From positions 1 to 20,737 of the IMG/VR virus record IMGVR_UViG_3300030104_000580: 20,737 bases of DNA; one strand, 5' to 3'. Shown here piece by piece: positions 1-20,737 of this stretch; positions within the stretch are counted from its first letter, which is position 1; the number at the start of each line of letters is the position of its first letter. A program made the position numbers and the translations under genes. A model generated the notes under the pieces. That model did no database searches, had not been told where the DNA came from, and saw nothing but the letters and a program-made list of their open reading frames with translations. Source of the DNA: a virus.

Positions 1-16
1 TGTATGTTGCTCCCAT
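1..16 (-). CDS. 5' end of a truncated downstream gene (begins MGATY)
   Basis: A minus-strand ATG at 16-14 directly follows the TAA of the neighbouring 507-aa gene. An AAGAAGG stretch just upstream, overlapping the end of that gene, could serve as ribosome binding site although the spacing is short. Only five codons lie in the window, so nothing can be said about the product. By position in the late operon it is probably another tail or virion gene. Confidence 0.45.
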
Positions 17-1540
17 TTACCTTCTTGCTCCTAATTGGTATTCTAGCTGAAACCCTTTTAACGAGTATGGTGCTGTTTCTCCACCATCATTTACTCTTAA
101 TGCTACGGCAAAGCCTGAACCTTCTACTGCCTGTCTTACGAGTGGCTGTGATGCACCCCCATATGTACCGAAGCTACTAGATGAACTGCCATATGAAGTT
201 ACTCCATATACAGCAGCAATGTCACTTGAGTCTAGTTCGTAAGCTGCAGGTCTTGCAGAGTCTTTGGCTTCGTAGTCATACCTTAAAAATAAATCAGCGT
301 CTATTGTTGATTCAGGTGCGTAGTTAATAATAACACGTTGCATGTGCTTTCGTATACCTGCATCCCCAAACGTCATGTCAGGGCTTCTGTACTTAGCATT
401 TATTGCTGTGCCATCAAATGTATTGCCTGACTCTTGCCTGTAGATATAACCGTTTGAATAGTCACCGTGTAGTATTATAACATCTCCTGACTTAACAAAC
501 CCATCTGTACATGCAGGACGTATACCTCTTAACTCTGAAAACTCAAATGCTTGTCCTTTTAAAACACATGCCACACCTTTTGTGCTGTTCTGTGCAACTG
601 TATCTTTAGTAAAGAATATTCTGTATTGTGTTCTATCAGGTATTACTACACTTTCAAACTGTGAAGCACTTGATAGGTTGTCATCAAATATAGACTGCAC
701 ATTAGAGCTAATAGTACCAAGTTCAACGTCACCAATTCTTGCTGTACCTGCAACCGTTCTTAAACCATCAGGTCCTAAAAATATTAAGTCTCCTGCAAAT
801 TCCTGTATTGTGTCTCCGTTTATACAACCAATGTCTCTTGTTACGGCTGATATGGCAAAGTCACTTGAGGTACTACCACTTAGTTTAAATATTCTGTTTT
901 CACAAAAGATAAATAAATTTTCACGAAAGACCTTTAGCCCTGTTATGGTGTCGTCAACCTTTATACTTCCTGAACCACTACCAAACGCATCTTCATCAAA
1001 AGGTTGGCTAAATACCAGTGTCTGAGGTGTAGTAGACTTACCTGCGTAAAACATGTGACTTTTAAATGCTGTCACAAACTTAGCACCTGCTACGTCACTA
1101 TTACTTACATCTGTTGCAGACATTGCCATATTAAAAAACGTAGGAGCATTTGCTCCGTCCACTACTATTAACTTACTGTTACCATCAAAGTTGTATCGTT
1201 CAAAACTATATTTACCTGCACTTGTTCTACCTGTATCTCTTTCCGTCCAACTTGAGCCACCTGCTGTGCCACTAAATATCTTTTCTCCTCTGGCTGCCAC
1301 AACCAAATCACCAAAAGTTGCTACCATTAATATTTTTTCACTGTCTGAACTTGTAGCAGGTACTATAGCACTTAGGTACTTACTAAATCCGTTTATTCTT
1401 CTGTAGCCACCTTCAATGTCAGGCTCAAAGTTTTGTAGTTCTAAAGCTTCTCCCGGTTGCATCATAAAAGTAGACCTGTTTAGAACCAATCCACCTTGGC
1501 AGTTAAATGCTACTGGGGCAGTTTGGGATAAATCAGGCAT
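17..1540 (-). CDS. Tail nozzle / DNA-stabilisation-like structural protein (507 aa)
   Basis: This is a 507-residue, Ser/Thr/Gly/Asp-rich protein with no signal peptide or membrane segment. Its composition and regular alternation of short hydrophobic strands suggest an all-beta virion protein. The N-terminus (residues about 15-52: GGL, then PGEALELQNFEPDIEGGYRR and NGF) has the layout of T7 gp12-type and P22 gp10-type tail proteins: a GG(I/L) start, an N-F/W anchor, and a G-x-RR-x-x-G motif. These proteins form the lower tail tube or plug below the connector. The gene follows the 311-aa connector-like gene with a 1-bp gap, the same order as tail tube A then B in short-tailed phages. The ATG has only a weak Shine-Dalgarno (AAGAG), so coupled translation is likely. 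Function is inferred from layout and position, not from a catalytic motif. Confidence 0.6.
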   Translation of the reverse strand: MPDLSQTAPVAFNCQGGLVLNRSTFMMQPGEALELQNFEPDIEGGYRRINGFSKYLSAIVPATSSDSEKILMVATFGDLVVAARGEKIFSGTAGGSSWTERDTGRTSAGKYSFERYNFDGNSKLIVVDGANAPTFFNMAMSATDVSNSDVAGAKFVTAFKSHMFYAGKSTTPQTLVFSQPFDEDAFGSGSGSIKVDDTITGLKVFRENLFIFCENRIFKLSGSTSSDFAISAVTRDIGCINGDTIQEFAGDLIFLGPDGLRTVAGTARIGDVELGTISSNVQSIFDDNLSSASQFESVVIPDRTQYRIFFTKDTVAQNSTKGVACVLKGQAFEFSELRGIRPACTDGFVKSGDVIILHGDYSNGYIYRQESGNTFDGTAINAKYRSPDMTFGDAGIRKHMQRVIINYAPESTIDADLFLRYDYEAKDSARPAAYELDSSDIAAVYGVTSYGSSSSSFGTYGGASQPLVRQAVEGSGFAVALRVNDGGETAPYSLKGFQLEYQLGARR

Positions 1541-1541
1541 A

Positions 1542-2477
1542 TTATAATGCTCTTAATACAGAAGTAGAGTGCGATGAATTGTTTCTAGGTATATAAGTAG
1601 AACGCACATACTCAAATTTATTTACTTGTAATGTTTGTATATTTTTAATTCCCTGCTCAAATCTTGCAAAGTTAAGTTGATATTGTCCTGTTTCTCCTCT
1701 GTACTGATACACAAAAGCAGTAGCCCCATCTTCTATAACTGCATCATATTGTGTAGGTATACTTGTAGTATCCCCATGTGCAGAAAGCGTAGTAGGAATT
1801 GTATAGTAGTCAAACTTTATAGAATATTTTTTATTGGGAAAAGGATAAAGCAAATAGTTATTATCTGCTGTTCTTATTATGTGAGTTGGAACACCACCAC
1901 CTGTAAACTGCGTAACTGTAGTACCACTATCGTGAGTTGTAGCAGTTGTAGAGCTTGCCCCTCGTGTACACCCAGTTAATGTATTAGTGCTTATACCTGT
2001 GTATGATATCTGTTCATTACCAATATGAACTGTGCCTGTGCTATCAAAGCCTGTTGCACTTGTTAGGTCTATCTCGGTTTCAGTTGCATCTATAGCTTCT
2101 GCAGCCGTTGTTGAATTAATTTCATCTTCTTGTGTTATAAAATGATTTATATAATCATTGTAATTTAAAAGAGCTAATTTGCCACCACTTATAGATAAAT
2201 CACTATCTTTTACTATTCTAACTGTGTTATAATCTACTGACTTTGTGCTAGTCGGTAGGTCATAACGCACTACACCTGCTGTAAGCGTTTTTGTTTCAGT
2301 AGCATGATTAAATGGATAATTAAATTCTTTTTGATTTATATATCGTATAGATTCATTTACAGCATTCTGTGCTTGTACTTGTATTCCTCTAGCATTAGAA
2401 AAATTACTAGAAGTAAGCTGTACTTCATTTAATCGTGCTAGTACATTATTTGTAAGTATAAGATAACTACTAGACAA
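1542..2477 (-). CDS. Head-tail connector / tail tube A-like protein with inserted beta module (311 aa, TTG start)
   Basis: The N-terminal part (residues 1-60: LTNNVLARLNEV, QAQNAVNESIRYINQKEFNYPF) is helical and resembles tail tubular protein A-type adaptors that sit under the portal ring. The C-terminal part (about 196-260: PTHIIRTADNNYLLYPFP, IKFDYYTIPTTLS, then AVIEDGATAFVYQYR) continues the same family. Between them, residues about 124-192 form a Thr/Gly-rich block (IGNEQISYTGI then TLTGCTRG) that looks like a separately inserted small beta module common in phage structural proteins. The start codon is TTG, chosen because AAGGA lies seven bases upstream and the next residues (SSSYL.LTNNVL) are where such proteins begin. 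It lies downstream of a hairpin at 2502-2539. Confidence 0.62.
   Translation of the reverse strand: MSSSYLILTNNVLARLNEVQLTSSNFSNARGIQVQAQNAVNESIRYINQKEFNYPFNHATETKTLTAGVVRYDLPTSTKSVDYNTVRIVKDSDLSISGGKLALLNYNDYINHFITQEDEINSTTAAEAIDATETEIDLTSATGFDSTGTVHIGNEQISYTGISTNTLTGCTRGASSTTATTHDSGTTVTQFTGGGVPTHIIRTADNNYLLYPFPNKKYSIKFDYYTIPTTLSAHGDTTSIPTQYDAVIEDGATAFVYQYRGETGQYQLNFARFEQGIKNIQTLQVNKFEYVRSTYIPRNNSSHSTSVLRAL
1902..2108 (-). other. Inserted Thr/Gly-rich module inside the connector gene
   Basis: This stretch encodes residues about 124-192 of the 311-aa protein. It begins after ITQEDE and ends before GGGVPTHI. It contains an I-x-x-E-x-I-x-Y-T-G-I motif followed by TLTGCTRG and an HDSGTTV tail. 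From memory of the family, sequences lacking this block run directly from the first flank to the second, which is why I read it as an insertion. Boundaries are approximate. Confidence 0.5.
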
Positions 2478-2501
2478 TTCTTAATCCTTATGTTAAATAG
2501 G

Positions 2502-2539
2502 ATAAAGGGCAAGTCAATCCTGTTACACCTGCCCTTTAT
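2502..2539 (-). terminator. 10-bp hairpin between decoration-like and connector genes
   Basis: ATAAAGGGCA (2502-2511) and TGCCCTTTAT (2530-2539) are perfect inverse complements around an 18-nt loop. The hairpin sits in the 73-bp gap after the decoration-like gene. On the minus strand it is followed by CCTATTTAAC rather than a strong U-run, so it is either a leaky terminator or an mRNA-stabilising or processing hairpin that lets capsid mRNA outnumber tail mRNA. Confidence 0.55.
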
Positions 2540-2550
2540 TTAGTTATAAG

Positions 2551-3045
2551 TTATGCTAATTGGTCTCTGTCAACGTCAGACGCTTCCAATGTACCCATGT
2601 CATCAACATCCATGCATACAGCAAACATTCGGATTACACCGCCTGTTGTTGTACCTGTCATTGCTTGGAGTTCAACATCAATAGTGTCAGAAGTACCACC
2701 AATAAGAACAGGAGTTTGTCCTGCCTTAAAACCGTAGTCTCCAACTGACGCTCCATCAAAGTCAAAGCCATCAACAAAGTTGTCCAAGTCACCTCCAGTA
2801 ATACCAAAGTCAAAATCAGTGTCGGTTGAAGTACCTGCGTGAGCAGTTGTTACTTCAAAACCTGCACTTATTATAAGTGTATTAGCAGGAATAGTTAAGC
2901 CCGGAATCACATCATTTGCAGCAAGGGCAGTACCCTTATCGCTTGCAGCTGTTGCAAAATTCAGGTCAGCTTGAATCAAGTACGGTTGCCTACCTCTAGC
3001 TGTATTACCTCTAGATACAGAGGTTGTATTATCACCTAATGCCAT
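2551..3045 (-). CDS. Capsid decoration / head-fibre-like protein (164 aa)
   Basis: This 164-aa acidic protein is Gly/Ala/Thr/Asp-rich and has no membrane segment. It starts with a basic, polar N-terminus (NTTSVSRGNTARGRQPY), continues with alternating strands (VIPGLTIPANTLIISAGFEV), and has an Asp-rich middle and end. The start has a strong AAAGGAG eight bases upstream. It lies immediately downstream of the major capsid gene and upstream of the connector, where head decoration or minor head proteins are usually encoded. I recognise the pattern from marine phage structural proteins, but there is no motif that proves the role. A small capsid-stabilising protein is the best guess. Confidence 0.5.
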   Translation of the reverse strand: MALGDNTTSVSRGNTARGRQPYLIQADLNFATAASDKGTALAANDVIPGLTIPANTLIISAGFEVTTAHAGTSTDTDFDFGITGGDLDNFVDGFDFDGASVGDYGFKAGQTPVLIGGTSDTIDVELQAMTGTTTGGVIRMFAVCMDVDDMGTLEASDVDRDQLA

Positions 3046-3058
3046 AATTCAATCTCCT

Positions 3059-4120
3059 TTATATTGAAGAAACATACAACGCACGAGTCAAAGCTTCGGG
3101 TCGTAGTATCTTTCTACCGTACAGATGCATACCTCTAACGATGTCAGCAAAGCTGTCAGGGTCACGGTATGTTTCGGTTTTATTGATTTGCTCTGCAGAA
3201 GCAACTGCTGAACTATGTCCTGCACAAATAACTCCGTAGTGTGAGCTACCAGTGGCTGTTGCACCAGTAGGTCCATTACCTACGGCAGGTAAGTTGTTAG
3301 ACATATACACTTTAAAACCGTGTATGTTGTTAAAGACAAGACCGTTTTGCAGTCCTGAACCACCAAAGTCAGAGTCCATTAGTCGTGAATCCTCATCCTT
3401 AAGAAGTTCTGCAAAAACTGGGTCAATTACAAGCCAACGTCCTTGTGAGTCCACAAATTGTTGGTCAAGTTTTCTTGACATCCTTGCAATAACAGACAAT
3501 GGTGAAGCTTTAGCAGTAGTAGTATTCAAACTATCTCCACCTGCTCGTGGTACAACCACGATGGAGTTACCTGATGTACCACCATTAAAGTCTTCAGCGT
3601 CTACTTGCATAGTTGCAAGCAGTTCATTTGAGGCAGCAGTTGAAACAGCTTTGTCACCACTTGCTGTAGTGTTAGCTGCATTTGGTGTGCCATGCAATGC
3701 GGATTGTTTAAATCCTGATAGATAACCAAGAACTTCTTGGTCAAATTGGTCAGCCAGTCGGTAAGCAGCTCTATCACTTGCTAGTGATTGAAAATTTACA
3801 TGACTGTGAGCTTCCTCAATGTCGTCAACTTTAAATGCAAAATAGTTTGCTTTGTCAACAACAAGACTAAAGTCTTCGTCATCTAAATCTTGAGGAGTAA
3901 TAGTTGCTCCTCTTGTATAGCTTTTAACCGTTATTTCAGGCTCTTTGATAATTTTAACAGTATCTCCCATAGCTGCAATTTCACCAAAGTAATCCGAATT
4001 GGTAATCGCTTCAACAACAGAGTTTTTGCGAAAAGCCATTTGGACTTGTTTGGAATAAATTACTGGCGAGAAATTACCGTTAGGCAGGTTTCCATAACCT
4101 GCTGCGGAACTAAATGCCAT
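3059..4120 (-). CDS. Major capsid protein (353 aa)
   Basis: This is a 353-residue protein with the hallmarks of an HK97-fold major capsid protein of marine short-tailed phages. Residues 1-40 (NLPNGNFSPVIYSKQVQ then FRKNSVVEAITNSDYFGEI) are an N-arm. Then comes a beta-rich E-loop-like region (GDTVKIIKEPEITVKSY.RGATITPQDL). A domain of helices and strands follows, with VDKANYFAFKVDDIEEAHSH near residues 109-128, and a C-terminal IVRGMHLYGRKILRPEALTRALY strand region. The start has GGAGG seven bases upstream, the strongest ribosome binding site in this area, which fits a highly expressed gene. Its own promoter lies about 185 bp upstream, and scaffold and portal genes precede it. The protein forms the procapsid shell in the host cytoplasm. 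The family call is based on overall pattern and gene order. Confidence 0.85.
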   Translation of the reverse strand: MAFSSAAGYGNLPNGNFSPVIYSKQVQMAFRKNSVVEAITNSDYFGEIAAMGDTVKIIKEPEITVKSYTRGATITPQDLDDEDFSLVVDKANYFAFKVDDIEEAHSHVNFQSLASDRAAYRLADQFDQEVLGYLSGFKQSALHGTPNAANTTASGDKAVSTAASNELLATMQVDAEDFNGGTSGNSIVVVPRAGGDSLNTTTAKASPLSVIARMSRKLDQQFVDSQGRWLVIDPVFAELLKDEDSRLMDSDFGGSGLQNGLVFNNIHGFKVYMSNNLPAVGNGPTGATATGSSHYGVICAGHSSAVASAEQINKTETYRDPDSFADIVRGMHLYGRKILRPEALTRALYVSSI

Positions 4121-4305
4121 GATATATCCTCCTATAATTTATATATTTGGCTAGGCTAAACATACAAAATTTATATAAGGGGCTGTTTCACTACAGGTGC
4201 AAAGAGATTAAGTTACATGATTCTTAATTTCAGTGGGCTGTGTTATTCAGGTAATCCGTAAAATTAATTGTTTGCCGTAATTGTGTGACAATAATCACAC
4301 AGATG
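4121..4305 (-). other. Long 5' leader of the capsid mRNA
   Basis: There are 208 bp without a gene between the oxygenase stop and the capsid ATG. The promoter at 4312-4339 would give a leader of about 185 nt that begins with the TGTGTGA/TCACACA dyad and ends with GGAGG. Apart from those elements I see no ORF and no other strong structure. Leaders this long are rare in this genome, where genes otherwise overlap. Confidence 0.5.
4282..4301. promoter_or_regulatory. TGTGA-N6-TCACA dyad (CRP/FNR-like operator or leader hairpin)
   Basis: TGTGTGA (4282-4288) and TCACACA (4295-4301) are perfect inverse complements separated by CAATAA. The core TGTGA-N6-TCACA equals the consensus half-sites and spacing of CRP-family regulators. 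It lies just downstream of the predicted start of the capsid transcript (about 4305), a position that would repress rather than activate. It could equally work as a 7-bp RNA hairpin at the 5' end of the mRNA. Confidence 0.45.
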
Positions 4306-4307
4306 AC

Positions 4308-4333
4308 TATAGTTATACTGATAAATAACTATA
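4308..4333. repeat. 9-bp inverted repeat overlapping the capsid promoter
   Basis: TATAGTTAT (4308-4316) and ATAACTATA (4325-4333) are perfect inverse complements around an 8-bp spacer. The repeat covers the spacer and -10 of the capsid promoter and the stop codon of the oxygenase gene. It may be an operator. A weak AU hairpin at the end of the oxygenase message is the alternative. Confidence 0.45.
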
Positions 4334-4339
4334 TGTCAA
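4312..4339 (-). promoter_or_regulatory. sigma70-like promoter for the capsid gene
   Basis: On the minus strand TTGACA (4339-4334) and TATAAC (4317-4312) are separated by 16 bp. The -35 is a perfect match and overlaps the last codons of the oxygenase gene; the -10 matches at five of six positions. It would start transcription near 4305 and feed the capsid, decoration-like and connector genes. Confidence 0.6.
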
Positions 4340-4997
4340 CACTTTTTTTCTTTGGTATTTCAATAAAGTTCATATTCATACTAAAAGACCTACGTTCCCC
4401 TTTCGTGTAAAAAGGATAAACGCAATGGAAAAGGTGTGATGGAAATACGTAAAAGTCACCAACTTTAGGTTTAACAACAAAATTAGTAGCTGTATATCCT
4501 GCAGACGTTCCATGTGCAAATTGTATATGTCCATTTGCAGGATGGTGGTCTTTATAGTCTTCTTCCCACTCCTCTTCTATTCCTTCTGGTAGCTTTAAAT
4601 ATCCTACACAAGATAGTCTAGAACCTGTGTGAATATGTAATGGGTTGTACTCATTTTCAAATTGACGCACAAACCAACCAGATACTATTTGTAATCCGTA
4701 ATCAAATTTATCTATGTCGAGTTTTTTAGCACCCATAGAATTACGAAAATCTGTATAGGCTTGATACTGACCTACAAACTGTCCTAATCCCTTTTGTGCT
4801 ATTGCAAGTATCTCTTCATCAAAAGCCAACTCTTCAGATACTTTACCCACCAGATTGTCTGCATAAGATTTTAACTTATCAGACATTTTACTATTTAACT
4901 TTTCAACCAATTCATACGGCATACGAAAGTATCCCATAGTAGGTCCAAATGGAGCAAACAACTCCATTTCTTTTTGTGGTTTATATATTATACTCAT
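4329..4997 (-). CDS. 2-oxoglutarate/Fe(II)-dependent oxygenase-like protein (222 aa)
   Basis: The C-terminal half matches the pattern of the Pfam 2OG-FeII_Oxy_5 type family. It has a metal motif N-x-x-H-x-H (HIHTGSRLS, H121/H123), followed by a strand VGYLKLP. A distal DFYVFPSHLFHCVYPF provides the second histidine (H191), and KGERRSFSMNMNF provides the basic residue (R202/R203) that would bind 2-oxoglutarate. Such enzymes hydroxylate protein or small-molecule substrates using iron, oxygen and 2-oxoglutarate. The second iron ligand position is His, not the common Asp of H-x-D, as I recall for this subfamily. The gene starts inside the stop of the scaffold gene (ATGA) with no Shine-Dalgarno, so it is translationally coupled. 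Its place between scaffold and capsid suggests action on a virion protein or a host target during assembly, but the substrate is unknown. Confidence 0.72.
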   Translation of the reverse strand: MSIIYKPQKEMELFAPFGPTMGYFRMPYELVEKLNSKMSDKLKSYADNLVGKVSEELAFDEEILAIAQKGLGQFVGQYQAYTDFRNSMGAKKLDIDKFDYGLQIVSGWFVRQFENEYNPLHIHTGSRLSCVGYLKLPEGIEEEWEEDYKDHHPANGHIQFAHGTSAGYTATNFVVKPKVGDFYVFPSHLFHCVYPFYTKGERRSFSMNMNFIEIPKKKSVDI

Positions 4998-5872
4998 CTA
5001 GCAGAACCAGACACATCGTAAATAAATTTACCAGAGCGAATAGCTTCCATAATCGCATCTGATTGTTTCTCATATTCCGTTGCGGACATTTTTTGTACTG
5101 TAGACTCTTTTAGATAAGAAGCAGTAGCATCCTCTTGAGGTTTACTTCGGCTAGTTTTTGTATCTACAGATTTAGCTGCATCTTTACCTGTTTTAGGTTT
5201 TTTAGTGGAGATACCCATATCAGCTTTATATAAGTCAATAGCACGTCCTGCAGACCTTGCATCTGTCTCATTATCATATAATGCGTCTTGTACCCACTTT
5301 GGTTGACTCTCAGCCCACTCGTGAAAAGAATCGCTGTCTCTAATTTCATCAAAGTCAGGATGCAGTTTCATAAGCTCTACTTCTGCTTTTTCTTTTGATG
5401 CTGACATATGCATTTCATCAATAGCTTTGATTCTATCTTCTAATGCAACAGACTGTTCTTTAGCCTTTTTAGTAGCGATAGTTTCTACTATACCTGCTAC
5501 ATCTGGATACTCTTTTGTCCACGCTTCAATTTCTTCTTCGGACTTAGGCAGTTTCATTTCTTTTTTAGTAGCTTCACTTAACTGTCGTTTAATATTGTCA
5601 AGCTCTGTTTTAAATTCTTCTGCTTGTTTTTGTTGATGTCTTCTTAAATCAGAGTATCTCTTTTTAAAAGTTTTTTCCTCTGCATTTTTAGGTTCTTCTG
5701 CATCAACCTTTTCTTCTTCAGACGCTTCCTTTGTTTCGCTTTTTTGTTGTTTTATTAACTCTTCAAGTTCTTTCTCGTCACGCTCACGTCTTTCTTCTTG
5801 TGTGTATGGTTTAGATACAAAAGCCTTTTTTGGCGGTGACTTCATTTCTTCTGCAATTATTGCATCGCTCAT
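4994..5872 (-). CDS. Capsid scaffold protein (292 aa)
   Basis: This is a 292-aa, highly charged protein dominated by Lys, Glu and Ala. Residues about 20-115 are predicted long helix or coiled coil (EEKVDAEEPKNAEEK, RHQQKQAEEFKTELDN, then KRQLSEATKKE). The C-terminal end is basic and polar, as in scaffolds that bind the capsid inner face. There are no cysteines, membrane segments or enzymatic motifs. It lies between the portal/mosaic protein genes and the capsid gene, the usual scaffold position, and its start has AAGGAG six bases upstream. It should act as an internal assembly core that leaves the procapsid. The middle part (HPDFDEIRDSDSFHEW, W.QDALYDNETDARSAGRAIDLY) is conserved-looking and also occurs in other phage scaffolds. 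Confidence 0.75.
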   Translation of the reverse strand: MSDAIIAEEMKSPPKKAFVSKPYTQEERRERDEKELEELIKQQKSETKEASEEEKVDAEEPKNAEEKTFKKRYSDLRRHQQKQAEEFKTELDNIKRQLSEATKKEMKLPKSEEEIEAWTKEYPDVAGIVETIATKKAKEQSVALEDRIKAIDEMHMSASKEKAEVELMKLHPDFDEIRDSDSFHEWAESQPKWVQDALYDNETDARSAGRAIDLYKADMGISTKKPKTGKDAAKSVDTKTSRSKPQEDATASYLKESTVQKMSATEYEKQSDAIMEAIRSGKFIYDVSGSAR

Positions 5873-5936
5873 AGTATTCTCCTTACTAGGGTCATCGTAG
5901 CCATGTCGGGGGATGAGTAGCTAGATATTAGAAAGT

Positions 5937-6134
5937 TTATCGTGTTCCTAAACCACGTCTTTGTGGTACAACTTGTTCAGGTCTACGTAAGTTTATTTGC
6001 CCTGCTATTTCAGGACCTAGTATCTTACCTAGAACTCTACCCTGTTCTGTACCCATTAAAGAACGTATTACATCTTTCTCTTCTTCAGATAAAGCTAGAT
6101 ACCGTTCTCTAAGTTGATTGAAAAATTCTTCCAT
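5937..6134 (-). CDS. Small conserved virion-region protein (65 aa)
   Basis: This 65-aa protein has an amphipathic helical N-terminus (FNQLRERYLALSEEEKDVIRSLM), a Gly/Ile-rich middle (GRVLGKILGPEIAGQI) and a basic tail. Its ATG overlaps the end of the 649-aa gene by 26 bp and has AAAGGA nine bases upstream. No family recognised. The position between a structural protein and the scaffold suggests a minor head or assembly factor. Confidence 0.65.
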   Translation of the reverse strand: MEEFFNQLRERYLALSEEEKDVIRSLMGTEQGRVLGKILGPEIAGQINLRRPEQVVPQRRGLGTR

Positions 6135-8058
6135 ATCTCATTATCCTTTTAAATAAACCTATTGGATAGACACCTGAAGATATAACCATTATACCATACA
6201 ATCCTTTTAGTGTCAACTTCTTTTTTATAATTAATTGATGCACAGATTTTACAACAGATGCTTGCCACTTTGACTTAGCCACTAAGCCATCAGCTACATA
6301 CTTGCCCCACACATCATAGCCATCCTGCCATATTTGTGATTGTTTTCTATGCCAACGTCTAAGTTCTTTTACTTCTGATATAGTCATAGTCTTTTGTTTG
6401 TATGATGCTGTGCAACAGTGTGTACCCGCAGAGTCTGCTCCACTACCTGACATTGTAGGTTCTGAAAAAGTATTACCAGTTGTACTATGTCCCTGCTGTT
6501 GAGTGCTTCTTTCTGCACGTCTTCTGGCTTCTCTTTCTGCAAAAGCATCCATAGCTGCAGCACTTCGCATAGCTTCTTGTTCGTTTCTTATACGCTCATC
6601 TCGTTCACCTGCATTTTCATTAACAAGCTTAGATTCTCTTGTAGGGTCATTAACAATTCTATCTCGTGCTAGTTCTGTGCTATTAAATTGCCCACGTTTT
6701 GCTCTTTCTGCTTCCAAGTTTTCCTTAAATGCAGCTTCAGTTTTTTCAAACGCTTTAGCTTTTTCTTTACTATATCCGTATAATGGGTCTTCTTTAATTT
6801 TCTTTATATTATCAGTAAGTTCTTTACCATCTTCTGCTCTAATTAAAGATAACTTACCTGCTTTTTCAGACTTTAAGTCAAGTATATTTCTTAATACGTT
6901 ATATTCTTTATCGTTTCTATATTCTCCATTTAGTAGTTTATCAACAGCTTTTGTTCGTATGGCTCTGTCACCCATTCTTTGTAAACCCCCAAGTATAGGT
7001 ATTCTACCAATACCTTCATCCATAAAGTCTCCTGCTTTACCCATAAAAGGAGATGGAGTCTTTGTGCCATCCATACGTCCCATGTCAGGTGGACGGTCTA
7101 AAGCAAAAGTTTTGGTATTTTTTCCTGACGCATAATCAATTCCCATAGAGCCTGAAGGACTTTTTACTTTCAAATAATTTTCAAAATCTTGTAGCTCAAA
7201 AGCTTCTGCACTTTTAGGAGCAACACCTGTTTGTGCGGTAGTTATACCCCTTGACGCTTCTTCTTCTGTACCTAACAGCAAGTTATCTGCAACTTTTTGC
7301 TGTTCCATTGTCTGTGGTGCTGTACCTCTATCAGAACCTGACTGCGTTGTATCTGTAGCCCTCCTATAATTAACTTGAGGTACACCCATAGCATCATCAC
7401 TCTGTTTTCTTGGTCTGTACCCTTCAGGTATGGCTGACATAGGTTCACCACCTTTAAATGGTATCTGCATCTGCTGACCTGCATCGTTTACATATGTACG
7501 TAGCTCATCATATCCTGCCGAACCCATAAGGTCATCAAATGTTTTATTAGGTGCAGGAGGAGGTAAAACAGGCTGTGGAAAAGGTTCAACTGGCATAGTC
7601 GTAGCTGTTTGATTCATGGGAAATAATGTAGGTGCAGTTCCATAACTTGTTTGACCTGTTGTAGAAGTGTTTATATTAGGTGGCAAATATATACCTTGTT
7701 GTGCTTCTACTACACCGCCCTCTGCTAACTCTAGGTCATCCATGTCAAACGGAATGTCATCAGGTATAGTAGCTTCTTCTGAATTACCCATCTGCCCCAT
7801 AGCTTCCATTACTTTTAATCCTTGCTTTGCTTTCTGTCGCATCTTCATTAGTGTATCAAGACCGTAGTAACGAACAACGTCAGCAGGAAATACAAACTCA
7901 CCTTCACTTAACATAGCAGGTACATCATCTCTTACTTCTTCTTTTAATGAACCAATAGGTACATCATTACCTGATACTGGGTCTTTAGTACCACCTTGGT
8001 CTTTCATTCCCCCTTCTTCTTGCATGAAAGCCATTTCCATTTGTTCATTTACTGCCAT
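6109..8058 (-). CDS. Mosaic phage structural protein with PAMLSEGEFVFPADVV motif and C-terminal CC-W domain (649 aa)
   Basis: Three parts can be seen. Residues about 40-63 carry a PAMLSEGEFVFPADVVRYY motif that recurs in many phage structural proteins. Residues about 70-540 are mostly low complexity: Pro/Gln/Met-rich, then Lys/Glu/Arg-rich helices (EAAFKENLEAERAKR, EQEAMRSAAAMDAFAEREARRR). The last 105 residues form a compact region with GTHCC at about 545-549, then LRRWHRKQSQIWQDGYDVWG and a hydrophobic-basic end (MVISSGVYPIGLFKRIM). I recognise this tail from uncultured marine phage proteins of unknown function. The gene follows the portal block and overlaps both neighbours. A head-internal or ejected protein is plausible but unproven. 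The start has AAGGGA about eight bases upstream. Confidence 0.65.
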   Translation of the reverse strand: MAVNEQMEMAFMQEEGGMKDQGGTKDPVSGNDVPIGSLKEEVRDDVPAMLSEGEFVFPADVVRYYGLDTLMKMRQKAKQGLKVMEAMGQMGNSEEATIPDDIPFDMDDLELAEGGVVEAQQGIYLPPNINTSTTGQTSYGTAPTLFPMNQTATTMPVEPFPQPVLPPPAPNKTFDDLMGSAGYDELRTYVNDAGQQMQIPFKGGEPMSAIPEGYRPRKQSDDAMGVPQVNYRRATDTTQSGSDRGTAPQTMEQQKVADNLLLGTEEEASRGITTAQTGVAPKSAEAFELQDFENYLKVKSPSGSMGIDYASGKNTKTFALDRPPDMGRMDGTKTPSPFMGKAGDFMDEGIGRIPILGGLQRMGDRAIRTKAVDKLLNGEYRNDKEYNVLRNILDLKSEKAGKLSLIRAEDGKELTDNIKKIKEDPLYGYSKEKAKAFEKTEAAFKENLEAERAKRGQFNSTELARDRIVNDPTRESKLVNENAGERDERIRNEQEAMRSAAAMDAFAEREARRRAERSTQQQGHSTTGNTFSEPTMSGSGADSAGTHCCTASYKQKTMTISEVKELRRWHRKQSQIWQDGYDVWGKYVADGLVAKSKWQASVVKSVHQLIIKKKLTLKGLYGIMVISSGVYPIGLFKRIMRYGRIFQST

Positions 8059-8275
8059 TTATTTCATCCCTTAAGTATTTTAGCTTTCGTAAAGCTGACA
8101 CCGCCCCTTGTGACCGATGTATGAGTATAGCATTATCAGATTGTTCTAACGACTTTTGTTGTTGGCTTATTAGATAATCAATATAGCTATTGAATGCTTT
8201 CCATTGGAGGTTGTTGTTCACCAGTGGCTTGAGCTTGCTGAGTGTTCGTTTGTGGTCTTGGTGGTTGTCCGACAT
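8045..8275 (-). CDS. Small helical protein overlapping the portal gene (76 aa)
   Basis: A 76-aa protein, mostly helical and polar (LKPLVNNNLQWKAFNSYIDY, QQQKSLEQSDNAILIHRSQG, LRKLKYLRDEING). I chose the ATG at 8275 because AAGGA lies ten bases upstream and an AGGA sits closer. The earlier in-frame ATG at 8296 has no ribosome binding site. From this start the first 89 bp lie out of frame inside the 3' end of the portal gene, and the 3' end overlaps the next gene by 14 bp. Its sequence is far less repetitive than the portal tail it overlaps, and small proteins of this kind sit just after the portal gene in other marine short-tailed phages. Role unknown. Confidence 0.72.
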   Translation of the reverse strand: MSDNHQDHKRTLSKLKPLVNNNLQWKAFNSYIDYLISQQQKSLEQSDNAILIHRSQGAVSALRKLKYLRDEINGSK

Positions 8276-10328
8276 TTCCTGTAAATCCTTGTTCATTTGG
8301 TACAGGAGCTTGTCCTACACCTATATTACCGCCACCTGCACCAGAAGTATCCATAGCATCAGCACCTGCAACAGGAGCTTCCTGTTCAGCTTGTGGAGCT
8401 TGAAAACCTTTCATTATTTCTGCTTGTAAAGCGGCTTCATCCATATTGTTGGTTACTTTGTCGGGGTCTAAATCCATTGACTTCGCAATCTCTCTAATGA
8501 TATATTGAAACTTAGCAAAAGGAGCAAGAGCAGGGTTACTGGCTACAGATAAGAATTGCATTAGTCGTTGACTACGTACTTCATTAGCCATTAAACTTTC
8601 TGTACCTCTAGCTCGTACCTCTAGGTCTCCCTTTATCTTTGGGTCAAAATCAAATTGCATATTAAATCTAAAGAAACCTTCACCTAAAGGTCTCAATAGA
8701 TAATCGTCTACGTTCTTTATAACTGTCTTAATACTACCACTTGCAGCACCCATAAGCATAGATATACCACTTGCAGTACGTCCTACTCCCTGCACCCCCG
8801 TTTGTCCGTGTGCAAATGATGGAAAGCCTGTGCTTTCATCTGCAAGGACTCTAGCTTTATCAAACAACATCATGTTCTCTGATGATACATTTGGAAACTT
8901 TGTACCAAAGATTGCTTGACCGGGAGCGCCGCCTTGCCTTCTAAATATTTTTCCGGGATAAAGTGATAAGTCTTGTCCGGGAACTAAGTTTGTTTCATCT
9001 ACTTCAACAATAAGATTACCCGATAATACTGCATTGTCTACAGCCATACGCATAAAACCATTCATCAACGTCTGTGTATCATCCATATTCTCTGCAATAC
9101 CTACCCCAAAAAAGCTATAAGGATTAAGTTCGTAAGGTGCAGCCATGTAAGGTATCTTTGCAGGTTTAAATGGATTTAATACCATACGTATAAGTTTACC
9201 ATTACATATCCATATGTTTGCTTGTAATTCGTCAAACTCTTGTAATTCAGGTGGTATTTCTACACCATGCTCTTCTATAAGAGTAGTATCTACCATACCC
9301 CAATACTCTAGAACCTCAAATCTATCTACACCATGTTCAGGTGCATAGTCAGATAAATCGTCTTCCCAATACATTTTGTTATAGTTTTCACCAATGCTTA
9401 TTACTTCATCAATAACAGTGTCTCTAAAGTATGGTCTCTTTTTTAATGCTCTTAGTTGTGAGCGAGACATCTTGTGTCTTTCTACTACATACTGTGCTTC
9501 ATCTATATTGTTTGCATCAGGGTCTGGATAAAAGTTCCATACAGATACGTAGTTTACTTGTGGTACAGTTTTAAATGTAGGGTCATATGTACCTTCTTCA
9601 TTCCAATTAGGATACTCTTTGTCTATAGCAAATGGTCCTTTCATTATACCTGTACCAAATAAAGACATTTCAAATGCAGAACTTCTTAAATGTTTATTTG
9701 CTCCTGACTCTTCTAACTGGTCATGTATTTTCTTTTGCATATTTTTTGCAGCTACCATAGCAGGACTAAATGTTACAGCAGAAGGTGTCATACCTGCACC
9801 CTCTTTAAGTTTGTCTTTTACTGGTTCTAATTTATTTTCTAAACTTCCCAGTTTATCTAACAATGATATTTCTGTTGCTCCCGGTGGCAAATCATTTCCA
9901 TCACCTGCATACCCATAAGGGCTTTGCATTTCACGTACTTGGTCAGGTTCGTTAGGGTCAAAGTTAACGTCACCCACAACACCTTCTGGTAATTCGGTTG
10001 GCTCTACGGAAAGGGGGAATTTTTGGTTGGCAAATAGAACGTCAACTATTTGACCATATGCTGCAAGAGTTTTAGTCTTTGTTACTTTTATAAATACACG
10101 AGACTTCTCTGCTTCAGTAAATTGTACATCGGAGCTATATAATCCTCTGTAGTTTTTATACGCTTTCAACCATCTTTGTTCATCTTGATATCTATAGTCT
10201 TCTGAGCGTTTATACCTATCTATTACAAAAGGAATAATACTATCTACGTTAGCATCTTCTATTGTAGAATCATCTGTATCTTGTAACGCTACAGAATCCT
10301 CTTCCATCATTATATCTTCTTCAGCCAT
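8187..10328 (-). CDS. Portal protein (713 aa)
   Basis: At 713 residues this is close in size to P22-type portals. Visible blocks are an N-terminal helical region (DRYKRSEDYRYQDEQRW, KAYKNYRGLYSS), a stem/wing region with INYVSVWNFYPDPDA-like sequence (NYVSVWNFYPDPDANNIDEA, about 265-284), VERHKMSRSQL, and a later ANIWICNGKLIRMVLNPF. These follow the order seen in P22/T7-like portals: a NFYPDPxA motif followed by a basic helix. Residues 640-713 are Gln/Pro/Gly/Ala-rich and probably disordered. The portal forms the dodecameric ring at one vertex through which TerL packages DNA. The ATG has AAGGAG five bases upstream and follows TerL by 9 bp. The 3' end overlaps the small 76-aa gene. Confidence 0.88.
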   Translation of the reverse strand: MAEEDIMMEEDSVALQDTDDSTIEDANVDSIIPFVIDRYKRSEDYRYQDEQRWLKAYKNYRGLYSSDVQFTEAEKSRVFIKVTKTKTLAAYGQIVDVLFANQKFPLSVEPTELPEGVVGDVNFDPNEPDQVREMQSPYGYAGDGNDLPPGATEISLLDKLGSLENKLEPVKDKLKEGAGMTPSAVTFSPAMVAAKNMQKKIHDQLEESGANKHLRSSAFEMSLFGTGIMKGPFAIDKEYPNWNEEGTYDPTFKTVPQVNYVSVWNFYPDPDANNIDEAQYVVERHKMSRSQLRALKKRPYFRDTVIDEVISIGENYNKMYWEDDLSDYAPEHGVDRFEVLEYWGMVDTTLIEEHGVEIPPELQEFDELQANIWICNGKLIRMVLNPFKPAKIPYMAAPYELNPYSFFGVGIAENMDDTQTLMNGFMRMAVDNAVLSGNLIVEVDETNLVPGQDLSLYPGKIFRRQGGAPGQAIFGTKFPNVSSENMMLFDKARVLADESTGFPSFAHGQTGVQGVGRTASGISMLMGAASGSIKTVIKNVDDYLLRPLGEGFFRFNMQFDFDPKIKGDLEVRARGTESLMANEVRSQRLMQFLSVASNPALAPFAKFQYIIREIAKSMDLDPDKVTNNMDEAALQAEIMKGFQAPQAEQEAPVAGADAMDTSGAGGGNIGVGQAPVPNEQGFTGNVGQPPRPQTNTQQAQATGEQQPPMESIQ

Positions 10329-10337
10329 TTAGTCTCC

Positions 10338-11897
10338 TTAATATCCGAAAGTAGAATCTGCTATCGGCATTGAATTTCCTCTAGTCATACTTGGGTCATA
10401 ATCAAATATACTAAACCTTGGTCTCGACATTATACCATATCTTAAGGCATCATACAAGTGGTCTTCTGCTTTTGTGTCTACATCCTCTGGATTTTTTTTA
10501 TCTAGTGGAATTGATGGTAGTTGAGAAACAGTTTCTGTGCAAGTATTGAAAAAAATCATACGTGGTTCTTCAGTAAACTCATCAATTTGTAATCGTCTGT
10601 GTACTTCGTTTTTTCCTGCAACTCTACTTCCCTTACTTCTATCTGATGGTCTCCAACGACACCCTTTACTAATCATTTGTTCAGCCAAGCTAGGACCAGT
10701 ATCCCCACGCTTATGCCACAAAGAACTGTCCAAAACACCATATCGAATATTTCCATCACCTGCTTCTCTTTCTAATACCATGTCTGCTAAGTCTGTAGCT
10801 AGTATTTTTGATACGTATAGTTCTCTGTATACTACTAACTGTTCACTAGGCGATACAGCAAACCACAAGACACCTGAGTAACTACCATATCCATAGTCGC
10901 ATGCTCTAAACTTTACCCAGTTAGATGGAATGTTAAAAGGCTCAACGACATGAATGCTACGGTTGAACTCAGTAAAAGCTGCACCTTCTTTAATGTCCCA
11001 ATCCCCTTCAAGTAACTGTCTTTTTTGTTGTTCTGGGAGGGAGAGGAGCATGGCTTCGTAATCACCTGATTTTGATAAGAATGGGTTGTCGGATAATCGT
11101 GCAGGTATGAACTTTCTTTTAAACAAAGCCTTTCCTGCTTTAGCGTGTCCAGATGGGTAGCGTAATACTTCTCCTGTTTCAACATTGGTTGCATCAAATT
11201 CCTTTCCGTATGGTGCAGGGTCTATAAACATTTTTTTAACCCAAGCGTGACCTCTTCCACCGGGGTTTGTTGTTGCTCTCATAAAGATGGGTAGGTCTGG
11301 TGCAGTAGAACGTAAACGACTTCGCATATAGTTCCAAGCAAATGGTGTTGCCCATTGAGTAAGTTCATCAAATCCTATCCATGTAAAAGCTAATCCTTGG
11401 TATCGTAAAACATCATCATCCCTATCTAGGTATGACATCCAGAGTCTTGCCCCCGATGGGGCTGTCCATTGCATCTTTCGTTCTGACCATTTGATGCCTT
11501 TCCATATTTTCGGATATAACTCCTGACTTTTAAATATAAGTTCCCGCAGTTCTTCAGTAGTATGCCGCAAAAGTAAGCCACTGAACGAAGGATGTCCCAT
11601 GTAGCGTAAAGGGTCGGCAAGCATAGCATAAGACTTACCACCCCCTGCTGAACCGCCATAGAGAACTTCTCTTTCACTTGCTGCCAGAAAAGTTGTCTGA
11701 GGACCTTCATTCGGTTTAAATAAAACATTAGCATGTTCCTCTTGAGGTGATGTTTCATATGAAACTTCCTGTATCTCAACCTGTGGCTTTTGCTCCAGTT
11801 CTTTCTTCTTCAAGGGCTTTCGCTTTGGCGATTGCCTTTTCCGCATAGTCTGCCCACTGGCGAATGCCTTTAGCTTGGTTCTTACGCTGTCGCTCAT
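10338..11897 (-). CDS. terL: Terminase large subunit (519 aa)
   Basis: This is the ATP-driven DNA packaging motor and nuclease. The ATPase half shows Walker A at residues about 81-89 (GGSAGGGKS), Walker B at about 172-178 (TWIGFDE) and the coupling motif RATTNPGGRGHAW at about 207-219. The RNase H-like nuclease half shows the expected acidic residues: D334 in RACDYGYG, D390 in YGVLDSSLW and D483 in LYDALRYG. The length is normal. The first about 60 residues are a basic, Lys/Gln-rich extension, and the start is uncertain: ATG at 11897 or at 11846, neither with a strong Shine-Dalgarno. With either start the 5' end overlaps the preceding gene out of frame (122 or 71 bp). It works with the small-terminase-like protein encoded upstream and docks on the portal. 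Confidence 0.93.
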   Translation of the reverse strand: MSDSVRTKLKAFASGQTMRKRQSPKRKPLKKKELEQKPQVEIQEVSYETSPQEEHANVLFKPNEGPQTTFLAASEREVLYGGSAGGGKSYAMLADPLRYMGHPSFSGLLLRHTTEELRELIFKSQELYPKIWKGIKWSERKMQWTAPSGARLWMSYLDRDDDVLRYQGLAFTWIGFDELTQWATPFAWNYMRSRLRSTAPDLPIFMRATTNPGGRGHAWVKKMFIDPAPYGKEFDATNVETGEVLRYPSGHAKAGKALFKRKFIPARLSDNPFLSKSGDYEAMLLSLPEQQKRQLLEGDWDIKEGAAFTEFNRSIHVVEPFNIPSNWVKFRACDYGYGSYSGVLWFAVSPSEQLVVYRELYVSKILATDLADMVLEREAGDGNIRYGVLDSSLWHKRGDTGPSLAEQMISKGCRWRPSDRSKGSRVAGKNEVHRRLQIDEFTEEPRMIFFNTCTETVSQLPSIPLDKKNPEDVDTKAEDHLYDALRYGIMSRPRFSIFDYDPSMTRGNSMPIADSTFGY

Positions 11898-12180
11898 TAT
11901 CCAACCGTTTTCTCAGACCTACATGTGATATGTAGCGTTCTGTTTGTTTTGTTAGCCAATTTGCTACTTGTCGATATGAATATTGATTTACATATCCTCT
12001 AGCTTTTTCTAACAAGTCTAATTCAGTAGGTACAGGTCGTAAAACGTCTGGGTCAATTTTATCTTGTACATAACCGAAAGGTATAGTTCTGGCAATACGT
12101 GGTATAGATATCCACTCGTTATCTTCTTTTACATCTGTTGGTTGTGGTAGCTTCCACCTGCCTATACTATTAGTCATCAT
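11776..12180 (-). CDS. Conserved phage protein upstream of TerL, HTH-like (134 aa)
   Basis: Residues 1-65 are Pro/Ile/Trp-rich and extended. Residues about 72-100 (YSYRQVANWLTKQTERYISH, VGLRKRLDNERQRK) look like a helix-turn-helix with a basic recognition helix, followed by a long Ala/Lys/Glu helix. This is the kind of protein often encoded between small and large terminase genes in marine phages, and I recall the VGLRKR pattern there. It could be an accessory packaging or DNA-binding protein, or even the true small terminase. The start is the ATGATG at 12180-12175, overlapping the stop of the gene before. No clear Shine-Dalgarno is seen. Confidence 0.7.
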   Translation of the reverse strand: MMTNSIGRWKLPQPTDVKEDNEWISIPRIARTIPFGYVQDKIDPDVLRPVPTELDLLEKARGYVNQYSYRQVANWLTKQTERYISHVGLRKRLDNERQRKNQAKGIRQWADYAEKAIAKAKALEEERTGAKATG

Positions 12181-12541
12181 CTGTTGGTGCTTTCGGTGGC
12201 ATTAGCATTACACCACCTGCTGCTTCCACTTGCATCTTTTCTGTTTTTACTAAACCTGTTCTGTCTAGTATCTCTCGTGCTGCTACCATTTTTTCTTTTA
12301 TACCTAACTCTGTCGGGTCAAGCATAGCTCCTGTCATTGACATAGCAGCTTTTGGTGCGTTACGTGCCATAAATAATTGTGTAGCTTCAAGTATCTCGTC
12401 CTTTAAACCTTTCACAATATCTGCAACACTAGATGATTCAGCATATCCTGCAATCTTCTTTGCTGTATTTAAATCTCCACCTGCTTCATCAAAGAGAACA
12501 GATAAAAGTTTTTGTTGTTTTTCTGTAAGTTGTCTACTCAT
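12170..12541 (-). CDS. Small-terminase-like protein (123 aa)
   Basis: The N-terminus (TEKQQKLLSVLFDEAGGDLN, TAKKIAGYAES) resembles the helix-turn-helix DNA-binding region of phage small terminases. The middle helix (LKDEILEATQLFMARNAPKA) fits an oligomerisation segment. The C-terminal AAREILDRTGLVKTEKMQ then PPKAPTDDD is typical of small-terminase-like proteins of marine phages. It would recognise the packaging site and bring DNA to TerL, which follows after one further gene. It begins inside the stop of the 68-aa gene (ATGA) with AGGT six bases upstream. The role is inferred from pattern and position. Confidence 0.65.
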   Translation of the reverse strand: MSRQLTEKQQKLLSVLFDEAGGDLNTAKKIAGYAESSSVADIVKGLKDEILEATQLFMARNAPKAAMSMTGAMLDPTELGIKEKMVAAREILDRTGLVKTEKMQVEAAGGVMLMPPKAPTDDD

Positions 12542-12744
12542 TTTTTACCTGTTAGTTTTTTCCACCAATCTTTTGGTAGGTCACGTTTAGCTTTAAAATT
12601 TATTCCCCCACCACTATCGTCAACATCAACTCTCCAATTCTTTCCGTATTTGAAATGAGGGTCTTTTAAACCCCCTTCAAATTTTAAAGTTTTAAAGTTT
12701 AGAAAATTATCTTTATAAGAATATTTTTTTCCGTTTTCACCCAT
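12538..12744 (-). CDS. Small hypothetical protein (68 aa)
   Basis: A 68-aa basic, aromatic and Gly-rich protein (KYSYKDNFLNFKTLKFEGGL, DPHFKYGKNW.VDVDDSGGG, then LPKDWWKKL). It has no membrane segment or cysteine. The start lies 1 bp after the upstream stop and has AGGTGG ten bases upstream; its end overlaps the next gene (ATGA). The compact K-x-Y/F repeats suggest beta strands. No family recognised. It sits between DUF6321-like and small-terminase-like genes. Confidence 0.65.
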   Translation of the reverse strand: MGENGKKYSYKDNFLNFKTLKFEGGLKDPHFKYGKNWRVDVDDSGGGINFKAKRDLPKDWWKKLTGKK

Positions 12745-12745
12745 A

Positions 12746-13036
12746 TTAACACTTCCACCTTCTTCTAGCCTGTCGCAGTCTACTGTTTGGATTCTTTGCC
12801 GCTTTAGGAAACTGCTTCATCTGTCCTGCACTTCTTGCACAGTAAGATTTTCTTCTACCTGCTGCCTTGCTTCCCTGCTTTACCTTACCTGTAACTGCAG
12901 TCTTTAAGTTACCACCTGTACGTCTATTATACTTAGCAACTCCTGCGGCAGTCATACCTGCACCAGATTTAGTGGGTCTTTTATCTCCACTAGAAACAGA
13001 CATACCTGCCATATTATTTTTTCTTTTAGGTCGCAT
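12746..13036 (-). CDS. Basic DUF6321-like protein (96 aa)
   Basis: This is an extremely basic 96-aa protein. Pattern: TAAGVAKYNRRTGGNLKTAV in the middle, then GRRKSYCARSAGQMKQFPKA and a RLRQARRRWKC end. I recognise the K-Y/F-C-A-R and PNSRLR-x-ARRRWKC blocks as a domain of unknown function (DUF6321 type) common in marine phages. The two conserved Cys (in SYCAR and at the C-terminus) and the many Arg/Lys suggest binding to nucleic acid, perhaps packaged DNA, but this is inference. Start overlaps the stop of the endolysin gene (TAATG). Confidence 0.72.
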   Translation of the reverse strand: MRPKRKNNMAGMSVSSGDKRPTKSGAGMTAAGVAKYNRRTGGNLKTAVTGKVKQGSKAAGRRKSYCARSAGQMKQFPKAAKNPNSRLRQARRRWKC

Positions 13037-13503
13037 TAGTTCAGTTCAAAATGAGGACCATCAATAAATGGTCTTCTGCCCTGACTCCTACGTAAATCTA
13101 TATAAGCATTCATAGCTTCTTCCATAGTTTGATTCCAGTCAGTTATATTGTCTATATGCCACGCAGCTCCCCAACGTAATTTAGCTCCAGTTTCTTTGGC
13201 TGCAGCTTTCATTGCGTCTGCAATGTCATCGTACAAGTTCAATTCCCAACATGGTTTCTTGCCATCGTAAGCCATAAGGTCTACTGCATGTGATGTATCG
13301 TCATCTTGTAAAAGGTGTTTGCTGCGCATAGTCTGTGAGCGTCCTGCTTCATATAGTTTCTTTTGAGCATCCAAGGTACGAACCCCATAGATAACTCCAA
13401 AATCCACTTTCGTCAGCTTTATGGCTTCTTCCACAGTCTCTACTAACTTAGGGTTTACACCCTCTAACTTTCTATAACTTTTCTTTGATAAATGAAATGC
13501 CAT
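13036..13503 (-). CDS. M15-family peptidase endolysin (155 aa)
   Basis: This is a zinc peptidase of the M15 (D-Ala/L-Ala-D-Glu carboxypeptidase-like) type that cuts peptidoglycan cross-links during lysis. Visible motifs: FGVIYGVRTLDAQKKLY (35-51), the zinc site SKH (61-63) with TSHAVDL (70-76, candidate ligands H63 and D75), and the distal IDGPHFEL (147-154, candidate ligand H151). The spacing between SKH and AVD is a few residues longer than in the textbook S-x-H-x-x-G-x-A-x-D, which is common in phage M15 endolysins. No signal peptide is present, so it needs a holin to reach the wall. Strong AAAGGGAG Shine-Dalgarno five bases upstream. Holin-like genes lie just upstream in the operon. Confidence 0.85.
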   Translation of the reverse strand: MAFHLSKKSYRKLEGVNPKLVETVEEAIKLTKVDFGVIYGVRTLDAQKKLYEAGRSQTMRSKHLLQDDDTSHAVDLMAYDGKKPCWELNLYDDIADAMKAAAKETGAKLRWGAAWHIDNITDWNQTMEEAMNAYIDLRRSQGRRPFIDGPHFELN

Positions 13504-13589
13504 TTTTTCTCCCTTTAACTAACATATTATATATACCACTAGGCAACCAAACACGAACATAAAACAGTGGGTAAGTAGAGCTTGTTTGT

Positions 13590-13778
13590 TCACCCTCTTT
13601 TTTTCCTGTCCTTTACAGTCTTCTCATACTCTCCTTGAAGACTTTGCATTAGTTTTTTTCTTCTTTCTTCTGCAGCTAAATCTAGTACAGGTTGAAATAC
13701 TTCTTTAATAACTCCTGCTACCTTTTTACCACCTTTTAACTTATTCGTTATTTTGTGTTTAAGAAATGTTGTACTCAT
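13590..13778 (-). CDS. Small basic protein of the lysis block (62 aa)
   Basis: A 62-aa protein, very Lys-rich, with an amphipathic helix (VAGVIKEVFQPVLDLAAEER) and a charged tail (YEKTVKDRKKRG). Its ATG overlaps the stop of the holin-like gene (TAATG). No transmembrane helix and no recognised family. Its place between a holin-like protein and the endolysin suggests a lysis accessory factor, but this is only position-based. An 86-bp gap without a gene separates it from the endolysin gene. Confidence 0.6.
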   Translation of the reverse strand: MSTTFLKHKITNKLKGGKKVAGVIKEVFQPVLDLAAEERRKKLMQSLQGEYEKTVKDRKKRG

Positions 13779-14140
13779 TATTTCTTCTTTCCTTTATTAA
13801 AAAATTTACCTGCAGACCTTGTAGCAAAGCTTGCACTTACGATAGCTCCTAACGCAATCTGATACCACTGTGGCATACCTGCAAGTGCTTCAAATCCATC
13901 TGCTACTACACCCCTGCCCCACTCACCCATGAAGCTCAGTACCAGAGGAATACTGAATAGCAAGGTAAGCCATTCGTCCTTCCACGAGCTTTGGGATGCC
14001 CTCATAGCAGCTAAGTCCCAGTCTATCTCACCTGTAGCTTCTTTCATACGAATGGTAGCTTCAGCCTTTTGTATGGCTGTCTTACCATCAACGTAGGAAG
14101 ATGCTAAACTTGTTACTGAACTAAGTAGTGTGCCTATCAT
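13778..14140 (-). CDS. Holin-like membrane protein, 3TM gene-transfer-release type (120 aa)
   Basis: This 120-aa protein has a polar helical N-terminus (ASSYVDGKTAIQKAEATIRM), a SWKDEWLTLLFSIPLVLSFM block (a conserved W-x-D-E-W motif entering a membrane helix at about 56-74), and a second hydrophobic stretch near 92-107 (WYQIALGAIVSASFATR). It ends with Lys-rich GKFFNKGKKK. This is the pattern of holins of the three-transmembrane GTA-release family. It would open the inner membrane so the M15 endolysin can reach the wall. It starts on the stop of the HNH gene (ATGA). Confidence 0.7.
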   Translation of the reverse strand: MIGTLLSSVTSLASSYVDGKTAIQKAEATIRMKEATGEIDWDLAAMRASQSSWKDEWLTLLFSIPLVLSFMGEWGRGVVADGFEALAGMPQWYQIALGAIVSASFATRSAGKFFNKGKKK

Positions 14141-14358
14141 TTTCTTGCTCTATTTCTACTACGATTAACTACTCGTAGATTTCGGGGTGCATTATTTCTA
14201 GGGTTCTTATCTATATGGTCTATGTCTTTACGGTCACCCTTGCGTACTGTTCCGTTTCGTGTTAATGCTCGTCTAACTTTATTCCTAGACGCTCTGTTCT
14301 TCTTTTCGTTTGGCTTACCACCACTTAACGAATATTCACGTTTGTAGTTTCTAACCAT
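14137..14358 (-). CDS. Small HNH-type nuclease-like protein (73 aa)
   Basis: A 73-aa very basic protein with an HNH core at residues about 45-64: DIDHIDKNPRNNAPRNLRVV. This gives the catalytic His (H48) and the two Asn (N56, N60) of the H-N-N motif used for metal binding and strand cutting. The N-terminal 44 residues are Lys/Arg/Asn-rich and likely bind DNA. Phage HNH proteins can nick DNA for packaging together with TerL or act as homing endonucleases. The closeness to packaging genes favours the first, but intervening lysis genes weaken it. The start has only a weak AACGAGA upstream and overlaps the 27-aa gene by 8 bp. Confidence 0.72.
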   Translation of the reverse strand: MVRNYKREYSLSGGKPNEKKNRASRNKVRRALTRNGTVRKGDRKDIDHIDKNPRNNAPRNLRVVNRSRNRARK

Positions 14359-14434
14359 TCTCGTTACAGGTACAGTCGTCAGAACATTTTTTATTTAATA
14401 AGGCACACCATAATCTTTTTAGATATCGTATCAT
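14351..14434 (-). CDS. Tiny Cys-rich protein (27 aa)
   Basis: Starts at the ATG overlapping the stop of the 75-aa membrane protein gene (ATGA), with AAAGGGA upstream, and ends in the next gene. The protein has an amphipathic basic start (MIRYLKRLWCALLNKK) and four cysteines in CxxxxxxC-x3-C-x-C arrangement (positions 10, 17, 21, 23). The same frame extends upstream to a 94-aa ORF, but that extension lies antiparallel to nothing sensible and merely shadows the 75-aa gene in another frame. The short form is preferred. Possibly a membrane-associated, metal-binding peptide. Confidence 0.5.
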   Translation of the reverse strand: MIRYLKRLWCALLNKKCSDDCTCNENG

Positions 14435-14658
14435 CGTTCTTCCCTTTCTACTATTCTGGGTTCGGATTTCTCTGCTCCCATCCATATGGCGAAACTTCCT
14501 GTCATCGCCCCAGTAATCACGGATATGAGTCCTGCTTGTTGTGTCGTCAACTCTGGCTGACTCAAAGCCCATTCGATACAGCGAATATAAACGCCTGTCA
14601 TAACTAACATCATCAATCTTGGTAGTATTCGCCATCTGTCAAGTGTCTCCGGACTCAT
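14431..14658 (-). CDS. Small two-helix membrane protein, second holin candidate (75 aa)
   Basis: A 75-aa protein with two hydrophobic segments: LPRLMMLVMTGVYIRCIEWA (about 13-32) and AGLISVITGAMTGSFAIWMG (about 42-61). A short polar turn (LSQPELTTQQ) lies between them and the tail is charged. The layout matches class II holins or antiholins. The start has AAAGGA 11 bases upstream and overlaps the previous gene by 20 bp. With the 120-aa GTA-type holin-like protein it could form a holin/antiholin pair for timing lysis. Confidence 0.7.
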   Translation of the reverse strand: MSPETLDRWRILPRLMMLVMTGVYIRCIEWALSQPELTTQQAGLISVITGAMTGSFAIWMGAEKSEPRIVEREER

Positions 14659-14830
14659 TTTTTTCTTTTTCCTTTATAACGTGGTCTATCCATTCACCAT
14701 TATCGCCTGTTGTTTCGCAGAATACACAATGAGTGCTTCTATGTTGGTGTCCACATATTTCGCAAGTTATTAACTTTGCCCCTGCAATGGCATAAGGACC
14801 ATGCCTATATTCTTTTTTATCATTGGACAT
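14639..14830 (-). CDS. Zinc-ribbon-like small protein (63 aa)
   Basis: Contains C23-x2-C26 (ITCEICGHQH) and C35-x2-C38 (HCVFCET), a four-Cys zinc ribbon with His neighbours. The rest is polar and charged. Zinc ribbons of this size bind nucleic acid or protein partners. The ATG directly follows the stop of the previous gene, and no Shine-Dalgarno is seen, so coupled translation is likely. The exact family is not recognised. Confidence 0.65.
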   Translation of the reverse strand: MSNDKKEYRHGPYAIAGAKLITCEICGHQHRSTHCVFCETTGDNGEWIDHVIKEKEKNESGDT

Positions 14831-15100
14831 CTAAGACTTTAGTGCGTCTAAATCTCGTTCTTCGATAAATTCTCTAACATTCGCTTCAGGAACGCAGATA
14901 ACTTTTTCAATAGGTCTTCCTCCATACTGTCCTACCAATGTCTTTATAAAAGGAAGCGGATTATCTCGTACATAGTCTCTACACTCCACTGAACTGTGGA
15001 AGTGACCGTGTTCTTTCGGTTGTTCAAATACGTATACATCTTTCGTGCCATCCGAATGCACTCCTAACATTATTGCTACCGCAAACCAAGTTTCTATCAT
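14831..15100 (-). CDS. Hypothetical protein (89 aa)
   Basis: An 89-aa protein with a short hydrophobic N-terminus (WFAVAIMLGV), a strand-like DVYVFEQP, HFHSSVECRDYVRDN and a C-terminal VICVPEANVREFIEERDLD. The N-terminus could be a signal anchor or just a buried strand. The two cysteines and the Phe-His-His region carry no known motif. A GGGG run 11 bases upstream is the only candidate ribosome binding site. No family recognised. Confidence 0.6.
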   Translation of the reverse strand: MIETWFAVAIMLGVHSDGTKDVYVFEQPKEHGHFHSSVECRDYVRDNPLPFIKTLVGQYGGRPIEKVICVPEANVREFIEERDLDALKS

Positions 15101-15118
15101 TATTCAAAGTACCCCACG

Positions 15119-15367
15119 TTATGTAACCTTTCTATAACTTCTGGTTTTTTTAGAGATGCCTTTAGGTTGTTTAACGAATTGTTTACCTTTTCTTGTGCCT
15201 TCTCTTTTAGCTCTAGTTGTTGCTGCGTACTCTTGGGGTGATAGAGCTTTAATTGCAGCTGTTGGAAGATAACGCTCTCCAGTTTGTTTACTGGGCTTAC
15301 CACTCTTTGTTCTCCACTTTTGTTTTGACCATGATTTAAGACTACGCTGTGACTTAGCAAGAGCCAT
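15119..15367 (-). CDS. Basic DUF5872-like protein (82 aa)
   Basis: An 82-aa basic protein: SWSKQKWRTKSGKPSKQTGE near residues 12-31, RYLPTAAIKALSPQEYAATT at about 32-51, then RAKREGTRKGKQFVKQPKGI. I recognise this as a conserved phage protein of unknown function (DUF5872 type). The pattern of charged blocks around ALSPQEYAATTRAKR suggests nucleic-acid binding. Starts on the stop of the neighbouring basic protein gene (TAATG). A competing 86-aa ORF at 15100-15360 in another frame lacks this recognisable sequence and is treated as a shadow. Confidence 0.72.
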   Translation of the reverse strand: MALAKSQRSLKSWSKQKWRTKSGKPSKQTGERYLPTAAIKALSPQEYAATTRAKREGTRKGKQFVKQPKGISKKTRSYRKVT

Positions 15368-15546
15368 TACTTGTAGCCCCCACCACCTTTTTTATAGCGT
15401 TGTGCTAATAGCTGTGCTTTTCGTGCAGACCACTGACCGGGATTGCCACCCTTAGACCCTGCTTTGATAGATGAGAACATACGCTTTCTCATTCCGGGCT
15501 TTGTATAGTTACCTGCTTTGTTAACTGTGCTTTTCGCTTTTACCAT
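15367..15546 (-). CDS. Basic conserved phage protein (59 aa)
   Basis: The start at 15546 is chosen over 15594 because GGGAG lies seven bases upstream and the sequence then begins MVKAKSTVNKAGNYTKPGMR, as in related phage proteins. The protein has the pattern GNYTKPGMRKRMFSSIKAGS, then GGNPGQWSARKAQLLAQRYK and a Gly-rich end. It overlaps the SET gene by 26 bp. The Ser/Gly/Lys composition and W-S-A-R-K core suggest binding of nucleic acid, but no function is known. Confidence 0.7.
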   Translation of the reverse strand: MVKAKSTVNKAGNYTKPGMRKRMFSSIKAGSKGGNPGQWSARKAQLLAQRYKKGGGGYK

Positions 15547-15889
15547 TTCTGCTCTCCCAATACTCTTCACCGTAATCGTGAAATATTTCATCACCTTTTA
15601 AAATAGGTTTAGCTGCTTTAAATCTCACAAAGTTATTATCTTCATGAATATCCCATTCAGCGTTGGGGTCACTATTATGATTATACATCATAGCGTGTCC
15701 TAAAGGAACTAAATACTCGTCTTCTTCGTTGGGTGTTTGAAATACGTAGTCGTGTAGAATACAACTGTCTGTCAAATCAGAATCATCAGTAACAAGATAA
15801 TAGCACAATTCAAGAGTATCGCCTACTTTATAATTTTTATCAGCAAAGACTCCGTAGCCATGTACGGATGACTCAGATAGGTAGACCAT
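15521..15889 (-). CDS. SET-domain protein, putative protein-lysine methyltransferase (122 aa)
   Basis: Motifs of a minimal SET domain are visible in order: HGYGVFA (10-16, S-adenosylmethionine-binding start of the fold), the middle YNHNSDPNA (69-77, equivalent of the NHxxxPN motif), and GDEIFHDYGEEYW (99-111, equivalent of the GEELTxDY motif with the catalytic Tyr). The length of 122 residues fits a bare SET domain without pre- or post-SET zinc clusters. The enzyme would transfer methyl groups to a lysine of a phage or host protein. No strong Shine-Dalgarno is seen; the start lies 8 bp after the preceding gene's stop. Substrate unknown. Confidence 0.75.
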   Translation of the reverse strand: MVYLSESSVHGYGVFADKNYKVGDTLELCYYLVTDDSDLTDSCILHDYVFQTPNEEDEYLVPLGHAMMYNHNSDPNAEWDIHEDNNFVRFKAAKPILKGDEIFHDYGEEYWESRNGKSEKHS

Positions 15890-15896
15890 TACTTAT

Positions 15897-16223
15897 TTAG
15901 TTTTTCATGCCTTTGACTGCGTTATAAATAGCCGCAGCTTCTGCCTTAGTTAAGTTTTTACTTCTAAGCATTGCAGCCTTAATAAAAGCGTCTTTACTAG
16001 ACATATCAAGTTTTTTAACGTCTGCACCTGATTTAGCTTTTAAGACTTTACCACCGCCACGCATCATCTTCTTCTTTGCCATTTTAGCCATGCCGCCACC
16101 CATCATTTTTTTCTTAGCCATTTTAGCCATTCCACCACCCATCATGCGCTTCTTAGCCATCTTAGCCATTCCACCACCTTTGAGCTTTTTCTTCTTCGCC
16201 ATCTTCGCTTTACCCATTGCCAT
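15897..16223 (-). CDS. Met/Lys/Gly-rich tandem-repeat protein (108 aa)
   Basis: The N-terminal half is made of repeats of a 13-residue unit, GGGMAKMAKK(K/R)MM, present three times in a row (residues 16-54) and preceded by a degenerate half unit. The C-terminal half (KSGADVKKLDMSSKDAFIKA, RSKNLTKAEAAAIYNAVKGM) is a conventional helical domain. The protein is very basic. The start has AAGGA nine bases upstream and overlaps the previous gene by 14 bp. It could bind DNA or RNA, or an acidic partner, but no function is recognised. Similar Met/Gly/Lys-rich composition is seen in the 77-aa protein nearby. Confidence 0.75.
   Translation of the reverse strand: MAMGKAKMAKKKKLKGGGMAKMAKKRMMGGGMAKMAKKKMMGGGMAKMAKKKMMRGGGKVLKAKSGADVKKLDMSSKDAFIKAAMLRSKNLTKAEAAAIYNAVKGMKN
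16062..16178 (-). repeat. Three 39-bp in-frame tandem repeats
   Basis: Each unit encodes GGGMAKMAKK(K/R)MM. Units at about 16140-16178, 16101-16139 and 16062-16100 differ by a few bases, mostly synonymous, which points to selection on the protein repeat rather than very recent duplication. Confidence 0.8.
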
Positions 16224-16740
16224 CTCTAAGTTTCCTTCTCTCTAGTACTAATGATTCAAACACATCTTTTGGAAAGTGTTTGTAATACCCAGACTTTTCC
16301 AAACTTCGTGCGGCATCGTCTAGGGCAGATAGTCGCTGCACGAATACCATGCAGTAACTTAATGTCTCGTCTGTTACACCGTCATCAACGAGAAAATCCA
16401 GACCTGCTTCAGTAGCATCGTAGTCTGGATGAAACACCATAAGGTGCATGTCTTTACCACAAACAGAGAGAGCTTCGTTCACACCATCGCACCAACCATC
16501 TAAATAATTTATATCTGGTAGGCTCTCATCTGCCCATACAACAATATCATAGTTGTGTGTGTCAAACTCTGATACTGTCTTTAGTAATCCGTCTAAACCT
16601 GTATTTATAGAAAATGTAACTTTATCTTCTAGCCATGCTTGCTTTGCGTAGGGGCATGGAGGTAGTCCATTTAACTTTTCACTGGGTACTTCTAAGAACT
16701 TATGTGACCAATTCCGTATGTCACTCTCTATTACGTGTAC
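16210..16740 (-). CDS. Conserved phage protein lacking a normal start codon (about 173-176 aa)
   Basis: The frame is open from the stop at 16747-16749 down to TAA at 16212-16210. It contains no ATG, GTG, TTG or CTG until the GTG at 16482, which would remove the first half. The upstream half reads as real protein (VIESDIRNWSHKFLEVPSEK, LNGLPPCPYAKQAW, then YDIVVWADESLPDINYLDGW) and joins without break to the lower half (HLMVFHPDYDATEAGLDFLV, then LSALDDAARSLEKSGYY). I recall this family from marine phages; the NG-x-PPCPYA motif is distinctive. Likely start: ATA at 16731, or GTA at 16740 overlapping the upstream stop TAG, where a TAATG junction would be expected in this genome. A lost start codon or sequencing error are alternatives. 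Function unknown. Confidence 0.6.
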   Translation of the reverse strand, partial: VHVIESDIRNWSHKFLEVPSEKLNGLPPCPYAKQAWLEDKVTFSINTGLDGLLKTVSEFDTHNYDIVVWADESLPDINYLDGWCDGVNEALSVCGKDMHLMVFHPDYDATEAGLDFLVDDGVTDETLSYCMVFVQRLSALDDAARSLEKSGYYKHFPKDVFESLVLERRKLRDGNG

Positions 16741-16973
16741 TATACTTTAAATCCCATATTGCGAACAGCACTTTTACCGGCAGCAGACTTTGCTAGTGCC
16801 TTCAAGCCTTTGTTTGGTAACTTGTCTGTGACATCACCGCCGCCTGAATACATGTGTGGCTTACCATTAGCCATGCCACCATTCATCATTTCTGCTTTTT
16901 TCATTTTCTTCTTTAGCTTATCCATGTCAGCCATGCCAACACCTATAGATATTACTGGAACTTTCTTACCCAT
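16740..16973 (-). CDS. Gly/Met/Lys-rich small phage protein (77 aa)
   Basis: A 77-aa basic protein that begins MGKKVPVISIGVGMADM, continues with a Lys/Met-rich helix (KLKKKMKKAEMMNGG), a GGGDVTDKL turn, and a conserved-looking GLKALAKSAAGKSAVRNMGF end. The composition resembles the Met/Lys-rich protein encoded two genes downstream. Starts with GGTGG ten bases upstream and overlaps the previous stop by 8 bp. Function unknown. Confidence 0.68.
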   Translation of the reverse strand: MGKKVPVISIGVGMADMDKLKKKMKKAEMMNGGMANGKPHMYSGGGDVTDKLPNKGLKALAKSAAGKSAVRNMGFKV

Positions 16974-17178
16974 CAGCTTCTGTCCACCCTTCTTTACGCA
17001 TTGAGTCCTCTACATGTTTAAGAGAGAACTTTTTTCCGTACTTTGCTTCAACAGCAGCACGGACATAGAACACATCACTGTGTGGAATGTGTAACTTGTC
17101 AAGTGTATTAGTACGAATGGCTTCATAAAAAGCCACAAGTATATCATCTGTGTATAGTTTTACAGATTTTTTAGCCAA
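16966..17178 (-). CDS. First gene of the leftward operon: small conserved protein (70 aa, TTG start)
   Basis: The protein (MAKKSVKLYTDDILVAFYEA, then NTLDKLHIPHSDVFYVRAAV, EAKYGKKFSLKHVEDSMRKE) resembles small phage proteins with the pattern P-H-x-D-V-F-Y-V-R followed by a KFSLxHVE helix. I chose TTG at 17178, with AAGAAAG nine bases upstream, because the family normally starts just before this point; TTG at 17184 is the alternative. The frame stays open up to a TTG at 17247, but that extension looks like translated leader. It lies about 115 bp downstream of the operon promoter. Confidence 0.62.
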   Translation of the reverse strand: MAKKSVKLYTDDILVAFYEAIRTNTLDKLHIPHSDVFYVRAAVEAKYGKKFSLKHVEDSMRKEGWTEADG

Positions 17179-17215
17179 AGTCAAGCACTTTCTTACAAAA
17201 ATATATGATAAATAC

Positions 17216-17284
17216 CACTTAAGTGTACATTTAAGTGTTATTAGCAATCTAATTAATAAACATTTTAATGAAACACTTTAAGTG
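17216..17284. promoter_or_regulatory. Three CACTT(N)AAGTG dyads (putative operators)
   Basis: CACTTAAGTG at 17216-17225 is a perfect 10-bp palindrome. CATTTAAGTG at 17228-17237 differs at one position. CACTTTAAGTG at 17274-17284 is a perfect dyad with a central T. They lie between the predicted start of the leftward transcript (about 17294) and the first gene, a typical repressor position. A phage regulator that binds them has not been found in the window. Confidence 0.5.
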
Positions 17285-17300
17285 AACCTAGTTATGTATA

Positions 17301-17329
17301 ATTATACCACGTTTGTCAACCCTTGTCAA
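17301..17329 (-). promoter_or_regulatory. Consensus sigma70 promoter of the leftward operon
   Basis: Minus-strand TTGACA (17329-17324) and TATAAT (17306-17301) are separated by exactly 17 bp, all twelve consensus bases matching. Predicted start near 17294, followed by the CACTTAAGTG dyads. A promoter this strong fits a unit of about 17 kb. Confidence 0.85.
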
Positions 17330-17336
17330 TAGTTAA

Positions 17337-17364
17337 TTTATACTTTCGTGCATTTAGTTGTCAG
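17337..17364 (-). promoter_or_regulatory. Second, upstream sigma70-like promoter of the leftward operon
   Basis: Minus-strand CTGACA (17364-17359) and TATAAA (17342-17337) are separated by 16 bp, five of six matches in each box. It stands in tandem with the consensus promoter, 35 bp further upstream. Confidence 0.5.
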
Positions 17365-17786
17365 TTACCCTTGTGGTTAACACTTAAAAAACCTCATCTG
17401 TGTATTTCTCTGTACACGTATACGCTACACCCCCCAGTGGAGCTTGCCTACCCCATGCAAGAAGTATGCCACTATCACTTTCCACCCCAAAAAAACACTA
17501 TTTTAGCATGTCATTAATTTGAAAACGCATATAAGCCAGTAAAATAAGGGACTTCATGCATAAAGACAACTGATTTGCTATCATTTGACGCATTTGTCAA
17601 AAAATTGAACTCAATATATTGACAAAAAAGGGTATCCCCATGGTAGCAGTGCATAAAATACCACCACCAATTTTAATTGTTGGCATGCCCCTTTTTTTAT
17701 TCCAGTAAAATAAAACTTTTTTTACTAGTTATAATAGAGAAAAAATAATTTCACTTTTTTTAAACTTTTTTTATTTATTTTCAAAC
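17365..17786. other. AT-rich non-coding segment of the divergent control region
   Basis: No gene is supported here; the open frames are short and without ribosome binding sites. It contains a TTTGAC-N6-GTCAAA dyad (17584-17601), an imperfect hairpin at 17664-17683 (CAATT/AATTG core) followed after a GC-rich CATGCCCC by seven T's (17692-17698, possible weak rightward terminator), a lone TATAAT at 17730-17735 without a -35, and a long A/T tract at about 17700-17785. The tract could be upstream-activating DNA for the sigma54-like site, or a replication-start region, but no iteron set was seen. Confidence 0.5.
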
Positions 17787-17803
17787 TTGGCACACCGCTT
17801 GCA
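17787..17803 (+). promoter_or_regulatory. sigma54-like (-24/-12) promoter motif
   Basis: TTGGCACACCGCTTGCA matches the RpoN consensus TTGGCAC(G)NNNNTTGCA at all but one position, with the invariant GG (17789-17790) and GC (17801-17802) exactly ten bases apart. The predicted start falls at about 17812-17815, at the first base pairs of the structured region that follows. The long T/A tract just upstream is compatible with bent DNA for an activator. There is no experimental support, and phage use of RpoN promoters is uncommon. Confidence 0.45.
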
Positions 17804-17811
17804 ACATGTTC

Positions 17812-18240
17812 GGTGTAGTCGGCAGTAACGCATTCGGAACTACTTGAGACAGATACACCGCTTAGTGGCAACGCACTCAACTGAACACTATTATGACTTT
17901 GCAAGAGTTATGTTACATTGGTTTGCAAATGTTTTGATACTGTCCTAGTCGGTAACACGTTCCAAGTTTTTGACGTGTCGCATTCTGACTGGGGAAAGTC
18001 AAAACGGAAATCCTTTGGTAGGCACGTGATAGATGGGCATAGCTAGTTGAGAGCAACACTATACGCTTTTACGACAAGTGCATTTGATTATCCCACGCAT
18101 TAGTAATTAACTCAAGATATGGCTTGGCAATAACAAGGCGGTTTTAATAGTTGTACCGCCTACCTTTAGAAACTCCGCTAAAGGATACGCATTTGAGGAC
18201 GTGATGCACTAAAACTACTATAACGCTAGATTATTAATAT
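17812..18240 (+). ncRNA. Candidate structured non-coding RNA (about 430 nt or longer)
   Basis: No credible ORF lies here, and base composition is more balanced than in the flanks. Successive stems can be drawn by eye: 17811-17817 with 17854-17860 (CGGTGTA/TACACCG), 17893-17898 with 17906-17911 (with a G-U pair), TTTTGAC with GTCAAAA about 23 nt apart around 17970-18005, 18037-18066 (GTTG-AGAG-CAAC top with ATAG/CTAT below), 18136-18142 with 18155-18161 (AGGCGGT/ACCGCCT), and 18163-18169 with 18178-18184 (CCTTTAG/CTAAAGG). Unpaired ACGCATT-like words recur between them. TAGTCGG appears twice. It begins at the predicted sigma54 start and may end at the inverted repeat at 18330. I cannot match it to a named RNA class; large phage RNAs such as GOLLD or ROOL should be tested. 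The 3' end is uncertain. Confidence 0.4.
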
Positions 18241-18329
18241 ATTGTTATTAACGTGAACGTGAGAAACTTGGTTTTCCTTACATGCCAACACAATATATGA
18301 AACTCTAGATTACTCACCAAAATTTAATT

Positions 18330-18368
18330 TGATAGGCACTGTAAAACGTGTGTCGTATGTGCCTATCA
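18330..18368 (+). terminator. 10-bp inverted repeat before the rightward promoter
   Basis: TGATAGGCAC (18330-18339) and GTGCCTATCA (18359-18368) pair perfectly around a 19-nt loop, followed by TTAATTTTG. Read rightward it could end the candidate RNA. Read as DNA it is an operator ten bases upstream of the -35 of the next promoter. Confidence 0.5.
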
Positions 18369-18377
18369 TTAATTTTG

Positions 18378-18404
18378 TTGACTTATATGTTTTGGGGATA
18401 TAAT
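18378..18404 (+). promoter_or_regulatory. Rightward sigma70-like promoter
   Basis: TTGACT (18378-18383) and TATAAT (18399-18404) are separated by 15 bp, short of the usual 17, but the -10 is perfect and preceded by TGGGGA. It would start near 18411 and drive the rightward gene set beginning at 18454. Confidence 0.55.
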
Positions 18405-18453
18405 GATATATCCAGACGACTAAACCAACCAACATACATAGGAGATGTATATT

Positions 18454-18657
18454 ATGAAAAATACAGAATTTTATATCGGAAACGTAAACGTCAAATCAAC
18501 TACTAAAACTTTTAATGAGATTAGTGGTGTCTTTTATCAAAGAACAACTAAAAGATACAACAAGCCAGTAGGCTCAATCTCTAGTCACAAGCAGTATTTC
18601 TCAGTTGATAGATGTCCGATTACTGGACAATGGAAGTCTAAGAAAAAAGCTTCTTAA
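18454..18657 (+). CDS. Small protein, first gene of the rightward set (67 aa)
   Basis: I start it at the ATG at 18454 because GGAG lies nine bases upstream; the earlier ATG at 18445 touches that GGAG and cannot use it. The 67-aa product is polar and basic, with FYIGNVNVKSTTKTFNEISG, GVFYQRTTKRYNKP and a PITGQWKSKKKAS end, which looks like a small beta protein. No family recognised. It is followed by a strong hairpin at 18663-18696 and a leader sharing AACCAACCAA with its own. Confidence 0.65.
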   Translation: MKNTEFYIGNVNVKSTTKTFNEISGVFYQRTTKRYNKPVGSISSHKQYFSVDRCPITGQWKSKKKAS

Positions 18658-18662
18658 TTTTG

Positions 18663-18696
18663 GTGGGTACAGTGCATTTGTGCATTGTATCCCCAC
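18663..18696 (+). promoter_or_regulatory. Strong intercistronic hairpin
   Basis: GTGGG-TACA-GTGCA pairs with TGCAT-TGTA-CCCAC around the loop TTTG, one G-U pair and a 2-nt bulge, about 14 base pairs in all. It lies 5 bp after the stop of the 67-aa gene and is followed by AACATATAACC, not a U-run. Attenuation or RNA processing between the two genes is more likely than simple termination. Confidence 0.6.
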
Positions 18697-18725
18697 AACA
18701 TATAACCAACCAAGAAAGGTGACCC

Positions 18726-19511
18726 ATGATAATATATGATTTATCAAAACTATCGCAGGAAGTACGAGACCAAATACTTTCCAGTGAGAAGTATACAAAA
18801 TGGTTTTCGGAGTTTCCAAGTAAGCTATTCAACAAGGATAATCCCAAAACTGTAAAAGGTGAAAAGCTAAATGTTAGCACCATTGTTGAATACTTTGCAC
18901 CAGAAAAATTGTCTGGTGTTAACATGTGTTCAATGGCAGGTGTGGCACAATGTGCAAAGCCATGTTTAAACAAGGCAGGACGTGGAGCAATGACTAGTGT
19001 ACAGTTATCACGCATTAGAAAGACAATGTTTTTTAACCAGTACCGCAAAGAGTTTCTTGAGATGTTCAAGAAAGAAGTTATTACACATGCGAAGTATTGC
19101 CAGAAGAATAATCTCATATGTGCAGTACGTCCGAATGGTACGTCCGATGTGAGATGGGAATTGATTATCTGGGATTTCATGGTAGAGATGCACCATAAAT
19201 ATGACGTGAGATGGTACGACTATACCAAGATTGCCAATAGGATTATACCAGATACAAAAGTATATGACTTGACTTTTAGCTATTCAGGAGTACAACTATA
19301 CCAAAAGTTTGTTGATACCGCTAAAGCTTTAGGTATGAGAATTGCGGTAGTGTTTAGACATGTAGAGGATATACCCACGCAGTTTATGGGTATGGACGTA
19401 GTAGGTGGTGACGATAGTGACGCACGTTTTCTAGAGCCACAAGGTGTAATATGTGCATTGTATGCAAAAGGCAAGGCAGTACATGACAATAGCGGATTTG
19501 TAGTAGGATAA
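18726..19511 (+). CDS. GP88 / DUF7227-like phage protein with Cys triad (261 aa)
   Basis: This 261-aa protein shows the blocks I associate with the phage gene-product-88 family: a Cys cluster (C68-x7-C76-x3-C80 in MCSMAGVAQCAKPC), then ICAVRPNGTSDVRWE (131-145), WYDYTKIANR (163-172), DLTFSYSG (181-188), IAVVF (206-210) and a GGDDSDARFLEPQGVICALY block (227-246) ending in AKGKAVHD. Such proteins have been suggested to form a TIM-barrel-like fold with an iron-sulfur or metal site related to radical SAM enzymes, but no reaction is established. The ATG has AAAGGTGA just upstream. It lies behind a hairpin and begins the rightward gene run, so it is probably an early gene. Confidence 0.72.
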   Translation: MIIYDLSKLSQEVRDQILSSEKYTKWFSEFPSKLFNKDNPKTVKGEKLNVSTIVEYFAPEKLSGVNMCSMAGVAQCAKPCLNKAGRGAMTSVQLSRIRKTMFFNQYRKEFLEMFKKEVITHAKYCQKNNLICAVRPNGTSDVRWELIIWDFMVEMHHKYDVRWYDYTKIANRIIPDTKVYDLTFSYSGVQLYQKFVDTAKALGMRIAVVFRHVEDIPTQFMGMDVVGGDDSDARFLEPQGVICALYAKGKAVHDNSGFVVG

Positions 19512-19523
19512 GGAGAAATACAA

Positions 19524-19703
19524 ATGAATGACGATATAAAATTTGTTATCACTAAACACATGAGTGATGAACAGAAGCAGGACATAGGCGAGATTATTGC
19601 TGATGTTCTAATGAGTATGAGTGATGACACTAAGTCTATGATAGACTACTATGGGTCAGATTTCACATGGGACGTAGTAATAGGAGCAAAGAAAAATGAC
19701 TAA
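19524..19703 (+). CDS. Small acidic protein (59 aa)
   Basis: Short gene with AGGAG eight bases upstream of its ATG. The product is acidic and mostly helical (MNDDIKFVITKHMSDEQKQD, then DVLMSMSDDTKSMID, ending FTWDVVIGAKKND). No known domain. Its last 8 bp overlap the start of the next gene, which implies coupled translation. Confidence 0.65.
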   Translation: MNDDIKFVITKHMSDEQKQDIGEIIADVLMSMSDDTKSMIDYYGSDFTWDVVIGAKKND

Positions 19704-19833
19704 ATGGAAATATGTAGTATGGGTGGGTGGTTGTGATGACTACTACACTACCTATGAGAGAGCAAAAGAGCATTATGACGAATGGATTGAACAAGGCTAT
19801 GATGATGTAATATTAGAGGAGATAAAAGAATGA
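19696..19833 (+). CDS. Small aromatic acidic protein (45 aa)
   Basis: 45 codons with AGGAG nine bases upstream. The product is MTKWKYVVWVGGCDDYYTTY followed by ERAKEHYDEWIEQGYDDVIL and EEIKE. The W/Y/V start forming one strand pair and the YERAKEHYDEW helix look like a tiny beta-beta-alpha unit found as small proteins in marine phages. Its TGA overlaps the next ATG. Confidence 0.65.
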   Translation: MTKWKYVVWVGGCDDYYTTYERAKEHYDEWIEQGYDDVILEEIKE

Positions 19834-20285
19834 GAACAGTACCAAGATATGTAGAAATGATGGCGAGTAGTGGACACATCAAGCCATTGTCAAAACTTAA
19901 ATTAAGATACTCTGCTAAGAGAGTAGACGTATACTATAACCTACATCACAAAACTTTTTCCATACGACACAAAGGAATAGTGATTGGACATAGCGACAGA
20001 GTGACCATTAAAAATCCAGAGTATGTAGTGCAGGAGAAAGGTAGGCAAAGAGTATTGAAGGAGAGAAGTAAGAACGTACACGCTTTTGTGCGTGGAATAC
20101 TTGTAGATGATAAGACTATGCGTGACCATTATGGGTGGCTTAAACCCATGCCACGTTCAGTGTCTTACAATCCATACAAGTCGGCTAGTTTTAGAGATAC
20201 TATAACTGGCGAAGTCGTAAGAAAATCAGACTGGGCAAGTTTGATAAAGAGAGAAGATACACCCCCAAAAATATGGAGTTACTAA
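19830..20285 (+). CDS. Conserved phage protein of unknown function (151 aa)
   Basis: A 151-aa basic protein. The core (YSAKRVDVYYNLHHKTFSIR, HKGIVIGHSDRVTIKNPEYV, then GRQRVLKERSKNVHAFVRGI) is a pattern I know from many phage genomes: RxDVYYNLHxK followed by GRxRVLxExxKNVHAFV. The C-terminal 40 residues (SYNPYKSASFRDTITGEVVR) look less compact. The recurring His and Arg residues and the basic charge suggest a nucleic-acid link, but no catalytic motif is evident. ATG overlaps the TGA before it (ATGA). Confidence 0.72.
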   Translation: MRTVPRYVEMMASSGHIKPLSKLKLRYSAKRVDVYYNLHHKTFSIRHKGIVIGHSDRVTIKNPEYVVQEKGRQRVLKERSKNVHAFVRGILVDDKTMRDHYGWLKPMPRSVSYNPYKSASFRDTITGEVVRKSDWASLIKREDTPPKIWSY

Positions 20286-20476
20286 TGAGTTATATAAACC
20301 CAAGATATACGCAGATGAAAGAAGAGAATGATGCTATGAATAGTCTGCTAATAGAGAGAGATGAAGAAATAGAGAAACTAAAAAAAGAAGTAGCTAGATT
20401 AAAAGCTAGTAATAAAAGATGGTATAACATCTACAAAGATTTAAGAAAACTTGAAGATAGACATCAAAAGGTATAA
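20285..20476 (+). CDS. Small coiled-coil protein (63 aa)
   Basis: Start at ATG 20285 (TAATG overlap with the preceding stop) is chosen because GGAG lies six bases upstream. The ATG at 20273 is inside the preceding gene and has no site. The protein is one long heptad-like helix: MKEENDAMNSLLIERDEEIE, KLKKEVARLKASNKRWYNIY, ending KDLRKLEDRHQKV. It probably forms a coiled-coil dimer. Function unknown. Confidence 0.68.
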   Translation: MSYINPRYTQMKEENDAMNSLLIERDEEIEKLKKEVARLKASNKRWYNIYKDLRKLEDRHQKV

Positions 20477-20487
20477 GGAGAAAACTA

Positions 20488-20737
20488 ATGACTAAAGAAA
20501 AAGCAATAGCATTAATATGTATACTTATGGTAAGTGGGGCATTCTTTATGATTGGTCTGACTTTCATAGGTGCGATGGAAAGTACAAAGATAGATGACTT
20601 GGGATATAATGCGAGAGATATGGTAGCCTTTTTACTATCACTAGTAATGTTCTCTGTATCTTTAGTAGGTATTATATTGGTGACATTAGCAGTCACAGTT
20701 TTTGCATATAAGGAAAGTCAGACTAATGGCAAAAACA
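20488..20737 (+). CDS. Two-helix membrane protein, truncated by window end
   Basis: ATG at 20488 with AAGGAG upstream. The visible 83 codons encode two hydrophobic segments: AIALICILMVSGAFFMIGLT and MVAFLLSLVMFSVSLVGIIL, separated by a polar loop (GAMESTKIDDLGYNARD), and a charged end (AYKESQTNGKN). No stop occurs before the window ends. A small inner-membrane protein, perhaps acting on host physiology or superinfection. No family recognised. Confidence 0.65.
   Translation, partial: MTKEKAIALICILMVSGAFFMIGLTFIGAMESTKIDDLGYNARDMVAFLLSLVMFSVSLVGIILVTLAVTVFAYKESQTNGKN
20726..20737 (+). CDS. Possible start of a further gene (MAKT)
   Basis: An ATG at 20726 overlaps the preceding gene in another frame, with AAGGA eleven bases upstream, and reads MAKT to the window end. 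Only four codons are visible. Confidence 0.25.

Follow-up and report, generated by a model that had tools for sequence, protein, structure and literature searches.

Among the structured RNAs encoded by phages, GOLLD and ROOL are the closest described systems to the RNA considered here. GOLLD RNAs are very large and have no known function; their 3' part is conserved and their 5' part variable, and some members are marine (PMC12286853). ROOL RNAs, about 600 nt in length, contain pseudoknots and conserved kissing loops, and in both families such loops join RNA copies (PMC12286853). An RNA that appears to share most of these properties is encoded in the control region of an uncultured marine phage, analyzed here in a window of 20,737 nt (the whole stretch of DNA that was analyzed), which belongs to a virus record of 47.7 kb.

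This RNA meets the criteria for the GOLLD/ROOL-like kind, being phage-encoded, longer than 400 nt and provided with an extensive covarying secondary structure. Judged by analogy, it resembles GOLLD and ROOL most in its size, elaboration and unknown function, and is a member of neither. Unlike GOLLD, its members are all found in one HMO-2011-type control region and have no Rfam match in either of the two clades described below. It likewise differs from ROOL in lacking an Rfam match and, in the window, in not lying beside a tRNA island: the window contains no tRNA, and one is present about 1.1-1.5 kb downstream in three related loci (L033, L034 and L129).

With the gathering thresholds of Rfam 15, no family other than three tRNAs matches the window or 21 related loci, and permissive scans give only chance-level matches. 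The curated thresholds of GOLLD, ROOL, HEARO and OLE are not met in the window or related loci, so that none of the large families named as candidates by the initial annotation (GOLLD, ROOL and HEARO) accounts for the RNA. Supported by covariation and matched by no Rfam family, an RNA of this size extends the short list of large phage RNAs by one class. It also offers a separate example from which to ask about the role of such RNAs and how common RNA-only assemblies are.

The control region and the RNA encoded in it

The phage is of the HMO-2011 type, its terminase being 83% identical to that of Puniceispirillum phage HMO-2011. Phages of this type rank among the dominant marine phage groups (PMC9038755). 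A genome survey of them makes no mention of non-coding RNA or promoters. The recognized genes include those for the portal, head, DNA polymerase A, class II ribonucleotide reductase (RNR), methylase and integrase. The phage also encodes an ADP-ribosylglycohydrolase (Pfam ADP_ribosyl_GH; G000:C1 about 23659-24519, L117 3160-4020), possibly a counter-defence enzyme. Structural genes are read leftward and the genes to the right of the control region rightward; the stretch between the two sets, about 1.27 kb (17185-18453), has no credible genes.

Distant blastn matches to isolated phages are limited to a separate non-coding patch at 17358-17454. The patch (GTGGTTAACACT...CTGTGTATTT...CACCCCCC) is kept in HMO-2011, CRP-1, CRP-345 and the clade-2 locus L035; its function is unknown, and it perhaps belongs to the leftward transcript as a leader, or serves in replication or packaging. 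Two contigs binned into Maricaulis and Rhodobiaceae metagenome-assembled genomes (L153 and L154) carry an RNR 77-78% identical to that of the phage and are probably phage contigs within these bins. No structured RNA was found in four metagenome-assembled genomes with a related RNR gene.

No isolated phage examined carries the RNA: the clade-2 model described below finds no convincing copy in HMO-2011, nine CRP phages or ctYwJ313. This distribution bears on whether the RNA could serve on the portal, as the packaging RNA of phi29 does, since it too is a structured RNA encoded by a phage, with loops that could join subunits. The packaging RNA described so far is far smaller and comes from small phi29-type phages. 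As the terminase here falls into ordinary large-subunit families and most of the HMO-2011-type relatives examined lack the RNA, a packaging role is scarcely credible.

The coordinates of the features are collected in Table 1. Clade 1 consists of the window and six distinct contigs (L001, L002, L003, L004, L008 and L018). Throughout 17814-18338 and its counterparts in the six relatives, each of the six frames contains at least six stops in every sequence; on the + strand, no more than 49 codons follow one another without a stop. The absence of a credible ORF, remarked upon when the region was first described, thus holds for the whole clade, and a conserved ORF, which would have refuted a non-coding RNA, is not found in the window or these relatives. 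The RNA is read rightward; it begins at about 17814, reaches at least 18308 and probably extends to about 18368, its start being inferred from the promoter and its 3' end from hairpin P10. P10 is at best weakly terminator-like; as it lacks a clear U-run, the 3' end remains an inference. The best explanation of the clade-1 sequences is a stand-alone RNA of about 500-550 nt, with both ends inferred in the absence of transcript data.

Table 1. Coordinates of the RNA, its structural elements and the neighboring signals in the window
Feature	Position	Strand	Remarks
Perfect sigma-70 promoter, TTGACA-17-TATAAT	17301..17329	-	faces the leftward structural genes
Sigma-54-type site, leftward, TGGCATACTTCTTGCA	17456..17471	-	two mismatches
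Two tandem dyads, GTCAA-N4-TTGAC	17596..17623		between the divergent sigma-54 sites; perfect copies in relatives
Putative sigma-54 (-24/-12) promoter, TGGCACACCGCTTGCA	17788..17803	+	one mismatch; predicted start near 17814
Window-only 5' domain, hairpin GGUGUA/UACACC	17812..17860	+	hairpin without comparative support
Structured non-coding RNA	17814..18368	+	alignment with six relatives; covariation, strand and ORF tests
Helix P2	17898-17905 with 17922-17929	+	C-G to U-A exchange
Pseudoknot, P2 loop 17915-17921 with 18012-18019	17915..18019	+	A-U to G-C in L003
Helix P3	17931..18005	+	six pairs changed on both sides
P3a; P3b; P3c	17931-17938/17998-18005; 17943-17952/17985-17994; 17956-17960/17973-17977	+	
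Loop CCAAGU, putative kissing partner of 18266-18271	17962..17967	+	invariant in clade 1; CCAAGG in clade 2
Window-only insertion, about 85 nt	18040..18125	+	absent from six relatives; no comparative support
Helix P5 with conserved loop UUUUAAUAGUUGUA	18136..18161	+	four compensated pairs; loop recognizable in clade 2
Helix P6	18163..18184	+	two compensated pairs
Helix P7	18189..18207	+	G-C/C-G exchange; another hairpin instead in L003, L004
Helices P8/P9	18226..18308	+	four pairs changed on both sides
P8; P9a; P9b; P9c	18226-18230/18304-18308; 18238-18245/18290-18297; 18252-18255/18281-18284; 18261-18264/18273-18276	+	
Loop ACUUGG, putative kissing partner of 17962-17967	18266..18271	+	CCUUGG in clade 2
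3' hairpin P10, GAUAGGCA/UGCCUAUC	18330-18339/18359-18368	+	GGGGCG/CGCCCC in L001; clade-2 counterpart covaries
Sigma-70-like promoter, TTGACT-15-TATAAT	18378..18404	+	downstream of the RNA
First rightward gene	18454..18657	+	67 aa, no known family

Covarying helices in two clades

The structure was written out explicitly from the clade-1 alignment, which comprises few sequences, and its pairs were then counted. The 74 pairs tested in the seven phages are 96-97% kept, and 20 of them have changed on both sides. Segment A3 (window 17879-18041) has 96.8% of its cells paired and 8 of 36 pairs changed on both sides; for segment A4 (18125-18345) the values are 96.2% and 12 of 38. None of 500 shuffles of A3 attains the observed number of cells paired, cells changed or covariation score, and 0-2 of 500 do so for A4 (none on the main measures). 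Sliding the partners by 1-3 columns as a control lowers the pairing to 30-51%. The shuffles take no account of the relatedness of the seven sequences and so overstate the significance, a concern that is answered in part by repeated different changes at one pair and by the second clade. One pair of P3a, for example, is U-A, C-G or G-U among clade-1 members, one pair of P8 is U-A, G-C or A-U, and P5 reads AGGCGG/CCGCCU in the window, GGUAGG/CCUACC in L002 and AAGCGG/CCGCUU in L003.

The peripheral hairpins show large insertions and deletions, and the core is kept. The clade-1 relatives have a different 5' domain from the window, with compensated stems of its own. Both strands of the pseudoknot change length together.

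The structure exceeds chance by covariation and not by folding energy. By minimum free energy the region is unremarkable, with a z-score of -1.21 on the + strand and a lower one, -3.28, on the opposite strand, and the z-score was therefore rejected as evidence for structure. The strand is indicated by the pairs themselves: among 518 pair cells, 428 are Watson-Crick, 72 are G-U and 5 are A-C, which places the RNA on the + strand because a structure on the other strand would give the reverse. This bias also bears on the possibility that the inverted repeats work as DNA, in the form of a replication origin, cruciforms or operators. The setting would suit such a role, as the region lies between divergent transcription units and contains dyads and AT-rich tracts. 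The excess of G-U over A-C has no reason at the DNA level, and long-range helices and loop-loop complementarity are retained. A DNA-level role for the region is thus very improbable. An exception may be made for the dyads at 17596-17623, which lie outside the RNA and could well act as operators.

A covariance model built from A3 (R1) finds one further full-length match in 655 kb, locus L035 (19.8 bits, E 0.12), at the homologous place and on the homologous strand. This locus shares an RNA of about 850 nt with L033 and L034, and pattern scans extend the group, clade 2, to 17 loci, two of which (L143 and L150) look identical over the part read. Further pattern hits, L100-L115 and L116, were dismissed as chance matches. 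The 42 pairs of the clade-2 3' domain are 98.8% paired, with 12 changed on both sides, and 13 of 24 predicted pairs in its P2/P3 domain are compensated. P3b was left out of the latter count, since it pairs in most clade-2 members in a shifted register.

In the reverse direction, the top matches of the clade-2 model (R2) in 545 kb are five clade-1 loci (E 0.006-0.26), again at the homologous place and strand. The P5 loop reads UUUUAAUAGUUGU against UUUUGUAAGUUGU between the clades. Each cross-clade model score is weak alone; taken with the common position and orientation, the P5 loop, the CGAAC and GGGCG segments and the P3 and P9 tips, they make homology of the two RNAs likely.

Complementarity between the P3c loop and the tip of P9, which in the window are separated by about 300 nt, is found in all seven clade-1 phages (CCAAGU/ACUUGG) and in 6/6 clade-2 loci checked (CCAAGG/CCUUGG). 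A single change separates the clades here, the last pair being U-A in clade 1 and G-C in clade 2. The tips meet the criteria for a conserved kissing contact, as judged from complementarity only; whether it forms within or between molecules is not known.

These comparisons strengthen the initial annotation, which had proposed a structured non-coding RNA in the control region: with covariation in two clades (its absence would have counted as refutation), no ORF and a G-U excess on the + strand, comparative sequence evidence indicates that the RNA is real. Two of the stems drawn by eye, at 18136-18161 and 18163-18184, correspond to the compensated helices P5 and P6, and the 10-bp inverted repeat noticed near the end of the RNA is P10, likewise compensated. 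A third stem, 17892-17911, must be abandoned; it is broken in L004 without compensation in alignment A3, and P2 fits better. The other two, 17811-17860 and 18037-18066, fall in stretches that only the window has and are thus without comparative support. The sigma-54 type of the promoters, the pseudoknot, the loop-loop contact and the clade-2 relatives were not part of the initial annotation. The second of two TAGTCGG copies belongs to helix P3b, and the first is not conserved. Repeated ACGCATT words had also been listed, and these are not conserved except for one copy in the P3 internal loop.

The loss of these words in the relatives weakens the idea that the RNA is a sponge or decoy that titrates host proteins or small RNAs. 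Such an RNA might be expected from a possibly regulated promoter and from conserved loops such as UUUUnnnnGUUGU in P5. As no repeated recognition element is conserved, the idea is highly improbable.

Promoters and dyads around the RNA

The sigma-54 consensus is TGGCACG-N4-TTGCA. The site at 17788 meets the criteria for this promoter type in its GG at -24, GC at -12, spacing and consensus, and is the best match in the 47.7-kb genome (expected 0.09 per genome and 0.0025 per 1.2 kb). The strong promoter-like motif reported earlier at 17787 is thus real, but of the sigma-54 and not the sigma-70 type. In all six clade-1 relatives the site is present twice in tandem, at a distance of about 98 bp, with the boxes kept and the spacer varying. 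The leftward site has the same position in every clade-1 locus, and the partial contigs L014 and L022 have it there too. No sigma-54 sites were found at equivalent positions in related phages without the RNA, nor upstream of the clade-2 RNA, which makes sigma-54 control a feature of one lineage and not of the whole family. Its use in clade 1 is inferred from consensus and conservation only, and a host RpoN has not been shown.

The arrangement agrees with known sigma-54 promoters in the GG and GC elements 12 bp apart, the TGGCAC and TTGCA boxes, the variable spacer and the tandem copies, and dyads lie about 125-165 bp upstream, a distance that would suit an enhancer. The arrangement differs from known sigma-54 promoters in its setting, upstream of a non-coding RNA in the control region of a phage, and in that the activator is not phage-encoded; no sigma-54 activator was found among the phage's own genes, which rules out such a candidate. 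The dyads at 17596-17623 are a possible enhancer or operator. Relatives that lack sigma-54 sites have similar dyads as well, which precludes assigning those of the window to the sigma-54 promoter as its enhancer. FleQ was rejected as the activator on the same ground and because the FleQ box, which the dyads resemble, is called unreliable in the paper that quotes it (PMC6120874). The control regions of four further loci (L023, L063, L086 and L089) contain runs of 3-5 perfect GTCAA-N4-TTGAC dyads, several of them reading GTCAAAAAATTGAC, which suggests that this dyad is a widespread operator in this phage group.

Just after P10 there is a sigma-70-like promoter. Its TATAATG is kept in clade 1 and its -35 only in the window and L003; clade-2 loci have TTGAC(A/T)-15/16-TGTAATG at the equivalent place. 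Its position suggests that transcription of the downstream genes begins here, independently of the RNA, which would then be a unit of its own. This argues against the main rival to a trans-acting RNA, namely a long cis-acting leader (5' UTR) of the rightward genes, used for attenuation, translation control or antitermination. In every member the RNA lies directly upstream of these genes and points at them; no strong terminator intervenes, and beyond P10, immediately ahead of the ribosome site, there is another dyad able to form a hairpin. As no clear intrinsic terminator was found at the 3' end of the RNA, read-through into the 67-aa gene is possible. Large riboswitches exist; the RNA nevertheless goes beyond ordinary leaders in its size, pseudoknot and loop-loop contact. 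The leader remains possible and, in our judgment, doubtful.

Possible role and other candidate RNAs at the locus

A separate non-coding RNA that acts in trans during infection is the reading that we prefer, with a probability of roughly 0.6. The trans action is inferred without transcript data; what has been established directly is the conservation of sequence, the covarying helices, the strand, the lack of an ORF and the cross-clade loop complementarity. In clade 1, the RNA would be started at the 17788 site by the sigma-54 RNA polymerase of the host, once an enhancer-binding protein, likewise from the host, has activated it. The folded transcript would comprise, in turn, a 5' domain, the P2/P3 domain and its pseudoknot, hairpins P5-P7 and a P8/P9 domain. 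Pairing of the P3 and P9 tips would lock the compact fold, and the RNA so folded would work in trans while infection proceeds, either in a structural role or by binding protein. Through the sigma-54-type promoters, the output of phage RNA may be linked directly to the regulatory state of the host.

By analogy with ROOL and GOLLD, it can be speculated further that the RNA represents a new class of large phage RNA, in which the P3 and P9 tips would join copies into an RNA-only assembly, made in one marine lineage under host sigma-54 and only when the host enhancer-binding protein is active. As a whole this proposal is tentative and more probably wrong than right. If true, it would tie infection to the nutrient or stress state of the host.

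The same control region in four other loci (L056, L060, L066 and L092) contains a different, GC-richer stretch of about 320 nt that looks structured, about 900-1200 nt from the left gene. It has 90 predicted pairs, 12 of them compensated in three sequences, is matched by neither clade model, and may be regarded as another candidate RNA. Isolated phages have a candidate structured RNA at the same locus, at about 3250-3660 of L010 (HMO-2011), 3160-3546 of L011 (CRP-1) and 3830-4219 of L012 (CRP-345). Compensation is seen in 14 of its 72 predicted pairs, and one hairpin reads GGUAUC/GAUACC, GCAAUC/GAUUGC and GUAAUC/GAUUAC. The overlapping ORFs 72 and 73 annotated in HMO-2011 lie inside this candidate and may be spurious.
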